Part shown: positions 1 through 64,000 of the stretch, in pieces | Position numbering within the stretch: the stretch's first letter is position 1 | Layout: each line of letters starts with the position of its first letter | Made by a program: the position numbers and the translations under genes | Assembly (NCBI RefSeq): GCF_020097815.1 | Contig: NZ_CP083663.1 | Span: 930,001 to 994,000, forward strand | Source: Haloprofundus salinisoli | GTDB taxonomy: Archaea; Halobacteriota; Halobacteria; Halobacteriales; Haloferacaceae | Length of the DNA: 64,000 bases | Direction of reading: 5' to 3' | Notes under the pieces: model-generated | The model's database searches: none | What the model was told of the DNA's origin: nothing | The model's input: the letters and a program-made list of their open reading frames with translations, nothing else

Positions 1-539
1 CCGACCACCTCGATAGAGTCGAGAACGTCCACGTCGCCGTCGACGGCGAGCCACGCTCGCCGTCTGCAAACGGGACGAAGTCCCGCCCTGCCGACGAGAA
101 GGACGGCGACGTGACCTTCCTGCGCACCGTCCGCGAGGGCCCGACCAATCGGTCGTACGGAATTCACGTCGCGGAACTGGCGGGCGTGCCCGACCCGGTC
201 GTGACGCGCGCGACGGACGTGCTCGGCAAACTCCGCACCGAGAAAGCTATCGAGGCGAAAGGCGGCGGAGGCGGCGAACCCGTGCAGGCGGTGTTCGACC
301 TGTCGAGCGGGCAGTTCGCCGCCGGCGACGGCGGGGACGCCAACGCCACGACGAGGCAGGTGAGCGACGCCAGCGCCGACGGCGAGGCCGCGAACGGCGC
401 AGCGAACCCGCTCGCCGAGTACGACGACCCCGAACCGGTGCTCGAAGCGCTCTCGGAGACGAACCTCGAAGAACTCTCGCCGATTGAACTTATGGCGAAG
501 GTACAAGAGTGGCAGGCGCACTTACACAGGGAGAGATGA
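1..539 (+). CDS. mutS: DNA mismatch repair protein MutS, C-terminal end (5' truncated by window)
   Basis: The reading frame is open from base 3 and gives the last 178 residues of MutS, the ATPase that recognises mismatched bases and recruits MutL. The visible part starts in the distal ATPase domain. A segment reading [20 protein letters not shown] matches the conserved end of this domain, where MutS dimers bind nucleotide, and is followed by AELAGVP and the C-terminal helix-turn-helix. After that comes a glycine- and acid-rich linker and a short helical tail ending in a dimerisation-type motif. The mismatch-binding and Walker motifs lie upstream of the window. The stop codon overlaps the next start codon (ATGA), so translation is probably coupled to the Nudix gene. 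Confidence 0.95.
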
Positions 540-943
540 CCGAAGAACCACTCCGGGCGACAGTGAGCCTGCGCGGCGTGCTGTTCGGCCCCGAGGGCGA
601 GGTACTGGTGGTTCGCCGCGCGAGCGACGGCGGGTGGGAACTCCCCGGCGGTCGCCTCGGAGCGGGCGAGCCCGTCGTCGAGGGGCTGCACCGCGAAATC
701 GAGGAGGAGACGAGCATCGAGCCGGACGTCGAGGAACCCGTCCACACGCATGCGTGGCTCAACGACGCGGGTCTCGGCCGCTTCGCCGTCTACTACTACT
801 GCACCGTCGAGGGGAAGTCGGTGTCGCTGAGCCCCGAACACACCGACTACGACTGGATCGTCGTCGAGACGGCCACGGAACGACTGAGCGAGACGCAGAG
901 CGAAGCGGTCGCCTGCGCGTGGGAGGTCCACGACGATGGGTGA
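536..943 (+). CDS. Nudix hydrolase between mutS and mutL
   Basis: A 135-aa single-domain Nudix protein; the family hydrolyses nucleoside diphosphates linked to another moiety, including oxidised dNTPs. The Nudix box spans residues 39-61: G39, E45, R53-E54 and E57-E58 are in place, but the usual penultimate glycine is serine (S60). I chose the ATG at 536 because it overlaps the mutS stop; an upstream GTG at 509 would lengthen the overlap without adding conserved sequence. Its end overlaps the mutL start by 8 bases. The sandwiched position suggests nucleotide-pool cleaning linked to mismatch repair, but the substrate cannot be read from sequence. Confidence 0.9.
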
Positions 944-3170
944 GACGGGCGACTCGCCCGACGACGACCCGCACATCCGCGCGCTCGACGACGCGACGGT
1001 TCGCCAAATCGCGGCGGGGGAGGTCGTCGAGCGACCCGCCTCGGTCGTCAAGGAACTCGTCGAGAACAGCCTCGACGCCGATGCCTCGCGCGTCTCGGTC
1101 GCCGTCGAGAACGGCGGGAAAGGCGGTATCCGCGTCCGCGACGACGGCGTCGGGATGAGCGAGTCGAACCTCCAACGCGCCGTCGAGAAACACACGACGA
1201 GCAAGATACGGGACATCTCGGACCTCGACGCCGGCGTCGGCACGCTGGGCTTCCGCGGCGAGGCGCTGCACACGGTCGGTGCGGTGTCGCGGCTCACGGT
1301 TCGCTCGAAACCGCGCACCGACGGTGCCGGCGGCGCAGGGGCCGAACTCACCGTCGAGGGCGGGGACGTCGGCGAGACGCGACCCGCCGGCTGTCCGGCG
1401 GGGACGACCATCGAAGTGGACGACCTCTTCTTCAACACGCCCGCCCGCAAGAAGTTCCTCAAGACCGACCCCACGGAGTTCGACCACGTCAACACCGTCG
1501 TCACGCAGTACGCGCTGGCGAACCCCGGCGTGGCGGTGTCGCTCGAACACAACGGCAGAGAGGTGTTCGCCACCGAGGGCAACGGCGACCTGCCATCGGC
1601 GGTTCTTTCGGTCTACGGCCGCGAGGTGGCCGAGGCGATGGTCCGCGTCGACTACGACGCCGACGGCCCCGGACCCGTCGAGTCGGTGTCGGGCGTCGTC
1701 AGCCACCCCGAGACGACCCGCGCCGGACGCGAGTACCTCTCGACGTTCGTCAACGACCGCTACGTCACCGCCGCGACGCTCCGCGAGGCAGTGTTGGACG
1801 CCTACGGCGGGCAGCTCGCGCCCGACCGCTACCCGTTCGCCGTCCTGTTCGTCGACGTCGAACCCGACGCCGTCGACGTGAACGTCCATCCCCGCAAGAT
1901 GGAGGTGCGGTTCGACGACGAGTCGAGCGCCAAGCGCGCCGTCGCCGACGCCGTCGAGGAGGCGCTTCTGGACCACGGGCTCGTCCGGTCGTCGGCCCCG
2001 CGCGGCCTCTCCGCGCCCGACGAGGCGGAAGTTCGACCCGGTCGGGACGAGACGGAAGTCGTCGGCGGCGCGGGCACCGCCCACGAAGCCGCGAGCGACG
2101 TCGCCGGGCGGACGAGTCGTACCGACCGGAGAGCGACGCGGGTCGGCGGCGAGGCGGAGCGACGCGGCGAGACCGCCCCTCAGAGCGGAACCGCGAGCGA
2201 GAGCGCGAGTTCGCCCGGCGATTCGCCCGCTTCGTCCCGCCGGAGCGAACCGTCGGGTCGAGCCGAGGAGTCGGACGCCCGACCGGCGAGGTCGACGCGG
2301 AACGGAGGCGGACCGCGTGCGTCGGAGGCGAGCGCGGGGGCGACGGAGACACCGTCCGACGCAGCGCGACTCCCCGAATCCGACACCAGGGGGCGCCCCA
2401 CACAGAGCGCCGAGAGCGAACAGTCGTGGCTCTCTGCGACCAGTCCGGACGCGAGCGCCGCGCCCGACGCCCGAGGCTCGGGCGTCGCCGCGCCGACGAC
2501 GCAGCGAACGCTCTCGGGCGACGATGCGACGTCGGAGACGGCGTTCGACAGCTTGCCGCGGATGCGCGTCCTCGGCCAACTACACGACACGTACGTCGTC
2601 GCCGAGACGCCTAGTGGGCTCGTACTCGTCGACCAGCACGCCGCCGACGAGCGCGTCAACTACGAGCGCCTGCAGAACGAACTCGCGGGCGACACGCCGA
2701 CGCAGGCGCTGGCAGACCCCGTCGAGTTGGAGTTGACGGCGCGGGAGGCGGCGCTGTTCGAGGAGTACGCCGACGCGCTGGCGCAGGTCGGCTTCCACGC
2801 CGGGCGAAGCGACGAGCGGACCGTCGAAGTCCGCACGGTGCCGGCCGTCTTCGGTGCGACGCTGGACCCCGAGTTGCTGCGCGACGTGGTGAGCGCGTTC
2901 GTCGCCGAGGAGGACGACGGCGGCGAGCGAACCGTCGACGCCGTGGCGGACTCCCTGCTCGCCGACTTGGCGTGCTACCCGTCCATCACGGGCAACACGT
3001 CGCTGACGGAGGGGTCGGTCGTCGAGCTGCTGGAGGCGCTCGACGCCTGCGAGAACCCGTACGCCTGCCCGCACGGCCGACCCGTCATCATCGAGTTCGG
3101 ACGCGACGACATCGAAGCCAGATTCGAGCGCGACTACCCGGGCCACGCAGGGCGGCGCGCCGAGGAGTAG
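936..3170 (+). CDS. mutL: DNA mismatch repair protein MutL (endonuclease type)
   Basis: MutL couples MutS mismatch recognition to strand incision. The 744-aa protein has the GHKL ATPase motifs at the N-terminus: KELVENSLDA at about 39-48, DDGVGM at 69-74 and TLGFRGEAL at 103-111. A transducer domain follows to about 350. Residues about 355-545 form a long, low-complexity Ser/Ala/Arg/Glu-rich linker. The C-terminal domain carries the metal-dependent endonuclease motif DQHA-x2-E-x4-E (D566, E572, E577) and the CPHGRP motif, so this is an incision-competent MutL. It overlaps the upstream Nudix gene by 8 bases and is the last gene of a mutS-nudix-mutL operon. Confidence 0.97.
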   Translation: MGETGDSPDDDPHIRALDDATVRQIAAGEVVERPASVVKELVENSLDADASRVSVAVENGGKGGIRVRDDGVGMSESNLQRAVEKHTTSKIRDISDLDAGVGTLGFRGEALHTVGAVSRLTVRSKPRTDGAGGAGAELTVEGGDVGETRPAGCPAGTTIEVDDLFFNTPARKKFLKTDPTEFDHVNTVVTQYALANPGVAVSLEHNGREVFATEGNGDLPSAVLSVYGREVAEAMVRVDYDADGPGPVESVSGVVSHPETTRAGREYLSTFVNDRYVTAATLREAVLDAYGGQLAPDRYPFAVLFVDVEPDAVDVNVHPRKMEVRFDDESSAKRAVADAVEEALLDHGLVRSSAPRGLSAPDEAEVRPGRDETEVVGGAGTAHEAASDVAGRTSRTDRRATRVGGEAERRGETAPQSGTASESASSPGDSPASSRRSEPSGRAEESDARPARSTRNGGGPRASEASAGATETPSDAARLPESDTRGRPTQSAESEQSWLSATSPDASAAPDARGSGVAAPTTQRTLSGDDATSETAFDSLPRMRVLGQLHDTYVVAETPSGLVLVDQHAADERVNYERLQNELAGDTPTQALADPVELELTAREAALFEEYADALAQVGFHAGRSDERTVEVRTVPAVFGATLDPELLRDVVSAFVAEEDDGGERTVDAVADSLLADLACYPSITGNTSLTEGSVVELLEALDACENPYACPHGRPVIIEFGRDDIEARFERDYPGHAGRRAEE

Positions 3171-3183
3171 TCGACAGTCCGAG

Positions 3184-3240
3184 ACGCGTCGCGTAGCGGT
3201 CCAAGATACGTCGTGTAGCGGTCCAAGACGCGTCGTCCAG
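3184..3240. repeat. 22-bp tandem repeat, 2.6 copies
   Basis: Two 22-bp units at 3184-3205 and 3206-3227 share the core GTAGCGGTCCAAGA and differ at three positions. A 13-bp partial unit ends at 3240. The array fills much of the 137-bp gap between mutL and the sugar kinase gene. No function is apparent; it may be slippage product or a regulatory array. Confidence 0.8.
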
Positions 3241-3307
3241 TCGGGGTCGGCGGGCATATCCGCCGGAACTCCCCGCACTTATGTGACCCTCGCAAGAACG
3301 GACGAGC

Positions 3308-4261
3308 ATGACGGACCTCGTTACGTTCGGCGAGACGATGCTTCGCCTCTCGCCACCGCAGGGGGAGCGACTGGAGACGACTGACGAGCTCGACCTCCGA
3401 ATCGGCGGCGCAGAGAGCAACGTCGCCGCGGCCGTCTCCCGCCTCGGCTTCGAGTCGGCGTGGTTCTCGAAACTCCCCGACTCGCCGCTGGGTCGGCGCG
3501 TCACCGTCGAACTGCAGAGTCACGGCGTCGAGACGCCCGTCGCGTGGACCGACGACGCCCGGATGGGTACCTACTACATCGAACACGGCGGCGCGCCGCG
3601 GGCGACGAATGTCATCTACGACCGCGCCGATGCCGCCATCACCACCGTCTCGGCCGACGAACTCCCGCTCGACCGCGTCCGCGACGCCGAGATGTTCTAC
3701 ACCAGCGGCATCACCCCGGCGCTGTCGGAGGCGGCGGCGGAAGCGACGTCGACGCTGTTGGAGGCGGCCAACGACGCCGGCGCGACGACGGTGTTCGACC
3801 TGAACTACCGCTCGAAGCTCTGGAACCACGAAGAAGCGGCCGCAGGGTATCGCGCGCTGTTCGACGCCGTCGACGTACTCGTCGCCGCCGAGCGCGACAC
3901 CCGCGAGGTGCTCGGCCGCGAGGGCAGCCCCGAAGATCTCGTTCGCGGACTCGTCGACGAGTACGATTTCGAGACGGTCATCCTCACCCGCGGCGAGGAG
4001 GGCGCGCTCGCGCTGCGCGACGGCGAGACGTACGAACAACCCGTCTACGAGGCGGAGACCGTCGACGCCGTCGGCACGGGCGACGCCTTCGTCGGGGGCT
4101 TCCTCGCGGCGCGACTCGACGGTGAGGGCGTGGCGACCGGACTGGAGTACGCCGCCGCGACGGCGGCGCTGAAGCGGACCATCGACGGCGACATCGCGGT
4201 GGTCACCCGCGAGGAGGTCGAGGCCGTCGTCGGCGAGGACGACGCGGGCATCTCGCGGTAG
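3308..4261 (+). CDS. kdgK: 2-keto-3-deoxygluconate kinase (PfkB family)
   Basis: A 317-aa PfkB/ribokinase-family sugar kinase. It probably phosphorylates 2-keto-3-deoxygluconate in the semiphosphorylative Entner-Doudoroff pathway that haloarchaea use for glucose breakdown. The N-terminus ([13 protein letters not shown]) and the [17 protein letters not shown] segment fit KDG kinases. The C-terminal PfkB signature [13 protein letters not shown] contains the catalytic aspartate. A KDG kinase gene lies beside mutS/mutL in Haloferax volcanii as I recall, which supports the substrate call; other hexose kinases of the family remain possible. It is separated from mutL by a repeat-bearing gap and is probably transcribed on its own. 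Confidence 0.85.
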
Positions 4262-4329
4262 GTCGGACCGGCGCGTCGACGGCGACTTCCGGGCGCAACG
4301 ACTAATTTTCGCGCATCCGTCTATCCGGT

Positions 4330-5727
4330 ATGCACGTCGTCATTCTCGGTGCCTACGGGAGCGCTGGCGTCGCGGCCGCCGAACGCCTCGCCGACGCGGA
4401 CGAAGTCGACCGACTGACGCTCGTCGACGGCGGCGACCCCGGCGGCGGCCTGTGCATTCTGCGGGGGTGTATGCCCTCGAAGGAGATACTGTCGGCGGCG
4501 GCACATCGCTACCACGCCCGCCACGACGAACGCCTCGTCGGCGACCTGCCGGAGATGGATCTCGAACGCGTCGTCTCGACGAAGGACGCACACATCCGCA
4601 ACTTCGCCGAACACCGACGGAGTGCGGTACATCTGTTGGCCGAGCGCGACGACGTCGAGTTTCTCGACGAGAACGCCCGCTTCACCGGCGCGCGCACGCT
4701 CGCCGTCGGCGACCGTGAACTGACGCCCGACTACGTCGTCGTCGCCACCGGGTCGACGGTGAACGTCCCCGACACGCCGGGGTTGGACGAGGTGCCGTAC
4801 TCCACGAGCGCGGACGTGCTCGACGCTACCGAGTTCGGCGACTCGGCTCTCGTGATGGGCTTCGGCTACATCGGCGTGGAGCTCGCCGCGTACCTCGCGG
4901 AGGCGGGCGTCGACCTCACCGTCGTCGAGCACGACGACCGACCGCTGGACGAGGCCGACGACGAGTTCGGCGACGACCTGCTCGCGCTCTACCGCGAGGA
5001 GTTCGACATCGACGTGCGGACGAACGTGAACGAACGGCGCGTCGAGCGGACCGACGACGGCGGCGTCAGAATGTACCTCACCGGCGGCAGCGACGAGGGG
5101 CTCGTCGAGGCCGACCAGTTGTTCCTCTTCACCGGGCGGCGGCCGAACGTCGGCGGACTGAACCTCGAAGCGGCGGGGCTGAAGGCAGAGCAAGGGTGGG
5201 TCGACGCGACGATGCAGAGCCGCGACGACGAGCGGGTGTTCGTCGTCGGCGACGCGAACGGCCGCGAACCCATCCTCCACGTCGCCAAGGAACAGGGCCA
5301 CCTCGCCGCCGACAACGTGCTGGCGCACGCGGCGGGCGAGGAACTCGAACCGTACGAGAACGTCCACCACCACGTCATCTTCTCGGGGGCGTCGGTGTAC
5401 CCGTACGTCCGCGTCGGCCACTCCGAGCAGTCGGCCGAGGACGCCGGTCTGAACTACGTCAGCGTCTCGCGGGAGGCCAGCGACGACGGCGTGTTCAAGA
5501 CGAAGTACGCGACGCGGGGCCGGGGGAAACTCCTTGTCGACGCCGACGACGGTACCGTCCTCGGGTATCAGGGACTGCACTACCACGCCGACGTGATGGC
5601 GAAGACGATGCAGGTCGTCGTCGAGCGGGAGATGCGCGTCGACGAGATTCCGGACCGCGCGTACCACCCGACGACGCCCGAAATCATCGACGGCTTGCTC
5701 CGCGCGGCAAAGTCGAAACTCCGCTGA
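4330..5727 (+). CDS. FAD-dependent pyridine nucleotide-disulfide oxidoreductase (dihydrolipoamide dehydrogenase-like)
   Basis: A 465-aa class I flavoprotein disulfide reductase. The redox-active pair is C42-x4-C47 in a CILRGCMPSK motif, matching the CLNVGCIPSK site of dihydrolipoamide dehydrogenase and mercuric reductase. The NAD(P)-binding motif GFGYIGVE is near residue 180. The FAD-binding VVGDAN motif follows near 305, and the C-terminal dimerisation domain ends with YHPTTPE, equivalent to the catalytic His-Glu region. The first dinucleotide motif is atypical (GAYGSAG, G-x2-G-x2-G rather than GxGxxG). No 2-oxoacid dehydrogenase genes are nearby, so the natural disulfide substrate is unknown. 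It lies 68 bp after the sugar kinase. Confidence 0.8.
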   Translation: MHVVILGAYGSAGVAAAERLADADEVDRLTLVDGGDPGGGLCILRGCMPSKEILSAAAHRYHARHDERLVGDLPEMDLERVVSTKDAHIRNFAEHRRSAVHLLAERDDVEFLDENARFTGARTLAVGDRELTPDYVVVATGSTVNVPDTPGLDEVPYSTSADVLDATEFGDSALVMGFGYIGVELAAYLAEAGVDLTVVEHDDRPLDEADDEFGDDLLALYREEFDIDVRTNVNERRVERTDDGGVRMYLTGGSDEGLVEADQLFLFTGRRPNVGGLNLEAAGLKAEQGWVDATMQSRDDERVFVVGDANGREPILHVAKEQGHLAADNVLAHAAGEELEPYENVHHHVIFSGASVYPYVRVGHSEQSAEDAGLNYVSVSREASDDGVFKTKYATRGRGKLLVDADDGTVLGYQGLHYHADVMAKTMQVVVEREMRVDEIPDRAYHPTTPEIIDGLLRAAKSKLR

Positions 5728-5853
5728 ACGTCCAGTTGTCGACTGCTCCTATACAGACCTCTGGGAGTCGATGTCACGTGTTTTCGAGATGACAATACAT
5801 AGCGCGCATGAATGGCCAACTACAAATGCGCCAGCCGCATATGTAGCGAGTAT

Positions 5854-7332
5854 ATGGCATCACTGTCGTTCGAACCGCTGGCGTACGACGACATTCCCGA
5901 GGACGAGCGCCCCTCGCTGGGGCAGGCGCTCGTCCCGGTCGTCGGCATGCTGTTGTTCCTGAGCGTGGGTGCAATCTGGCTCGAACTCGACGCGCACATC
6001 CCCCTGCTGTGGGGAATCGTCCTCACCGGTCTCGTGGGCCGGTTCTGGTACGGCATCTCCTGGCAGCGGATGTACGAGGGCGTCGTCGACGGCCTTCGGA
6101 TGGGAATGCAGGCGATTCTCATCCTGTTCGTCATCTACATGCTCATCGCCACTTGGACCGACGCCGGGACCATCCCGGGACTCATCTACTACGGGTTGGA
6201 ACTGCTCTCACCGGATATCTTCCTCCCCGTGACTGCGCTTCTGGCGACGGGCGTCGCCTTCGCCGTCGGGTCGTCGTGGACGACCGCCGGGACGCTCGGC
6301 GTGGCGTTCATCGGCATCGGCTCCGGTCTCGGCGTTCCCGCGCCGATGACCGCCGGAGCGGTGCTGACCGGCGCGTACACCGGCGACAAGATCTCGCCGC
6401 TCTCGGACACGACGAACCTCGCGTCGGCGGTGACGAACACCGAACTCTACACGCACATCCGGACGATGCGCGTCGGGACGGGCATCGCGCTTCTCATCTC
6501 GCTCCTCCTCTACGGCTATCTCGGCCTCTCGGCGACGGGGTCGATTCCCGCCGGGCGGGTCGGCGAGATCCAGAGCGCCATCGTCGGCGCGTACTCGGTG
6601 ACCCCCGTCGTGTTCCTGCCGCTCGTGGTGACGTTCGGGCTCGCGCTGTACGGCTATCCGGCGCTCCCGTCGCTGACGGCGGGCGTCTTCGCCGGCGCGT
6701 TCACCAGCATGGTCGCACAGGGGCGACTGAGCGTCGAGGGCTTCATCCACGTCTGGGACGTCGCCCAGAACGGAACGGCACCCGAAACGAACGTCGACCT
6801 GGTCAACAGTCTGCTCGAAACCGGCGGCCTCATCGGGTCGTCGTGGACCATCACCATCGTCGTCGCGGCGCTGGCGCTCGGCGGCCTGCTGGAGCGTACG
6901 GGCGTACTGGCCGTCTTGGCGTACCACCTGAGTAGAAGTCTGCACAGCGTCGCAGGCATCACGACCGGGACGGCCGTCTCGGCGTTCGGGATGAACGTCC
7001 TCGCCGCCGAACAGTACATGTCCATCGTCGTCCCCGGCATGAGCCTCCGCGGCATCTACGACGAGAAGAACCTCGACAGCCGCAACCTCTCTCGCGCCAT
7101 CGAGGCCGCCGGAACGACGACGAGCGCGCTCATCCCGTGGAACGCGGGCGGCGTCTACATGGCGGGCGTCCTCGGCGTCCCGACGCTCGAATACGCGCCG
7201 TACTACTTCCTCGGCCTCATCTCACCGTTGATTCTCCTGTTCATGGGTATCACCGGCTGGCGTATCACCTACCAGAACGAGGAGACGACCGCCGGCATCC
7301 GCGGGGCGGTCGACTCCATCGGCGACGACTGA
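5854..7332 (+). CDS. nhaC: Na+/H+ antiporter, NhaC family
   Basis: A 492-aa integral membrane protein with about 11-13 hydrophobic segments. NhaC-type antiporters exchange sodium for protons, which suits a salt-loving cell. Family-like stretches include FAVGSSWTTAGTLGVAF, the conserved GDKISPLSDTTNLA loop (residues about 183-196) and a late EAAGTTTSALIPWN motif. I chose the ATG at 5854 (MASLSFEPL). The frame is open to 5812, but the extra 14 residues are cysteine-rich and unlike haloarchaeal protein. The related malate/lactate antiporters of the NhaC superfamily cannot be excluded. Confidence 0.88.
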   Translation: MASLSFEPLAYDDIPEDERPSLGQALVPVVGMLLFLSVGAIWLELDAHIPLLWGIVLTGLVGRFWYGISWQRMYEGVVDGLRMGMQAILILFVIYMLIATWTDAGTIPGLIYYGLELLSPDIFLPVTALLATGVAFAVGSSWTTAGTLGVAFIGIGSGLGVPAPMTAGAVLTGAYTGDKISPLSDTTNLASAVTNTELYTHIRTMRVGTGIALLISLLLYGYLGLSATGSIPAGRVGEIQSAIVGAYSVTPVVFLPLVVTFGLALYGYPALPSLTAGVFAGAFTSMVAQGRLSVEGFIHVWDVAQNGTAPETNVDLVNSLLETGGLIGSSWTITIVVAALALGGLLERTGVLAVLAYHLSRSLHSVAGITTGTAVSAFGMNVLAAEQYMSIVVPGMSLRGIYDEKNLDSRNLSRAIEAAGTTTSALIPWNAGGVYMAGVLGVPTLEYAPYYFLGLISPLILLFMGITGWRITYQNEETTAGIRGAVDSIGDD

Positions 7333-7357
7333 CCGGCGACAAACCCCGACTTCGCGG

Positions 7358-8482
7358 TCACCGCCGAACGAGTTTCGGTGCGTCGGCATCGGGTTCGTCG
7401 ACGACCGGCAGCGAGACGCGAACGGCCGTTCCGTGCGGCCGCTGTTCCTCGAAATCGATGGTGCCGTCGGAGTCATCGATGATCCAGTTGACGAGCCAGA
7501 GGCCGATACCGCTGGCGTGAACGAGTTGCGTCTCCTGTCCCGACCGAAACACCGACTGCTCGTCGTGCGGAATCCCGGGCCCGTCGTCGACGACGCGGAA
7601 CTCGACGCGGTCGTCTTCGTGCAGGCCGAGCGAGACGTGAACGAGCGGTTCTTCGGCGGGGTTGTGGACGATAGCGTTCTCCAGCAGGTTGTTCACCGCG
7701 ACGCCGAGCAGTTGGTTCGCCCGGACGGAGCCCCGCTCGCCGTAGTCGGCGTAGTCGGTTTCGACGCGCGCGTCCGGATACTCGCCGCGAATCGTCTCGA
7801 CCTCCCGGTCGACGAGCGCTTCGAGGTCGACGACCGTCTGCTCGGCGTCCGAGAGCAGCTGCTCGATTCGCCGGGCGTTGTCGCCGAGGGAGACGAGGTC
7901 GAGCGCCGTCCGCTCGATGATCTCGGCGTGCGCTTCGAGGTCACCGTCGTCTTCGGTCAGGAGGTTAGCGTAGCCGAGGATGACGTTCGAGCGGTTTCGA
8001 ACGTCGTGGCGGAGCACCCGATTGAGCACGCGCAGTCGCTGGTTGAGTCTGACCGTGCGCTCCTGCTCCGTCGCTAAGCGGTGTTCGGTCGCTCGTCGCC
8101 GAACGTCGTAGACGCCGACCAGAAAGCCGACGAGCGCCCCGCTCGTCATCCCGCCGACGAACACGACCACCCAGTTGCTCAGGACGACCCCTTCGGAGAG
8201 CTGATACAGCATCATCAGCGCGACGATGCCGCAGGTGACGACGACGCCGGTGACGCACCAGAACCCGATTTTGGCGACGTTCGCGTCGTCGAGTTCCTGA
8301 CGGGTGAGCCAGATCCCACAGAGAAACAAGATGAGTGCGACGCAGAAGGGGATGAACGCGCCGAAGATGAACGCCGCCACCGAGTTGGTTGCTCGAAGAC
8401 CGTGGAGCACGTACGCCGTCGCTGTGGCGACCGCAAGCCCGAAAATCGTGAGATAACCCAGAGTGCGTTCGATAGATTTCAT
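7358..8482 (-). CDS. Membrane-bound sensor histidine kinase
   Basis: About 374 aa with four membrane helices in the first 125 residues, then a short coiled linker and a histidine kinase core. The H-box NRVLRHDVRN holds the phospho-acceptor histidine (about H159). The N-box reads NNLLENAIVHN and the G-boxes DDGPGIP and ASGIGLWLVNW. The membrane part has no recognised PAS or extracellular sensor domain, so the signal may be membrane-borne. No response regulator is adjacent, making it an orphan kinase. The start is uncertain: ATG codons at 8518, 8503 and 8482 are in frame, and I prefer 8482, just before the first helix. It converges on the antiporter gene. Confidence 0.9.
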   Translation of the reverse strand: MKSIERTLGYLTIFGLAVATATAYVLHGLRATNSVAAFIFGAFIPFCVALILFLCGIWLTRQELDDANVAKIGFWCVTGVVVTCGIVALMMLYQLSEGVVLSNWVVVFVGGMTSGALVGFLVGVYDVRRRATEHRLATEQERTVRLNQRLRVLNRVLRHDVRNRSNVILGYANLLTEDDGDLEAHAEIIERTALDLVSLGDNARRIEQLLSDAEQTVVDLEALVDREVETIRGEYPDARVETDYADYGERGSVRANQLLGVAVNNLLENAIVHNPAEEPLVHVSLGLHEDDRVEFRVVDDGPGIPHDEQSVFRSGQETQLVHASGIGLWLVNWIIDDSDGTIDFEEQRPHGTAVRVSLPVVDEPDADAPKLVRR

Positions 8483-8627
8483 AGGGAGTGAGAGATGATA
8501 CATGAGTGAGTTAGTCAAACAGCAATAAACGTTATTATCGTAGCGTCACGTCACTATGTGGCGCGACACCCTCACGGAGGCGTCGACTCCGAACATCGTC
8601 CACCTTATGCCACCGAGAGCAGAATCG

Positions 8628-9245
8628 ATGGGTATGGAGTTGACGACGCGCGGCCGATACCGGGTGTTCGGACGCCCGCGCGACCCCGACGAACTGCTCT
8701 TAGTCGAACTGGACGACGACTCGTTCGACCCGACGTACGTCCGAGTCGACGGCTACGAGGGTGACCTCGCCGCCGATGTCTCGGCGCTTCGACCGGGATA
8801 CGTCGTGGAGGCGACGCTGGCGTGGGACGACGACGGGACGCCCGCGTTCGAGGCGGTCACCGTCGAACGCCGGAGCCGTCTCGAGTTCGTCGACGGCGTG
8901 ACCGGACTGTTCGAGGCGGCCCGCGAGACCTGGAACGAAGCCGTCGCCGCCGGCGAAGGGATGAACTCTCGCGTGACGCGCGACACCGACGGTCGGCCCA
9001 ACGGCGCGCTCTACGTGTTCGCCGAACAACCGGGGGCGCGGGATCTGTTCGACGAGTTCAACAGCGGTGTCCTCCCGCTGGAGCCGCTCCTCGAACGCGT
9101 GAACGACGAACGAGGCGATGGTCCGCGCGAGGTGTTCGTGATGCGCCCCGCCGACGGACAGTTCGTCGTCGTCTACATCGTCTTCGAGAAGGAGGGGATG
9201 CTGGCGAACACGGTTCGAGACACGTACGACTGTTCGCGCCAGTAG
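8628..9245 (+). CDS. Conserved haloarchaeal protein (possibly DUF6663 family)
   Basis: About 205 aa, soluble and acidic, with no catalytic motif I recognise. The N-terminal 80 residues look like a beta-rich fold (TTRGRYRVFG, then alternating hydrophobic strands). The C-terminal half is mixed alpha/beta, ending in VFVMRPADGQFVVVYIVF. It resembles haloarchaeal proteins I recall as DUF6663, but that is from memory. Start choice is open: in-frame ATGs lie at 8556, 8607, 8628 and 8634, and the conserved-looking sequence starts at MELTTRGRY. It is divergent from the histidine kinase and convergent with the malate:quinone oxidoreductase gene. Confidence 0.7.
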   Translation: MGMELTTRGRYRVFGRPRDPDELLLVELDDDSFDPTYVRVDGYEGDLAADVSALRPGYVVEATLAWDDDGTPAFEAVTVERRSRLEFVDGVTGLFEAARETWNEAVAAGEGMNSRVTRDTDGRPNGALYVFAEQPGARDLFDEFNSGVLPLEPLLERVNDERGDGPREVFVMRPADGQFVVVYIVFEKEGMLANTVRDTYDCSRQ

Positions 9246-9307
9246 CAGTGGTGAGCGGTCCGCGCCAGTAGCGGCTTCGAGAACGGGGAGCCGGGAACGG
9301 AGCGTCG

Positions 9308-10657
9308 TTACGTCTCTGCTGTCTCGAGTCTCGGGAAGTGGTCGATCGTCTCCGCGCGGAACCCCTCCTCGTCGAACTCGTAGTCGTCGCCGAGGAACTC
9401 CACGACGCGCTTGGTGTCGTCCATCGCGTTCATCAGACAGGTCGACGCGCCGGGCGACGGCGTGATGTTGAAGATGATGTTGTCGCCGCTTATCGTGGCC
9501 TCGCCCATGTCGAGCGCCTTCGCGTCGGTGTCGACGATCTGGGGGCGGACGCCGCCGTAGCCCTTCGCGCGTTCGATGTCGTCGAGTTCGGCCGTCGGGA
9601 CGACTTTCTGCACGTTCGGCAAAAACGCCCGTTTACCGGCTTCCGGGAGGTCGTACACCAGGTTCCGGAGCACGTACGGGAGGAGGATGCGGTCCGAGAG
9701 GATGTTGGCGTAACTCAGGAAGGAGTCGACGTTCAGTCCGAAGACGTCGAAGAAGTCACCGACCGTCGAGATGCGGCCTCGCTCAAGCGTCGGGACGAGC
9801 TTCGCCGTCGGGCCGAACCGCGTGATGGAGTCGTCGTGGACGTCGGCGTCGCCGTGGACCGCCGCGAACGGGAGCTTCTTCATCTGCAGCGTGTACACCT
9901 TCCCGTTCAGCATGTCGTTGGCGAGGAAGAAACTGCCCGCGACGGGCAAAAGCGACATGTTCTCGCCGTAGCCCATCTCCTTGGCGATCTGGAGGCTGTG
10001 AGAGCCTGCGGCGACGACGACGGCGTCCGAACGGAACCGGCCGGCGTCGGTCTCGACGCTGAAATCGGTGCCGCGGTCGACGAGACTCGTCACCTTCGTT
10101 TCGGTGTAGACGTCGACGCCGTCGCGGTCGGCCCGCCGGACGAACGACTCCGAGGTCTCGCCGTAGTCGACGACGTAGCCGTCGGGCGTCTGCAGCGCCA
10201 ACAGTCGCTCGTCGGGGTCTCTGCCCTCGACGACTTTCGGTTCGAGGTTCTCGATCTCGTCGCGCTCGATGGCGCGGAGTTTCGGAAACAGCTCGCCGAA
10301 CCCCTCGTCCTCGTATCGGGTCTCCAGCTTCCGAGTCTCCTCGTCGCCGACTGCCAGCACCATCTTGCTCCGCTTGCTGTGCATCTCCCGGTCGGGGTCG
10401 ACGTTTTCGAGATACCCCGCCAGCAACTCCGCGCCCTCTTTGACCTCCTCGGCCTTTTCGAGGGTGTAGTTCGTCTCTATATCTCCGAAGTGAAGCGTCT
10501 GGGAGTTGTTCGTGTGGTGGGAGTTGACCGCCGCGATCTCGTCTTCTTTCTCGAACAACGCGACGCTCTCGATGTCGGTGAAGTTCGACACCGCATAGAG
10601 CAACGACGCCCCGCTGATTCCGCCGCCGACGATGATCAGATCGTAGTTCTCAGGCAT
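9308..10657 (-). CDS. mqo: Malate:quinone oxidoreductase (FAD-dependent)
   Basis: A 449-aa FAD oxidoreductase. The N-terminal dinucleotide motif is GGGISGASLLY at 11-21. The segment NSHHTNNSQTLHFGDIETNY and the late region with GGVRPQIVD and SPGASTCLMNAM resemble malate:quinone oxidoreductase, a peripheral membrane enzyme that oxidises malate to oxaloacetate and passes electrons to menaquinone. The length is slightly below bacterial Mqo (about 490). It stands alone on the minus strand, 17 bp upstream of nothing in its own operon. A related 2-hydroxyacid:acceptor oxidoreductase such as L-2-hydroxyglutarate oxidase is the main alternative. Confidence 0.82.
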   Translation of the reverse strand: MPENYDLIIVGGGISGASLLYAVSNFTDIESVALFEKEDEIAAVNSHHTNNSQTLHFGDIETNYTLEKAEEVKEGAELLAGYLENVDPDREMHSKRSKMVLAVGDEETRKLETRYEDEGFGELFPKLRAIERDEIENLEPKVVEGRDPDERLLALQTPDGYVVDYGETSESFVRRADRDGVDVYTETKVTSLVDRGTDFSVETDAGRFRSDAVVVAAGSHSLQIAKEMGYGENMSLLPVAGSFFLANDMLNGKVYTLQMKKLPFAAVHGDADVHDDSITRFGPTAKLVPTLERGRISTVGDFFDVFGLNVDSFLSYANILSDRILLPYVLRNLVYDLPEAGKRAFLPNVQKVVPTAELDDIERAKGYGGVRPQIVDTDAKALDMGEATISGDNIIFNITPSPGASTCLMNAMDDTKRVVEFLGDDYEFDEEGFRAETIDHFPRLETAET

Positions 10658-10785
10658 AGTTAGCTGTGGTACTCGGTCTCGTATCGGTACGTCGTCTCCG
10701 GGTGGTTAACTCACTTTTCATCCGTGAATTTCTCGCCGTCGGGGCGATGGTTCGGAGCGCCGCTCGGCGGATGAGAACGGGGTAT

Positions 10786-10859
10786 GGGCCCTGCCGGATT
10801 TGAACCAACGACCACTCGGTTATGAGCCGAGCGCTCTAACCAGACTGAGCTAAGGGCCC
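10786..10859 (-). tRNA. tRNA with CAU anticodon (elongator Met or Ile2)
   Basis: A 74-nt cloverleaf with acceptor stem GGGCCCU/AGGGCCC, discriminator A, D-arm AGCUCAGUCUGGUUAGAGC, anticodon stem CUCGG/CCGAG with loop CUCAUAA, and T-arm with GGUUCAAAUCC. No intron and no encoded CCA. It is not the initiator: the anticodon stem lacks the three consecutive G-C pairs. The G-rich acceptor start and GGCU-x3-AACC loop region resemble archaeal tRNA-Ile more than Met, so a modified-C34 tRNA-Ile2 reading AUA is possible. Confidence 0.93.
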
Positions 10860-10981
10860 TCGTTCGTCGTACTATTGGGCTTCCCTTTAGCGTTATCTAT
10901 CGACGCTGTGGTTCCGGGGCCGGACGAGTAGTGGGGTCGGAAGAAGCGTCGCTCGTCGAAGCGACGTTCGAGAGAAAGCGA

Positions 10982-11054
10982 CGCCGTCGCCAGGACTCGA
11001 ACCTGGGACCACCTCGTTAACAGCGAGGTGCTCTACCAACTGAGCTACGACGGC
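10982..11054 (-). tRNA. tRNA-Asn (GUU)
   Basis: A 73-nt cloverleaf with acceptor GCCGUCG/CGACGGC and discriminator G. The anticodon loop CUGUUAA gives GUU, for asparagine codons AAC/AAU. The T-loop is GGUUCGAGUCC. It is 122 bp upstream of the CAU tRNA on the same strand; no intron. Confidence 0.96.
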
Positions 11055-11198
11055 TTGCTGCACCTCTTCGTATTCGGGTTGATTTGATAGGGCTTTCGTT
11101 TTCCCCCGACTGCGTCTGTCGGTCGCACACGCGTCGGCGGCCCTACGCGGCGCCCGCGCACCGACACGCTTTCGCCGGAACCGTCCGAACGCCGAGCC

Positions 11199-12551
11199 AT
11201 GACCGACCTCGACAGCGTCGTCGCGGCCGTCCGCGAGCGCATCGACCCCGACGCCGACGAACGCGCCGCCCTCGCGGCGGCCGTCGCCGCCCTCCGCGAC
11301 CGCGTCGAGGCCACCGTCGCCGACCTGCCCGTCGACGCCGACGCCGTCCAGGTCGGCAGCACCGCCCGCGGGACGTGGCTCTCGGGCGACCGCGACATCG
11401 ACCTGTTCGTCCGCTTCCCGCCGGACCTCCCGCGCGAGGACCTCGAACGTTACGGGTTGGAAGTCGGTCGCGCCGTCCTCCCCGGCGGTCACGAGGAGTA
11501 CGCCGAACATCCGTACGTCAAAGGCGATTTCGAGGGGTTCGACGTGGACCTCGTCCCCTGTTACGACGTGCCCGAGGCGACCGATATCCAGTCGGCGGTC
11601 GACCGGACTCCCTTCCACAACGCCTACCTCGACGCCCGATTGGACGACGACGCCCGCGCCGACGTCCGCGTGTTCAAACGCTTCCTCAAAGGAATCGGCG
11701 CGTACGGCAGCGACCTCCGAACGAAAGGGTTCTCGGGCTACCTCTCGGAACTCCTCGTGCTGGAACACGGCGGCTTCGAACCGCTCCTCCGCGCCGCCGC
11801 CGACTGGCACCCACCCGTCGAGTTCGACCCGGAGGACCACGGCCGGGCGACGTTCGACGACACGCTCGTCGTCATCGACCCGACGGACCCCGAGCGGAAC
11901 GTCGCCGCCGTCCTCTCTGCGTCGAACGTCGCCCGACTCCAGCACTACGCCCGTGACCTGCTCTCCGAGCCGCGCGAGGACCTGTTCTTCCCGCCGGACG
12001 AGGAACCGTTCTCGGCGGCCGACGTCCGCGAACACCTCGAACGACGCGGAGCCCACCCCGTCGCCGTCGTCTTCCAAGCCCCGGGGCTCGTCGAGGACCA
12101 ACTCTACCCGCAGTTAGAGAAGTCGCTGTCGGGCGTCGTCTCCGAACTCGACCGCCGCGGCTTCGAACCGCTGCGGGCGGCGGCGATGGCGGACGACCGG
12201 GCGGTGCTGTTCGTCGAGTGCTCGGTCGCCGAGCGGTCGACGATTTCGCGCCACGACGGCCCGCCGGTCGCGGTGCGACAGCACGCGGCGGGGTTCTTCG
12301 AGAAGTACGAGAGTGCGGACGACGTGTACGGTCCTTTTATCGACGGCGACCGCTACGCCGTCGAGCGCGACCGCGAGTTCACGACGCCCGAGGCGCTGCT
12401 GACGAGCGACGCGCTGTTCGACGTAGCGTTGGGCGCGCAGGTCGAGTCAGCACTGGAAGAGCGGTACGAGGTACTCGTCGGCGGCGAGGTGGCGACGCTG
12501 GCCGAGGCGTTCGGCGACGAGCTTCGCAACTACTTCGAGCCGAAGCCGTAG
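11199..12551 (+). CDS. cca: CCA-adding tRNA nucleotidyltransferase (archaeal class I)
   Basis: A 450-aa archaeal CCA-adding enzyme that builds or repairs the CCA end of tRNAs. None of the tRNA genes here encodes CCA, so it is required. The nucleotidyltransferase signature GSTARGTWLSGDRDIDLFV (residues about 52-70) supplies the GS motif and the two metal-binding aspartates (DRDIDL). A third carboxylate sits in FDVDLVPCY. The central VFKRFLKGIGAYGS...GFSGYLSELL segment is the archaeal PAP/CCA helical region, and an RRM-like tail domain follows. It is divergent from the two tRNA genes, with 144 bp between it and tRNA-Asn. Confidence 0.96.
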   Translation: MTDLDSVVAAVRERIDPDADERAALAAAVAALRDRVEATVADLPVDADAVQVGSTARGTWLSGDRDIDLFVRFPPDLPREDLERYGLEVGRAVLPGGHEEYAEHPYVKGDFEGFDVDLVPCYDVPEATDIQSAVDRTPFHNAYLDARLDDDARADVRVFKRFLKGIGAYGSDLRTKGFSGYLSELLVLEHGGFEPLLRAAADWHPPVEFDPEDHGRATFDDTLVVIDPTDPERNVAAVLSASNVARLQHYARDLLSEPREDLFFPPDEEPFSAADVREHLERRGAHPVAVVFQAPGLVEDQLYPQLEKSLSGVVSELDRRGFEPLRAAAMADDRAVLFVECSVAERSTISRHDGPPVAVRQHAAGFFEKYESADDVYGPFIDGDRYAVERDREFTTPEALLTSDALFDVALGAQVESALEERYEVLVGGEVATLAEAFGDELRNYFEPKP

Positions 12552-12580
12552 GGACGTCGAATCGAGGCCTCGAAACCGAG

Positions 12581-13594
12581 TTACGCCGAATCGAGACCGT
12601 AGCTGTCGAGCAGGTCGTCGACGAGTTCTATCGTCTCCTCGTCGGGCTCTTCCTCGGGGTCAATCGGTCGGCGGCCGTCGAACGTCTCGTGGACGGTGGC
12701 GACGCCCTCCGAGAGCGTGTCGAGTCCGTAGCCGCCCTCGAGGACGAACGCGAGCGCGGCGTCGTTGTCGTCGGCGAGCGTCCGGACGGCGTCGGTGAGG
12801 AGCGCGTACCCCTCGGTGGAGACGCGCATCCGCGAGATGGGGTCGTAGCGGTGGGCGTCGAAGCCGGCGCTGACGACGAGCAGGTCGGGGTCGAACGAAT
12901 CGAAGACGGGACCGAGCCCCGACTCGACGACGTACAGGTAGTCGGCGTCGCCGCCGCCGGCGGAGAGCGGCACGTTGAACGTCGTCAGTTCGCCGTCGCC
13001 CTCGCCGGTCTCGTCGAGTTCGCCCGTCCCGGGGTAGAGGCCGTTCTCGTGAATCGAAGCGTAGAGCACGTCGCCGCGCTCGTAGAAGATGTCCTGCGTG
13101 CCGTTACCGTGGTGAACGTCCCAGTCGAAGATGGCGACGCGTTCGGCGGTGCCCTCGTCGAGGGCCGTCTGGGCGGCGACGGCGGCGTTGTTGAAGAAAC
13201 AGAACCCCATCGCGTCGTCGACGACGGCGTGGTGGCCGGGCGGACGGCCGAGCGAGAACGGGGTGTCGCGCCCGCCGTTGCCGTCGAGCGCCGCGCTCGC
13301 GGCCCACTGCGCGAGGCCGGCGCTGGCGAGCGCGGCGTCCCACGTTCCTTCGCAGGCGACGGTGTCGGGGTCCCAGTTGCCGCCGCCGCTGGCGCAGAAC
13401 TCCTTGACCTCCTCGACGTACGCCGGGTCGTGGACGGCGGCGACCATCTCCTCGGTGGCGGGGTCGGCGTCGACGTACTCGACGCTGTGGCGTTTCTTCA
13501 GTCCTTCGCGGATTGCTCTGAGACGGTCGGCCGCCTCGGGGTGGCGCGGGCCGGTATCGTGGTCGAGACACGTCTCGTTGTAGCCGAACTTCAT
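12581..13594 (-). CDS. hdaI: Histone deacetylase family protein (zinc-dependent)
   Basis: A 337-aa class I/II-type histone deacetylase or acetoin-utilisation homologue that removes acetyl groups from lysines with a catalytic zinc. Motifs are complete: RPPGHHA with H121-H122, the zinc ligands D159 and H161 in DWDVHHGNGT, D246 in SAGFDAH, and a late LEGGYG with the transition-state tyrosine. The start codon is 2 bases after the stop codon of the histone gene, so the two are co-transcribed. A deacetylase cotranscribed with the histone points to chromatin protein as a substrate, although other acetylated proteins or small molecules are possible. Confidence 0.93.
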   Translation of the reverse strand: MKFGYNETCLDHDTGPRHPEAADRLRAIREGLKKRHSVEYVDADPATEEMVAAVHDPAYVEEVKEFCASGGGNWDPDTVACEGTWDAALASAGLAQWAASAALDGNGGRDTPFSLGRPPGHHAVVDDAMGFCFFNNAAVAAQTALDEGTAERVAIFDWDVHHGNGTQDIFYERGDVLYASIHENGLYPGTGELDETGEGDGELTTFNVPLSAGGGDADYLYVVESGLGPVFDSFDPDLLVVSAGFDAHRYDPISRMRVSTEGYALLTDAVRTLADDNDAALAFVLEGGYGLDTLSEGVATVHETFDGRRPIDPEEEPDEETIELVDDLLDSYGLDSA

Positions 13595-13596
13595 CG

Positions 13597-14028
13597 CTAC
13601 TCGAAGAGGGAGAAGTACGTCTCGATGTCTTCGGCCTGGACGGTGCGCCGGTCGGCGTGGTGGGCGAGTTTGGTGGCCGCGCTTGCGACGTTGTTCGCGT
13701 AATCTTCGAGGATGTCGCCGAGCGCGATGCGCGCCTCCATCGAGACGCGGTACTGGTCGTCGATGTTGAGCCGCGCGATGCGGTCGACGGGGGCGATGGG
13801 GAGTTCGAGCGCGTCCCGACTGACGACCTGTTCGACGCCGAAATCATCGGCCATCAGTGTCTTTCGACCGTCCGCCGTCGCGCGCTCGGCGGCGTCCTCG
13901 GCGAGTCGCGCGCCGTGGATCTGGATGCGACGTGCGAGTTCTTCGGCCGCGTCGGCGCTGACTCGGAGTTCGCCCGCGTTCCGTCGGATGAGCGTATCGA
14001 CGGGGGCGAACGGTAACTCGACACTCAT
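13597..14028 (-). CDS. hstA: Archaeal histone, fused doublet (two histone folds)
   Basis: A 143-aa DNA-packaging protein made of two histone folds in tandem, about residues 1-70 and 72-143. Each starts with the same type of motif (ELPFAPVDTLIRRNAG and ELPIAPVDRIARLNI), continues with a long helix (AAEELARRIQIHGARLAEDA; ARIALGDILEDYANNVASAA), then a helix-loop segment with RKTLMADDFG or RRTVQAEDIE. In most archaea this is a single fold of about 68 aa; halophiles have the fused form, which behaves as a built-in dimer. The chain is unusually acidic for a histone, as known for haloarchaea. A TATA-like box 27 bp upstream suggests a leaderless transcript shared with the deacetylase. Confidence 0.96.
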   Translation of the reverse strand: MSVELPFAPVDTLIRRNAGELRVSADAAEELARRIQIHGARLAEDAAERATADGRKTLMADDFGVEQVVSRDALELPIAPVDRIARLNIDDQYRVSMEARIALGDILEDYANNVASAATKLAHHADRRTVQAEDIETYFSLFE

Positions 14029-14050
14029 ACCCTGATACCAGTCGCTGTGG

Positions 14051-14060
14051 TGTATAATGC
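14051..14060 (-). promoter_or_regulatory. TATA box of the histone-HDAC operon
   Basis: On the minus strand the sequence reads GCATTATACA. Its centre is about 27 bp upstream of the histone ATG at 14028, the normal distance from an archaeal TATA box to the start of transcription. The mRNA therefore probably begins at or near the start codon. Confidence 0.65.
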
Positions 14061-14174
14061 TTTGCGTTGGCGACGGCGTCTGCGACCCGTGTACCGGGCC
14101 GAGATAGCGTGCGCTCTCGGACGCTACGTTCGTAGACGACCGACGGCAGTTCGTACGAAGCGAGTCGACGGCGC

Positions 14175-15635
14175 TCAGAGCACTTCGTCGGCGTCGATGC
14201 GGTCGCCAGAGAGCGTCCCGCGGACGGTGACCGTCTCGCCGAGGCGGAGCTTCGCGCCGGTGTCGACGCTGCGCGTCTCGGTGCCGTTGTCGAGGATGAC
14301 CGGGTCGCCCGCCTGCACGACGGTGCCGGTGAACTCGACTGTCTCGCCGTCGGCGCCCGCGCTGTCGGCCTCCACTGCAGTCGCTGCGGCGGTGCCGTTG
14401 GAGGTAGAACCGGTAGACCCGCCCGCATCGTCGGTGGAGTCGCCGCCCGAGTCGTCGCCGAACGCGGCGAGACCGCCCGCGTTCGCGCTCGAATCCGAGC
14501 CGTCACCCGCAGCGTTCCCGGCGGCGGGCGCGTCCTTCTGAACGGTCACCGTCGAGCGCCAACCCGCAGACGCTTCGATATCCTCCTGCCAGCCGTCTTT
14601 TATCTCTACGTCCGCGAGGACGACGTGGTCGGCGAGTTCGACGTCGGCGTCGGCTTTCTCGCCCCAGAGCGCGACGCGCACGTCGCCGGTGTCGTCCTTC
14701 ACGCGGATGTTTCTGACCTGTCCCTCGGAGCCGTCCTTGCGCTCGAACGTCCGCTTGGGGTCGGCCTCGATGACGCCGCCTGCGATATCGACCGTCTGGC
14801 CGATTTCGAGCGAGCCGATGTCGGTCGTCTCGGGGACGTACTGGACGGTCTCGTCGAGGCGCTCGACCGCACCCCGAGAGCCGACGTGGAGTTCGAGGTT
14901 GCCGTCGCGCTCGCGGACGTACCCGTCGACGACTTCGACGCTCTCGCCGGCGTCGAACTCCTCGGCGAGGTCGGCCTTATCGTCCCAGAGCGTGACGCGG
15001 ATGCGCCCGGTCGGGTCGCCGAGCGCGAGGTTCGAGACGCGGCCCTCCGACCCGTCGTCGCGCGAGAACGTGCGGACCGTGCCGCCGTCGAGCACTTGGC
15101 CCTTGAGATTCACGTCCGAGAGGCCGAGCGAGATGTCCTCGACGCGGTAGCTGTCGAGAATCTGGACGTCGACTTCGGCGTCTGGGTCCGGTTCCGCCTG
15201 GTCGACGTTCACCTCGACGCCGTTGTAGCCGTCTTTCGGACGACCCTTGATGCGGAGCACCTGGCCGACTTCGAGTTCGCCGCCGGCGATGGACTCGGCT
15301 ATCTCGTCCCAGAAGGAGACGCGGATTCGGCCCGTCTCGTCGGCGACTTCGACGTTGACGACGCGCCCGTCTTCGTCCTCGCCGTCGCGCTCGAACGTCC
15401 GGAGGTCGCCGACGCTGACGACTTTGGCGATGAACTTCACCTCGTCCATCCCGGGTGCGACGTCCGCGATGCCGTTTACCTCCTCGTCGCGGAGTTCGTG
15501 GGCGATGAGCATCGCCGCCGTCTCTTCGTCGGCGAGGCCGCCCATCTGCTCGACCTTCTCGTTGACGGCGGCTTCGAACTCCTCGAACTCGACGTCGGTT
15601 TCGAGGCCTTCGTACACCTCTTCTATCGCGCCCAT
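14175..15635 (-). CDS. rpa2: Replication protein A (single-stranded DNA-binding, multi-OB-fold)
   Basis: A 486-aa ssDNA-binding protein used in replication, recombination and repair. After a helical N-terminus (EEFEAAVNEKVEQMGGL, domain with IAHEL) come three similar OB-folds, each with a motif like G-x-VRTFSRDDGSEGRVSNLALGDPTGRIRVTLWDDKAD. They start near residues 70, 180 and 290. A low-complexity Gly/Ser/Asp linker at about 395-435 precedes a shorter fourth OB-like domain (ETVEFTGTVVQAGDPVILDNG). It is a single gene without an RPA-associated partner, which fits the stand-alone Rpa2 of Haloferax volcanii. The ATG at 15635 is preferred; the open frame to 15779 reads through basic, non-haloarchaeal sequence. 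Confidence 0.9.
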   Translation of the reverse strand: MGAIEEVYEGLETDVEFEEFEAAVNEKVEQMGGLADEETAAMLIAHELRDEEVNGIADVAPGMDEVKFIAKVVSVGDLRTFERDGEDEDGRVVNVEVADETGRIRVSFWDEIAESIAGGELEVGQVLRIKGRPKDGYNGVEVNVDQAEPDPDAEVDVQILDSYRVEDISLGLSDVNLKGQVLDGGTVRTFSRDDGSEGRVSNLALGDPTGRIRVTLWDDKADLAEEFDAGESVEVVDGYVRERDGNLELHVGSRGAVERLDETVQYVPETTDIGSLEIGQTVDIAGGVIEADPKRTFERKDGSEGQVRNIRVKDDTGDVRVALWGEKADADVELADHVVLADVEIKDGWQEDIEASAGWRSTVTVQKDAPAAGNAAGDGSDSSANAGGLAAFGDDSGGDSTDDAGGSTGSTSNGTAAATAVEADSAGADGETVEFTGTVVQAGDPVILDNGTETRSVDTGAKLRLGETVTVRGTLSGDRIDADEVL

Positions 15636-15879
15636 CTCACGACCACCCCTGCGGTCGGTGTTCCCAATCCGTAGAATCTGCGACACCCATAATCGTGTAG
15701 CGAAGCAGGGAAGGCCCGCGCTTAAGCGTTGTCCTTGCTGTGGTAGGGCGTCGCAGTCTGTCGGTTTTCGGGGCGACACGGGGAAATCTCATAGCCGAGA
15801 GTGGTGCCGTCATCGGAGAAAAACGCTCGGAACAGACGGTCGTCGGAACGCTCGCTCAAAATGGAACGGATTTTCGAGA

Positions 15880-16425
15880 CTACTGAGTCGTGTTCGAGGT
15901 GGTCACGGTGGTCCGACCGTCGACCCCGTCGTGGACGACGTCGACGGTACCGGGCGTGCCGCCGTCGAACTCAGCGCGGACTCTGTAGCCGCGACTGACG
16001 AGCGCCTGCGAACAGACTTCGTCGTCGTCCTGGTCGATCTCGGTCGCCACGACGACGGCGAGACGGTCTTCGGCAGCGTCGTACTGCACGTCGTCGAGCA
16101 CGGCGACCGCGCAGCCGTTTCTCCCTCGGATGCAGCCTTCGACGACGGCGGTCTGACCGTCGCGTGTGACCGTCGCCGACCCCGCGTGTTCGCAGTCGCC
16201 CGTGCGTTCGAACGTCTGGTCGACGAGTTCCGTCGTCTCTCCGTCCGACCCGTCATCAGTCGACCCGTCGTCGGTGGTCTCGTCGTCAGTATCGTCGGTA
16301 CCACCGTTCCCCGTACTGTTGTCACCGCCGTTGCCGGTATCGTCGGTCGTTCCGTCAGTGGTACACCCGGCGACGCCGACTGCGGCGAGTGCGGCCGTTC
16401 GTGCGAGCAGCGTTCGTCGATTCAT
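15880..16425 (-). CDS. Tat-exported lipoprotein, haloarchaeal
   Basis: About 181 aa. The N-terminus MNRRTLLARTAALAAVGVAG followed by C21 is a twin-arginine signal with a lipobox, so the protein is probably folded in the cytoplasm, exported by Tat and anchored by a lipid on C21. Residues about 22-65 are a Thr/Asp/Gly-rich spacer. The C-terminal 110 residues form a small domain with four cysteines (GDCEHAG, GCIRGRNGCAV, DEVC) that could pair as disulfides outside the cell. No known domain was recognised. The start at 16425 is fixed by the signal peptide; 16464 is the open-frame limit. Confidence 0.85.
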   Translation of the reverse strand: MNRRTLLARTAALAAVGVAGCTTDGTTDDTGNGGDNSTGNGGTDDTDDETTDDGSTDDGSDGETTELVDQTFERTGDCEHAGSATVTRDGQTAVVEGCIRGRNGCAVAVLDDVQYDAAEDRLAVVVATEIDQDDDEVCSQALVSRGYRVRAEFDGGTPGTVDVVHDGVDGRTTVTTSNTTQ

Positions 16426-17028
16426 AGCGTTGCCAACGGGACCTCTTTTCATATTCCTTTGCAACGGTCAAAATTCTCTTTGTGTGATGTAGTGACCGAG
16501 GGTGGTCGTAGCTGATATCCTCGCCGTTTTCTGCCGGAGTGACCGTCGAACGCGGCGTTGCTACGGACACACACCGTTTTCTACGTATTTCTTCGGTCGA
16601 AAGCGACTAGATTTCTCGTCGTTCGATTACCTCCAGCAGTCGGTACTGGGCTGGAGTCCGTGCGGGGTCGTTCATCGAGCCGTGCGCCCAAAGGGGTGAA
16701 CGTCGACGTATCGGTCTGTGTCTCCTTTCGATGTGTTGGAATCTGTGTCCTAGAACAGTACGGAGTGTCACTGACCAACCTCGGGAGCAAGAGAAAACGA
16801 AGAGTGAACGGTAAACGGCGGGGTCGATAGATCCTCAGAGCCGGACTAACGCGAAGTTCGAGATTCCGAGGCGGTACCGTGAACGGGGGAGAGCAGATAG
16901 AACCAGAACACTTCGATTTCGATGTGTGAGTGTCGGAGTCGTGAACAAGGACTCGTCGAGACTACTATACGCCGTCTGCCGAATGTGCCGCGATACCGTA
17001 CCGTTCGGCGTCCTTGAATCGGAAGCGA
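16426..17028. other. Gene-poor stretch between lipoprotein gene and tRNA-Arg
   Basis: About 600 bp with no open frame that shows haloarchaeal codon bias or acidic composition. The longest plus-strand frames (16558-16830, 16502-16699) are rich in Arg, Ser and Cys and look like chance. The lipoprotein promoter must lie in the first 60 bases, which are AT-richer than average. I see nothing else definite. Confidence 0.6.
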
Positions 17029-17036
17029 CTTATGTG
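17029..17036 (+). promoter_or_regulatory. TATA box of tRNA-Arg
   Basis: CTTATGTG centred about 27 bp upstream of the first base of tRNA-Arg, the normal distance for an archaeal TATA box. Confidence 0.5.
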
Positions 17037-17058
17037 GGTCGGGAGTATCCGTAATTGA

Positions 17059-17131
17059 GTCCTGATAGGGTAGTGGACTATCCTCTTGGCTTGCGGAGCC
17101 AGGGACCGGAGTTCAAATCTCCGTCAGGACG
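17059..17131 (+). tRNA. tRNA-Arg (GCG)
   Basis: A 73-nt cloverleaf with acceptor GUCCUGA/UCAGGAC and discriminator G. The anticodon stem is UUGGC/GCCAG (one U-G pair) with loop UUGCGGA, giving anticodon GCG for CGC/CGU codons. The T-arm is CGGAGUUCAAAUCUCCG. The last 23 bases are the start of a 90-bp sequence repeated 215 bp downstream. Confidence 0.94.
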
Positions 17132-17198
17132 TTCACTTCGTTCACAACCTGACGAGTTCCACGTTCGCATCCGCTCGCGCGGAACTCCGTCAGGACGC
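17109..17198 (+). repeat. 90-bp direct repeat, copy 1 (includes tRNA-Arg 3' end)
   Basis: Starts inside the T-arm of tRNA-Arg and runs 67 bp past the gene. The copy at 17324-17413 is identical apart from four substitutions (17144, 17146, 17180, 17196). Inside it, GGAACTCCGTCAGGA near 17181-17195 again resembles the tRNA 3' end, and an inverted match near 17149-17160 could pair with it. Confidence 0.9.
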
Positions 17199-17217
17199 TA
17201 CATTTTCCGCGAACTAA

Positions 17218-17247
17218 CGAACGAGCGACGCTCGTGTCGCTCGTTCG
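17218..17247. repeat. Perfect hairpin, 12-bp stem and 6-nt loop
   Basis: CGAACGAGCGAC at 17218-17229 is followed by loop GCTCGT and its exact reverse complement at 17236-17247. It sits between the two 90-bp repeats, about 87 bp after tRNA-Arg. It lacks a T-tract, so it is not a typical archaeal terminator. Confidence 0.85.
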
Positions 17248-17323
17248 AGTGAGCGGTTATGCGACTTCACGGAGATTCGAGCAGGCGAGACGCAGTGCGA
17301 CCGCAGGGAGTGACCGTCTCGGT

Positions 17324-17413
17324 GAGTTCAAATCTCCGTCAGGACGTTCACTTCGTTCGCGACCTGACGAGTTCCACGTTCGCATCCGCTCGCGTGGAAC
17401 TCCGTCAGGATGC
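17324..17413 (+). repeat. 90-bp direct repeat, copy 2 (tRNA-Arg tail duplicate)
   Basis: Carries the last 23 bases of tRNA-Arg (17324-17346) followed by the same 67 bp that follow the real gene. The remainder of the tRNA is missing, so this copy is not a functional gene. The 215-bp offset and four mismatches indicate a tandem duplication or residue of an insertion that recreated the tRNA end. Confidence 0.9.
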
Positions 17414-17734
17414 AGCGTTCTCACGAAGCAAATCACGGAGAGTCATCTATCTATCCGGTCAGTGCGGAACCAATCTCACGTCTCGGAGACGCCACGAACA
17501 CAGCGAGAACTCTGTTGAATCTCGGGGACAACTCACATACTGTTTCGTACGAGACAGTACGGCCAAACTGCGGCTTCACCCCCGACACAATCGAGTTCAC
17601 GACGCTACGGTGGCGTAGAGAGTCATCCGTAGGTCGAAAAAGAATTAATCAATCGACGAGCCATCAGACGGTGGGAGGCGTCGACCATTAACTTACTCAG
17701 CAAACTCAAAACCACGTTCGAACGGGAACCGACG

Positions 17735-17860
17735 ATGCCGCGTTTTCGGTACCGATGCGACGTCTGTTACGTCGATTTCGTCCGGAGGGAGTCGGACATA
17801 CGTCGAATCGAGTGCGAGCGATGTGGTTCGACCGAGCTCAGCAGCGTGGCTCTGGCTTGA
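17735..17860 (+). CDS. 41-aa zinc-ribbon microprotein
   Basis: A small frame starting MPRFRYRCDVCYVDFVRRES, with C8-x2-C11 and C27-x2-C30 (CERCGSTEL) placed as in a minimal zinc ribbon. Such one-domain zinc-finger microproteins of 40-60 aa are common and expressed in haloarchaea, where some affect motility or biofilm growth. The function of this one is unknown. It is the only protein-coding candidate in the repeat-rich stretch around tRNA-Arg. It could be missed because of its length; the four cysteines and the in-frame stop right after the ribbon argue that it is real. Confidence 0.7.
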   Translation: MPRFRYRCDVCYVDFVRRESDIRRIECERCGSTELSSVALA

Positions 17861-18109
17861 GTCGAGTGAACGGTAACGTGTCGGCCACCGTGCACACTTT
17901 TTGACGTCCCGCGGTCGCCAGTCGTCTTGCTGCGTACTCCTCTTGCTGTGTGCTCTCTTGCCGCGTAGTCCGCTCGCCGTCTCTCAACACGGATTCTGTG
18001 GACGAGGGGATCTGGGCAGGCGTCGCTACCGGATCCGACTGAGCAAAAAATGCGGTCAAGTTCGCTGTGAGACCAGTGACCGACTGGTCGAACGCAGACG
18101 AGTCGGAGC

Positions 18110-19108
18110 TTACCGGCTCGCGGCTTCCTCGGCGCTCTGCGGGACGCCGTCGGGGACGTCCACGTCCGCGTCGTCGTCGACGTCGTTCGTCTCGACGGTG
18201 CCGTCGATGTCGCCGCGGCCGGCGCGCGACTCGACCGATGAATCGGCGAGTCGGATGACGCCGCCGGTCTCGATGCTGTCGTTCTCGGCGACGCCCCAGG
18301 CGGCGTTCTCGTAGTCGATGAGGATGTTCATCCCGGAGGCCTCGACGTCGCCGCCGTTGCGAACCCAGACGCCGCGCGAGTAGCCGGAGTAGGACGTCCG
18401 CTCGTCGACGTGGGCGACGGAGTCTCGGACGGACGAACCGTCGCTGCCGAGACGGTAGTTCGCGACGCCGTTGTTCTTCGCGTAACAGTTCTCGATGTGG
18501 ACGGGACCGTCGCCGCCGCCGTCGTCGATGCCGGGGGCGCTGCCGTAGATGCCTTCCTGCCACCCTTCGAGGTAGACGTTCCGGATGGTCAGTTCGCCCT
18601 CGTGGGCTTTGCGTACGAAGGCGAAGTCGGTCTCGTAGCTGCCCTCCGCCGCGTAGACGTTCTCGACCAGACCGGTGCCGTCGTCGTCGGTCACCTCGAA
18701 CATGAAGAGGTTCCCTTTGGAGGAGTCCTCGTGTTCGCCCTCGATGCCGACGTTCCGAATCGTCCAATCAGCACCGCTGGCGCTGATGTCGAGCGCGGCA
18801 CCGTCCGCAGAGATGTCGTAGAGAACGTTTTCGAGTGTCTCACCGCTCCCGACGTTCACGTCGTACGTGTCGCCGGCGTCGACGTGGACGGTCTCGTAGT
18901 CGCCGGAGTCGGCGTCGCTTTCTTCCTCGGCTTCGGTATCGTCGTCCGCAGCCGCGACCCCGGTGGTTCCGAGACCGGTCGCCGCCGCGAGCGTCGCGCC
19001 GACGCCGCGGAGAACCGGTCGTCGACCGGTCGAGCGGGAGTGGTCGCCGTTCGACTGCAGTGAAATAGCCCTTTTCTCAGATGTAGTGGAGTTATCAGTA
19101 TCTTGCAC
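18110..19108 (-). CDS. Tat-secreted right-handed beta-helix protein
   Basis: A 332-aa secreted protein. The first 28 residues are a polar extension, then a twin-arginine signal (R29-R30, GRRPVLRGVGATLAAATG) ending near residue 54 (VAAA). An acidic spacer of about 20 residues follows. The rest is a repetitive parallel beta-helix: turns such as ADWTIRNVGIEGEHE, GELTIRNVYLEGWQEGIYG, GPVHIENCYAKNNGVANY and GDVEASGMNILIDYENAAW. This fold is typical of pectate lyase-like and surface carbohydrate-acting proteins, but I see no catalytic set. A C-terminal acidic tail ends it. No gene next to it suggests a pathway. Confidence 0.85.
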   Translation of the reverse strand: MQDTDNSTTSEKRAISLQSNGDHSRSTGRRPVLRGVGATLAAATGLGTTGVAAADDDTEAEEESDADSGDYETVHVDAGDTYDVNVGSGETLENVLYDISADGAALDISASGADWTIRNVGIEGEHEDSSKGNLFMFEVTDDDGTGLVENVYAAEGSYETDFAFVRKAHEGELTIRNVYLEGWQEGIYGSAPGIDDGGGDGPVHIENCYAKNNGVANYRLGSDGSSVRDSVAHVDERTSYSGYSRGVWVRNGGDVEASGMNILIDYENAAWGVAENDSIETGGVIRLADSSVESRAGRGDIDGTVETNDVDDDADVDVPDGVPQSAEEAASR

Positions 19109-19435
19109 GAAACGCGCTCCGTCAAACGCTACCGAAATCGGCTATATAGTGTTCCGCTTCTGTTCGCGGAGCAAAAAGTGTCGCTACAAAAATAGTGGTT
19201 GAAAAATGGAAGTGTCCGCTTCCGAATAGTAGTCGATACCTGGGTATCTCGTCGAAATATAAACGACACCGGCTACCGAAACTCTCCGGCTAAACACTGT
19301 ACGTCTCAATCACTTGATTTTCTGTGTGGGAGTCATAGAACGGATACTGTACGCCGTCTCAATAGGTCGTGACGGGTCCGCCAGCGCCGACTCCTCTACG
19401 CCATCGTTTTACCCGGAGCGACCGACTCGTCCGGT
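19109..19435. other. Divergent promoter region, AT-rich
   Basis: About 327 bp between the divergent beta-helix and DUF309 genes. A TATATAG tract at about 19142-19148 (read on the minus strand) lies 34-40 bp upstream of the beta-helix start and is its likely TATA box. The middle is AT-rich (AAAAATAGTGG, GAAATATAAACG near 19255-19266). No coding potential or clear repeat was seen. Confidence 0.6.
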
Positions 19436-20056
19436 ATGGAGGACGCGCTCCGGGCGGGAGTAGCCATCTACAACACGGGCGAGTACCACGACGCCCACGA
19501 CGCGTGGGAGAAGCGGTGGCTCGACGCCGACGACGGGGAGGATGACGAACGGCTACTCCACGGACTCATCCAGTACACCGCCGTCGTCTACCACACCCGA
19601 CGTCGCAACTGGAGCGGCGCGAGACGACTCGCCGAGAGCGCCGGTGAGTATCTCGCAGGACTCCCCGCCGACTATCGAGGCGTGAACCTCGACGCCGTTC
19701 GGACGGAACTCGCGCGGCTCGCGGCCGACCCCGAGCGAATCGAACGACGGCGGCCCGTGCGGCTCACCTACGACGGCGACGCGCTCTCGCTCGACGACCT
19801 GGATTTCGAGCCGGCAACCGTCGTCGCTCGCGTCCGCGCCGAACACGACGACGGGTTCGACGAGGGTCGCGTCGATGCGGGTATCGACGCGGCCCGCGAG
19901 GAACGCGACGAGGGATATCAGACGCGCTACATCGCGCTCGTGATGGACTTCGCACTCGGGAGCGACGCCCAGCGACCGGTCGTCTACCGACGGCTCTGCG
20001 ACCACCTCGAACGCCGCGAGCAGAAGCGGCGCGACGTCGAAGGACTGTTCGAGTAG
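19436..20056 (+). CDS. DUF309 domain protein
   Basis: A 206-aa protein with the DUF309 signature at residues 12-28: YNTGEYHDAHDAWEKRW, an all-helical motif found in bacteria and archaea with unknown function. The conserved His and Glu/Asp positions (H18, H21, E25) look like a metal or ligand site but no activity is established for the family. The second half (residues about 100-206) is acidic and has a regulatory look without a recognised domain; it is longer than minimal DUF309 proteins. It converges with the winged-helix gene, with 14 bp between their stops. Confidence 0.85.
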   Translation: MEDALRAGVAIYNTGEYHDAHDAWEKRWLDADDGEDDERLLHGLIQYTAVVYHTRRRNWSGARRLAESAGEYLAGLPADYRGVNLDAVRTELARLAADPERIERRRPVRLTYDGDALSLDDLDFEPATVVARVRAEHDDGFDEGRVDAGIDAAREERDEGYQTRYIALVMDFALGSDAQRPVVYRRLCDHLERREQKRRDVEGLFE

Positions 20057-20070
20057 CCACGGGCGTCGAA

Positions 20071-21066
20071 CTACTGAGCATCCAGGCCGTCCGACGGTAG
20101 TCGCCACCGGTCGTCGTCGAGGCGGTCGACCAGGGGAACATCGGCGAGTAGCTCCGGGAGCTCGTCTCGGAACCACCGGTCGTCGGGTCGGGCGTCGGTA
20201 TCCGAGTCGTCAGCATCCGGGTCGTCTGTACCCGTCTCGTCGGAAATCTCCGCAACCGCCTCCGTCGCAACGGCGACGAGTTCCTCGGTCGTCGCCTCAC
20301 CCCGCTTACGGAGCACGTCGAACGCTGCCGCCGCGGCGAGCCGTTGTCCGCTCGTCACGCCCCGATTCACCAGCACGTGCGTGAGGTTCGCGTACCGCGG
20401 ACCGTCGTCTCGGTCTCTGAGCACCGCACGTCCGTCTCTGTCGGTGTCGTCGGCGACCGTACCGTCGGCGGTGGAATCGCCGACGTACCGCCAGAACGGC
20501 TCCGTCTCGTCGCCGGGTTCGATGCGGGGCAGCTCCGCGAGCACCTCGCGCGCGCAGTCGTCCCACCACTCGTCGGCGTCGCGGTAACCGGTCGACGTCT
20601 CCGGGTACACGCCCGCCTTCAGTTCCGGCACCGTCGCCGCCCCCCACTCTCGGAGAAACGTGAACGCGTGTTTGACCGTCTCGGCGCAGTCGACGCCGAC
20701 CGACGAGTTCGCAAGCGACTCCCGGACGTTCGGCGGGAGGTCGATCGCCTCGTCGGCGGCCGCCGTGTTGGGCGATTGCAGCGCTCGACGGCCGCTCTCG
20801 GTGAGCGCGTATCGGCCGCCGCTACGGCCGCCCTCGCCGTTGTGGTCGTCCTCGCGCCTATTCTCGCCGTCGTCATCGCGTCTCTCCTCGTCGCCGCGGA
20901 GTGTCCGCACGAGGTCGTTGTCCGCCATGCGAACCAGTCGTTCGGAGACGGTGTCGGCGTCGACGTCGGCGGTTAATCGCTCGGCCAACTCCGCGGCCGT
21001 GAGCTGTTTGCCGCGCAATCGCGCCAGAACGGACCGGTCGAGGTCGGTGAGTTTTGTGGTGACCAT
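20071..21066 (-). CDS. Winged-helix protein with two copies of a haloarchaeal WW-type C-terminal domain
   Basis: A 331-aa protein. Residues about 6-60 are a winged helix (LDRSVLARLRGKQLTAAELAERL), interrupted by a very polar Arg/Asp/Gly insert before the wing (GGRYALTESGRRAL). Two related domains follow: at about 130-196 (HAFTFLREWGAATVPEL...YPETSTGYRDADEWW...FWRYVG) and about 247-324 (AAFDVLRKRGEATTEEL...DRWFRDELPELL...RWRLP). A single copy occurs in the protein at 34701-35396. The role is unknown; a DNA-binding regulator is likely. The ATG at 21066 is preferred to 21105 because the winged helix starts directly after it. Confidence 0.8.
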   Translation of the reverse strand: MVTTKLTDLDRSVLARLRGKQLTAAELAERLTADVDADTVSERLVRMADNDLVRTLRGDEERRDDDGENRREDDHNGEGGRSGGRYALTESGRRALQSPNTAAADEAIDLPPNVRESLANSSVGVDCAETVKHAFTFLREWGAATVPELKAGVYPETSTGYRDADEWWDDCAREVLAELPRIEPGDETEPFWRYVGDSTADGTVADDTDRDGRAVLRDRDDGPRYANLTHVLVNRGVTSGQRLAAAAAFDVLRKRGEATTEELVAVATEAVAEISDETGTDDPDADDSDTDARPDDRWFRDELPELLADVPLVDRLDDDRWRLPSDGLDAQ

Positions 21067-21133
21067 ATCGAGAGATACCACGGCTTGCCTATTGAGGCTC
21101 CACACCTTTCGGTGTGTAGACTGGACAGTCGGT

Positions 21134-21445
21134 ATGGAACACTCAGACGAACCGATCGAGGACGCGCGAGCGGAGATTCGCCGGGCGAGCGACCGCGCCG
21201 ACGGAGAGACGCGCGAACAGCTGCTCTCGCTCGACGAGGGGTTGATGGAGCTCGGCGGCGGCGATAAAGTCGAGGCTGACGGCCCGCCGAAGGAGGACCG
21301 CGTCGAGCAGGTCGAGGAGAAGATCGTTGGATTGGCGAACGAGTTCGACGACGACCACTGGATACAGGAGCGACTGGAGACCGCTCGTGACTACCTCGAC
21401 CAGTACCGTCAGGAGCAGGGAGTTCCGACCGACGGAGAGCAGTGA
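21134..21445 (+). CDS. Small acidic coiled-coil protein, haloarchaeal (DUF7553-like)
   Basis: A 103-aa acidic, almost entirely helical protein with heptad-like spacing (EDARAEIRRASDRADGETREQLLSLDEGL; HWIQERLETARDYLDQYRQE). No cysteines, no membrane segment, no enzyme motif. It resembles short haloarchaeal proteins I recall as DUF7553, without assigned function. It is divergent from the winged-helix gene, with only 67 bp between the starts, so the two share a promoter region and could be co-regulated. The ATG at 21134 was chosen over the longer open frame, which overlaps the neighbour antisense. Confidence 0.7.
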   Translation: MEHSDEPIEDARAEIRRASDRADGETREQLLSLDEGLMELGGGDKVEADGPPKEDRVEQVEEKIVGLANEFDDDHWIQERLETARDYLDQYRQEQGVPTDGEQ

Positions 21446-21490
21446 GGGCGGAGAGCGAACCGCCGGAAGCTCGACGGGGTCGAAACCGGC

Positions 21491-22456
21491 TTAGTCGAAG
21501 TCGAACGACGGCCACACCTCGTTCTCGTAGAACTCGAAGAACGACTCCTGGTCGTCGCCGACCTGGTGGACGTAGACGTGGTCGTAGCCCGCGTCGATGA
21601 ACTGCTCGATACTCTCGATGTGCGTCTCCGGATCCGGGTCCGTGATGAGGCTCTCGGCCTCGCGCACGTCCTCTTTCGAGACGGCCTGCGACGCCTGCTC
21701 GAAGTGCGTCGGCGTCGGGAGTATCGCGGCGAGTTCGCCCGGCACGAGCGAGTTCGGCCACTGTTCGTAAGCCGTCTCGACCGCCTCGTCCTCGTCCTCG
21801 GCGTAGCAGACGGTCATCTGCGCGAACTTCGGCCCCTCGCCGCCGTTTGCTTCGAATATCTCCAGCGGTTCCTCCTGCGGGCCGACGCACCAGAAGCCGT
21901 CGCCGAAGTCGGCGGCGGCCGTCGCCGCGCGTTCGCCGTAGGCGGAGACGGCGATAGGCGGCGTCTCCTCGGGGAGCGTGAACAGTCGCGCGTTCTCGAC
22001 GGTGTAGTGCTCGCCGTAGTGGCTCGTCTGCCCGCCGTCCCAGAGCTTTCGGACGACTTCGACGGCCTCTTCGAGCATCTCCAACCTCACTTGGTGCGGC
22101 GGCCAGTGGTCGCCCAGGATGTGTTCGTTGAGGTTCTCGCCGGTACCGACGCCCCAGACGAACCGGTCGCCGAGCATCTGCGCCGTCGTCGCCGTCGCCT
22201 GCGCGAGCACCGCCGGATGTATCCGCATGATGGGACACGAGACGCCGACGACGACGTCTATCTCCTCGGTGGCGGTAGCGACGCCGCCGAGTGTCGACCA
22301 GACGAACGGGGCGTGTCCCTGCTCGCTCACCCACGGGTGGTAGTGGTCCGAGATAGAGACGAAGTCGTAGCCCCGTTCTTCGGCCTCCCGCGCGTACTCG
22401 ACGAGGTCGTTCGGCGTGTGCTCTTCGCTCGACAACGTGTAGCCGAACTCCGTCAT
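21491..22456 (-). CDS. F420-dependent LLM-class oxidoreductase
   Basis: A 321-aa TIM-barrel protein of the luciferase-like monooxygenase superfamily, F420-dependent glucose-6-phosphate dehydrogenase-like branch. Features are the N-terminal strand (TEFGYTLSSEEH), YDFVSISDHYHPW at about 32-44 with a conserved His, GVGTGENLNEHILG at about 101-114, and LEMLEEAVEVVRKLWDGG. Halophiles make coenzyme F420, and such enzymes move hydride between F420 and an alcohol or other substrate; the actual substrate is not visible. The ATG at 22456 fits the family N-terminus; the frame is open to 22519. Confidence 0.88.
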   Translation of the reverse strand: MTEFGYTLSSEEHTPNDLVEYAREAEERGYDFVSISDHYHPWVSEQGHAPFVWSTLGGVATATEEIDVVVGVSCPIMRIHPAVLAQATATTAQMLGDRFVWGVGTGENLNEHILGDHWPPHQVRLEMLEEAVEVVRKLWDGGQTSHYGEHYTVENARLFTLPEETPPIAVSAYGERAATAAADFGDGFWCVGPQEEPLEIFEANGGEGPKFAQMTVCYAEDEDEAVETAYEQWPNSLVPGELAAILPTPTHFEQASQAVSKEDVREAESLITDPDPETHIESIEQFIDAGYDHVYVHQVGDDQESFFEFYENEVWPSFDFD

Positions 22457-22607
22457 CGCACCCTCCGTCGGTCTCGCCGGTGTCGCGTACGCTTCGATGT
22501 CATACAGCGGGGAGGCCAACGAGCGGACGCTTAAGCGTAGTTCGTCGTGATGAGTGTTGGGGTCGCTCGAAGAACGAAGCGGGCGACCCGACGACGGGCG
22601 AGGCGCG

Positions 22608-23369
22608 TCACTCGAACTCGGCGGAGTTGTCCTGGGGGTCGTAGCCGAGCACTTCTCGGGTGCGCTCGATGGAGTAGTACTTGCGGTCGTTGTCGCTGAT
22701 ACCGTAGACGATCTCGTAGCCGTAGTCGGCGCGGATACAGCAGTCGAACAGGTGCGCGCAGTCGCGGTACGAGAGCCACATCGCCTGTCCGCGCTCGTAA
22801 TCTATCGGCGGGTGATCGCGGGTCAGGTTGCCGATACGGACGCAGACGACCGAGAGGTCGGTCTGGTCGTAGTAGTAGCGACCGAGCGTCTCGCCGGCGG
22901 CTTTGCTCACGCCGTAGAGATTTCCGGGTCGGGGGAGTTCGGACCCGTCGAGGAGGAACTCGCTCTCGGGGCGGTAGATGTCCGGCGTCCGGCGCTCGGT
23001 CTCGAAGGCGCTCACCGCGTGGTTCGAGGAGGCGAACGCGACCTTGTCGACGTCGGCTTCGACCGCGACCTCGAACAGCGACTGCGTCCCGTCGATGTTG
23101 TTTCGGAGCACGCTGTCCCACGGTGCCTCCGGACGCGGGTCGCCCGCGAGATGGATGATGGCGCCGACACCGTCGACGGCCGCGGCGAGCGCTTCGCGGT
23201 CCGTGATATCGGCGACGTACACGTCGTCTTGGGTCGTTCCTGGGGGGAGTTTCTCGTCTGCCAGCGGTTCGCGGTCGAGCAGTCGCCAGTCGTGGTCTTC
23301 GCCGATGCCACCGAGAATGGCTTGCCCGACGCGCCCGCCCGCGCCCGTCAGTAAAACCGGGTCGTCCAT
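22608..23369 (-). CDS. azf: Glucose-6-phosphate dehydrogenase, archaeal SDR type (Azf), probable
   Basis: A 253-aa extended short-chain dehydrogenase. The NAD-binding motif TGAGGRVG is at 8-15 and the active-site Y152-x3-K156 in LYGVSKAAGE. Segments such as IIHLAGDPRP, VAFASSNHAVSAFE and VRIGN match the uronate dehydrogenase/Azf branch. Azf of Haloferax volcanii is an NAD-dependent glucose-6-phosphate dehydrogenase of this fold that feeds the oxidative pentose phosphate pathway, and its gene lies in the same chromosomal area as the histone and HDAC genes as I remember. Uronate or another sugar dehydrogenase remains possible. It is a single gene on the minus strand. Confidence 0.78.
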   Translation of the reverse strand: MDDPVLLTGAGGRVGQAILGGIGEDHDWRLLDREPLADEKLPPGTTQDDVYVADITDREALAAAVDGVGAIIHLAGDPRPEAPWDSVLRNNIDGTQSLFEVAVEADVDKVAFASSNHAVSAFETERRTPDIYRPESEFLLDGSELPRPGNLYGVSKAAGETLGRYYYDQTDLSVVCVRIGNLTRDHPPIDYERGQAMWLSYRDCAHLFDCCIRADYGYEIVYGISDNDRKYYSIERTREVLGYDPQDNSAEFE

Positions 23370-23498
23370 TCGGTAGTAGATGGAAATACGGAGGGTAAGT
23401 AACGCACGGTTCGACCCCGTGGGGGTGGTCGGCCCGCGGAGACACGGCGGCGCACGGTTGCCCGATAGAGATTAACCGAGCGACCGAGTCGACTCCGC

Positions 23499-23840
23499 AT
23501 GGTCACCGACGCACAGCAGGCGTGCTTCGAGGCGGGTATCAAGTTCGGGTCGCTCTACCACCAGTTCGCCGGAACGCCCGTCAGCGTCGACAGCGCGCGG
23601 AGTCTCGAAGTTGCGATGGCGGAGGCCATCGAGAACCAACCGCACTGCGAGACGGTTGCGGTGGAGATCCTCGACGACCGCGTCGACGCCGCAATCGACC
23701 ACGAGAACGGGTACACCGAACTGACGGGGTCGCTCATGGAAGTCGAGATGGAGATTCGGTGCGAGGCGGTCAGCGTCCGCACGCGCATGGAGATGGAGGA
23801 CGGCTATCCCCTGATGAAACTGGTCAGCGTCGAAGAGTGA
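23499..23840 (+). CDS. mptD: Dihydroneopterin aldolase, archaeal MptD family
   Basis: A 113-aa protein of the MptD family (formerly DUF372). It makes 6-hydroxymethyl-7,8-dihydropterin, an early step in archaeal pterin synthesis; halophiles need folate-type cofactors. Segments TDAQQACFEAGIKFGSLYHQFAGTPV (residues 3-28), AMAEAIENQPHCETVAVEI and YTELTGSLMEVEMEIRC fit the family in order, and its size is typical. It is transcribed alone in front of the DUF5790 gene. Confidence 0.85.
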   Translation: MVTDAQQACFEAGIKFGSLYHQFAGTPVSVDSARSLEVAMAEAIENQPHCETVAVEILDDRVDAAIDHENGYTELTGSLMEVEMEIRCEAVSVRTRMEMEDGYPLMKLVSVEE

Positions 23841-23982
23841 TCGGCCGCCGGTGACGCGGCTCCCGGCCGCTCCGTGTGGTCTCCAGACCGACACAGAATT
23901 TGGCCCCGAGACCCCGACAGTCGCCCGATTTCACTTTCACTTTCGGGCGTGTGTTTAAAACGGGTCGGGGCGAAAAGCCGGT

Positions 23983-24453
23983 ATGAGCCAATCGCAACTG
24001 GGCGACGACGAGCTGTTCGGCGAAGCGGCCGCGGAGATGCGCGAAGACGTCGAAGCACACCTCTCGGCGGCGCGCGAGACGCTCCCCGAGGGCGACGACA
24101 TCTGGGAGACGGAGGCCGACAACGTTCTCGGTGTGCTCAACGGTCTGCGCTCGGCGCTCGACACCGGCGACGCCGAGGACCACCTCCGACAGGCCAAGAA
24201 GTGGTACACCATCGGCGAACGCGCCGACGCCTTCGAGGACGCCGAGGACCTCGCGGACGCCATCGAGGAGGTCGAAGAACTGCTCGAGCAGATAACCGAG
24301 GCCCACGCGAACGTCGGCGAACTCGCCAGCACGATTCCGCAGCTTCGCGGCGCGTTGGACGAAGCCCACGAAGAAACAGAAGCGACGGACGACGAGGACG
24401 AAGACGAGGAGTCCGAGGCCGAAGCGGAGGAAGACGAAGACGACGAAGAGTAG
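23983..24453 (+). CDS. DUF5790 family haloarchaeal protein
   Basis: A 156-aa, strongly acidic helical protein. The start DDELFGEAAAEMREDVEAHL, the middle ADNVLGVLNGLRSALD and DHLRQAKKWYTIGERADAFEDAEDL, and an unstructured Glu/Asp tail from about residue 125 match haloarchaeal DUF5790 proteins. No function is known. A long helix after residue 85 (LADAIEEVEELLEQITEAHANV) looks like a coiled coil for oligomerisation. Its stop codon is immediately next to the stop of the convergent creatininase-type gene, with no spacer. Confidence 0.8.
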   Translation: MSQSQLGDDELFGEAAAEMREDVEAHLSAARETLPEGDDIWETEADNVLGVLNGLRSALDTGDAEDHLRQAKKWYTIGERADAFEDAEDLADAIEEVEELLEQITEAHANVGELASTIPQLRGALDEAHEETEATDDEDEDEESEAEAEEDEDDEE

Positions 24454-25194
24454 CTACGACCGCCGGTCCGGCCGCGCCACGTCGCGCTCGGCGACCGCAT
24501 CGAGCACTCGCGCCAGCGCTGCTGCCGCCGCGTCGAGCAGTTCCTCACCCAGTGCCGCGTCACCGTCGCTCGGGTCACCGACGACGCCGTTCTCCGTAAA
24601 CTCCGCCGAGTCGTGCGCGAGGTTGACGCTCGCGATCCACTCGCCCCATCGGTCCGCCGCACCTGCTTTCGCCTCCTCCATCCGGTCTTCGCGTACCGTC
24701 TCCGGTGCGACGTGTCTGAGCAGCCCCGTCTCCAGCGGGCCGCCGTGGCCCATCCGCGTCGCGTGCTCGCCGACGGCCTCGAACCAGGTGAACGGGACGG
24801 CGTAGGCGTCGTCGCGGCGACTGATTCTCGCGGTTACCTCCCGGAGTGCGCCGACGTTGCCGCCGTGTCCGTTGACGACGACGACGCGGTCGAAACCGTG
24901 GTGCGCGAGGCTCTGGACCGTCTCGCGGACGTACGAGCGGAACGTCTCCCCGGAGACCCAGAGCGTCCCCGGGAACTGCCGGTGTTCTTCGGCGACGCCG
25001 ACGGGGATCGCGGGCGCGACGACGACGTCTCGGTCGGCGGCGTCGGCACCCGCCGCGGCGACCGCTTCGGCCGTGAGAAAATCGGTTCCGAGCGGCGCGT
25101 GCGGACCGTGTTGTTCGGTGCTGCCGACCGGTAAGAGCGCGAGGTCGGTGTCGAAGTCGCGGACGTCGGTCCAGGTGGCGTCGGTGAGATGCAT
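24454..25194 (-). CDS. arfB: Creatininase-family hydrolase (possible ArfB deformylase)
   Basis: A 246-aa metal-dependent amidohydrolase. The metal site is visible: GSTEQHGPHAPLGTD (residues about 24-38, with E, H and D ligands), HGFDRVVVVNGHGGN, and MGHGGPLETG. In archaea without canonical GTP cyclohydrolase II products, ArfB of this family removes a formyl group in riboflavin and F420 synthesis, and haloarchaea carry such proteins. Creatininase itself is unlikely. The neighbour F420-type oxidoreductase gives weak support. It is not in an operon: upstream is the CPBP protease on the same strand, 54 bp away, and co-transcription is possible. Confidence 0.8.
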   Translation of the reverse strand: MHLTDATWTDVRDFDTDLALLPVGSTEQHGPHAPLGTDFLTAEAVAAAGADAADRDVVVAPAIPVGVAEEHRQFPGTLWVSGETFRSYVRETVQSLAHHGFDRVVVVNGHGGNVGALREVTARISRRDDAYAVPFTWFEAVGEHATRMGHGGPLETGLLRHVAPETVREDRMEEAKAGAADRWGEWIASVNLAHDSAEFTENGVVGDPSDGDAALGEELLDAAAAALARVLDAVAERDVARPDRRS

Positions 25195-25248
25195 ACCGAC
25201 CGCACTCGCTCCGAGGGCTTGTATCTCGGGGTCGAGAGACCGAACGGC

Positions 25249-26151
25249 TCAGTCTCCGCGTCGGGGCTCGGAGGACGAGTCGGCGTCGTCGAACCGCCGA
25301 GTCGCTACGCGCGAACCTCGGTGGCCGAGGTCGCCGCGGGTCGCCACGACGAGGAGGAGTGCGACTCCCCACGTAGCGGCAGCGACGACGACGAGCACGT
25401 CGGCGGCGAGGTCGGTTCCGACCAGTTCGGCGAGCGGAACGGGATACAGCGTCGTCGCCGCGTTGTAGCTCCCGTGGAGCGCCACCACGACGGCGACGCT
25501 CGCGGTGCGATTATACAGCCACGTGAAGACCACGGAGAGGCCGACGACGCCGACGCCGTACGTCAGAAACGAAGCTCCGTACTGGGAGGATCCCGGGAGG
25601 TGAAACAGCGGAAGGTGCCACACCGCCCAGACGACGCCGAGCGCGAGCGCCGCCGGAAGCGGCGCGAGTCGCCGCTGCAATCGCGGAAGCGCGAACCCGC
25701 GCCACCCCGGTTCCTTCTGTCCGCCGCCGAGCAGCGCCATAAACAGCACCGTCGGGAGGAACGCGGCGACTCGGGCGGGGAGCACCTCGAAGCGGAGTTC
25801 GACGCCCGACGCGGAGAGGGCGACGGTCTCGACTGCAACCATCGCAACGGGTAGCAAAAGCGCGACGGCGTACCATCGGAGCGAGACGCGAAGCGGCGAC
25901 ACCGCGCGCGCCCAGCGACGGACCGACCCGCCGCCGAGGCGAACGACGGCGGCCGCCGCCAGCGGCGGGCCGAACGCCCCCGGCACGACCGCGGCCAGCC
26001 CGAGTGAGTCGCCCGCGTCGCTGAGAGCCGCGCCGAACCAGAACGTCCACGAGAAGGCGAACGCGAGGGCGAAGAACGACCCGAGTCGGTGTCGGTCAAC
26101 TACTCGACCGAGGCGACTCTGAGGCGTTAGGGCGGCGGTGTGCGAATCCAC
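25249..26151 (-). CDS. CPBP-family intramembrane metalloprotease
   Basis: A 300-aa protein with about eight membrane segments. The CPBP (Abi/Rce1-like) motifs are present: QKEPGWRGF near residue 150 (motif EExxxR with a Lys-Glu variation), VVWAVWHLPLF near 175 (motif 2) and VVALHGSYNA near 225 (motif 3). These supply the glutamate, arginine and histidines for an intramembrane metal site. Bacterial members process peptides or confer self-immunity to bacteriocins; the role here is unknown. The C-terminus is polar and probably cytoplasmic. The start is uncertain by a few codons. Confidence 0.85.
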   Translation of the reverse strand: MDSHTAALTPQSRLGRVVDRHRLGSFFALAFAFSWTFWFGAALSDAGDSLGLAAVVPGAFGPPLAAAAVVRLGGGSVRRWARAVSPLRVSLRWYAVALLLPVAMVAVETVALSASGVELRFEVLPARVAAFLPTVLFMALLGGGQKEPGWRGFALPRLQRRLAPLPAALALGVVWAVWHLPLFHLPGSSQYGASFLTYGVGVVGLSVVFTWLYNRTASVAVVVALHGSYNAATTLYPVPLAELVGTDLAADVLVVVAAATWGVALLLVVATRGDLGHRGSRVATRRFDDADSSSEPRRGD

Positions 26152-26274
26152 GAAGTCGTATCGTCCCGATAGAACATCAAGCTGCGCGACGATTCGGCGA
26201 CGAGCTCGTCGATTAGTTCACGAAATCCGACGCATGCGAACCGGTTTTTCCCCGGCCGTTGACCACATATCCGC

Positions 26275-26598
26275 ATGAGTAACGACGAAGCCGACGACAG
26301 CCGCGAGTTGGGCGTCGAGTTCGGCGAGTTGGATGACGAACTCAAATCGCACGACTATCCGACGACGACCGACGAGCTCGTCGACGAGTACGGCGACTAC
26401 GAAATCGAGATGTCAAACGAGACTCGAACGTTCGGCGACATTATGGAGCCGTACCAAGAGGAGACGGGACAGGACTTCAGCGACGCCGGTGAGGTCAAAC
26501 AGGCCGTGCTCAACATGGTCGGGTCGGAGGCCGTCGGCCGCCAGCGGTACAGCGGTCGCGGGTTAGATCAGGATCCAGACGAGCAAGACTCCGTCTGA
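26275..26598 (+). CDS. DUF5789 family haloarchaeal protein
   Basis: A 107-aa acidic protein. The conserved segment LGVEFGELDDELKSHDYPTTTDELVDEYGDYEIE and the later GEVKQAVLNMVGSEAVGRQRYSGRG (residues about 73-97) are typical of DUF5789, which is restricted to haloarchaea. The basic, aromatic C-terminal motif could contact nucleic acid, but no function is established. It is a single gene that converges with the ABC exporter gene. Confidence 0.82.
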   Translation: MSNDEADDSRELGVEFGELDDELKSHDYPTTTDELVDEYGDYEIEMSNETRTFGDIMEPYQEETGQDFSDAGEVKQAVLNMVGSEAVGRQRYSGRGLDQDPDEQDSV

Positions 26599-26644
26599 AC
26601 GCGAGCCGTCGCGGCGACGAATCGCCTCGAAACGACCGCACCCC

Positions 26645-28588
26645 TCAGTCATCCCGCGCTTCGGTCCGCGCCTGCCGTCGCGTGGCACGCTCGATGAACT
26701 CCTCGGGGAGCTCGTCTATCTCGCCGGCCTGGACGCCCCAGAGGTGCGCGTAGAGATCGTCGTTGCCGAGAAGTTCCTCGTGCGTCCCGCGCTCCTTGAC
26801 TCGCCCGCCTTCGAGGACGAGAATCTGGTCGGCGTCCTTGATGGTCGAGAGGCGGTGGGCGATGGCGAACGTCGTCCGGTCCTCCGTGAGTCTGTCGAGA
26901 CTCCGTTGGATGAGCATCTCCGTCTCGGTGTCGACATCGGAGGTCGCCTCGTCGAGGACGAGAATCTCGGGGTCCTTCAGAATGGCGCGGGCGATGGAGA
27001 GGCGCTGGCGCTGCCCGCCAGAGAGTTTCACGCCGCGCTCGCCGATTTCCGTGTCGTAGCCCTCCTTGAGGTTCTCGATGAACTCGTGCGCCTCGGCGGC
27101 TTTCGCGGCCTCGATTATCTCCTCGTCCGTCGCGTCGAACGTCCCGTAGGCGATGTTGTCGCGGACGGTGCCGTAAAACATGAACGTCTCCTGGCTGACG
27201 TACCCGATGGCCTGCCGGAGACTCGGGATGGTCACGTCGCGAAGGTCCTGGCCGTCGATCTCTATCTTCCCTTCGCCGACGTCGTACATCCGAAGCAGGA
27301 GTTTCAGGATGGTCGATTTACCTGCCCCCGTCGGACCGACGAGCGCGAGCGTCTCGCCGCCCTCGACGACGAAGTCGACGTCTTCGACGATGGTCTCGTC
27401 CTCCTCGTAGCCGAAGGTGACGTCGTCGTACTCGACGCGACCCTCGCGGACGACGAGTTCGTCGGCGTCGGGGTCCTCGGCGATGCGCGAGGGTTCGTCC
27501 ATCAGGCCGAAGATGCGCGCCGAGGAGGCGCGGGCGCGCTGGTACATGTTGATGATCTGTCCGAACTGCGCCATCGGCCAGATGAACCGCTGGGTGAGGA
27601 CGATGAACGTGACGAACTGGCCGACGGTGAGTGTCCCGGTCAGCGGACCGGGCGGCCCGCTGACCACCCAGAGTCCGCCGATCATGAACGTGACGACGAA
27701 GCCGATACCGGCGAGGACGCGCAGACCGGGAAAGAACTTGATGCGAGTACGAATCGCGTCCCAGTTGGCGTCGAAGTAGTCCATCGAGACGCCGTCGACG
27801 CGGTCGGACTCGTAGCGCTCGGTGTTGGAGGTCTTGATGACCTGAATCCCCCCCAGATTGTTCTCCAGTCGGGAGTTGAGCGTCCCCACCGAGGAGCGGA
27901 CGTCGGCGTACTTCGGCTGGATGATGTCGACGAACTTCCACGTGAACAGCGCGATGAGCGGCACGGGCAGTAGGGCGACGAGCGCCAGTTGCGCGTTCAT
28001 CGAAAAGAGGATGGCCGCGATCGCGACGACCATCACCGACAGGCGGAAAAAGGAGTTCATCCCGTCGTTGAGGAACCGTTCGAGGCGGTTGACGTCGTTC
28101 GAGAGGATGGACATCATCTCGCCGGTCTGCTTGTCGGCGAAGAAGTCCATGTTCAACCGCTGCATCTTGTCGTACGTGTCGGTCCGGATGGCGTGCTGGA
28201 TGTTCTGTGCGAAAGAGTTCCACCCCCAGTTACGCGTCCAGTGAAACACCGCGCCGCCGAAGAACCCGAAGGCGATGAGGCCGACCGAGAAGTAGAACTG
28301 TTCGGTCTGTGTCGCCGGAATCACCCCCGAGACGGCGGCCGCGGAGACAGGAACCGTGTCGGCGACCGCCTGTGCGTACTCCTTGTCCCCGAACACCGCG
28401 TCGATCGCGATACCGAGGACCACGGGGGGGAGCAGATCAAGCAGGCGCGCGACGACGCTGGCGAGCAACCCGACGACGAACTGCGTGGTGTTCTGCCGAC
28501 CGTACTCGGTGAACAGTCGGCGCATCGGGTTGTCTGTACTCTGCCGCTGCGCTTCGAAGGGGTCGTCCTCATCCGCGGCCGTTCCCAT
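26645..28588 (-). CDS. ABC transporter, fused permease and ATPase (exporter type)
   Basis: A 647-aa half-transporter. The N-terminal ABC transmembrane domain has six helices across residues about 30-330. The ATPase domain has Walker A GPTGAGKST near 420, Q-loop VSQETFMF, signature LSGGQRQRLSIARAIL and Walker B ILVLDEATSDVD, followed by the switch histidine in AIAHRLSTI. It is likely to act as a homodimer that exports lipids, drugs or peptides. The sequence starts with a polar stretch, and the C-terminus is rich in charged residues (RATRRQARTEARDD). No partner subunit is adjacent; the DUF192 gene is 34 bp upstream on the same strand. Confidence 0.95.
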   Translation of the reverse strand: MGTAADEDDPFEAQRQSTDNPMRRLFTEYGRQNTTQFVVGLLASVVARLLDLLPPVVLGIAIDAVFGDKEYAQAVADTVPVSAAAVSGVIPATQTEQFYFSVGLIAFGFFGGAVFHWTRNWGWNSFAQNIQHAIRTDTYDKMQRLNMDFFADKQTGEMMSILSNDVNRLERFLNDGMNSFFRLSVMVVAIAAILFSMNAQLALVALLPVPLIALFTWKFVDIIQPKYADVRSSVGTLNSRLENNLGGIQVIKTSNTERYESDRVDGVSMDYFDANWDAIRTRIKFFPGLRVLAGIGFVVTFMIGGLWVVSGPPGPLTGTLTVGQFVTFIVLTQRFIWPMAQFGQIINMYQRARASSARIFGLMDEPSRIAEDPDADELVVREGRVEYDDVTFGYEEDETIVEDVDFVVEGGETLALVGPTGAGKSTILKLLLRMYDVGEGKIEIDGQDLRDVTIPSLRQAIGYVSQETFMFYGTVRDNIAYGTFDATDEEIIEAAKAAEAHEFIENLKEGYDTEIGERGVKLSGGQRQRLSIARAILKDPEILVLDEATSDVDTETEMLIQRSLDRLTEDRTTFAIAHRLSTIKDADQILVLEGGRVKERGTHEELLGNDDLYAHLWGVQAGEIDELPEEFIERATRRQARTEARDD

Positions 28589-28622
28589 TATCTCCGTAAC
28601 AAGAGTTGGCCGTTAAAAAGCA

Positions 28623-29189
28623 TTACCTACGAACCGAAATACTCCGGTTCGTCGCCGTCTCGCAGGAAGCCGTCTCGTTCGGAATCAGAAGTCTGTCGCC
28701 CTCGGAGACGCCGGTTCGGTTCGTGTAGCCCATCGGCACTTCGAGGACGTACTGTCCGTACCCGGTGTACCGCGTCAGTTGCCCCTCGGACGCTCCGGAC
28801 GGGTCCAGAGTGGCGTGGTGAATCTGCGTGATGGTCCCGTTGGCGTCGACGAAGACGATGTCGAGCGGGAAGTCCATGTTCCGCATGACGTACGAGTACT
28901 CGTCCTCGCTGTCGTGGATGAACAGCATCCCCTCGCCGTCGTCAAGCGACGTGGTGTTGCTCAGACCGGTGTAGCGTTTGTTGTACGTGTCGGCGATTCG
29001 GACGTCGACGGCGGCAAGTTCGGTGCCGTTGACCCCGTCGACGACGGTCACCGTCGTCGTCTCGTACTCGTTCGAGTCGGGCGGGCTGTGGACGTGGTCG
29101 AAGGCGACGACACCCCCTGCGGCCAAAAGAGAGACGACGAGGACTCCGACGAGGATACGCGTTCGCACGGCCGTGAGAACGGACCCCAC
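28623..29189 (-). CDS. DUF192 domain protein, membrane-anchored
   Basis: A 188-aa protein with an N-terminal membrane helix (RILVGVLVVSLLAAGGVVAFD), then a DUF192 domain outside the cell: DTYNKRYTGLSNTTSL, GEGMLFIHDSEDEYSYVMRNMDFPLDIVFVDANG and GQYVLEVP, the classic order in this family of small beta-barrels. Function is unknown. It begins with GTG at 29189; a second GTG at 29168 is closer to the helix. It lies upstream of the ABC exporter on the same strand with a 34-bp spacer, so the two may be co-transcribed. Confidence 0.88.
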   Translation of the reverse strand: MGSVLTAVRTRILVGVLVVSLLAAGGVVAFDHVHSPPDSNEYETTTVTVVDGVNGTELAAVDVRIADTYNKRYTGLSNTTSLDDGEGMLFIHDSEDEYSYVMRNMDFPLDIVFVDANGTITQIHHATLDPSGASEGQLTRYTGYGQYVLEVPMGYTNRTGVSEGDRLLIPNETASCETATNRSISVRR

Positions 29190-29260
29190 CCGAGTAAGCG
29201 TTCCGGGGCCCGTCGCAGAGAGAAACAGTTATTCGAGCGGAGGCATTCGTGCCGATACGC

Positions 29261-29334
29261 GGGCTCGTGGTCTAGTTGGTTATGACGCGGCCCTTACAAG
29301 GCCGAGGTCGGTGGTTCGAATCCGCCCGAGCCCA
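29261..29334 (+). tRNA. tRNA-Val (UAC)
   Basis: A 74-nt cloverleaf with acceptor GGGCUCG/CGAGCCC and discriminator A. Anticodon stem CGGCC/GGCCG with loop CUUACAA gives anticodon UAC. The T-arm contains GGUUCGAAUCC. A GTTATTCG tract about 30 bp upstream may be its TATA box. A 20-bp stretch of its 3' half recurs 113 bp downstream. Confidence 0.95.
29311..29330 (+). repeat. tRNA-Val tail repeat, copy 1 (in the gene)
   Basis: GTGGTTCGAATCCGCCCGAG covers the T-arm and the 5' part of the 3' acceptor strand of tRNA-Val. The identical 20 bp recur at 29424-29443. Confidence 0.9.
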
Positions 29335-29674
29335 TCATTCTGTGGCGAACGAAGTGAGTCCAGAAACATCTGTGAGGACGATTCGAATCAGGGAGTGAAG
29401 CGAACGAAGTGAGCGGAACGACCGTGGTTCGAATCCGCCCGAGTTTCCGTCGCTGTACTCCGCTCGACCGAACGCTCGTCCCCACCCGTCGAATTCGCCA
29501 AAACCAAATAATATCATATTTTCAAACAATGTGGCGAAGAACACCATTCAACCCCCTAATTTTCGTCGAATAGCTGCAATCAGTTCGTGCCGGATTTCAT
29601 GTAGTTTCTCTCGTAGACAGTAACAAATATATACAAGTAGAGTTTGCAGATTATCCTATAATGGTGAATATATA
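29335..29674. other. Non-coding stretch after tRNA-Val with tail duplicate, then AT-rich promoter region
   Basis: About 340 bp. The first 110 bp carry the tRNA tail copy and two copies of GCGAACGAAGTGAG (29344-29357 and about 29399-29412), a repeat type common in haloarchaea. The second half (29500-29674) is strikingly AT-rich (ATAATATCATATTTT; ACAAATATATACAAG) and likely contains the promoter of the following membrane-anchored protein gene. No convincing reading frame was seen. Confidence 0.7.
29424..29443 (+). repeat. tRNA-Val tail repeat, copy 2
   Basis: Exact copy of tRNA-Val bases 51-70, without the rest of the gene. The last acceptor bases CCC are replaced by TTT, so only the T-arm and part of the acceptor are duplicated. 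Confidence 0.9.
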
Positions 29675-30226
29675 ATGTTCCGAACTACGTTCGCAGTTAT
29701 CGGCGTTCTCTCGCTCGTCGTCGTCGCCGGCGTCGGCGGTGCGTTGGCACTCGGGTTCACGCCCGCAGACCTGGTCGGTGACACAACCGATAAGGTCGGC
29801 GGAGACACATCGTCGAACGTGCAAACCGACGGAGGAAGCGACGATACGAGCGAAGCGTCGGGTGGCAGTGACAAAGCGGTACAGGACGCGTACGACCAAC
29901 CGCTCCGGTTTTCGGTCGGTGAGATCGAAGAGTGCGGGACGACCTGCCGAGACGTGACGGCGCAGGTGAAAAACACCGGCAACGAGTCCGTCGACGACAT
30001 CGACGTGGCCGTCCGCATCTCCGCCGACGACGACGAGGTGTGGGACGGCAGCGTCGAAGTCGGCTCCGTCGGCGCGGCGGAGACCCAGCAGCAGACGATT
30101 CGCGTCGAACTCGGCTACATGGACGCGTACAAAATCAAGCAGAACGACGGCCACATCACCGTGAAGGCGACTGTGACCACTGCCGAGGGTACCTTCGAGT
30201 TCACCGAACGTCGCAAAGTCGCGTGA
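29675..30226 (+). CDS. Membrane-anchored or secreted protein with a CARDB/FxLYD-like domain
   Basis: A 183-aa protein. Residues 1-28 (MFRTTFAVIGVLSLVVVAGVG and following) form a signal or anchor helix. A Gly/Ser/Asp/Thr-rich spacer runs to about residue 70. The rest is a beta-sandwich-like domain, LRFSVGEIEECGTTCRDVTAQVKNTGNESVDDIDVAVRIS, with two cysteines that could form a disulfide outside the cell. It resembles the FxLYD and CARDB domains used for adhesion on haloarchaeal surfaces; the exact family is not recognised. It lies between two tRNA genes with tail duplications, with an AT-rich promoter upstream. Confidence 0.72.
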   Translation: MFRTTFAVIGVLSLVVVAGVGGALALGFTPADLVGDTTDKVGGDTSSNVQTDGGSDDTSEASGGSDKAVQDAYDQPLRFSVGEIEECGTTCRDVTAQVKNTGNESVDDIDVAVRISADDDEVWDGSVEVGSVGAAETQQQTIRVELGYMDAYKIKQNDGHITVKATVTTAEGTFEFTERRKVA

Positions 30227-30293
30227 GAACCGTCGGCACGCCGTCGGCGTGTTCCGAAATCCTTTTTGCTCCCATCCCCATCCATCAGAGTGC

Positions 30294-30367
30294 GCCGCCT
30301 TAGCTCAGACTGGGAGAGCACTCGACTGAAGATCGAGCTGTCCCCGGTTCAAATCCGGGAGGCGGCA
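30294..30367 (+). tRNA. tRNA-Phe (GAA)
   Basis: A 74-nt cloverleaf with acceptor GCCGCCU/AGGCGGC and discriminator A. Anticodon stem CUCGA/UCGAG with loop CUGAAGA gives anticodon GAA. T-arm CCCCGGUUCAAAUCCGGG is complete. It has no intron. A copy of its 3' end plus flanking bases recurs 129 bp downstream. Confidence 0.95.
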
Positions 30368-30370
30368 CTT
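30346..30370 (+). repeat. tRNA-Phe tail repeat, copy 1 (in the gene)
   Basis: 25 bp from the T-arm through the discriminator and three bases beyond the gene. The identical sequence occurs at 30475-30499. Confidence 0.92.
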
Positions 30371-30474
30371 CTGTGATTGCAAGCCGACGAGCAGAGCGAG
30401 TCGCGCCGAAATCCAGAATGATATCTGACTGGGTTTGAATTAGAGAACGCTGAGCGACAGCGAAGCGTTCGCGT

Positions 30475-30499
30475 GGTTCAAATCCGGGAGGCGGCACTT
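30475..30499 (+). repeat. tRNA-Phe tail repeat, copy 2
   Basis: Exact 25-bp copy of the tRNA-Phe 3' end (T-arm part, acceptor strand, discriminator and three flanking bases) without the rest of the gene. The 104-bp spacer between the copies holds no gene. Confidence 0.92.
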
Positions 30500-30607
30500 T
30501 TCCCGCGAACCAACGAGAGAGCGCAGCGACCGCGCCGACTGCGCGTCGACAGCAACGCTTTGCCCGTCGCCGTCCTACTCCGGTAGGGTCATTGACCCAC
30601 TACGACC

Positions 30608-31378
30608 ATGAGCTTCTCATCCACTTCTTCGAGGTCGGACCGTCTATCAGAGCACGTCGAATCGGGACTCGAGCGCGCGAAATCGGCTGCGAGCGACACC
30701 GAGACCCCACTGACGGGGACGGTCGACGAACTGTTCGACGTGCTCGTTGCGACGGAGATGCTCCTCGAGAGCGTCGATCTGGCGCGGGTGCCCGACGTGG
30801 TCGACATCGAACAACTCCCCGGCCTCGTCGATTTCGACCGCCTCGCGGACGCCATCAGAGAACGCGACCCCGACCTGGCCGTCGACCTGAGCAACTTGAC
30901 GCACGTCGTCGACAGGCGGGAACTGTGGGCGTCGGTCGACCTTTTCGGGTTCGCGAAAGCGAAGCGACGGCTGGACCGAGAACTCGAGGACCTCCCGGGC
31001 GGTGACGCAGCGTTCGCGGTCGAGAGTGACTCGAAAGCGGCCGCAGACGCCGAAGCGTTCGTCTCCTCGCTTCGCTCGGAAGCCAGGGAGGTGACCATCC
31101 AACAGGAGGTCAGAAAGAAGATAACGCTCGCTCGGAGCGCGCTCGGAGAGCAACACGCCACCCTCGAACGGCTCTACGCGTCGGAACGGACGCGTTCGAA
31201 CGATCCGAGCGAGCGGCGGCGGGGGCGAAATCCGACGGCCGTCTCGCTGCGTCCGCCGGGGCCGCTTCCCGACGGCGTCTCGACGGTCCCTTCGAGCGCG
31301 TGGCACTCGAACGTCGAGCAACTCCCTCGACTCTACGGTCGCCGGTGGCGGTACATCGACGCCGAGAGCGGGGAATAG
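30608..31378 (+). CDS. Uncharacterised haloarchaeal protein
   Basis: A 256-aa soluble protein I do not recognise. Residues about 35-115 have a distinctive repeating hydrophobic/acidic pattern (LFDVLVATEMLLESVDLARVPDVVDIEQLPGLVDFDRLADAI), followed by a helical part (FVSSLRSEAREVTIQQEVRKKITLARSALGEQHATLERLY). The C-terminal 60 residues are low-complexity Arg/Ser/Pro then LPRLYGRRWRYIDAESGE. There is no signal peptide or membrane helix. It follows the tRNA-Phe tail duplicate and precedes the GNAT gene with a 75-bp gap. Codon bias is typical of the host. Confidence 0.65.
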   Translation: MSFSSTSSRSDRLSEHVESGLERAKSAASDTETPLTGTVDELFDVLVATEMLLESVDLARVPDVVDIEQLPGLVDFDRLADAIRERDPDLAVDLSNLTHVVDRRELWASVDLFGFAKAKRRLDRELEDLPGGDAAFAVESDSKAAADAEAFVSSLRSEAREVTIQQEVRKKITLARSALGEQHATLERLYASERTRSNDPSERRRGRNPTAVSLRPPGPLPDGVSTVPSSAWHSNVEQLPRLYGRRWRYIDAESGE

Positions 31379-31453
31379 CGTCGGCCGCCTTCGAGAACGG
31401 CGAGAGTTCGGAGGCAACTAGTTATATCTGCTTCGAGAGGACGTTCTTTCGAC

Positions 31454-31978
31454 ATGAACGCGGACGCCACCGTCGTCCGAACGGACGTCGCGGGACACGA
31501 ACCGGAACTGCGCGAGCTCCTCCACGAGTACTTTCTCGAAGCGAACGAACAGGGCCGACAGTGGTTCGACGACGAGGAGTTCGGCGCGGACCCCGAGGAG
31601 ATAGTGGCCGCGGACCTCGACAGACTCGCGTCGGCGACAATCGCGGAGCCGCTGTTTCTGGCGCGCCGTGGCGGCGAACTGGTCGGGTCGATTCAGCTGA
31701 AACAGTTGGACGAGACGACCGCTGAGGTGAAACGACTCTACGTGCGGCCTTCACATCGGGAGACGGGTGTCGGGCAAGCGCTCGTCGAGACGTTGATCTC
31801 GGAGGCCAGAGCCGACGGGTTCGAGACGCTCCGGTTGGGCGTCGCTCCCTACCACGAGGGGGCGCGGTCGCTGTACCGGAATCTCGACTTCGAGTTCACG
31901 GCGGCGTACGAGGAGACGCAGGCCCCGGCCGCGATTCGCGACGACTGGGGCTTCATGAAGCGGTCGCTCGCGGAGTGA
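31454..31978 (+). CDS. GNAT-family N-acetyltransferase
   Basis: A 174-aa acetyltransferase with the GNAT acetyl-CoA site: VKRLYVRPSHRETGVGQALVETLI at about residues 95-118 (motif A, R/Q-x2-G-x-G/A), preceded by a central strand GELVGSIQLKQL and followed by FETLRLGVAPYHEGARSLYRNLDF. Acceptor substrate is unknown. The end NLDFEFTAAYEETQ and the C-terminal tail are typical of general amine or amino-acid acetyltransferases. It is a possible counterpart of deacetylation in this genome, but there is no direct link to the histone locus. Confidence 0.88.
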   Translation: MNADATVVRTDVAGHEPELRELLHEYFLEANEQGRQWFDDEEFGADPEEIVAADLDRLASATIAEPLFLARRGGELVGSIQLKQLDETTAEVKRLYVRPSHRETGVGQALVETLISEARADGFETLRLGVAPYHEGARSLYRNLDFEFTAAYEETQAPAAIRDDWGFMKRSLAE

Positions 31979-32007
31979 CCGGACCACCTTACCGAAACGC
32001 TTCGGGC

Positions 32008-32103
32008 TTACAACAGCGAGCGAAGCAGCCGAAGCGGGAAGGTGATGACGGCGATGACGAAGTTGATTATCGTACGGAACAGCGAGCGGATAGCTCTGAA
32101 CAT
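32008..32103 (-). CDS. 31-aa hydrophobic and basic small protein
   Basis: A minus-strand frame starting MFRAIRSLFRTIINFV and ending FPLRLLRSLL, with ATG at 32103 and TAA at 32008. The pattern is one membrane-length hydrophobic helix (IINFVIAVITFPL) flanked on both sides by RxL-type basic residues, with alternating hydrophobic/basic spacing like an amphipathic membrane peptide. It lies in the 308-bp gap between the GNAT and MATE genes on the opposite strand. Nothing else in that gap looks coding. It could be a real microprotein or a chance frame; size, composition and clean codon use favour real. Confidence 0.5.
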   Translation of the reverse strand: MFRAIRSLFRTIINFVIAVITFPLRLLRSLL

Positions 32104-32286
32104 CACGAGAGTGTGCGACGCCGAACAGTATCGTGGTTCGGGTTGCACCTGCTGGGTTGGTAAATGCCCGGAGGAACGTCATCGTCTCGCCGAAGGGTCG
32201 TGTCTGCGCCAACCGAGACATCTATTCTCACGGTGTTCCGAGAAAGAAAGACCTATAGTTTCGGTTCGAAATAGCAGTAACAACTA

Positions 32287-33732
32287 GTGACCCGTTTTCC
32301 AAATCCGATTCGAGGAGTGATATTGCTCATCGGCCTCATGCTCGCGCGACTCGGTCTCGTCGCGCCCGAGCGCGTCCGCCGAACTACCGACCTCTCGTGG
32401 CCGCGCATCGTCACCGGCGTCGCGCGTATGTCGAAGAACGCCGTCGACGTGGCGATGGTCGGTATCGCCATCGGCCCGGCCGCGATCGCCGGCGTCGGTC
32501 TCGCGAGCGCCTACTGGGGTATCGCGTTCGCGCTCGGCGGCGGATTCGCCGCCGGGACCATCGCGCTGGTCTCGCAGCGCTACGGTGCCGACGCGTTCGA
32601 CGAACTCGGCCAGGCGGTTCGGTCGAGTCTCCTCCTCGTCGTCGTCGCGACCGTCCCGGTGATGGTCGCGTTCGTCTTCTTCCCGTTTCACCTCATCGAC
32701 CTCATCAACGACGAGACCAGCGCCATCGGCTTCGGCGCGGTGTACCTCCAGATCGTCGGGTTCGCGGTTCCGTTCGCAGGCGTCAACCTCATCGGCAGTC
32801 GCATCTACATCGGTCTCGACGACGCGTGGACGCCGATGCTCGTCCGCGCCGGCGGCGCGATATCGAACATCGTCTTCAGCGCGGTGTTCATCTTCGGGTT
32901 CGACATGGGTGTCGCGGGCGCGGCGTTCGGCACGCTCTTGGCGAACGTGCTCGTCACCGTCGCGTTCACCGCCGGCCTCGTCGCCGGTCGGCTACCGGGT
33001 GCGGGCGAACTCCCCGTCGCCGTCGACCTGACCGGGTCGTACATCGACTGGCCGACGATGCGGCAGATAATCGAAATCGGCCTCCCGGTCGTCGGTCGGA
33101 GCATGGTGTGGACCGTCGCCAACTTCCCGATGCTCGCCATCGTCGGCATGTTCGGCGCGCCGGTGCTCGCCGCCTACGTCATCAGCCGCCGCATCTGGGG
33201 TATCATGAACACGCCCGGGTGGGGCTTCGGCCTCGCGTCGAGCAGTCTCGTCGGTCAGGAGCTGGGGGCGGGCGACGAACGGACCGCGGAGGCGTACGGC
33301 CGCGAGATCGTCCGCTTCTCGGTCACCACCTACATCGTCGCCGCGGCGCTCGTCGCGGTGTTTGCTGAACCCATCGTCCTCGCGTTCGTCGGCTCTCGCG
33401 CGGACCCGTCGTTCTCGACGGCCGTGACGCTCGTCTACGTCTCCTGCTTCGCGGTCATCGCGCAGGGCGTCAGCGGGGCGTCCGCGGGGCCGCTCGACGC
33501 CAGCGGCGACACCACCTGGCCCTTCCTGAGTCAGGCGCTCGGGATGTTCGCGTTCTCGATTCCGGTCGCGTACCTCGGCGCGACCACCTCGCTCGCCTAC
33601 TGGGGACTGTATCTCTCGTTCGTCGCGGAGACGACGGTGCCGGCCGCGCTCAACTACTATCGCTTCTCAACCGGCAAGTGGAAGCTCGTCAGCCGCAAGT
33701 TCCGTCCCGGATCGACGGTCGCGGACGACTGA
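32287..33732 (+). CDS. MATE-family multidrug/toxin efflux transporter
   Basis: A 481-aa membrane protein with about 12 helices. The MATE hallmark is two similar six-helix halves, for example GVGLASAYWGIAFALGGGFAAGTIALVSQRYGA in the first and MLAIVGMFGAPVLAAYVISRRIWGIMNTPGWGFGLASSSLVGQELGAGDE in the second. MATE pumps use an ion gradient to export organic cations. The start is GTG at 32287, placed where the first hydrophobic helix begins; the 308-bp upstream gap contains a divergent 31-aa frame. A Nudix gene starts 13 bp after its stop and may be co-transcribed. Confidence 0.92.
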   Translation: MTRFPNPIRGVILLIGLMLARLGLVAPERVRRTTDLSWPRIVTGVARMSKNAVDVAMVGIAIGPAAIAGVGLASAYWGIAFALGGGFAAGTIALVSQRYGADAFDELGQAVRSSLLLVVVATVPVMVAFVFFPFHLIDLINDETSAIGFGAVYLQIVGFAVPFAGVNLIGSRIYIGLDDAWTPMLVRAGGAISNIVFSAVFIFGFDMGVAGAAFGTLLANVLVTVAFTAGLVAGRLPGAGELPVAVDLTGSYIDWPTMRQIIEIGLPVVGRSMVWTVANFPMLAIVGMFGAPVLAAYVISRRIWGIMNTPGWGFGLASSSLVGQELGAGDERTAEAYGREIVRFSVTTYIVAAALVAVFAEPIVLAFVGSRADPSFSTAVTLVYVSCFAVIAQGVSGASAGPLDASGDTTWPFLSQALGMFAFSIPVAYLGATTSLAYWGLYLSFVAETTVPAALNYYRFSTGKWKLVSRKFRPGSTVADD

Positions 33733-33744
33733 CGACCGAGGGCT

Positions 33745-34247
33745 ATGACCGGCCGATTCGCTCCCGACATCCCCCGCGAGCGCCAGACGAGACGACTCTC
33801 CGCGGAGCGGCTGGCGTCGTTCCGCGAGGGGCGGAGAACGGAACCGCGCTCGCGGCGGCGGCGCGGGCGCGGGACTCCGAGGACCGCGTCGCACTGGTGA
33901 AGAACCGCTGGTCTCGCGAATGGACTCTCCCCGGTGGTGGTGTCGAAGCAGGCGAGCAGCCGGTGGAAGCCGCGCGCCGCGAAGTGCGCGAGGAGACTGG
34001 GTTGGACGCGACCGTCGGGGACGCCCGCGTCGTCGTCGACCAGCGATACGCCGCCGAGTCCGGAGACGCGAGATCCGACGGAATCGCGTTCACCGCACAG
34101 TACGTCGTCTACGCGGCCCGTGCCGACGGCGAGATTCCGCGTTCGGAGCAGTTGGGCGCGGGTACAGACGAGATCACGGCGGCACGGTGGTTCGAGACGT
34201 TCCCGGAGCGACTCCACGACGGTGACTCGCTCGAACCGTACCTGTAG
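33745..34247 (+). pseudogene. Nudix hydrolase, frameshifted in its N-terminal part
   Basis: The Nudix box is perfect (GGVEAGEQPVEAARREVREE then TGL) in a frame that runs to 34247, but that frame has no sensible start after the MATE stop. The ATG at 33745, 13 bp after MATE, opens a different frame with host-like codon use (MTGRFAPDIPRERQTRR...RLASFREG). At the G-run 33828-33831 the coding signal moves to the frame of AENGTALAAAARARDSEDRV. One missing base would join them into about a 168-aa protein. Either the gene is broken, the sequence has an error, or there is -1 frameshifting. Intact members clean nucleotide derivatives. Confidence 0.7.
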
Positions 34248-34391
34248 CGACTCGGGAGGCGCTGTGAGGTGGATCGACCGACCCGCTACGCGAGTTCGTC
34301 GCAGAGAGCGCGTCTCGAACGAGTTGTTGAATTCGACTAACAGTGAGGACTCGGAAGGGTTATGTGTGCTGCCGAACTTTCTTCAAAGGTA

Positions 34392-34586
34392 ATGGCGAAA
34401 GGTACGGTTGACTTTTTCAACGACACAGGCGGCTACGGTTTCATCGAGACAGAAGATGCGGACGACGACGTGTTCTTCCACATGGAAGACGTCGGCGGCC
34501 CGGACCTCGAAGAGGGACAGGAAGTGGAGTTCGACATCGAGCAGGCCCCGAAGGGCCCGCGCGCGACGAACGTCACCCGACTGTAA
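34392..34586 (+). CDS. cspA: Cold-shock protein CspA
   Basis: A 64-aa single cold-shock domain: MAKGTVDFFNDTGGYGFIET with RNP1-like GGYGFIE (13-19) and RNP2-like VFFHM (27-31). It binds single-stranded RNA or DNA and acts as an RNA chaperone. The ATG at 34392 gives the standard N-terminus; ten more residues would be added by the upstream GTG/ATG. A TATA-like GGGTTATGTG at about 34356-34365 lies 30 bp upstream, suggesting a very short leader. It is a single gene. Confidence 0.95.
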   Translation: MAKGTVDFFNDTGGYGFIETEDADDDVFFHMEDVGGPDLEEGQEVEFDIEQAPKGPRATNVTRL

Positions 34587-34700
34587 AACGTCGTTCTTTT
34601 CAGAACGCGATCACTCACGAACACATTTCTATTTGAGCTACTCTCGGCGAGCGACGGCGTCGCCGCGCGGGGGTCGCTCCGGTCTCAGTTGGAGCCGTGC

Positions 34701-35396
34701 TCACTCCGGGCCGCGTTCGCCGACGGCGTCGCCGACGACGCGCCACTCGCCGTCCGACGCGTCGGGGTCGTCCGGCGCTTCGACGTCCGGAACTCCCGAG
34801 AGCCCTGGTCGGACCACCGACTCCCACCAACCCTCCTCGGGCGAGCCGTAGCCGGCGGTGTGCTCGGGAAACACGTCGCGCTCGAACGCCTCCCGCGAGA
34901 CGCGGCCGCGGCGACGGAGGTAGCCGTACGCCGCTCTGAGCGCCTCGCGGCGACGACGCTTCTGTTCCTGGCTACCCGGCGGTTCGAAGGCGTCGATGGC
35001 GTCGGCGACGTCGCCGGCGAGGTCGTACGCGTCGCCGAGCGGTTCCTGCGACGGTGCTTGCGGAGTTTCGCTCGGGTCGTTCTGCATCGCCGGCGGGACG
35101 GCGTCGCTGCTCGTCGTCGACGCCTGCGCCTCGACGTCCGTTTCGACCGACGACTCCGCGTCCGCCGCCTGTGATGCGCCCGCCTCGGTGAGCGTGTACG
35201 CCTCTCCGCGCGGGTCGTCGCCGGTGTCGAGCAGACCCCGTTCGTAGAGGTCGTCCACCTGATCGCCGATTCGGTCGGCGGTAATCGGGAGTTCGTCGGC
35301 GACTTCCTCCGGGAGCAGCGCCGAGTCGTCGGTGCGGGCGAAGACAGCCAGAATCTCCTCGTCGCTCACGTTGGGTTCGCGGTCAGCGTCTGCCAT
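34701..35396 (-). CDS. Winged-helix protein with one haloarchaeal WW-type C-terminal domain
   Basis: A 231-aa protein. Residues 10-80 are a winged helix (SDEEILAVFARTDDSALLPEEVADELPITADRIGDQVDDLYERGLL). A Ser/Asp/Glu-rich linker runs to about 145. The C-terminal domain (about 150-222: YGYLRRRGRVSREAF...VFPEHTAGYGSPEEGWW...GEWRVVG) is clearly related to the twin domains of the protein at 20071-21066, and shares the L-R-x-x-G, Y/F-P-E-x-x-x-GY, WW and W-R-x-V-G positions. Role unknown; probably a DNA-binding regulator. It is divergent from the membrane-protein gene at 35507. Confidence 0.75.
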   Translation of the reverse strand: MADADREPNVSDEEILAVFARTDDSALLPEEVADELPITADRIGDQVDDLYERGLLDTGDDPRGEAYTLTEAGASQAADAESSVETDVEAQASTTSSDAVPPAMQNDPSETPQAPSQEPLGDAYDLAGDVADAIDAFEPPGSQEQKRRRREALRAAYGYLRRRGRVSREAFERDVFPEHTAGYGSPEEGWWESVVRPGLSGVPDVEAPDDPDASDGEWRVVGDAVGERGPE

Positions 35397-35506
35397 ACGA
35401 CAGGTAGACCGCGGAGTCAGTTGAAGCCTCGGCATAAGGGGTTCCCCCACCACGAGGCGGTCGATATGTCTCCGGGATTTTTTGGAGTGCCGGACGTTCG
35501 TGCGGT

Positions 35507-36517
35507 ATGAACGACGGTGGGGACGACGGGCTGGCGCAGAGCGGGCTCGTCTACGAACCGTATCAGGCTTCGCCGCTGAAGCGATGGGTGCTCTTGGACG
35601 GTAACCGCATAGTGCTGACGGCGCTGCTGTCGGTCGCCGTCTGTGCGTCAGTGGCGGCGCTCTGCTGGGTCGGCGTCGTTCCCGTCGACGACGCGGACGC
35701 AGTGCTCTCGTTGGTCGGCGCACTGGTCGGCGGGACGCTTCCCTTCATCACTATCGTGCTCGCCATCAACCAGCTCGTGCTCTCGCAGGAGCTGGGGTCG
35801 ACCGACGAGCTGCGAACTCGGTTGGCGGCGATGCAGGAGTTTCGCCGGGAGGTCGAGACGCTCACCGGCCGGAGCGTCAGTCCCGCCGCACCGGCGGACT
35901 TTCTTCGCGGGCTAGTCGAACAGAACCGCTCGCGCGCGGAGACGCTCGAATCGGCCGTCGACGACACCGACGACGGGCTCCGCGAGAGCGTCCACCGGTA
36001 CGTCGAGACGATTCGCCACGAGAGCGAGACGGTTTCAAAGGCACTGGAGGACGCCGATTTCGGCACGTTCGACGCACTTTCGGCCGTTCTCGGCCACTTC
36101 GACGGTCGACATCTGCACACGGCGCAGGTGCTTCGAGCGGACCACCGAGAGGCGTTCGACGACGAGGCCGAGACGCTCGACGAACTCATCGAACTGCTCG
36201 AACAGCTCGCCGTCGCCCGACAGACGTTCAAAACTATCTACGTACAACACGAACTCGCTGCGCTCTCGCGGTTACTTCTCTACGTCGGCTTCCCGACCCT
36301 GTTCGGCGGTGGACTGCTGATGCTCTCCTACGAGTCGCTGCTCTCGTCGACCGCCGGCACCGGCCTGCCGTTCTGGCTCGTCGCCGGCGGCGTCACGCTC
36401 GTCTTCCTCCCGTTCGTCGTCCTCCTGACCTACACGCTCCGCATCGCGACGGTCGCGAGCCGAACCGCCGACTTCGGCCCGTTCGTACCGCGCGCGACGG
36501 TGAAAGACGACCTCTGA
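35507..36517 (+). CDS. Haloarchaeal four-helix membrane protein of unknown function
   Basis: A 336-aa protein with two membrane helices at about 30-90 (LTALLSVAVCASVAALCWVG; LVGALVGGTLPFITIVLAI), a long charged cytoplasmic helical region of about 150 residues (coiled-coil-like, DELIELLEQLAVARQTFKTIYVQHELA), and two more helices at about 260-320. The arrangement is like membrane scaffold or sensor-type proteins. No enzyme or transporter motif was seen. Its start is 110 bp from the divergent winged-helix gene, so the two may share a regulatory region. Confidence 0.72.
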   Translation: MNDGGDDGLAQSGLVYEPYQASPLKRWVLLDGNRIVLTALLSVAVCASVAALCWVGVVPVDDADAVLSLVGALVGGTLPFITIVLAINQLVLSQELGSTDELRTRLAAMQEFRREVETLTGRSVSPAAPADFLRGLVEQNRSRAETLESAVDDTDDGLRESVHRYVETIRHESETVSKALEDADFGTFDALSAVLGHFDGRHLHTAQVLRADHREAFDDEAETLDELIELLEQLAVARQTFKTIYVQHELAALSRLLLYVGFPTLFGGGLLMLSYESLLSSTAGTGLPFWLVAGGVTLVFLPFVVLLTYTLRIATVASRTADFGPFVPRATVKDDL

Positions 36518-36628
36518 GAACGGACGGCTGCGCGGTGGGATGCGGCGTCTCCCGTTCCCGAGACCCGACGCGTCGGCCCGGACGCGGTTGGCTTTTGTCG
36601 TCGCCGCCCGAACAGTCGTCGACGAAGA

Positions 36629-37435
36629 ATGACCGACGACGAGCGGGTCGACGGGACCGAATCCGGTGTCGCCGAGACGGACCGAAGAGCGCACGCGGTG
36701 ACGCTGCACCGGCCGACGCACCGCGAGGTGCTCTGGCAGGTCGAGGAGGCGTTCGAGCGCGGCGACATGGTGACGCTGTTCGGCCGCTGTACGGTCGAGT
36801 ACGACGGCCGCGCCGCCAGCACGCTCGGCCTCGGCAACCGACTCGTGATTCTCAAGCCCGACGGCGCGGCGCTCGTCCACACCGACGAGAAACGGACGCC
36901 GGTGAACTGGCAGCCGCCGGGCTGTGAACACCACGCGGCGGTTCGAGACGGACAGTTCCGGATTCGCAGCGAGCGCACGACGCCCGCCGAGACGCTCGAC
37001 GTGCGGTTCGAGCAGGTCCACCAGTTCTCGGCGCTGTCGGTCACCGGCGGCCGGGATCTCGACTTACAGGGGAGCGAGGAGGATCTCCGCCAGCATATCC
37101 TCGACGACCCCGATCTCGTCGAATCCGGCTTTCTCCCGCTGGCGACCGAGCGCGAGACGAGCGCCGGGCCCGTCGACATCTACGGCGAGGACGACGACGG
37201 CGCGGCCGTCGCCGTGGAGTTGAAGCGGCGGCGGGTCGGCCCCTCGGCGGCGAGCCAACTCCAGCGGTACGTCGCCGCGCTGCGCGCGGAGTTCGGTGAC
37301 GGCGCGGCGGTTCGGGGGATTCTCGTCGCGCCGTCGGTCACCGACCGGGCGGCCGCGCTCTTGGAGCAACACGACCTCGGATTCGTCGCGCTGGATCCGA
37401 CGACGGGGCGTCCGCCGGAAGGAGACGAGGAGTAG
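36629..37435 (+). CDS. nucS: NucS mismatch-specific endonuclease
   Basis: A 268-aa NucS/EndoMS protein, which cuts both strands at mismatched or branched DNA and works with PCNA in archaea and actinobacteria. The N-terminal DNA-binding domain has REVLWQVEEAFERGDMVTLFGRCTVEYDGRA. The nuclease domain carries PVDIYGEDDDGAAVAVELKRRR, with D183, E197 and K199 as the metal-binding catalytic set, then SAASQLQRYVAALR. The protein lacks an obvious PCNA-binding peptide at its end (LDPTTGRPPEGDEE), although short motifs are hard to judge. MutS and MutL are encoded in the same window. Confidence 0.94.
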   Translation: MTDDERVDGTESGVAETDRRAHAVTLHRPTHREVLWQVEEAFERGDMVTLFGRCTVEYDGRAASTLGLGNRLVILKPDGAALVHTDEKRTPVNWQPPGCEHHAAVRDGQFRIRSERTTPAETLDVRFEQVHQFSALSVTGGRDLDLQGSEEDLRQHILDDPDLVESGFLPLATERETSAGPVDIYGEDDDGAAVAVELKRRRVGPSAASQLQRYVAALRAEFGDGAAVRGILVAPSVTDRAAALLEQHDLGFVALDPTTGRPPEGDEE

Positions 37436-37462
37436 CGACGGAAATGACACGGAGGCGAGAAA

Positions 37463-38140
37463 TCACGCCGAGTCGTCCGCGAGCTTTCGGAAGTTCTCGA
37501 AGACGCGCGTCGCGGTCACCTCGTCGAAGCTGCGGTCGGTGTCGGACCAGCCGAAGTCGCATCGGACTCGGTCGTGGAGCGCCTCGGTGAACTCCGGATG
37601 GAACTGCGTCGTCCACAGCGGCGCGTTTTCGTGACGCGTCGCGACGAGCGGATAGTAGTCGGCGCTGGCTATCGGCTCCATCCTCGTTCCGGCGTCGACG
37701 ACCACGTCGCCGTGAACCATCGGTACCGTCTCCGCGACGCCCGAGAAGAGCGGGTCGTCCACGAGGTCCAGTGAGACGAGTTCAGTTTTCAGCCCGCGGT
37801 GTTCGACGGTCCCGCCGAGCGCGTCGTTGACGAGTTGGTGACCGAAACAGACGCCGAGCGTCGGAACTTCCTCGTCGACTAACTCGCGGACCAGCGCGCG
37901 CTGGTCGTCCATCCACGGATAGTCCTCCGACTCGTAGACGCCGGCGGTGCTGCCCGACAGGACGACGCCGTCGACGTCCCCTGCGTCGCCGACGCTCTCG
38001 ATATCCTCGAACGCCGCGACGGTTCGCGGCCCGCCGTCGCGGGCGTAGTCGTGGACGGCGGCGTCGGGCAGGTAGCTGGCGAGTTCGCGTACGAAGTAGT
38101 TTGCTTCGGGATTTACTTCGTTCGCCAGAACGAGAATCAT
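37463..38140 (-). CDS. Type 1 glutamine amidotransferase-like protein
   Basis: A 225-aa class I glutamine amidotransferase domain with the catalytic triad C98 (TLGVCFGHQL), H181 and E183 (QFHPEF). Such domains release ammonia from glutamine for a partner enzyme. It is similar to the GATase subunit of GMP synthase, but no synthetase is next to it, and small stand-alone members of unknown role are common in haloarchaea. The ATG at 38140 starts at MILVLANEVNPEANY; the frame is open to 38227. It is a single gene between two divergent or convergent neighbours. Confidence 0.82.
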   Translation of the reverse strand: MILVLANEVNPEANYFVRELASYLPDAAVHDYARDGGPRTVAAFEDIESVGDAGDVDGVVLSGSTAGVYESEDYPWMDDQRALVRELVDEEVPTLGVCFGHQLVNDALGGTVEHRGLKTELVSLDLVDDPLFSGVAETVPMVHGDVVVDAGTRMEPIASADYYPLVATRHENAPLWTTQFHPEFTEALHDRVRCDFGWSDTDRSFDEVTATRVFENFRKLADDSA

Positions 38141-38300
38141 CGGTCGTAATCGTGTGCGCGGGGAGATAACGGTACTGCCGACGGGGTCGGGAGGCGAGAG
38201 CGTGCCGAGGGGGTAAACCCGTGCCAACGAGTCGCAGAACGCGCAGAAGACGCATCGAAGGCTTTATTCACCGCGTTGGCCTTGTTCAGCGCAAGTAACT

Positions 38301-38831
38301 ATGGCAGACAAACCGGCCTCAATGTACCGGGAGATCTCCAAAAAGCCGTACACGCGGCGTGAGTACATCACGGGGATTCCTGGCTCGAAGATCGCACAGC
38401 ACAACATGGGCAACCTGCAGACGGGTCCGGAGGACTACCCGGTTCAGATCAGCCTCCGCGTCGAAGAGGAGTGCCAGATTCGTCACGGCTCGCTCGAATC
38501 GGCCCGCCTGTCGGCGAACCGCCTGCTCCTGAAGCACGTCGGCCAGCCGAACTACAAGATGGTGCTCCGCAAGTTCCCCCACCACGTCCTGCGCGAGAAC
38601 AAGCAGGCGACCGGTGCGGGTGCGGACCGTGTCTCCGACGGGATGCGTCAGGCGTTCGGGAAGCCGGTCGGCACGGCCGCGCGCGTCCAGCGCAACGACG
38701 CCGTGTTCACCGCCTACTGCACCCCGGAGGACGCCGAGACGGTGAAAGACGCCTTCCGCCGCGCGTACAACAAGATGTCGCCGCCGTGCCGCATCGTCGT
38801 CGAGAAAGGCGAAGAACTGCTCGTCGCGTAA
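38301..38831 (+). CDS. rpl10e: 50S ribosomal protein L10e (L16)
   Basis: A 176-aa archaeal L10e, a large-subunit protein near the peptidyl-tRNA and elongation-factor sites. The start [27 protein letters not shown] and the segment [31 protein letters not shown] (residues about 92-123) are hallmarks. It is a single gene with a TTTATT box about 38 bp upstream of the ATG (38262-38267). A T-rich GTTTTTCC follows the stop and may end transcription. Confidence 0.97.
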
Positions 38832-38893
38832 GCGGAAACGCCGCCCGCGACGGCGGACACACACGTTTTTCCCTCTTCCACCGAACCTAGCGT

Positions 38894-39751
38894 ATGCTCC
38901 GACTCGCGGTGACGACCGACGCCGAGACGTTCGAGCGGATGCGCGACCCGCTGGCCTCGCGCGGCGTCGACGTTCGCCACCTCCGCGCGAAGGGACGGAC
39001 GATTCGGCTCACCTCGTCGCCGACGGAGACGTTCGACGTGGGGTTCGTCTACCCGACCCGACCGATGGAGGGCGGGGCGCTCGACGCCCTCCACGAGCTT
39101 CCGTGGGTGAACGACCGCGAGGCCGTGCTCACCTCGCGGAACAAGGCGGGCGTCGTCGCCGCGCTCTCTCGGGCGGGCCTCCCGGTGCCGGAGACGACGA
39201 TGGTCTCGAACCCCGTCGACGACGACGCGCTTCTCGCCGCCGCCGCCGAGTTCGACGGACCGCTCGTCGTCAAACCGAACTCGACGACCCGCGGCACAGG
39301 AATCGTCCGCGTCGACGACCCGGACTCGCTCTCGGGAGTGGTCGACTATCTCCGACTCGTTCACGACTACAACGCGACCGGCGACAAGTCGTATCTGCTG
39401 CAGGAGTTTCTGCCCGCCGCGCGCGACTACCGGGCGATGGTCGTCGACGGCGAGTGCGTCGGGGGTGTCGAACGCCGGTTGCCGACCGAAGCACGGGAGG
39501 CGGGTCGGTGGAAACACAACGTCCACCGCGGCGCGGAGGCGACGGGCGTCGAACTCCCCGACCGACACCGGCGGCTCGCCGAAGAAGTCGCCGCCGTGCT
39601 GGACGTTCCGTATCTCGGGGTCGACCTCCTCGAAACCGAAAATCGACTCGTCGTCGGCGAGACGAACGCGCGGCCGACCATCGACGACGCGAAGTACGAC
39701 GCGGGCTTTTACGACCGATTGGCGGCGCTGGTGAAGCGACAGGTCGAGTGA
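38894..39751 (+). CDS. RimK-type ATP-grasp protein
   Basis: A 285-aa ATP-grasp domain protein. It has the middle ATP-grasp region (KAGVVAALSRAGLPVPETTMV; PLVVKPNSTTRGTGIVRV), a hinge YLLQEFLPAARDYRAMVVDGE and a metal site near LLETENRLVVGETNARP (about 250-266), like RimK, LysX and related ligases that join amino acids or other groups to a carboxylate. The substrate is not visible; in haloarchaea close relatives are usually described only as RimK family. It is directly downstream of rpl10e with a 62-bp gap. Confidence 0.85.
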   Translation: MLRLAVTTDAETFERMRDPLASRGVDVRHLRAKGRTIRLTSSPTETFDVGFVYPTRPMEGGALDALHELPWVNDREAVLTSRNKAGVVAALSRAGLPVPETTMVSNPVDDDALLAAAAEFDGPLVVKPNSTTRGTGIVRVDDPDSLSGVVDYLRLVHDYNATGDKSYLLQEFLPAARDYRAMVVDGECVGGVERRLPTEAREAGRWKHNVHRGAEATGVELPDRHRRLAEEVAAVLDVPYLGVDLLETENRLVVGETNARPTIDDAKYDAGFYDRLAALVKRQVE

Positions 39752-39869
39752 TGACAGCACGGAGTCGTAACGGAGTCGCAACGAAGTCGGAACGGAGTCG
39801 GAGCGCCGTCGCTGTTCGGTGTGCGGGAGGAAACGGTGGAGGGAGCGACGACGGTGTCGGCGGACGGCG

Positions 39870-40241
39870 CTACTCGACGTCGATTTCGGCGGAGTCCTCG
39901 ACGCGGTCGAGCGTCACCTGGAGGACGCCGTTTTTGAACGTGGCGCTCGCGGAGTGTTCGTCGACGCGCGCGGGCAGTTGGATGCGCTCGTCGTACTCGC
40001 GGCGGTCGCTCGCGGCGCTGATGGTGAGGCGCTCGCCGTCGCACTTCAGGTCGATGTCGTCCTTGTCGACGCCGGGGAGGTCGGCGACGACGCGGATCTG
40101 GTCACTCTCGTCGAGGACGTCGACGTGAGTCTCGCTCGCAAAGCCCGTGCGGTCGTCGAATCCGCCGGTCATCTCGTTCATCATGCGTTCGATCTCGCCG
40201 AAAATGTCGCCGAAGGGGTCGTCACGGTCGTCTCGCTTCAT
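39870..40241 (-). CDS. hsp20: Hsp20 small heat-shock protein
   Basis: A 123-aa alpha-crystallin domain chaperone that holds unfolding proteins. The segment ETHVDVLDESDQIRVVADLPGVDKDDIDLKCDGERLTISAASDRREYDE followed by ATFKNGVLQVTLDRVED is the crystallin core (residues about 36-118). The N-terminus is short and acidic (MKRDDRDDPFGDIFGEIERMM) and the C-terminal I-x-V motif survives as EIDVE. The ATG at 40241 is preferred over 40268. It is divergent from the GAPDH gene. Confidence 0.92.
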   Translation of the reverse strand: MKRDDRDDPFGDIFGEIERMMNEMTGGFDDRTGFASETHVDVLDESDQIRVVADLPGVDKDDIDLKCDGERLTISAASDRREYDERIQLPARVDEHSASATFKNGVLQVTLDRVEDSAEIDVE

Positions 40242-40356
40242 GCGGCACGCTATGTCGTATGCGCTCAAAAGCCTTCTGTCGGTGTCCCCATCGCGGAATC
40301 TATCTCGGTTGATACGGCGAAAAGAGACGTTCCAAAACCACTATACGAGGCGGGGT

Positions 40357-40364
40357 TTAAGTAC
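40357..40364 (+). promoter_or_regulatory. TATA box of gap
   Basis: TTTAAGTA centred about 26 bp upstream of the GAPDH ATG at 40386, in a GC-rich context. This spacing puts the transcription start at or near the start codon (leaderless). Confidence 0.6.
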
Positions 40365-40385
40365 TCTCCAGGCACTAACTCAGCT

Positions 40386-41435
40386 ATGAGTGAAAAATCG
40401 CACTTAGCCGCTGGCGAAGAAGTCGACGAGTCGGAAGTTGTGCGCATCGCACTTAACGGCTTCGGGCGCATCGGACGGAACGTCTTCCGCGCGGTCATGG
40501 ACGACCCCCGTATCGAACTAGTGGCCATCAACGACGTGATGGACGGCGAGGACATGCGGTATCTCAGCAAGTACGACACCGTCATGGGCCGCCTCGACGG
40601 CGTGACGCTGGAGGACGACCGACTCTCCATCGGCGACACGTCGGCAGAGGTGCTCAACGTCCAGAGTCCCGCCGAACTGCCGTGGGACGACCTCGACGTC
40701 GACGTGGCGCTGGAGTGCACGGGTATCTTCCGCACGTACGACGACGCCCACGACCACGTCGAGGCGGGCGCGGACAAAGTCGTCATCTCCGCGCCGCCGA
40801 AAGGTGACAAGCCGGTCAAGCAGCTCGTCTACGGCGTCAACCACGACGAGTACGACGGCGAGGACGTCGTCTCGAACGCCTCCTGTACGACCAACAGCAT
40901 CACGCCGGTGGCGAAGGTGCTCAACGACGAGTTCGGTATCAACTCGGGCCTGATGACGACGGTCCACGCCTACACCGGATCGCAGAGTCTCATCGACGCG
41001 CCGAAGGGCAAGACCCGCCGCGGGCGCGCCGCCGCCGAGAACATCATTCCGACGACGACGGGTGCCGCGAAGGCGACGACCGAGATTCTGCCCGAACTCG
41101 ACGGGAAGCTCGACGGTATGGCCATCCGCGTGCCGGTGCCGAACGGCTCCATCACGGAGCTCGTCGTCGACCTGCAGGGCGACCCCAACGCCGACGAAAT
41201 CAACGAAGCGTTCCGGAACGCCGCCGACAACGAACTGGCGGGCGTGCTCGGTTACACCGACGACGAGGTCGTCTCCTCGGACATCCTCCAGCTACCGTTC
41301 TCCTCGACGGTCGACCTCAACTCGACGAACGTGCTCGAAAACGGCGGCCTCGCCAAGATTCTGACGTGGTACGACAACGAGTACGGCTTCTCGAACCGGA
41401 TGCTCGACGTCGCGCGCCACATCACCGAAGAGTAA
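40386..41435 (+). CDS. gap: Glyceraldehyde-3-phosphate dehydrogenase, bacterial/type I
   Basis: A 349-aa phosphorylating GAPDH of the bacterial-eukaryal type, converting glyceraldehyde 3-phosphate to 1,3-bisphosphoglycerate. It has the NAD-binding start (VVRIALNGFGRIGRNVFRA), catalytic SCTTNSITP with C167, the later histidine in TVHAYTGSQ, and C-terminal WYDNEYGFSNRM. The short charged N-terminal extension (MSEKSHLAAGEEVDES) is typical of haloarchaea. pgk, the next enzyme of the pathway, follows after 121 bp, with its own TATA-like element. A second, unrelated-type GAPDH lies 2.2 kb away on the other strand. Confidence 0.96.
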   Translation: MSEKSHLAAGEEVDESEVVRIALNGFGRIGRNVFRAVMDDPRIELVAINDVMDGEDMRYLSKYDTVMGRLDGVTLEDDRLSIGDTSAEVLNVQSPAELPWDDLDVDVALECTGIFRTYDDAHDHVEAGADKVVISAPPKGDKPVKQLVYGVNHDEYDGEDVVSNASCTTNSITPVAKVLNDEFGINSGLMTTVHAYTGSQSLIDAPKGKTRRGRAAAENIIPTTTGAAKATTEILPELDGKLDGMAIRVPVPNGSITELVVDLQGDPNADEINEAFRNAADNELAGVLGYTDDEVVSSDILQLPFSSTVDLNSTNVLENGGLAKILTWYDNEYGFSNRMLDVARHITEE

Positions 41436-41454
41436 CGCCGCACTCCCGGCTGAG

Positions 41455-41467
41455 TTCGGTTTTTCGT
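41455..41467 (+). terminator. T-rich terminator candidate after gap
   Basis: AGTTCGGTTTTTC about 20 bp after the gap stop is a five-T run in otherwise GC-rich DNA, the usual form of archaeal terminators. No strong hairpin precedes it. Confidence 0.35.
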
Positions 41468-41523
41468 CCAAGAAGCAATCCGTGAGCGGTAGTGCAGCCG
41501 TAGTTCGGCCGCTTCCGCCCACG

Positions 41524-41531
41524 ACTAAGTA
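41524..41531 (+). promoter_or_regulatory. TATA box of pgk
   Basis: ACTAAGTA centred 29 bp upstream of the pgk ATG. The AGGTGAG just upstream of the start also resembles a Shine-Dalgarno sequence but is only about 1 nt from the ATG, so leaderless translation is more likely. Confidence 0.5.
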
Positions 41532-41556
41532 GCAGTCGCACGACTTTCGAGGTGAG

Positions 41557-42780
41557 ATGGCTTCGTTCAACACGCTCGACGAGCTCGACGCCGAACAGCG
41601 AGTGCTCGTTCGCCTCGACCTGAACTCTCCCGTCGAGGACGGTCGGGTACGGGACAACCGCCGCTTCGAGCGGCACGCCGAGACGGTGTCGGAACTCGCC
41701 GGCGAGAACCACCGCGTCGTCCTGATGGCACACCAGGGTCGCCCCGGCGACGACGACTTCGTCTCGCTGGAGCAGCACGCCGACATCCTCGCCGACCACA
41801 TCGACAGGGACGTGAAATTCGTCGCCGACACGTACGGCGAGGAGGCGCTGGACGCGATCGACGCGCTCGAATCCGGCGAGGTGCTGCTGCTCGAAAACGT
41901 CCGAATGGTCGACGACGAGTTGCCCGAAGAAGAGCCCGAGACGAAGGCCGAAACCGAGTTCGTCCAGACGCTCGCGCCGACGTTCGACGCCTACGTCAAC
42001 GACGCGTACTCGGCGGCCCATCGAAAACACGCCTCGCTCGTCGGCTTCCCGCTCGTCCTGCCCGCCTACGCCGGGCGCGTGATGCAGACCGAGTACGAGG
42101 CGAACTCCAGCATCGCCACCCGCGAGTTCGACGGGCAAGTGACGATGGTCGTCGGCGGGACGAAGGCGACGGACGTCATCGGCGTGATGGACGCCATCGG
42201 CGAGAAAGTCGACCAGTTCCTCCTCGGCGGCATCGCGGGCGAACTGTTCCTCCGCGCGGAGGGCCACCCGGTCGGCCGCGACGTCGGCGACATGGAACTC
42301 TTCGACGACCAGTGGGAGAACAACCAGGACGTCATCGAGGACGTCCTCCAGCGCCGTGCCGGGCAGATTCGGCTCCCTGTCGATTTGGCGTACGAGGACA
42401 GTAGCGGCGAGCGTGCCGAGATTTCGGTCGAGAGTATCGAGGAGAAGGAGACCGGCTATCTCGACGTCGGGTCCGAGACCGTCGAGGGCTACGCGCCGAC
42501 GATCCGCGAGTCCGAGGCGGTGTTCGTGAAGGGCGCACTCGGCATGTTCGAAGACGAGCGGTTCGCCGACGGGACGGTCGGCGTCCTCCGCGCCATCGCG
42601 GAGACGGACTGCTTCTCGGTCGTCGGCGGCGGCGACACCTCCCGCGCCGTCGAGATGTACAGGCTGAGCGAGGACGACTTCTCGCACGTCTCCATCGCGG
42701 GCGGGGCGTACATCCGCGCGCTGACGGGCGAGTCGCTCCCGGCGGTCGAGGTGTTGGAAGCGCAGGCGCAGAAGGAGTAA
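41557..42780 (+). CDS. pgk: Phosphoglycerate kinase
   Basis: A 407-aa phosphoglycerate kinase, transferring phosphate between 1,3-bisphosphoglycerate and ADP. The N-domain has LVRLDLNSPVEDGRVRDNRRF (substrate-binding loop), VVLMAHQGRPG and LENVRMVDDE. The C-domain has GGTKATDVIGVMDAI, GALGMFEDERF and the nucleotide site SVVGGGDTSRAVE. It lies 121 bp after gap and probably has its own promoter, though read-through from gap is likely. Confidence 0.97.
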   Translation: MASFNTLDELDAEQRVLVRLDLNSPVEDGRVRDNRRFERHAETVSELAGENHRVVLMAHQGRPGDDDFVSLEQHADILADHIDRDVKFVADTYGEEALDAIDALESGEVLLLENVRMVDDELPEEEPETKAETEFVQTLAPTFDAYVNDAYSAAHRKHASLVGFPLVLPAYAGRVMQTEYEANSSIATREFDGQVTMVVGGTKATDVIGVMDAIGEKVDQFLLGGIAGELFLRAEGHPVGRDVGDMELFDDQWENNQDVIEDVLQRRAGQIRLPVDLAYEDSSGERAEISVESIEEKETGYLDVGSETVEGYAPTIRESEAVFVKGALGMFEDERFADGTVGVLRAIAETDCFSVVGGGDTSRAVEMYRLSEDDFSHVSIAGGAYIRALTGESLPAVEVLEAQAQKE

Positions 42781-42785
42781 GCGAC

Positions 42786-43019
42786 TCAGTCGGCGCGGTG
42801 CCGCGCGAGTCCACGTAATCCCGCTCCGACGAGGTAGAGCCCGAGCGGGAGGAACACGACGACAACGACGGTGTCGGCCGGCCCCCACCAGAGCGCGCTG
42901 TCGACGCCGCCGACGAGGGTCGACGACTGCGCGTAACTGAGGTAGTTGAACACGCGGTAGAGCGGCCACGCGAGGACCACGAGACCGATACCGAGTTTGG
43001 GGAGGGCGTCGGTGTTCAC
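42786..43019 (-). CDS. Small membrane protein
   Basis: About 77 aa with two membrane helices: one in residues about 6-24 (LGIGLVVLAWPLYRVFNYL) and one at about 45-68 (TVVVVVFLPLGLYLVGAGL). The protein ends with a basic tail (RGLARHRAD). No domain is recognised. It starts with GTG at 43019; an ATG at 43043 is also in frame. It converges with pgk, with only 5 bp between the stops, and is divergent from the phosphoesterase gene. Confidence 0.65.
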   Translation of the reverse strand: MNTDALPKLGIGLVVLAWPLYRVFNYLSYAQSSTLVGGVDSALWWGPADTVVVVVFLPLGLYLVGAGLRGLARHRAD

Positions 43020-43122
43020 AGGTTGAATCAGGAGAGGAGGCAACTAACCGCTTCGATGGCGGGTCGATGTAGCTGGGCCGCTCGACGCCACGACTTTGTT
43101 CTTCACGACTAAACGTACACCC

Positions 43123-43614
43123 ATGCTCGTCGGAATCGTCTCTGACACCCACGACAATCTCGACTGCGTACGCGCGGCCGTCGACCGCTTCGAATCGGAG
43201 TCCGTCGACGCCGTGGTCCACTGCGGCGATATCGTCGCGCCCTTCTCGGCGACGCCGTTCGACGGCGACTGGGACTTCTACGCCGTCCGTGGCAACAACG
43301 ACGGCGAGTGGAACCTCCAGTCGGCCGTCGACTCTTTCGGCACGTATCTCGGCGAAGCGGGTGAACTCACCTTCGACGGCGTCGACGTCGCCGTCTACCA
43401 CGGAACGAGCGGGGCGCTCGTGGATGCGCTCGTCGACTCACAGAAGTACGACTACGTCTTCCACGGGCACACCCACCAGCGCGTCGTCGAAGAGCGCGGC
43501 GAGGCGGTACGGGTCAATCCCGGCGGCCTCCCGATTCCGGGGGCCGACGACGCGTTTCACGTCGCCGTCCTCGACACCGAAACCGGTGAACTCTCGTCGC
43601 ACGAGGTCGCGTAA
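43123..43614 (+). CDS. YfcE/MJ0936-type metallophosphoesterase
   Basis: A 163-aa calcineurin-like phosphoesterase. It has the full metal-binding set in order: DTH (residues 8-10, GIVSDTHDN), CGDI (about 35-38), GNND (about 58-61), the later H and GHTH (FHGHTHQR, about 113-120). The MJ0936 family hydrolyses phosphodiesters or small phosphate esters; physiological substrate is not known. The ATG at 43123 is preferred to 43096 (the extra nine residues are not family-like). It lies between the pgk-proximal membrane gene and the archaeal GAPDH. Confidence 0.92.
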   Translation: MLVGIVSDTHDNLDCVRAAVDRFESESVDAVVHCGDIVAPFSATPFDGDWDFYAVRGNNDGEWNLQSAVDSFGTYLGEAGELTFDGVDVAVYHGTSGALVDALVDSQKYDYVFHGHTHQRVVEERGEAVRVNPGGLPIPGADDAFHVAVLDTETGELSSHEVA

Positions 43615-43644
43615 AACAAAACCCGCTCGTTTCGCTCGCCGCGC

Positions 43645-44706
43645 TCAGTCGTCGGCGGCGACGAACTGCCGGTTGCCGCTGTCGAAGACGCTGTGGAGGC
43701 CGACGCCGAGCGACTCGTTGGTCGTCGCGATGCTCTCTTCTTTGCTCGCGCTGCCGGTGATAGCGCGAACGGCGTCGATGTTCTCGGGGATCACGTCGCT
43801 CTCCTGGTGGATGGCCTGGAAGAGATAGAGGTCGTCGTCCACCATCGAGATGGACTCCTCCCAGATGCAGTTCTCCCAGAGGTCGCCGCGGGGGCGGCCG
43901 GCGTCCATGGCGAACTCCTTGAGTTTGCCCGTGCCGTCGATGCCGGCGTGTTTCGGGACGAAGAACAGACGCGACTCGCCCGCGAGCAGGTCGCGCACGT
44001 CCTCGGCGGTCGGCGTCGATTCGAGCGTGACGTTGACGCTGTGGGTGTGCATCAGCGTCGCCGGAACCTTCAGGCCGAGGGTGTCGATGGCGAGGTCCGG
44101 GAAGATGGTCTGCACGTCGGGGCCGTGATGCGAGGGGAGGCTCACGGGGTCCGGTAGGATGTCGTTAATCGGGCCACGGCCGGTCTGGCCGGGGTCGCCG
44201 CCGCGGCGCACGAGCGTCACGCGCGCTTTCTTCACGCCGTAGGTCTCGTCAAGCGGCGCGAGCAGTCGCGATAAACCGGTCGTGTTACAGGAGACCGTGC
44301 GGACGAACTGCGCGCCGGTCGCCTCGTCGTAGTTGGCGCGCGCGTTGAAGCTCACGTCCGCGATGTCGGCGTCCTCGCCGCCCTGGAAGATGGCCGGCGT
44401 GTCGTGGCGCTCGTACAGCGCGCGGTTCTGCGCGCCGATGCCGGAGGGAGTGGTGTCGACGACCACGTCGCTGTCGGCGACCAAGTCGTCGACGACGCCT
44501 GCGAGAGAAACGCCCGCGTCGTCGAACTGGTCGACGCGCTCGGGAAGCGCGGCGTAGAGGGGATAGCCGTTTCGGACTGCCGTCTCGGCTTCGAAGTTCG
44601 GCCGCGTCTTCGCCACCCCGACGAGTTCCATGTCGGGTTGCGCACAGATCGCGTCTGCGACGCGTTTGCCGATTGTTCCGTAGCCATTGACGCCCACCTT
44701 GAGCAT
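43645..44706 (-). CDS. gapB: Glyceraldehyde-3-phosphate dehydrogenase, archaeal type II
   Basis: A 353-aa GAPDH of the archaeal class, only distantly related to the other GAPDH here. It has the N-terminal nucleotide site [18 protein letters not shown], an archaeal-type catalytic cysteine C140 in [12 protein letters not shown], and the typical [11 protein letters not shown] and [13 protein letters not shown] segments. In Haloferax volcanii two such GAPDHs are specialised for sugar breakdown and gluconeogenesis. The symbol is used loosely, since naming differs between species. The next gene is a divergent aminopeptidase (starts 194 bp apart). Confidence 0.94.
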
Positions 44707-44899
44707 GTTCGGACCTCCTACCGGGAGGGACATAGTTATTTCGGGGAATACCTCTTAGAAATTAACTCCGAGGCGAGTAACCATGTTCCGGTTTCACCGC
44801 CGGCATATGCGGATATTTCGGGTCTGGTGGGGGAATATTACCGGCCCTCAGACGGTCGATGTGGCAAAGCCTAACCCGTCGCCGATAGCCAACTGTGGT

Positions 44900-45862
44900 A
44901 TGACCGACCGGAACACCGACGACGCGCTCCGCACCGCCGCGGAGACGGCGCTCGAACAGTGTCTGAGCGTACAGCCCGGAGAGTCCTGTGCCGTCGTCAC
45001 CGACGACAAGCGAGCACCCATCGGCGAGGCGCTGTACCAGGTGGCGAGCGAGATTACGGAGGACGCCGTCCTCGTCCGGTATCCGCCGGGACCGCAACAC
45101 GGCGCGGAACCGCCGGCACCCGTCGCGGCGGCGATGCGCGACGCCGACGTGTTCATCGCGCCGACGACGAAGAGTCTGAGTCACACTCGCGCGCGCAGCG
45201 AGGCGTGCGACGCCGGCGCGCGCGGCGCGACGATGCCCGGCATCACGGAGGAGGTGATGCTCGCCGGCCTCGACGCCGACTACGAAGCCATCGCGCGACA
45301 CAGCCTCGACGTCCTCGAACAGCTCGTCGACGCCGACGAGGTTCGCGTGACGACCGAGAAGGGCACCGACATCACGTTCGTTCCCGGCGACCGCGAGTGG
45401 CTCTCGGACACCGGGATGGTCCACGACCCGGGGCAGTTCTCGAACCTGCCGGCGGGCGAGGTGTTCGTCAGCCCCGAGACCGTCGACGGAACGTACGTCG
45501 TCGACGGGACGATGATGCCGTACGGCCTGCTCGACGGGGGTCAGGAACTCCGCTTCGAGGTCGAAGACGGCTACGTCACGGAGATTTCGGACGACGAGGT
45601 GCGCCAGCAGGTCGAGGCCGGAGCCGAAGAGGTCGGACGGGACGCGTACAACCTCGCCGAGCTCGGCATCGGGACGAACGTCGGCGTCGACGAGTTGGTC
45701 GGCTCCGTTCTCCTCGACGAGAAGGCGGCCGGGACGGTTCACATCGCCATCGGCGACGACGCCGGAATCGGCGGCGACACCGTCGCTCCCCTGCATCTGG
45801 ACGGCATCATCCGCAAACCGACCGTCTACGTGGACGGCGAGGAAGTGGAACTTCCCCGGTAG
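44900..45862 (+). CDS. Aminopeptidase, M29-like family
   Basis: A 320-aa protein of the haloarchaeal aminopeptidase family. It resembles thermophilic aminopeptidase M29 proteins that remove N-terminal residues with two metal ions. Hallmarks are the ordered segments VQPGESCAVVTDDKR, PPGPQHGAEPPAPV, VRVTTEKGTDITFVPG, GEVFVSPETVDGTYVVDGTMMP, FEVEDGYVTEI and LAELGIGTNVG. The metal ligands of M29 (E, H, D and others) are not fully confirmed by eye. The start ATG at 44900 follows the GTG-rich leader; the open frame to 44783 adds basic, non-conserved sequence. Confidence 0.82.
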   Translation: MTDRNTDDALRTAAETALEQCLSVQPGESCAVVTDDKRAPIGEALYQVASEITEDAVLVRYPPGPQHGAEPPAPVAAAMRDADVFIAPTTKSLSHTRARSEACDAGARGATMPGITEEVMLAGLDADYEAIARHSLDVLEQLVDADEVRVTTEKGTDITFVPGDREWLSDTGMVHDPGQFSNLPAGEVFVSPETVDGTYVVDGTMMPYGLLDGGQELRFEVEDGYVTEISDDEVRQQVEAGAEEVGRDAYNLAELGIGTNVGVDELVGSVLLDEKAAGTVHIAIGDDAGIGGDTVAPLHLDGIIRKPTVYVDGEEVELPR

Positions 45863-46189
45863 CGAACCCACGTATCACCGCGCCCGCCCACATCCGATTC
45901 GAATACTGCTGATTGTTGCCTTTTAACCCAGAACGTGGTGCGATGACGAGAACTGACTCGTACTCAAGAGACGAGGGACTGGTATCGGGCGGATCTCCCT
46001 CCCCTGGAAGTCGCCCGAGACGGGAGTGTGGTTCAACAACGGCGCTCTCGCGGCTCGGTTGCGACCGAGAGACGCTTGAGCGAATCCACTCGTCTCCGAG
46101 TCGTCTCTCCGGCGTCCGCCCTCAGTCTCGGGGTTCGAACGAAGAGAGAGGAACCCAACCGAGCGACCGTCAGATTTCCCTTGCGACGG
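45863..46189. other. Intergenic stretch between convergent genes
   Basis: About 327 bp. A plus-strand frame from ATG 45943 to 46221 has a good TTTTAA box 20 bp upstream, but the translation is Ser/Arg-rich and non-acidic, so I do not call it. No repeat or RNA gene was seen. Confidence 0.55.
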
Positions 46190-46621
46190 CTATCGCTGAT
46201 ACTGTTCGTACTGTCGCGTGAACTCCAGAAACTCGTCTAGAGGACGCGTACACTCGCCCATCGTCACGACGTTCGCGTCGGCGTCGTAGTCGACGATGGC
46301 CGCGTCCGCCAACTTCGGGAGGTGCGAGTGGTGTAAGTCGGCGCGGATCTGCTCGATGGTCTCCTCCGGAATCTGCTCGGGATTGCATTTGTACTCCCAG
46401 GCGGCGACCTGTTCTGCGACCTCCAAGAGCGTCGCCGGATAGCGACACGTCTGGAGGTGATACAGCACGTACCGACGGCGCGGGTCGCAGAGCACCTTGA
46501 ACACCGCATCGAGCGGAAACGCGTCGGCGTCGTCGGTGTGAACGGAGTCTGGAAGCTCCTCGAAGCCGTCTGTTTCCCCGTTGTCCCTCTTGGTCGGACT
46601 GTCAAATGAGTCGTCGTCCAT
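46190..46621 (-). CDS. HTH regulator with DUF7344-type domain
   Basis: A 143-aa protein. After an acidic N-terminal region to about residue 30, a winged-helix-type domain spans about 33-130 (FPLDAVFKVLCDPRRRYVLYHLQTCRYPATLLEVAEQVAAWEYKC, then EQIRADLHHSHLPKLADAAIVDYD). The PRRRYVLYHL start and LHHSHLPKL helix are typical of the haloarchaeal DUF7344 regulators, which number dozens per genome. Targets unknown. The ATG at 46621 is preferred to 46723 because the upstream part is basic and cysteine-rich. It is divergent from the zinc protein gene. Confidence 0.8.
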   Translation of the reverse strand: MDDDSFDSPTKRDNGETDGFEELPDSVHTDDADAFPLDAVFKVLCDPRRRYVLYHLQTCRYPATLLEVAEQVAAWEYKCNPEQIPEETIEQIRADLHHSHLPKLADAAIVDYDADANVVTMGECTRPLDEFLEFTRQYEQYQR

Positions 46622-46866
46622 TTCGTGTTCCCCCAATCCAGAGGACGGTCTCGGTCGAACGCGCCGACGCTGTCGCGGACCGTCCCTACAGCAGCGGTTC
46701 GTGTCCCACATTCGACACACCACGGCGACACGGTTAGTACTGTCGTTGGTCGTTCGTGATAATTTTCGCGCAATCGCGCGTACGGACGGGTGATGGGGTC
46801 GTTTCGGGAGCTACACGCCGTGAGGAGAAGCGCGGACTTTTAGGGCCAGATGGATTACGCCGTCGT

Positions 46867-47514
46867 ATGAGCCAAAGCGAACGCGTCGCGGTGGTCTGTC
46901 CCTCCTGCTCACCGCAGACGGAGACCGTCCACGAGGTACTCAAACCCGGCGGACAGACGACCGTCCGCTGTACAGAGTGCGGCCACACCCACAAGACGAC
47001 GATCGAGGAGGAGCGCGAGATCGAACTGAGCGTCATCGTCTCGCAGGACGGCGAGTCGTTCAGTACAACCGTCGACGCCCCCGCCGAGGAGACGCTGGCC
47101 GTCGGCGAGGAGTTCATCGCCGACACGCCGGAGGCAATCATGCTCGTCCGCATCACGTCGCTGGACCTCGGTGACGACCAGCGCGTCGAGGAGGCCGTCG
47201 CAGAGGACGTGGCGACCGTCTGGACTCGCGCCGTCGACAACGTGAGCGTCCCCGTCACACTCCATCCCGGCGACGGTCGCCGCGACGAGACGCGAAGTTT
47301 CAAACTGAGCGTCCCCGGCGACTACGAGTTCGTCGTCGGCGAGACCGAGGAACTGAACGAAGAGGAGTTCGAGATAGAGGGCATCCACGTCCGGCAGAAC
47401 GCGACGAACTACCGCTTCGACAAGTTCGACCGCGACGGTGACATGGTGTTCGCCAAGGACGTCAAGCGCATTTACGGCCGCGACGAGACCAGTTCGGCGT
47501 GGTCGGCGTGGTGA
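46867..47514 (+). CDS. HVO_0476-family zinc finger protein
   Basis: A 215-aa haloarchaeal protein. A zinc ribbon sits at the N-terminus: C11-x2-C14 (VVCPSCSP) and C35-x2-C38 (RCTECGH). The rest is a beta-rich acidic domain (ELSVIVSQDGESFSTTVDAPAEETLAVGEEFIADTPEAIMLVRITSLDLGD) without known activity. The family is named after its Haloferax volcanii member and has no established function; a nucleic-acid or translation role is often suspected from the ribbon. The gene next downstream (pcm) starts after 92 bp on the same strand. Confidence 0.9.
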   Translation: MSQSERVAVVCPSCSPQTETVHEVLKPGGQTTVRCTECGHTHKTTIEEEREIELSVIVSQDGESFSTTVDAPAEETLAVGEEFIADTPEAIMLVRITSLDLGDDQRVEEAVAEDVATVWTRAVDNVSVPVTLHPGDGRRDETRSFKLSVPGDYEFVVGETEELNEEEFEIEGIHVRQNATNYRFDKFDRDGDMVFAKDVKRIYGRDETSSAWSAW

Positions 47515-47606
47515 GCTGTCCAGAGTCGACCTGAGCCCTCGAATCCGAACTTCGCCACGACAGACCGACACAACCCACACGCCTGATACGACGGAGGAGA
47601 ACTCCT

Positions 47607-48281
47607 ATGGACTTCGAAACCGCTCGCAAGCAGATGGTCGACCGACTCGTCGACCGCGGCCGAATCGAGCGAGAGACGACCGCCGACGCGCTCCGAACCG
47701 TCCCCCGCCACGCGTTCGTCCCGCCGGAGCAGCGCGAGAGCACCTATCAGGACCGTCCGCTGCCCATCGGCGGCGGTCAGACCATCAGCGCGCCGCACAT
47801 GGTCGCTATCGTCACTGACCTCCTCGCGCTCGACCCCGACGACCGCGTGCTCGAAATCGGCACCGGATGCGGCTACCACGCCGCCGTCACCACCGAAGCG
47901 CTCGGGCAGCTGGAGCGGGGCGATGGACGCGACGAGCGCGACGCTTCAGGGGGCGTGTACAGCGTCGAGTACGACCCCGAGCTGGCCGACCGTGCCCGAG
48001 AGACGCTCTCTGAGCGCGGCTACGACGTCGACGTCCGCACCGGCGACGGCTACGAGGGGTGGGCCGACCACGCGCCGTACGACCGCGCGTACCTCACCTG
48101 TGCGCCGGAGTCGCTTCCCGAGACGGTGATCGAACAGCTCCGGCCGGGCGGGTGCGTCGTCGGGCCGGTCGGCCGCGGGCGGCAGCGGCTCGTCCGCGCG
48201 TGGCGACGCGAGGACGGAGGAATCGACCGAGAGACCCACGGCGGCGTCCGGTTCGTGCCGATGCGAGGCGGCGACGACTGA
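47607..48281 (+). CDS. pcm: Protein-L-isoaspartate O-methyltransferase
   Basis: A 224-aa PIMT that methylates isoaspartyl residues to start repair of damaged proteins. The substrate loop GGGQTISAPHMVA (residues about 55-67), the SAM motif I VLEIGTGCGYHAAV (81-94), post-I GVYSVEYDPELADRA and C-terminal PETVIEQLRPGGCVVGPVG are all there. It starts a plus-strand cluster with another methyltransferase and a second PIMT-like gene. Spacings of 79 and 21 bp suggest co-transcription. The PIMT call is secure because the catalytic loop is intact. Confidence 0.95.
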   Translation: MDFETARKQMVDRLVDRGRIERETTADALRTVPRHAFVPPEQRESTYQDRPLPIGGGQTISAPHMVAIVTDLLALDPDDRVLEIGTGCGYHAAVTTEALGQLERGDGRDERDASGGVYSVEYDPELADRARETLSERGYDVDVRTGDGYEGWADHAPYDRAYLTCAPESLPETVIEQLRPGGCVVGPVGRGRQRLVRAWRREDGGIDRETHGGVRFVPMRGGDD

Positions 48282-48360
48282 GTCGCCGCCGTCTCCGCTA
48301 CGATTCGCCGAGGCACACGGCAACGACCCCTTTTTGCCGGCTGCCTCCTCACCCTCCGCT

Positions 48361-49302
48361 ATGCCGACCGTACATCGTTCGAGGTTCGACACCGAGACGC
48401 TGTTTCTCCTGTGGGCGGCTCGCGAGACGGGGATACTCGACGCGCTGACGAGTCGGGCCGGGAGCGCCGACGCCGTCGCAGCCGAAACCGAGGTGACGCC
48501 CGAGGCTGCGCGCGTCGTCGTCGACTCGCTCGCCGACCTCGGCTTCCTCCGACGCGTCGGTGACGAGTACGAGGTGACGAACCGCGCGCTCGGCTTTCTC
48601 GCCAAACGCGACGTGCGCTCCATCGGCCGCCTTCCGCACGCGCTCGACATGCTCGACTGCTACACGGCGCTCCCGGAGACGATGACGACCGGAACGCCGC
48701 CGGAGTCGTCCGAGGATTCGCTGGTCAACCGGCTCGGCGCACACGCCACGGCCGACGAGGCGGTCGTGAGAGCGTCCGTCACTGCCGCGGTCCGTCTCGC
48801 ACCGCGTGCGGAGCGCGTACTCAACGTCGGCGGCGGCTCGGGCGTCTACGCCCGCGAGTTCGCCGCCCGGGGCTTCGAGGTGACGATGTGCGACGGAGAC
48901 GACGTCATCGAGTACGTCACCCCGGTGCTCGAACACGAAGACGTGACGCTCGAACGCCGGTCGCTGGCGACGATAGCCGACGGGACGTACGACCTCGTCT
49001 TCGGCGAGAACCTCTGTTGCTCGCTCGGCGTCGCGGAGAACCGGACGCTCTTGTCGACGGTCGAAGGCGCGCTGTCAGCGTGCGGGGCTGCCGTCTTCGT
49101 CGAACCCGTTCGGGGTCGCGCCGCAGCGGCGGCGACGGTTCGAGCGGCGACAGAGGCGCTCGCGACCGGGAGCGGCGGAGCGTACAGCGACGTCCAGTAC
49201 CACGAGTGGTTCGCGGAGGCGGGATTCGAGGACGTCCGCGTCGACGACGTGCCGGGGACCGACCGCCAGGCGGTCGGGGGTTACAAGCGCGGAGTTGATT
49301 AG
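48361..49302 (+). CDS. SAM-dependent methyltransferase with N-terminal winged helix
   Basis: A 313-aa class I methyltransferase. It begins with a winged-helix/dimerisation domain of the O-methyltransferase kind (ETLFLLWAARETGILDALTSR; VTPEAARVVVDSLADLGFLRRVGDEYEVT), and the SAM fold follows with VLNVGGGSGVYAREFAARG (motif I, about 150-168), DGDDVIEYVTPVL, and YDLVFGENLCCSLG. Small-molecule or quinone methylation is possible, but no substrate is implied by neighbours. It is between the two PIMT-type genes, 21 bp upstream of the second. The ATG at 48361 is preferred to 48334. Confidence 0.8.
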   Translation: MPTVHRSRFDTETLFLLWAARETGILDALTSRAGSADAVAAETEVTPEAARVVVDSLADLGFLRRVGDEYEVTNRALGFLAKRDVRSIGRLPHALDMLDCYTALPETMTTGTPPESSEDSLVNRLGAHATADEAVVRASVTAAVRLAPRAERVLNVGGGSGVYAREFAARGFEVTMCDGDDVIEYVTPVLEHEDVTLERRSLATIADGTYDLVFGENLCCSLGVAENRTLLSTVEGALSACGAAVFVEPVRGRAAAAATVRAATEALATGSGGAYSDVQYHEWFAEAGFEDVRVDDVPGTDRQAVGGYKRGVD

Positions 49303-49323
49303 TCGCCATCACGCAGGAGAGGT

Positions 49324-50076
49324 ATGGACCCCGCGGTACTGCGCGAGGACATGGTCGATGGCCTCGAACAGACACTCGGCGAGCACCTCGACGAGCGCGT
49401 CGACGTGGCGATGCGGACGGTCCCGCGCCACGAGTTCGTCGACGACCAGCCGTACGCGAACAGGGACGCAACCGAAAACGGGAGTCGGGTGCTCGCGCCC
49501 TCGACGGTCGCACGACTGCTCTCCGCACTCGATGCGACCGAGGCCGACAACGTTCTCGTCGTCGGTGCCGGCGTCGGGTACACCGCCGCCGTCGTCGCCG
49601 AACTGGTCGGCGAGTCGAACGTACAGGCGATAGATATCTCCCGGCGGATGGTGCTCTACGCCCGTCAACGCCTCGCTCAGACCGGATACGAGGGCGTCCT
49701 CGTCGACTGCCGCGACGGCGCGAGCGGCTACCCCGAGTACGCCCCGTTCGACCGCATTCTCCTCGAAGCCGCGGCGATTCGCCCACCGCGTTCGCTCGTC
49801 GACCAACTCGCACCTTCGGGGAGACTCGTCTTCCCGATGGGCGGACCGAAGCAGACGCTCGTCGCGGTCGAGCCCGGCCCCGAGGCGGCCGGGCCGGACG
49901 GCGTCGTCGAGCGGTTCGGTCCCGTCCAGTTCGCGCCGATGCTGGTCGACGGCGAACAACCGGACGGACTGGCGCGGAACCGGACGGTGCGCGAGGACCG
50001 CGAGTACGCCGAGAGCGGCAGGCACGCTCGCACCGGCTGGGAGCAGGAGTGGGTCGACTGGGACGAGCATCTCTGA
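49324..50076 (+). CDS. PIMT-like methyltransferase with altered substrate loop
   Basis: A 250-aa homologue of protein-L-isoaspartate methyltransferase. SAM motif I is present (VLVVGAGVGYTAAVVAELVG, about 77-96), as are the family start (MRTVPRHEFVDDQPY) and the late SLVDQLAPSGRLVFPMG. However, the catalytic GGGQTISAPHM loop is replaced by a diverged ATENGSRVLAPSTVARL stretch with no SAPHM. So it may methylate another substrate or be a non-catalytic partner. It follows the other two methyltransferase genes in the same direction. Haloarchaea often carry two PIMT-like genes of this kind. Confidence 0.8.
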   Translation: MDPAVLREDMVDGLEQTLGEHLDERVDVAMRTVPRHEFVDDQPYANRDATENGSRVLAPSTVARLLSALDATEADNVLVVGAGVGYTAAVVAELVGESNVQAIDISRRMVLYARQRLAQTGYEGVLVDCRDGASGYPEYAPFDRILLEAAAIRPPRSLVDQLAPSGRLVFPMGGPKQTLVAVEPGPEAAGPDGVVERFGPVQFAPMLVDGEQPDGLARNRTVREDREYAESGRHARTGWEQEWVDWDEHL

Positions 50077-50112
50077 GCCGCTCCCCGGCGGAGTTCGCGT
50101 CGAGTCGCGCGC

Positions 50113-50580
50113 TCACCCACCGCGAATCACCAGTATCTTCGTGTTCGCTCGCCGGTCGACGAACTCGCTTCCCGCCGGCGGTTTCACCTCGACGACGAGC
50201 GTGCCGTCCTCCTGGTTCGGCCCGAGCGACGGGTCGACGGTCACCGTCGCCTCCCCGTCGGCGTCGGTTTTCGCCGTCTCGACGCCGTCGGTGTCGGCCG
50301 TCCCGCCTTTGACGACGAGCGTCGCGCCGGCGACGGGGTCGCCGTCCGCACCGACGGCCGTCAACGTCAGCGTCTGTCTCTCGGGGCCGACGACGTCCGG
50401 CGAGGGCCGAACGTCCACCTCGACGACGGCGAGTCCCTGAATCCCGCTTATCATGTTCATCATCACGCTGAGGCTGGCGACGCCGACGACCAGCGCGATG
50501 ACGAGGCGGATGGGAAGCCCTTCGATGGCGCGTTCGTTCCGCCGGAATCCGTCGAGTTGCCGTCTGCATCGGTCGAGCAT
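50113..50580 (-). CDS. Membrane-anchored extracellular protein with an Ig-like domain
   Basis: A 155-aa protein. Residues about 20-45 are a hydrophobic segment after a conserved-looking RAIEGLPIRLVIALVVG motif, so the N-terminus is a membrane anchor (or pilin-type leader) and the rest is outside the cell. The C-terminal domain is beta-rich and similar to bacterial Ig/carboxypeptidase-regulatory folds: GPERQTLTLTAVGADGDPVAGATLVVKGGTADTDGV, and DADGEATVTVDPSLG. Function is unknown; haloarchaeal surface or pilus proteins share this architecture. It is divergent from the HerA-like ATPase gene. Confidence 0.7.
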   Translation of the reverse strand: MLDRCRRQLDGFRRNERAIEGLPIRLVIALVVGVASLSVMMNMISGIQGLAVVEVDVRPSPDVVGPERQTLTLTAVGADGDPVAGATLVVKGGTADTDGVETAKTDADGEATVTVDPSLGPNQEDGTLVVEVKPPAGSEFVDRRANTKILVIRGG

Positions 50581-50656
50581 ACGCCGGTCTGGTCTCGGTA
50601 TCGCTGATAAAGCCTCGCACGAGCGTTGAAATCGGAGAAGGAGGCCTACCGCTCAC

Positions 50657-51787
50657 GTGCAGGTCCTCGGACGAGCGAACGCGGAGCCGCGAACCGCGCA
50701 TGAAGCGAAAGGAGGATCCGACGAACCCGGACGCGGGGTCGCAGAGACAGACACCTCTCGACCGACCGGTCGCCTCGGGGCGTACCGCGCCCGCGACGGC
50801 AGCGACGCCGCCCCCGTCGGTATCGACCTCGATACGCCGCACGCGGCGCTCGTCGTCGGCAAGCGAGGGAGCGGGAAGTCGTACACGCTCGGCGTGCTCG
50901 CGGAGGCGGCCGCGCGGGCGAACGGCGTCGCCCCCGTCGTCGTCGACCCGATGGGCGTCTTCTCCGGACTCGAAGCGCCCTCGTCGGCGGCCGACGGCGT
51001 CCCCGCGTCCGTCGTCCGAAAGCCGACCGTCGCGGCGAACGCAGTCCCGCCGTCGTCCTGGCCCGCGCTCGTCGGTCTCGACGCCGGGCGTCCGGCAGGG
51101 GCGCTCCTCTGGCAGGCCGCGAGCGAAACGTCGTCGCTGACAGCGATGCGAGCGTATGTCGCCGAGGCGAACGCCGAAGACGGAGTTCGGCGGGCGGCGC
51201 GTAACCACCTCGAACTGGCCGATTCGTGGGGCGTGTTCGGTTCGGACGGACTGGACGTCGCCGACCTCCTGGGTGGCGAGGCGACCGTGTTGGACCTCGC
51301 CGGAACCCCGGACGCGCCGTCGAATGCGGTCTGTGCGGCGGTGGCTACCGGGCTCTACGAACGCTGTGCGTCGTCGCGGTCGTCCGCCGAGTCACCGCGT
51401 TTGCCGTGGTTGTTCGTCGACGAAGCCCACGCGTTCTTCGGCGGCGTCGCCGCCGACGCGTTGCGGACGGTGCTCACCCGCGGGCGCACGCCGGGGATGA
51501 GCCTCGTCGCCGCAACGCAGCGACCCAGCGCGCTTCCGGACGTCGCGGTGTCGCAGGCGGACCTCCTCGTCGCGCATCGACTGACGATGCAGGCCGACGT
51601 CGACGCGCTGACGGCCGCACAGCCGACGTATCTCGCCGGGACGATACGCGAGCGACTGCCGACGCGGACCGGCGATGCGCTCGTCGTCGACGACGCCACC
51701 GAGTCGGCGCACGCGGTCCGAATCCGTGAACGAGATACCCCACACGGCGGCGGCAATCCGCGGGCGAGTCGCCGACGGTGTGAATAG
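50657..51787 (+). CDS. HerA-like P-loop ATPase (DUF853/TraG-type)
   Basis: A 376-aa ATPase. An acidic N-terminal extension precedes GAYRARDGSDAAPVGIDLD, a HerA/FtsK-like barrel strand set. The Walker A motif is VGKRGSGKSYTLGVL (68-82) and Walker B LPWLFVDEAHAFFGG, with a sensor and arginine-rich part around TRGRTPGMSLVAATQRPSALP. The family pumps or moves DNA as a hexamer, or works in secretion. The GTG at 50657 (MQVLGRANAEPRTA) is used as start. Neighbours are a membrane Ig-like protein (divergent, 76 bp away) and a 48-aa membrane protein, an arrangement that would suit a membrane-linked machine. Confidence 0.82.
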   Translation: MQVLGRANAEPRTAHEAKGGSDEPGRGVAETDTSRPTGRLGAYRARDGSDAAPVGIDLDTPHAALVVGKRGSGKSYTLGVLAEAAARANGVAPVVVDPMGVFSGLEAPSSAADGVPASVVRKPTVAANAVPPSSWPALVGLDAGRPAGALLWQAASETSSLTAMRAYVAEANAEDGVRRAARNHLELADSWGVFGSDGLDVADLLGGEATVLDLAGTPDAPSNAVCAAVATGLYERCASSRSSAESPRLPWLFVDEAHAFFGGVAADALRTVLTRGRTPGMSLVAATQRPSALPDVAVSQADLLVAHRLTMQADVDALTAAQPTYLAGTIRERLPTRTGDALVVDDATESAHAVRIRERDTPHGGGNPRASRRRCE

Positions 51788-51948
51788 ACACGACGACCGA
51801 CACGAGAGCGGAGCGCCTCCGTGGGGCGCGTACCCGAGAGTCGACGACGCCACCGAGCCGGTGTTGTGCGGGCGCTCGCCCGCCGTCGAGTTCGGTCGGT
51901 TCGGCGCGTATCGACAGTTACAGGCGACCGGGAGACGAACGCCGAGAC

Positions 51949-52095
51949 ATGGCTGACGACCCGGCGAACCGGTCGGTTCTCACGCGCCTCGTCGACGGAG
52001 CGACGGGCAAACCGTTTCTGGCGGTGATGGTCGTCTTGTTACTCGCGCTGTCGCTGTTCTTCCTGGTCGGGGGACTACTCTACGTCTTCGGGTGA
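51949..52095 (+). CDS. 48-aa single-helix membrane protein
   Basis: A small frame, MADDPANRSVLTRLVDGATG, followed by a hydrophobic helix (FLAVMVVLLLALSLFFLVGGLLYVFG) that ends at TGA. The topology is one C-terminal transmembrane segment with a short cytoplasmic or external polar head. It lies 161 bp after the HerA-like ATPase on the same strand. Codon use is host-like. Its place beside the ATPase and the anchored protein hints at a role with them, which is inference only. Confidence 0.62.
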   Translation: MADDPANRSVLTRLVDGATGKPFLAVMVVLLLALSLFFLVGGLLYVFG

Positions 52096-52300
52096 ACCGT
52101 CGGTAACCGGTCATCGTCGAGGGCGCGGAAACTTCGTTTGTGGAGTGAGGAGCCGAAACGGTCTGACTGCAGAAACTGACCGGCGTGCGCTCAGCGACGG
52201 GACGATTCGCTCGTCGTGAGATTCAAACCCCCTGTCGCACGCTGAATTTAAGCGGTCACTCGTCACGAGCGACTTGCTCACAAGTCGAAATTCAGAGAAA

Positions 52301-52373
52301 CGCCCGAGGCGGGATTTGAACCCGCGTCACGACCGTGACAGGGTCGTATGATGGGCCACTACACCACCCGGGC
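52301..52373 (-). tRNA. tRNA-Asp (GUC), copy 1
   Basis: A 73-nt cloverleaf with acceptor GCCCGGG/CUCGGGC and discriminator G. Anticodon loop CUGUCAC gives anticodon GUC for aspartate. The T-arm is GGGUUCAAAUCCC. It is identical to the copy at 52769-52841 except one D-arm base (a C in the D-loop area instead of U). Both look functional. A TATA-like ATTAATAACC lies 30-40 bp upstream on the minus strand. Confidence 0.95.
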
Positions 52374-52434
52374 CTGAAACGCATCCGAGTGTACTGGTCG
52401 GGGTTATTAATGGGTGTCGATATCCGTTGCGAGC

Positions 52435-52674
52435 TGTGTAGTCAGCATCGACTCGGCCATCTCCACCAACTGTAGAGCTGTAGAGGTTGAACCGGATAGA
52501 GCCGTTCACCCAGTTTCCGGTTTTGCACTGAACGCGAGAGAGTGTTTCGTGGTCGTCGACAACTAAATCGTAGCGGTCACTGTCTCCGAATGGAACCGAA
52601 ACCGAGAATCCAAGGTTCATCAGCGAAGCAAGTATCACCGCTTCAGTTTCGTCACCTCGACGAGACGGATTCAT
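52435..52674 (-). pseudogene. Truncated PD-(D/E)xK endonuclease remnant
   Basis: About 80 codons starting MNPSRRGDETEAVILASLMN, then VPFGDSDRYDLVVDDHETLSRVQCKTGN. This is the N-terminal half of a haloarchaeal PD-(D/E)xK endonuclease (intron- or mobile-element-associated type), with the D...D-x-V, and Q-x-K positions of the nuclease core visible. After residue 80 (DADYT) the similarity stops, and the frame runs on into tRNA-Asp. The intact family is about 150-160 aa, so the C-terminal half is missing and the gene is probably dead. It is enclosed by two tRNA-Asp genes, as expected for a remnant of an integrated element. Confidence 0.72.
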
Positions 52675-52768
52675 ATTCCGGCATCTCGCCTGATCGGGTT
52701 TGAATCTGCAGATGACGGCACGTTCCGCGGTGAGACGCCCCGCTCACGGTTTGAGTTCAGTAAAATAA

Positions 52769-52841
52769 CGCCCGAGGCGGGATTTGAACCCGCGTCACGA
52801 CCGTGACAGGGTCGTATGATAGGCCACTACACCACCCGGGC
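52769..52841 (-). tRNA. tRNA-Asp (GUC), copy 2
   Basis: A 73-nt cloverleaf, same acceptor, anticodon loop and T-arm as copy 1; differs at one D-arm position. Upstream on the minus strand a GTTATTTACG tract (about 52865-52875) can serve as TATA box. The 395-bp spacer between the two tRNAs holds the endonuclease remnant. Confidence 0.96.
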
Positions 52842-53028
52842 TTGCTGCAATCATTCGTTTCTCCGTGTCGTAAATAACGCTTACCATCCTGATGCGCCGT
52901 GCGTCGGGATACCGCGGCCCGCATGGCCGGAAGGCATATAATAGGGCACGTTCAGGTGGAGTGTAATGCAGGTTCCCGCTGTGGGTTCGGCCACAGCCGG
53001 TTAGCGGTGCGCCGCGCGGTTGGCAAGT

Positions 53029-53037
53029 GTTATATAG
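53029..53037 (+). promoter_or_regulatory. TATA box of the rpo operon
   Basis: GTTATATAG about 62 bp upstream of the rpoH ATG, which would give a leader of about 35-40 nt. A second TATA-like tract, GCATATAATAG, lies at about 52934-52944. Both fit transcription towards rpoH. Confidence 0.6.
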
Positions 53038-53095
53038 ATGGGTCGTTAATCCCGCTGTAGTATCTCGTGAGAGCTTCTTCCCACAAGCCCCACCC

Positions 53096-53323
53096 ATGGT
53101 AGACGTAAGCCAACACAAACTTGTCCCGGAGCACACGCTCGTCGACGAGGAGGCCGTCGACGAAGTGCTACAGGAGTACAACGTCAAACGGACGAATCTG
53201 CCGAAGATCAAACGCAAAGACCCGGCGTTACCGGACGAGGCCGAACCCGGCGACGTCGTCAGAATCGTGCGCGACTCGCGAACGACGGACCAAGCAGTCG
53301 TTTATCGACTGGTGATCGAATGA
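53096..53323 (+). CDS. rpoH: DNA-directed RNA polymerase subunit H
   Basis: A 75-aa archaeal RpoH, homologue of the C-terminal domain of eukaryotic Rpb5. Motifs [23 protein letters not shown] and [10 protein letters not shown] are typical; the end [20 protein letters not shown] is the usual signature. First gene of the RNA polymerase operon; its stop overlaps the rpoB2 start (ATGA at 53320), so translation is coupled. Confidence 0.97.
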
Positions 53324-54885
53324 ATCGACAAGACCGACGCACCATCTCCCGACAGTACTTCTCGGAGGAACGACTCGCAGAACACCACTTCCGTTCGTTC
53401 AACGCCTTCCTCCAACGCGGCATGCAGGAAGTCGTCGACGAGAAGGAGACCATCGACACCGACATCGGCGACAAGGAGGGCGAGGAGCCCGTCTACGTCG
53501 AACTCGGCGACGTCCGGGTCGTCACCCCGCGCGTCCGCGAGGCCGACGGCAGTGAGGAACTGCTGTATCCGCAGGAAGCCCGCCTCCGGAACATCACCTA
53601 CTCCGCGCCGGTGTTCATGGAGATGTCCATCGTTCGCGGCGGCGAGGAGGAAGAGGAGATCGTCGTCGACTCCACGGAGACGAAGGTCGGCCGCATGCCC
53701 ATCATGGTCGGGTCGGAGCGCTGCAACATCTCCGGCTTCGACCACGACGAACTCGTCGAAATCGGCGAGGACCCCGTCGATCCCGGCGGTTACTTCATCG
53801 TCAACGGCTCCGAGCGCGTACTGATGACGAGCGAGGACCTCGCGCCGAACAAGATTCTCGCCGAGTACGACACGAAGTACGGCGACGAGATTCAGGTCGC
53901 CAAGACGTTCAGCCAGCGCCGCGGCTACCGCGCGCTCGTGCTCTGTGAGCGCGGCCGCGACGGCCTCCTGGAGGTTTCGTTCCCCTCGGTCTCCGGGTCG
54001 GTGAACTTCGTGACGCTCGTGCGCGCGCTGGGCCTCGAATCCGACGAGGAGATCGTCCACCGCGTCTCCGACGATCCCGAGATCGTGAAGTTCATGCTCG
54101 AAAATCTGGAGGAGGCCGACGTCCAGACGACCGAGGAGGCGATCGAGACGCTCGGTAAGCGCGTCGCCAGTGGTCAGGGAAAGAACTACCAGCTGAAACG
54201 CGCCAACTACGTCATCGACCGCTACCTCCTGCCGCACCTCCACGAGGAGGGCGTCGAAGAGGAGGAAGTCCGCATCAACAAGGCGTTCTACCTCTGCCGG
54301 ATGGCCGAGGCGTGTTTCGAACTCGCGCTGCAGCGCCGCGAGGCCGACGACAAGGACCACTACGCCAACAAGCGCCTCAAGGTCTCAGGCGACCTGATGA
54401 AGGACCTGTTCCGGACGGCGCTGAACAAACTGGCGCGCGACGTGAAGTACCAGCTCGAACGCGCGAACATGCGTAATCGCAACCTGACGGTCAACACCGT
54501 CGTTCGCTCCGACGTGCTGACCGAGCGGCTCGAACACCCCATCGCGACGGGGAACTGGGTCGGCGGGCGCTCCGGCGTCTCGCAGCTGGTCGACCGGACC
54601 GACTACATGGGCGTGTTGTCTCACCTGCGCCGCCTGCGCTCACCGCTGTCGCGCTCGCAGCCGCACTTCGAGGCACGCGACCTGCACGCGACCCAGTGGG
54701 GTCGCATCTGTCCCTCCGAGACCCCGGAAGGGCCGAACTGCGGGCTGGTGAAGAACTTCGCGCAGGCGATGGAGCTCTCCCAGAACGTCGAGGACGAACA
54801 GGCACTGAAACGAGAACTGGCGTCGATGGGTGTCGAGGGGATGCCCGGACTGGAAGGCGTCGAACCCACCACGGCGGACGACTAA
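53320..54885 (+). CDS. rpoB2: RNA polymerase subunit B'' (N-terminal half of beta)
   Basis: A 521-aa half of the second-largest subunit, split in halophiles into B'' and B'. It includes the protrusion, lobe and fork parts, ending near the conserved [25 protein letters not shown] (about residues 461-485). Segments [20 protein letters not shown] and [15 protein letters not shown]-like helices are typical. Overlaps the rpoH stop by 4 bases; 3 bp separate it from B'. Confidence 0.97.
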
Positions 54886-54888
54886 ACC

Positions 54889-56715
54889 ATGGCTCAGGCA
54901 CGAGAGGCGAAAGTATACGTCAACGGCAGCTTGGTCGGGACCCACCCGGACCCGAACCAGCTCGCAGCACAGATTCGGGAAGCACGACGACGCGGCGACG
55001 TCAGCGAGATGGTCAACGTCTCGGTGAGAGGTCGGACCCGCGAAGTCATCATCAACGCGGACGCGGGTCGCGCCCGTCGCCCGCTCATCGTCGTCGAGGG
55101 CGGCGAACCGCTGCTCGGCGACGAGGAGATCGAAGCCGTCGAGAACGGTGAACTGGAGTTCCAGGACCTCGTCGACCGCGGCTACATCGAGTTCATCGAC
55201 GCCGAGGAGGAGGAGGACATCTACGTCGGCGTCGACGAGGACGAGCTCACTCCCGAGCACACTCACCTCGAAGTCGACCCGCAGCTCATCTTCGGCATCG
55301 GCGCCGGGATGATTCCGTACCCGGAGCACAACGCCTCGCCCCGGATTACGATGGGGGCAGGGATGATGAAGCAGTCGCTCGGCATCCCGTCGGCGAACTA
55401 CCGCATCCGCCCGGACACGCGTCAGCACCTGATGCACTACCCGCAGCTCGCGATGGTGAAGACGCAGACGACCGAGCAGATCAACTTCGACGAGCGCCCC
55501 GCGGCGCAGAACTTCGTCGTCGCCGTGATGAGCTACGAGGGGTTCAACATCGAGGACGCGCTCGTCATGAACAAGGGGTCGGTCGACCGCGCGCTCGCGC
55601 GGTCACATTTCTTCCGCACCTACGAGGGCGAGGAACGACGTTACCCCGGCGGTCAGGAGGACCGCTTCGAGATTCCGTCGCAGGATGTTCGCGGTGCGCG
55701 CGGGGAAGACGCGTACACGCACCTCGACGACGACGGCCTCGTCAACCCCGAGACGGTCGTCGACGAGAACTCGGTGCTTCTCGGCAAGACGTCGCCGCCG
55801 CGGTTCCTCGAAGAGCCCGACGACATGGGCGGGCTCAGCCCGCAGAAGCGCCGCGAGACGTCAGTCACGATGCGCTCGGGCGAAGACGGCGTCGTCGACA
55901 CGGTGACGCTGATGGAGGGCGAGGACGGCTCGAAGCTCTCGAAAGTCTCCGTCCGCGACGAGCGGATTCCGGAGCTCGGTGACAAGTTCGCGTCCCGGCA
56001 CGGACAGAAAGGCGTCGTGGGCCACCTCGCGCCGCAACAGGACATGCCGTTTACCGCCGACGGCGTCGTCCCCGACCTGGTTCTCAACCCACACGCGCTC
56101 CCGTCGCGCATGACGGTCGGTCACGTGTTGGAGATGCTCGGCGGCAAGGTCGGCGCGCTCGAAGGCCGTCGCGTCGACGGCACGGCGTTCCAAGGCGAGA
56201 ACGAGGAGGACCTCCGCGGCGCGCTCGAAGACCACGGCTTCATGTCCTCCGGCAAGGAGGTCATGTACTCCGGCGTCACCGGCGAGAAGATCGAGGCGCA
56301 GATCTTCGTGGGCGTCATCTTCTACCACAAGCTGTACCACATGGTGAGCAACAAACTGCACGCCCGCTCGCGCGGGCCGGTGCAGGTGCTCACCCGCCAG
56401 CCCACGGAGGGTCGCGCCCGCGAGGGTGGGCTCCGCGTCGGCGAGATGGAGCGCGAGGTGCTCATCGGCCACGGCGCGGCGATGGCACTGAAGGAGCGAC
56501 TGTTGGACTCCTCGGACCGCGAGGAAGTGTACATCTCGGCGGACACCGGGATGGTCGCGGTCGAGGACCGCGAGCAGCGCCGGATCTACGACCCCGTCAC
56601 CGGCGACGAGGACAACATCCACCGCGTCGAGGTGAGTTACGCGTTCAAACTCCTGCTCGACGAGATGAAAGCGCTCGGCATTCGACCGAAACTCGAACTG
56701 GAGGACGCAGTTTAA
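54889..56715 (+). CDS. rpoB1: RNA polymerase subunit B' (C-terminal half of beta)
   Basis: A 608-aa half of the second-largest subunit with most of the hybrid-binding and wall regions. Conserved stretches are [27 protein letters not shown]-like [19 protein letters not shown] (about residues 362-381, lining the active centre), [21 protein letters not shown] and the C-terminal clamp region. The B'/B'' split is normal for halophiles. Its TAA is directly followed by the A' ATG with no spacer. Confidence 0.97.
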
Positions 56716-59646
56716 ATGTCAATGCAAACACCGAAAGAAATCGGCGGCATCCGCTTCGGGCTGATGGACCCGGAGACGTATCGAGATATGTCCGCGACGA
56801 AAGTCATCACCGCGGACACCTACGACGACGACGGCTACCCCATCGACATGGGGCTGATGGACCCCCGACTGGGCGTCATCGACCCCGGTCTGGAGTGTCG
56901 CACCTGCGGGCAGCACTCGGGGTCGTGTAACGGCCACTTCGGCCACATCGAACTGGCCGCCCCCGTCATCCACGTCGGATTCACCAAACTCATCCGACGG
57001 CTGCTGCGCTCGACGTGCCGGCAGTGCGGTCGGCTCGCGCTGACCGACGAGGAGCAGGCGGAGTTCCGCACCAGCATGCAGCGAGCCGAGGAGCTCAGCG
57101 AGGACTGGAGCGACGTGATGAAGGCCGCGGTTCGACAGGCGCGGAAAGCCAAGCGCTGCCCGCACTGCAACGAGCCCCAGCACGACATCAAACACGAGAA
57201 ACCGACGACGTACTACGAGGTCCAGGACGTGCTCTCGGGGGAGTACTCCGAACTCATCGCCGAGGCGATGCAGCCCGACGAGGAGGAGGACCGAGAGGGG
57301 ATGGCCCCCCAGGAGCTGGCGGAGAAGACGGATATCGAGCTCCAGCGGATCAACCAGATTCTCTCCGGGGAGTTCCGTCCCCGCAAGGACGACCGCAAGG
57401 CCATCGAGAAGGCGCTCTCGATCGACCTCACCGTCGAGGACATGAACAAGCTGATGCCCTCGGATATCCGCGACTGGTTCGAGGACATCCCGGACGACGA
57501 CATGGAGACGCTCGGCATCGACTCCGAGCGCGCGCGCCCCGAGTGGATGATTCTCACCGTCCTACCGGTGCCGCCGGTGACGGCGCGTCCGTCGATTACG
57601 CTCGACAACGGCCAGCGTTCCGAGGACGACCTGACGCACAAACTGGTCGACATCATCCGCATCAACCAGCGGTTCATGGAGAACCGCGAGGCCGGTGCGC
57701 CGCAGCTCATCATCGAGGACCTCTGGGAACTGCTGCAGTACCACGTCACCACGTTCATCGACAACGAGATCTCGGGCACGCCCCCCGCGCGACACCGCTC
57801 CGGCCGCCCGCTGAAGACGCTCAGCCAGCGGCTGAAAGGCAAAGAGGGTCGATTCCGCGGTTCGCTCTCCGGGAAGCGCGTCAACTTCTCGGCGCGTACC
57901 GTCATTTCGCCGGACCCGACGCTCTCGCTCAACGAGGTCGGCGTCCCGGACCGCGTCGCGACGGAGATGACCCAGACGATGAACGTCACCGAGCGGAACA
58001 TGGAGGACGCACGGCAGTACGTCCGCAACGGCCCCGAGAGCCACCCGGGCGCGAACTACGTCAAGCGCCCCGACGGCCGCCGTCTGAAGGTGACCGAGAA
58101 GAACTGCGAGGAGCTCGCCGAGAAAGTCGAACTCGGCTGGGAAGTGAACCGCCACCTCATCGACGGTGACATCGTCATCTTCAACCGACAGCCGTCGCTG
58201 CACCGGATGTCCATCATGGCCCACGAAGTGGTCGTGATGCCGTACAAGACGTTCCGGCTCAACACCGTCGTCTGTCCGCCGTACAACGCCGACTTCGACG
58301 GCGACGAGATGAACATGCACGCGCTGCAGAACGAGGAGGCTCGCGCGGAGGCGCGCGTCCTCATGCGCGTGCAGGAACAGATTCTCAGCCCGCGTTTCGG
58401 CGAGAACATCATCGGCGCGATTCAGGACCACATCTCCGGTACGTACCTGCTGACCCACGAGAATCCGAAGTTCTCGGAGACGCAGGCGCTGGACCTGCTT
58501 CGCGCGACCCGAGTGGACGAGCTGCCCGAACCCGACGGCGAGGAGGACGGCGAGTCCTACTGGACCGGCCACTCCATCTTCTCGGAGCTGCTGCCCGACG
58601 ACCTCTCTTTGGAGTTCAGCAGTTCGACCGGCGACGACGTTGTCATCGAGAACGGCCAACTCGTTGGCGGCACCATCGACGAGGACGCCGTCGGTGCGTT
58701 CGGCGGCGAGATCGTCGACACCATCACCAAGGTGTACTCCGAGACGCGCGCACGGATTTTCGTCAACGAGATTTCGGCGCTGGCGATGCGCGCCATCATG
58801 CACTTCGGCTTCTCCATCGGTATCGACGACGAGTCGATTCCGGAGGAGGCCGGCGAGCAGGTCGACGAGGCCATCGAGAACGCCTACGAGCGCATCGAGG
58901 AACTCATCACCACGTACGACGCGGGCGAGCTCGAATCGCTGCCGGGTCGCACCGTCGACGAGACGCTGGAGATGAAGATTATGCAGACGCTCGGCAAAGC
59001 GCGTGACTCCGCAGGCGAGATCGCCGACGACCACTTCGGCGACGACAACCCGGCGGTCATCATGGCCCGCTCCGGTGCGCGTGGTTCGATGCTGAACCTC
59101 ACGCAGATGGCCGGCTGCGTCGGCCAGCAGGCAGTTCGGGGCGAGCGCATCAACCGCGGCTACGAGGACCGCACCCTCAGCCACTACAAGCCGAACGACC
59201 TCTCGGCGGAGGCCCACGGCTTCGTGGAGAACTCCTACCGCGGCGGCCTGACGCCGCGTGAGTTCTTCTTCCACGCGATGGGTGGCCGAGAGGGGTTGGT
59301 CGACACGGCAGTCCGCACCTCCAAGTCCGGATACCTGCAGCGTCGGCTCATCAACGCGCTCTCCGAACTGGAGACGCAGTACGACGGGACGGTGCGCGAC
59401 ACCTCGGGCACCATCGTCCAGTTCGAGTTCGGCGAGGACGGCACCTCGCCGGTGAAGGTGTCCTCCTCGAAGGACAACGACATCGACGTCGAGAGCATCG
59501 CCGACCGCGTGATGGACGCCGAGTTCGACGACGAAGCGACCCGTCAGCAGTTCCTCGGCCGCGAGGAACCGCCGACGAACCTCTCCGAGCACGCCGAGCC
59601 CCGACTGAGCGAGGCACGCATCCAGGAGGTAGAGTCCGATGACTGA
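56716..59646 (+). CDS. rpoA1: RNA polymerase subunit A' (N-terminal two-thirds of largest subunit)
   Basis: A 976-aa subunit containing the catalytic loop [12 protein letters not shown] (about residues 524-535), whose three aspartates hold the catalytic magnesium. The N-terminal zinc clamp has [18 protein letters not shown] (about 59-76) and [14 protein letters not shown]. Bridge helix sequence is near [29 protein letters not shown] (about 852-880). It overlaps the A'' gene by 8 bases, where the largest subunit is split in all archaea. Confidence 0.97.
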
Positions 59647-60847
59647 GATCACAGACGACATCGAAGCCGTCGTCGAGGACACCGAGCTCCCGCGACGACT
59701 CAAAGACCGGGTGTACCGCACCATCGAAGAGCGAGACGACGTCAGCGTCGAGAAAGCCGATGACATCGCCCGCGCCGTCGAAGTGCGCTATCTGGACACG
59801 CGCGTCGACCCGCTGGACCCCGTCGGCACCGTCTCCGCGCAGTCCATCGGCGAGCCGGGGACGCAGATGACGATGAACACGTTCCACTACGCGGGCGTCG
59901 CCGAGATCGACGTGACGCAGGGACTGCCGCGGCTCATCGAACTCGTGGACGCGCGGAAGACGCCGGACACGCCGATGATGACGGTCCACCTCGAAGACGA
60001 GTACGCGGAGGACCGCGAGAAGGCCCACGAGGTCGTCTGGAGCATCGAGGCGTCCAAAATCCTGGCACTCGGCGACGTGTCGACGAACGTCGCGGACATG
60101 CTCGTGCAGGTCGACCTCAACGACGAGACGCTGATGGAGCGGTGGCCCCGCGCCTCGAACGTCGAGGAGGTCGCCGACGAGATCGCCGACACCATCGAGG
60201 ACGCCCTCGGCGTCACGACCCGCCAGTCGGGCACGGTCATCGAGTTCGGCCCCGACCAGCCGAGCTACCGGAAGCTGCTGCAACTGGTCGAAGAGCTCCG
60301 CGACGTCGTGTTCAAAGGCATCGAGGAGGTCACCCGCGTCGTCATCCGCAAGGAGAAGACCGACGACGGCGAGGAGTTCGTCCTCTACACCGAGGGGTCG
60401 GCGTTCGGCGACGTGCTCGCCATCGAGGGCGTCGACGCCTCGCGCACGACGTGTAACAACATCCACGAGATCCACCGCAACCTCGGCGTCGAGGCGGCCC
60501 GCGAGGCCATCATCAACGAGACGATGGAGACGCTCGAAGAGCAGGGCCTCGACGACGTGAACGTCCGCCACCTGATGCTCGTCGCCGACATCATGACGAA
60601 CCGCGGCACCATCGAGTCCATCGGCCGTCACGGTATCTCCGGGTCGAAGGAGTCGGTGCTCGCGCGAGCGGCGTTCGAGGTGACGGTCAACCACCTGCTC
60701 GACGCCGCGATCCACGGCGAGGAGGACGACCTCAACGGCGTCATCGAGAACGTCATCGTCGGCAAGCCGGTCTCCATCGGCACCGGCGACGTGGACCTCC
60801 GGATGGGCTCGTTCAGCGCGAACACCGAACAGCCCTCGGACGACTGA
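59639..60847 (+). CDS. rpoA2: RNA polymerase subunit A'' (C-terminal third of largest subunit)
   Basis: A 402-aa subunit that completes the largest subunit with the trigger loop and jaw. [32 protein letters not shown] (about 69-100) is the trigger loop region, and TSGSKE-like [30 protein letters not shown] (about 326-355) the conserved end. Overlaps A' by 8 bases, so translation is coupled. nusA follows 6 bp after its stop. Confidence 0.97.
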
Positions 60848-60853
60848 CGACCC

Positions 60854-61273
60854 ATGCGCGTCACGCTGTCGGACGACGCTCGCCGCTATCTCGGCGCGTT
60901 CGACGAGGAGACAGGTGCGAGTGCCAGCGACTGTCTCGTCTACGACGACCGAATCGTCGTGCTCGTCGGCGCGGGCGAGATGGGCAAGGCCATCGGTCCC
61001 GGCGGCAAGACGGTGAAACGACTCGAACGCAAACTCGGCCGAAACGTCGAGCTCGTCGAGGACGCGGACACCCCCGAGGCGTTCGTCTCCAGTGCGCTCG
61101 CGCCCGCGACGGTCCGACACGTGACCATCAGCGACCAGAACGACCGCGTCGCCTACGTCGAAGTCGCCGAGGGCGACCGCGGCGTCGCCATCGGTAAGCG
61201 CGGCCAAAACATCGAGACGGCGCGGCGGTTGGCCCGCCGTCACTACGACATCGACGACATTCAACTGACGTAG
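60854..61273 (+). CDS. nusA: Transcription elongation factor NusA-like protein
   Basis: A 139-aa archaeal NusA, which has only the two KH RNA-binding domains and lacks the bacterial N- and C-terminal parts. The KH signatures are GAGEMGKAIGPGGKTVKRLERKLG and RGVAIGKRGQNIETARRLARRHYDID (about 99-125). It is co-transcribed with the RNA polymerase genes, 6 bp after A''. This operon order is conserved in archaea. There is no rpl30e between A'' and nusA here. Confidence 0.95.
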   Translation: MRVTLSDDARRYLGAFDEETGASASDCLVYDDRIVVLVGAGEMGKAIGPGGKTVKRLERKLGRNVELVEDADTPEAFVSSALAPATVRHVTISDQNDRVAYVEVAEGDRGVAIGKRGQNIETARRLARRHYDIDDIQLT

Positions 61274-61394
61274 CCCGCCGGGGCCGTAGCACGGTCCTAC
61301 CGCTCGGCATCGTCGCCGTGGTTCGGTTTAGGGCTATGACTGACGCTCTTTACAAGCCCTATAACTAACCGTCTGAACGTCGTCCTGCTATCGT

Positions 61395-61778
61395 ATGTCA
61401 CATTCCGAGCAGCGGCCGTCCGTCTCCGACGGGCCGCGGTCCGCCGCCGAGCGGCGCACTGTCGACTCCGAGTCCAGCGCCGACTCGGCGTGTCGCCCCT
61501 CCGTCTCGATACGGTGTCCCTCCTGCGGCGAACCCATCAGTGCGACGCTGGCACTGCCCGGCGGCGACTCCGCCGACGCCCGAACGACCGACGACCCCGG
61601 CGAGTACCGGAAGACGGGGCGAGCGGACGGGGCGGCCGTTGTCGCAGACGGCGGAACCAACCCCGAGGACGAGCGTCCGGACCCCGGGCCCAACCCGGCG
61701 CTCGAGGGAGAGCTCTGCGGAAAGCCGCTGCGGTGTACGGATTGCGAAGGCGAGTTCGAGTTACTGTTTTACTACTGA
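61395..61778 (+). CDS. Zinc-ribbon haloarchaeal protein
   Basis: A 127-aa protein. Two C-x2-C pairs, SIRCPSCGEPIS (about 39-50) and LRCTDCEGEFELLFYY at the very end, form a zinc ribbon separated by a long Gly/Asp/Pro-rich linker. The aromatic C-terminus (FELLFYY) is typical of haloarchaeal small zinc proteins with no known role. It sits between nusA and rps12, where most archaea have no extra gene. A TATA-like CCCTATAACT (about 61357-61366) lies 29-38 bp upstream. Confidence 0.75.
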   Translation: MSHSEQRPSVSDGPRSAAERRTVDSESSADSACRPSVSIRCPSCGEPISATLALPGGDSADARTTDDPGEYRKTGRADGAAVVADGGTNPEDERPDPGPNPALEGELCGKPLRCTDCEGEFELLFYY

Positions 61779-61906
61779 GCGCTGCCGGGCGCAGGCCGGT
61801 AGCGATCTCCGCGGGACTCGGCAGTCGTCGGACGTTCGACGGGAGTCGTCTCCGAGAACGTTTCGACGGCCTCCAGAGCTATTGGTCGGGGTGCTGTACT
61901 ATCGGT

Positions 61907-62776
61907 ATGGGAGACGTCGCAGCGCTGCAGGTCGCGGCTCCGTTCGCGGAACTGCTTTCCGGTGACGGGCTGTTCGCCCGGGCGACCAAATTCGTCGTCA
62001 CGTTCGTGCTCGTTTACGGCGTGGGTCGGGTGGCCGTCGAACCGCTGTTGGTTCGGGCGGTCAGGGCGCGAAACGAGAACAACCCGACAGTCGTCGGTGC
62101 GGTCGAACTCTACCTCCGCATCGGCGTCGTGGCCGTCGCGTTCGGCGCGGCGCTGGGGGCGGCCGGGTACACGCGGGTGCTGACGGGGTCGACCATCGCC
62201 GTCGCCATCGTCTCGCTGACGGTGGGTGTCGCCGGGCGAGAGGTGCTCGGGACGCTCGTCGGCGGGTTGTTTCTCGTGACCGACCCGGACTTCAACGTCG
62301 GCGACTACATCGCGTGGGGCGACACCGAGGGCGTCGTCGAATCCATCGGCTTTCGGGTGACCCGCGTCCGGACCGTCGACAACGAGATAATCAGCGTTCC
62401 GAACACGGAACTGACGACGAACGTCATCACGAAGCCGTACGGACAGAACCAGTTCCGCATCAACGAGGAGGTGGGCGTCTACTACGAGGAGGATGTAGAG
62501 GAGGCCATCGGGATTCTGCGCGACGAGGCGGTGACTGACCCGGCTATCCTCTCGAACCCTCAACCGAAGATTCGCGTCACCGGCTTCGAGGGCGACCACA
62601 TCCGGCTGCAGGTGCTGTTCTGGGTTTCGGAACCGACGCGGCGGACGGTACTCGACACGTTCTCGGACTACGCCCGCCGGGTCCAGGTGCGGTGTGAGAA
62701 CGCCGGAATCACGCTCGGTGCGACCTCCGCGGTAGATATGGGCGGTGACCTCGCGGTCGAACGCGCCGGCGAGTGA
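61907..62776 (+). CDS. MscS-type mechanosensitive ion channel
   Basis: A 289-aa MscS-family channel that opens under membrane tension to release osmolytes. Three membrane helices in the first 130 residues end in the pore helix VGVAGREVLGTLVGGLFLVTD (about 106-126), then the beta-domain (DFNVGDYIAWGDTEGVVESIGFRVTRVRTVDNEIISVPN) and the alpha/beta cytoplasmic cage (VRCENAGITLGATSAVD). ATG at 61907 gives the standard short N-terminus. It follows the zinc-ribbon gene with 128 bp, and is an unusual guest in the rpo-rps12 block. Confidence 0.92.
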   Translation: MGDVAALQVAAPFAELLSGDGLFARATKFVVTFVLVYGVGRVAVEPLLVRAVRARNENNPTVVGAVELYLRIGVVAVAFGAALGAAGYTRVLTGSTIAVAIVSLTVGVAGREVLGTLVGGLFLVTDPDFNVGDYIAWGDTEGVVESIGFRVTRVRTVDNEIISVPNTELTTNVITKPYGQNQFRINEEVGVYYEEDVEEAIGILRDEAVTDPAILSNPQPKIRVTGFEGDHIRLQVLFWVSEPTRRTVLDTFSDYARRVQVRCENAGITLGATSAVDMGGDLAVERAGE

Positions 62777-62832
62777 GCACGGCGGGTCGCGGTCGACCGC
62801 TCGGCGGCGGTCGGGAAACGACGGGGCGTTGA

Positions 62833-62940
62833 CGAGCGAAGCGGGCGAGCGGCCGTGATGAACGAAGCGAAGCAACGGAGTCTCCGCGAGCGAAGCGGGT
62901 GGAGGCTCGTCGTGAGTGAAACGAAACGACGGAATCTCCG
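62833..62940 (+). repeat. Two tandem 54-bp repeat units
   Basis: Units at 62833-62886 and 62887-62940 both begin CGAGCGAAGCGGG and end in TCTCCG; they match at roughly 70 percent of positions. The ACGAAGCGAAGC-like core is a repeat type that also flanks other genes in this window, for example near 22560 and 29350. Confidence 0.8.
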
Positions 62941-63062
62941 CGCCGCGTTCGACCTGCGCCGCGCGGAGAGCGGTTCGTTCGAACCGGCGAGACGGACGCA
63001 GATTCGAGTAGCGGGGTGAAAGAAGGAATCTGAGGCCGTCTCGCCGAGGAGAAAAGAGGACG

Positions 63063-63070
63063 CTTAAGTA
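63063..63070 (+). promoter_or_regulatory. TATA box of rps12
   Basis: CTTAAGTA centred about 30 bp upstream of the rps12 ATG. A short GACTAAGTAG tract follows, and one of the two is the likely promoter. This shows that rps12-rps7 can be transcribed independently of the rpo genes. Confidence 0.6.
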
Positions 63071-63095
63071 GCTCGACTAAGTAGGCTTTTGCACT

Positions 63096-63524
63096 ATGGC
63101 GAACGGCAAATACGCCGCACGCAAACTCAAGAAGGACCGTCAGAAGCGACGATGGTCCGACTCCGAGTACGCGCGGCGCGAACGCGGTCTTCGGAAGAAA
63201 TCGGACCCCCTCGAAGGTGCACCGCAGGCGCGGGGCATCGTCCTCGAGAAGGTCGGAATCGAAGCGAAGCAGCCGAACTCGGCGATTCGTAAATGCGTCC
63301 GTGTTCAGCTCATCAAGAACGGCAAGCAGGTCACGGCATTCTGCCCCGGCGACGGTGCCATCTCGTTCATCGACGAGCACGACGAGGTGACCATCGCGGG
63401 CATCGGTGGCGCGAAGGGTCGCGCCATGGGTGACCTCTCCGGTGTCAACTACAAGGTAGAGAAAGTCAACGGCGTCGCGATGCTCGAGCTCGTGCGCGGC
63501 AACGCGGAGAAACCGGTACGCTAA
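63096..63524 (+). CDS. rps12: 30S ribosomal protein S12
   Basis: A 142-aa archaeal S12 that helps decode in the A site. The typical [20 protein letters not shown] start, [23 protein letters not shown] (about 48-70) and [40 protein letters not shown] are present. It is followed one base later by rps7, and is the usual operon partner. Confidence 0.98.
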
Positions 63525-63525
63525 G

Positions 63526-64000
63526 ATGTCGGACGCAGAGAGCGAAACCCCCGAACCCGAGGCACCGGCCGACAGCGAGGAAGCGCAGGCGAGCGCGCTG
63601 CTGTTCGGCGTCTGGGACGTCTCCGAGATCGAGTACACGGACCCCAGCACCCAGCGCTACCTCAACGTGACGCCCATCGCGCACACGATGGGTCGCCACG
63701 CCTCCAAGCAGTTCCGCAAGTCCGAGATTTCGGTCGTCGAGCGCCTCATCAACCGCCTGATGCAGAGCGAGGACAACACGGGCAAGAAGCAGAAGGCGCT
63801 CGGCATCGTCCGCGACGCCTTCGAGCTCGTCCACGAGCGCAGCGAGGAGAACCCCGCCCAAGTGCTCGTCCGCGCCGTCGAGAACGCCGCACCCCGCGAG
63901 GAGACCGTCCGCCTGAAGTACGGCGGTATCTCGGTCCCGAAAGCCGTCGACGTCGCCCCCCAGCGCCGCGTCGACCAGGCGCTGAAGTTCATCGCCGACG
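63526..64000 (+). CDS. rps7: 30S ribosomal protein S7 (3' end outside window)
   Basis: The first 158 codons are visible: an acidic haloarchaeal N-terminus (SDAESETPEPEAPADSEEAQA), then LFGVWDVSEIEYTDPSTQRYLNVTPIAHTMGRHASKQFRKSEISVVERLINRLMQSE and VRAVENAAPREETVRLKYGG. S7 organises the head of the small subunit. It starts at 63526, one base after the rps12 stop codon. The reading frame continues beyond the window. Confidence 0.97.
   Translation, partial: MSDAESETPEPEAPADSEEAQASALLFGVWDVSEIEYTDPSTQRYLNVTPIAHTMGRHASKQFRKSEISVVERLINRLMQSEDNTGKKQKALGIVRDAFELVHERSEENPAQVLVRAVENAAPREETVRLKYGGISVPKAVDVAPQRRVDQALKFIAD

Follow-up and report, generated by a model that had tools for sequence, protein, structure and literature searches.

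Between two tRNA-Asp genes of Haloprofundus salinisoli lies what is probably (we put the probability at roughly 0.75) the dead remains of a gene for a homing endonuclease that targeted the tRNA-Asp anticodon arm. The targets of this gene family would gain resistance either through a swap of the anticodon stem pair 28:42 or through a BHB intron. This reading draws on the 64,000-nucleotide stretch of DNA that was analyzed (the window), on the same locus in related genomes, and on a search for the nuclease family, PDDEXK_5 (PF11645), across haloarchaea.

As the preliminary description had reported, the window contains two tRNA-Asp genes that differ by a single base (T/C in the D-loop) across a 395-bp spacer, a pair from which the rpoH-rpoB operon diverges (Table 1). 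Its claim of ~80 endonuclease codons between them, stopping mid-domain and then running into a tRNA, was also borne out. Residues 1-80 of the open reading frame at 52327-52674 (minus strand) match PF11645 profile positions 1-82 of 138, scoring 79 bits against a cut-off of 26.1, and the reading frame continues into the second tRNA-Asp. In a genome-wide profile search, this was the sole PF11645 copy in its genome. The remnant keeps the N-terminal E and the YD and QxK motif residues, and its C-terminal half is gone. Pairwise alignment to the Haloprofundus marisrubri locus (genome G003) places a net ~217 bp in one large deletion, with inter-tRNA distances of 395 vs. 612 bp, and this single deletion explains the loss of both the C-terminal half and the stop codon. 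It spared the promoter-like region of the second tRNA, which matches G003 at 94% over 55 bp and genome G001 at 93% over 46 bp. The window copy is a dead member of the PDDEXK_5 endonuclease family, past its active life. A decayed third tRNA end had also been proposed in the spacer; the segment does not match the final 22 nt of tRNA-Asp even when four mismatches are allowed, and a T-arm-like stretch (AGGTTCAAATCCGG) occupies the equivalent place in G001, so that a T-arm remnant is a weak candidate here.

Table 1. Features of the tRNA-Asp locus in the window
Feature	Position	Strand	Basis
tRNA-Asp(GTC), upstream of nuclease remnant	52769-52841	minus	ARAGORN; 28:42 = G-C (bases 52813, 52799)
tRNA-Asp(GTC), downstream of nuclease remnant	52301-52373	minus	ARAGORN; 28:42 = G-C (bases 52345, 52331)
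PDDEXK_5 (PF11645) remnant, a-type, first 80 codons	52435-52674	minus	Pfam E 4.6e-22; ORF; alignment of relatives
Deletion scar, position approximate	52436-52437		Pairwise alignment to Haloprofundus marisrubri locus (G003)
Promoter-like region upstream of second tRNA-Asp (CCATTAATAACCCC)	52374-52433	minus	Conserved in sister genomes
Possible T-arm remnant (GCAGATTCAAACCCG), weak	52685-52715	minus	Below threshold; T-arm-like stretch at same place in G001

The order tRNA-nuclease-tRNA is found at this locus in all five genomes of the genus, where the nuclease is full length in two (G002 and G003), broken in frame in one (G001), of another type and interrupted by an in-frame TAG in G004, and truncated in the window. 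The reading of this fragment as a dead mobile-type PD-(D/E)xK endonuclease, with intact relatives and a locus that varies among them, thus held up. Twin tRNA-Asp genes by themselves are ordinary: across the 148 genomes of the family, tandem copies 20-30 bp apart without a nuclease occur in many genera. Where a nuclease does lie beside tRNA-Asp, the tRNA is upstream only in 68 of 89 loci and present on both flanks in 21. Because nuclease-free tandems are common and bracketing is confined to these 21, we judged the second tRNA dispensable and rejected it as a required part of an element. The earlier proposal of an element that carries a complete tRNA copy is therefore only partly supported, but bracketing does recur, and in those 21 loci the tRNA may have been carried in. 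ARAGORN calls of long introns spanning the nuclease between tRNA-Asp genes were rejected as merely two tRNAs read as one. Duplicated tRNA-Asp genes are also found at other spacings; one genome (G326, locus L261) has three at an exact 803-bp spacing, a tandem duplication without a nuclease.

Throughout the class, members of this nuclease family are tied to tRNA genes, a link that the preliminary description overlooked. A genome-wide search blind to tRNA genes detected PF11645 in 57 of 148 family genomes and 199 of 391 haloarchaeal genomes, sampled at one per species, a design with within-species homing tracts outside its reach. We read 158 loci, comprising nearly all hits in the family and mostly the stronger hits outside it. 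At 149 of these a tRNA gene lay within 600 bp, compared with a chance expectation of ~2% of the genome by our own estimate from ~50 tRNA genes per genome, and 216 of 223 nearby tRNAs were on the same strand as the nuclease. The nine remaining loci were one nuclease at a distance of 758 bp from a tRNA-Lys gene, one enclosed by a tRNA-Lys intron (L249), and seven divergent loci (L097, L098, and L102-L106) with no INWA motif and no nearby tRNA. Another 20 loci gave the same tRNA-adjacent picture, and adjacency was seen in 68 of 71 named genome records, a set that overlaps the first loci. The adjacent tRNAs were Asp, Pro(UGG), Lys(UUU), Asn (with Met adjoining), Arg(UCU), Gln, a single Ser, and a single Tyr. 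On the nuclease protein tree, the nine target labels need 9 changes, meaning that each target is close to one clade; the tRNA-Asp allele needs 3, host family 17, and host genus 40. An ARAGORN tRNA-Trp call spanning the L299 nuclease shares its first base with a tRNA-Gly, and we dismissed it as false. In the open-access literature searched, we found no prior description of tRNA-linked PDDEXK_5 genes in haloarchaea.

Some viral relatives show the same arrangement. In Halorubrum virus HSTV-4, a PDDEXK_5 nuclease begins 3 bp past tRNA-Asn, and the relatives of Klebsiella phage FKP10 and of Vibrio phage phi-pp2 sit within tRNA arrays; the viral loci beside tRNA-Asn or in such arrays are L388:1393-1929 (HSTV-4), L391:1405-1932, and L392:1501-1950. 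The relatives of HATV-2 and EFP01 have no annotated tRNA nearby. A single-sequence scan of viral contigs with the G003 protein confirmed no relative, and phage records gave distant ones.

At tRNA-Asp, the pattern involves the anticodon stem. Pair 28:42 is either G-C (ACGAC..GTCGT) or A-T (ACAAC..GTTGT), and the nucleases fall into subtypes by motif (a, LYSST; b, THSQTT; c, KTASKTT), which we read by eye from the first 15 sequences and then applied onward. In those 15 loci, b-type nucleases stood beside A-T and a- and c-types beside G-C, with one exception (G102, an apparently intact b-type beside G-C). Over the next 74 loci the rule failed once, at L185, where the c-type gene has an in-frame TAG stop. 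In total, b-type nucleases accompanied A-T in 54 of 55 cases and a/c-types accompanied G-C in 33 of 34 (Fisher P = 4e-22, with relatedness ignored). Among further loci, one b-type nuclease (L300) lies beside a third allele. Both alleles occur beside a nuclease within 12 of 30 genera, while the remaining tRNA body is essentially unchanged. Both half-sites of the inverted repeat change together, which fits the requirement of two-fold symmetric recognition. Both 28:42 alleles also occur among genomes without the nuclease, and no nuclease remnant was seen in the 20 nuclease-free A-T loci read; candidate decayed nucleases in such genomes were rejected because even the top hits matched nothing but tRNA-derived residues in the window's read-through frame.

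Nucleases linked to tRNA-Pro have no accompanying intron and show a suggestive allele pattern within one genus only. Their reading frames are longer, at 270-388 aa (L036, L044, L071, L088, and L093 in genus g5; L038, L042, and L045 in g13), and in the g5 protein the nuclease domain seems to be duplicated in tandem, as in a fused dimer.

At other tRNAs, the nuclease is associated with introns in the same arm. An intron in tRNA-Lys(UUU) was present in 9 of 9 family genomes with a linked nuclease vs. ~16 of 137 without (Fisher P = 3e-8, relatedness ignored), and one in tRNA-Asn in 18 of 23 vs. ~16 of 122 (P = 9e-10, relatedness likewise ignored); the nuclease-free counts are approximate because intron status was read from BLAST E-values. 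The association persisted within genera, both for tRNA-Lys in g24, g27, and g28 (9/9 vs. 6/22, P = 2.5e-4) and for tRNA-Asn in g13 (13/18 vs. 1/12, P = 8e-4). In g13, all 13 intron-bearing copies had an intact-looking nuclease, and three of the five intronless ones had a broken nuclease (P = 0.012). There were exceptions in both directions: G040 and G137 have intact-looking nucleases beside an intronless tRNA-Asn, and several genomes have the intron and no nuclease. The introns lie at position 37/38, the canonical site, and of the 38 linked to a nuclease, 35 fit a strict BHB pattern with a 4-bp central helix and 3-nt bulges. In G159, the one genome representing its family in our set, the nuclease frame lies entirely inside a 451-nt BHB intron of tRNA-Lys(UUU) (L249:1205-1731, in nuclease orientation), with the same BHB core, CTTT/GAAG. 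A group I intron around this gene was rejected, as Rfam gave no match. We also observed tRNA-Asn genes, mostly intron-bearing, flanking an opposite-strand nuclease at L089, L108, and L086, of which the L089 and L108 nucleases are fragments.

We propose that these patterns reflect homing. The small PD-(D/E)XK protein would bind the inverted repeat that the anticodon stem's two strands create in DNA and cut tRNA-Asp genes of the other 28:42 allele, so that each enzyme would spare the allele beside it. Repair of the break from the nuclease-bearing chromosome would then copy in the nuclease gene along with the resistant tRNA allele. For tRNA-Asp, resistance would come from the G-C vs. A-T swap, and for tRNA-Lys, tRNA-Asn, and tRNA-Arg from a BHB intron, which would interrupt the site in DNA and be removed from the RNA by splicing. 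Most nuclease genes are freestanding, within a few hundred base pairs of their tRNA, and in one genome the gene resides in the intron itself. Decay by deletion, as in the window, would be the expected last phase of the homing cycle. Protection appears to be located in the anticodon arm rather than in a restored 3' end, and homing is the most economical reading of the family.

Alternatively, the nuclease and tRNA allele could form one recombining cassette in which the swap is irrelevant to cleavage. The two do lie within a few hundred base pairs of each other, close enough for joint exchange. Yet 28:42 follows the nuclease in 12 genera where the acceptor stem and other arms remain host-typical, and in other tRNA families it is this same arm that introns interrupt. 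We consider such co-transfer without resistance unlikely.

The size of the inserted segment bears on another explanation, in which tRNA genes serve as integration hot spots and the nuclease was left behind as cargo. In its favor, integration at tRNA genes is general, and many genomes have 22-nt tRNA 3' fragments downstream of tRNA-Asp. Against it, the tRNA-nuclease gap was too small for an integrase gene in the loci read, and none was seen in that interval. Moreover, the tRNA-Asn/tRNA-Met spacer within one genus measures 559-583 bp when occupied vs. 66-151 bp when empty, so the insert is little longer than the reading frame. Nor would leftover cargo lead one to expect targets that are nearly clade-specific or a tRNA allele that follows the nuclease, and we regard this account as decidedly improbable.

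Two further observations concern these sites. The window itself holds tRNA-Met and an intronless tRNA-Asn 122 bp apart (10785-11054), which looks like an empty tRNA-Asn nuclease site; at the same place, sister genomes G001 and G003 have a 32-nt tRNA-Asn intron and no nuclease. The 22-nt 3'-end copies occur downstream of both tRNA-Asp and tRNA-Lys (L015:1979-3006, oriented to the tRNA, L065, L058, and others), also where no nuclease was found, and often close a ~58-bp segment that has inverted T-arm sequences at its ends (GGATTTGAA..TTCAAATCC) and that L015 carries in both orientations.

The protein's predicted structure points toward a DNA-cutting enzyme. An AlphaFold2 model of the G003 protein (pLDDT 89) found its best PDB fold match in the homing endonuclease I-Ssp6803I (E = 8e-10, TM 0.74), with Hjc resolvases and restriction enzymes trailing far behind; the top four structure hits were chains of 2ost, and a sequence search of the PDB returned I-Ssp6803I as its single hit. 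Residues E11, D36, Q49, and K51 are invariant in an alignment of 14 relatives and, from this conservation, probably form a PD-(D/E)XK active site. These results weigh against an anticodon nuclease with an antidote, in which a protein toxin cuts the anticodon loop of the mature tRNA and the neighboring gene makes a resistant tRNA. That idea would accommodate both the tracking of the nuclease by the stem allele and the duplicated tRNA genes nearby. However, the closest characterized protein is a DNA homing endonuclease, and BHB introns associate with the nuclease even though, being removed from the RNA, they would not shield mature tRNA. Because introns cannot give that protection, a DNA target is favored, and the toxin reading seems very improbable. 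Domestication as a host factor, perhaps to keep tRNA copies alike or to aid intron handling, would suit the family's wide occurrence in the class and consistent position beside tRNA genes, but its presence is patchy even within genera and includes broken copies (the window, and stops in G004, G048, G088, G305, and G360), making this scarcely credible.

If homing is correct, its reach may extend well beyond the window. At slightly better than even odds, haloarchaea and some of their viruses carry homing drives on tRNA anticodon arms in an arms race with tRNA alleles, with two incompatible tRNA-Asp drives defined by the 28:42 states and BHB introns acting as travelling shields for tRNA-Lys, tRNA-Asn, and tRNA-Arg. 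The origin and spread of archaeal tRNA introns is an open question, and a published idea, due to Randau and Soll and discussed in PMC3293823, is that tRNA introns protect tRNA genes against invading elements. The nuclease family would be a matching invader, and introns or stem changes occur where it is found. BHB introns travelling with a nuclease would provide a concrete route for the gain and spread of archaeal tRNA introns, and homing would likewise explain why a tRNA gene that is universally required has paired base swaps at odds with the host tree. It would also give meaning to a family annotated as group I intron-associated in organisms where it is found without such introns.

The closest known system is I-Ssp6803I (I-SspI), a PD-(D/E)XK homing endonuclease from the group I intron of Synechocystis tRNA-fMet with a target in the anticodon region (PMC1995217). 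The haloarchaeal nuclease is likewise a small single-domain protein of the same fold, with the anticodon region of a tRNA gene as its presumed target. By contrast, it is usually freestanding beside an intact tRNA gene with no group I intron, and its family has several tRNA targets whose partner tRNA has a BHB intron or a stem-pair swap. Homing without introns is known from the freestanding Seg and Mob endonucleases of phage T4. By analogy with these, the haloarchaeal frame adjoins its presumed target rather than residing inside it and would spread with the neighboring resistant allele, but it has another nuclease fold, mainly cellular archaeal hosts, and a tRNA anticodon arm as its presumed target. 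LAGLIDADG genes occur inside BHB introns of archaeal rRNA, also linking a BHB intron with a homing endonuclease, and G159 offers a near counterpart within a tRNA gene. Still, the haloarchaeal family differs in being PD-(D/E)XK, in its association with tRNA instead of rRNA, and in lying mostly outside the intron.
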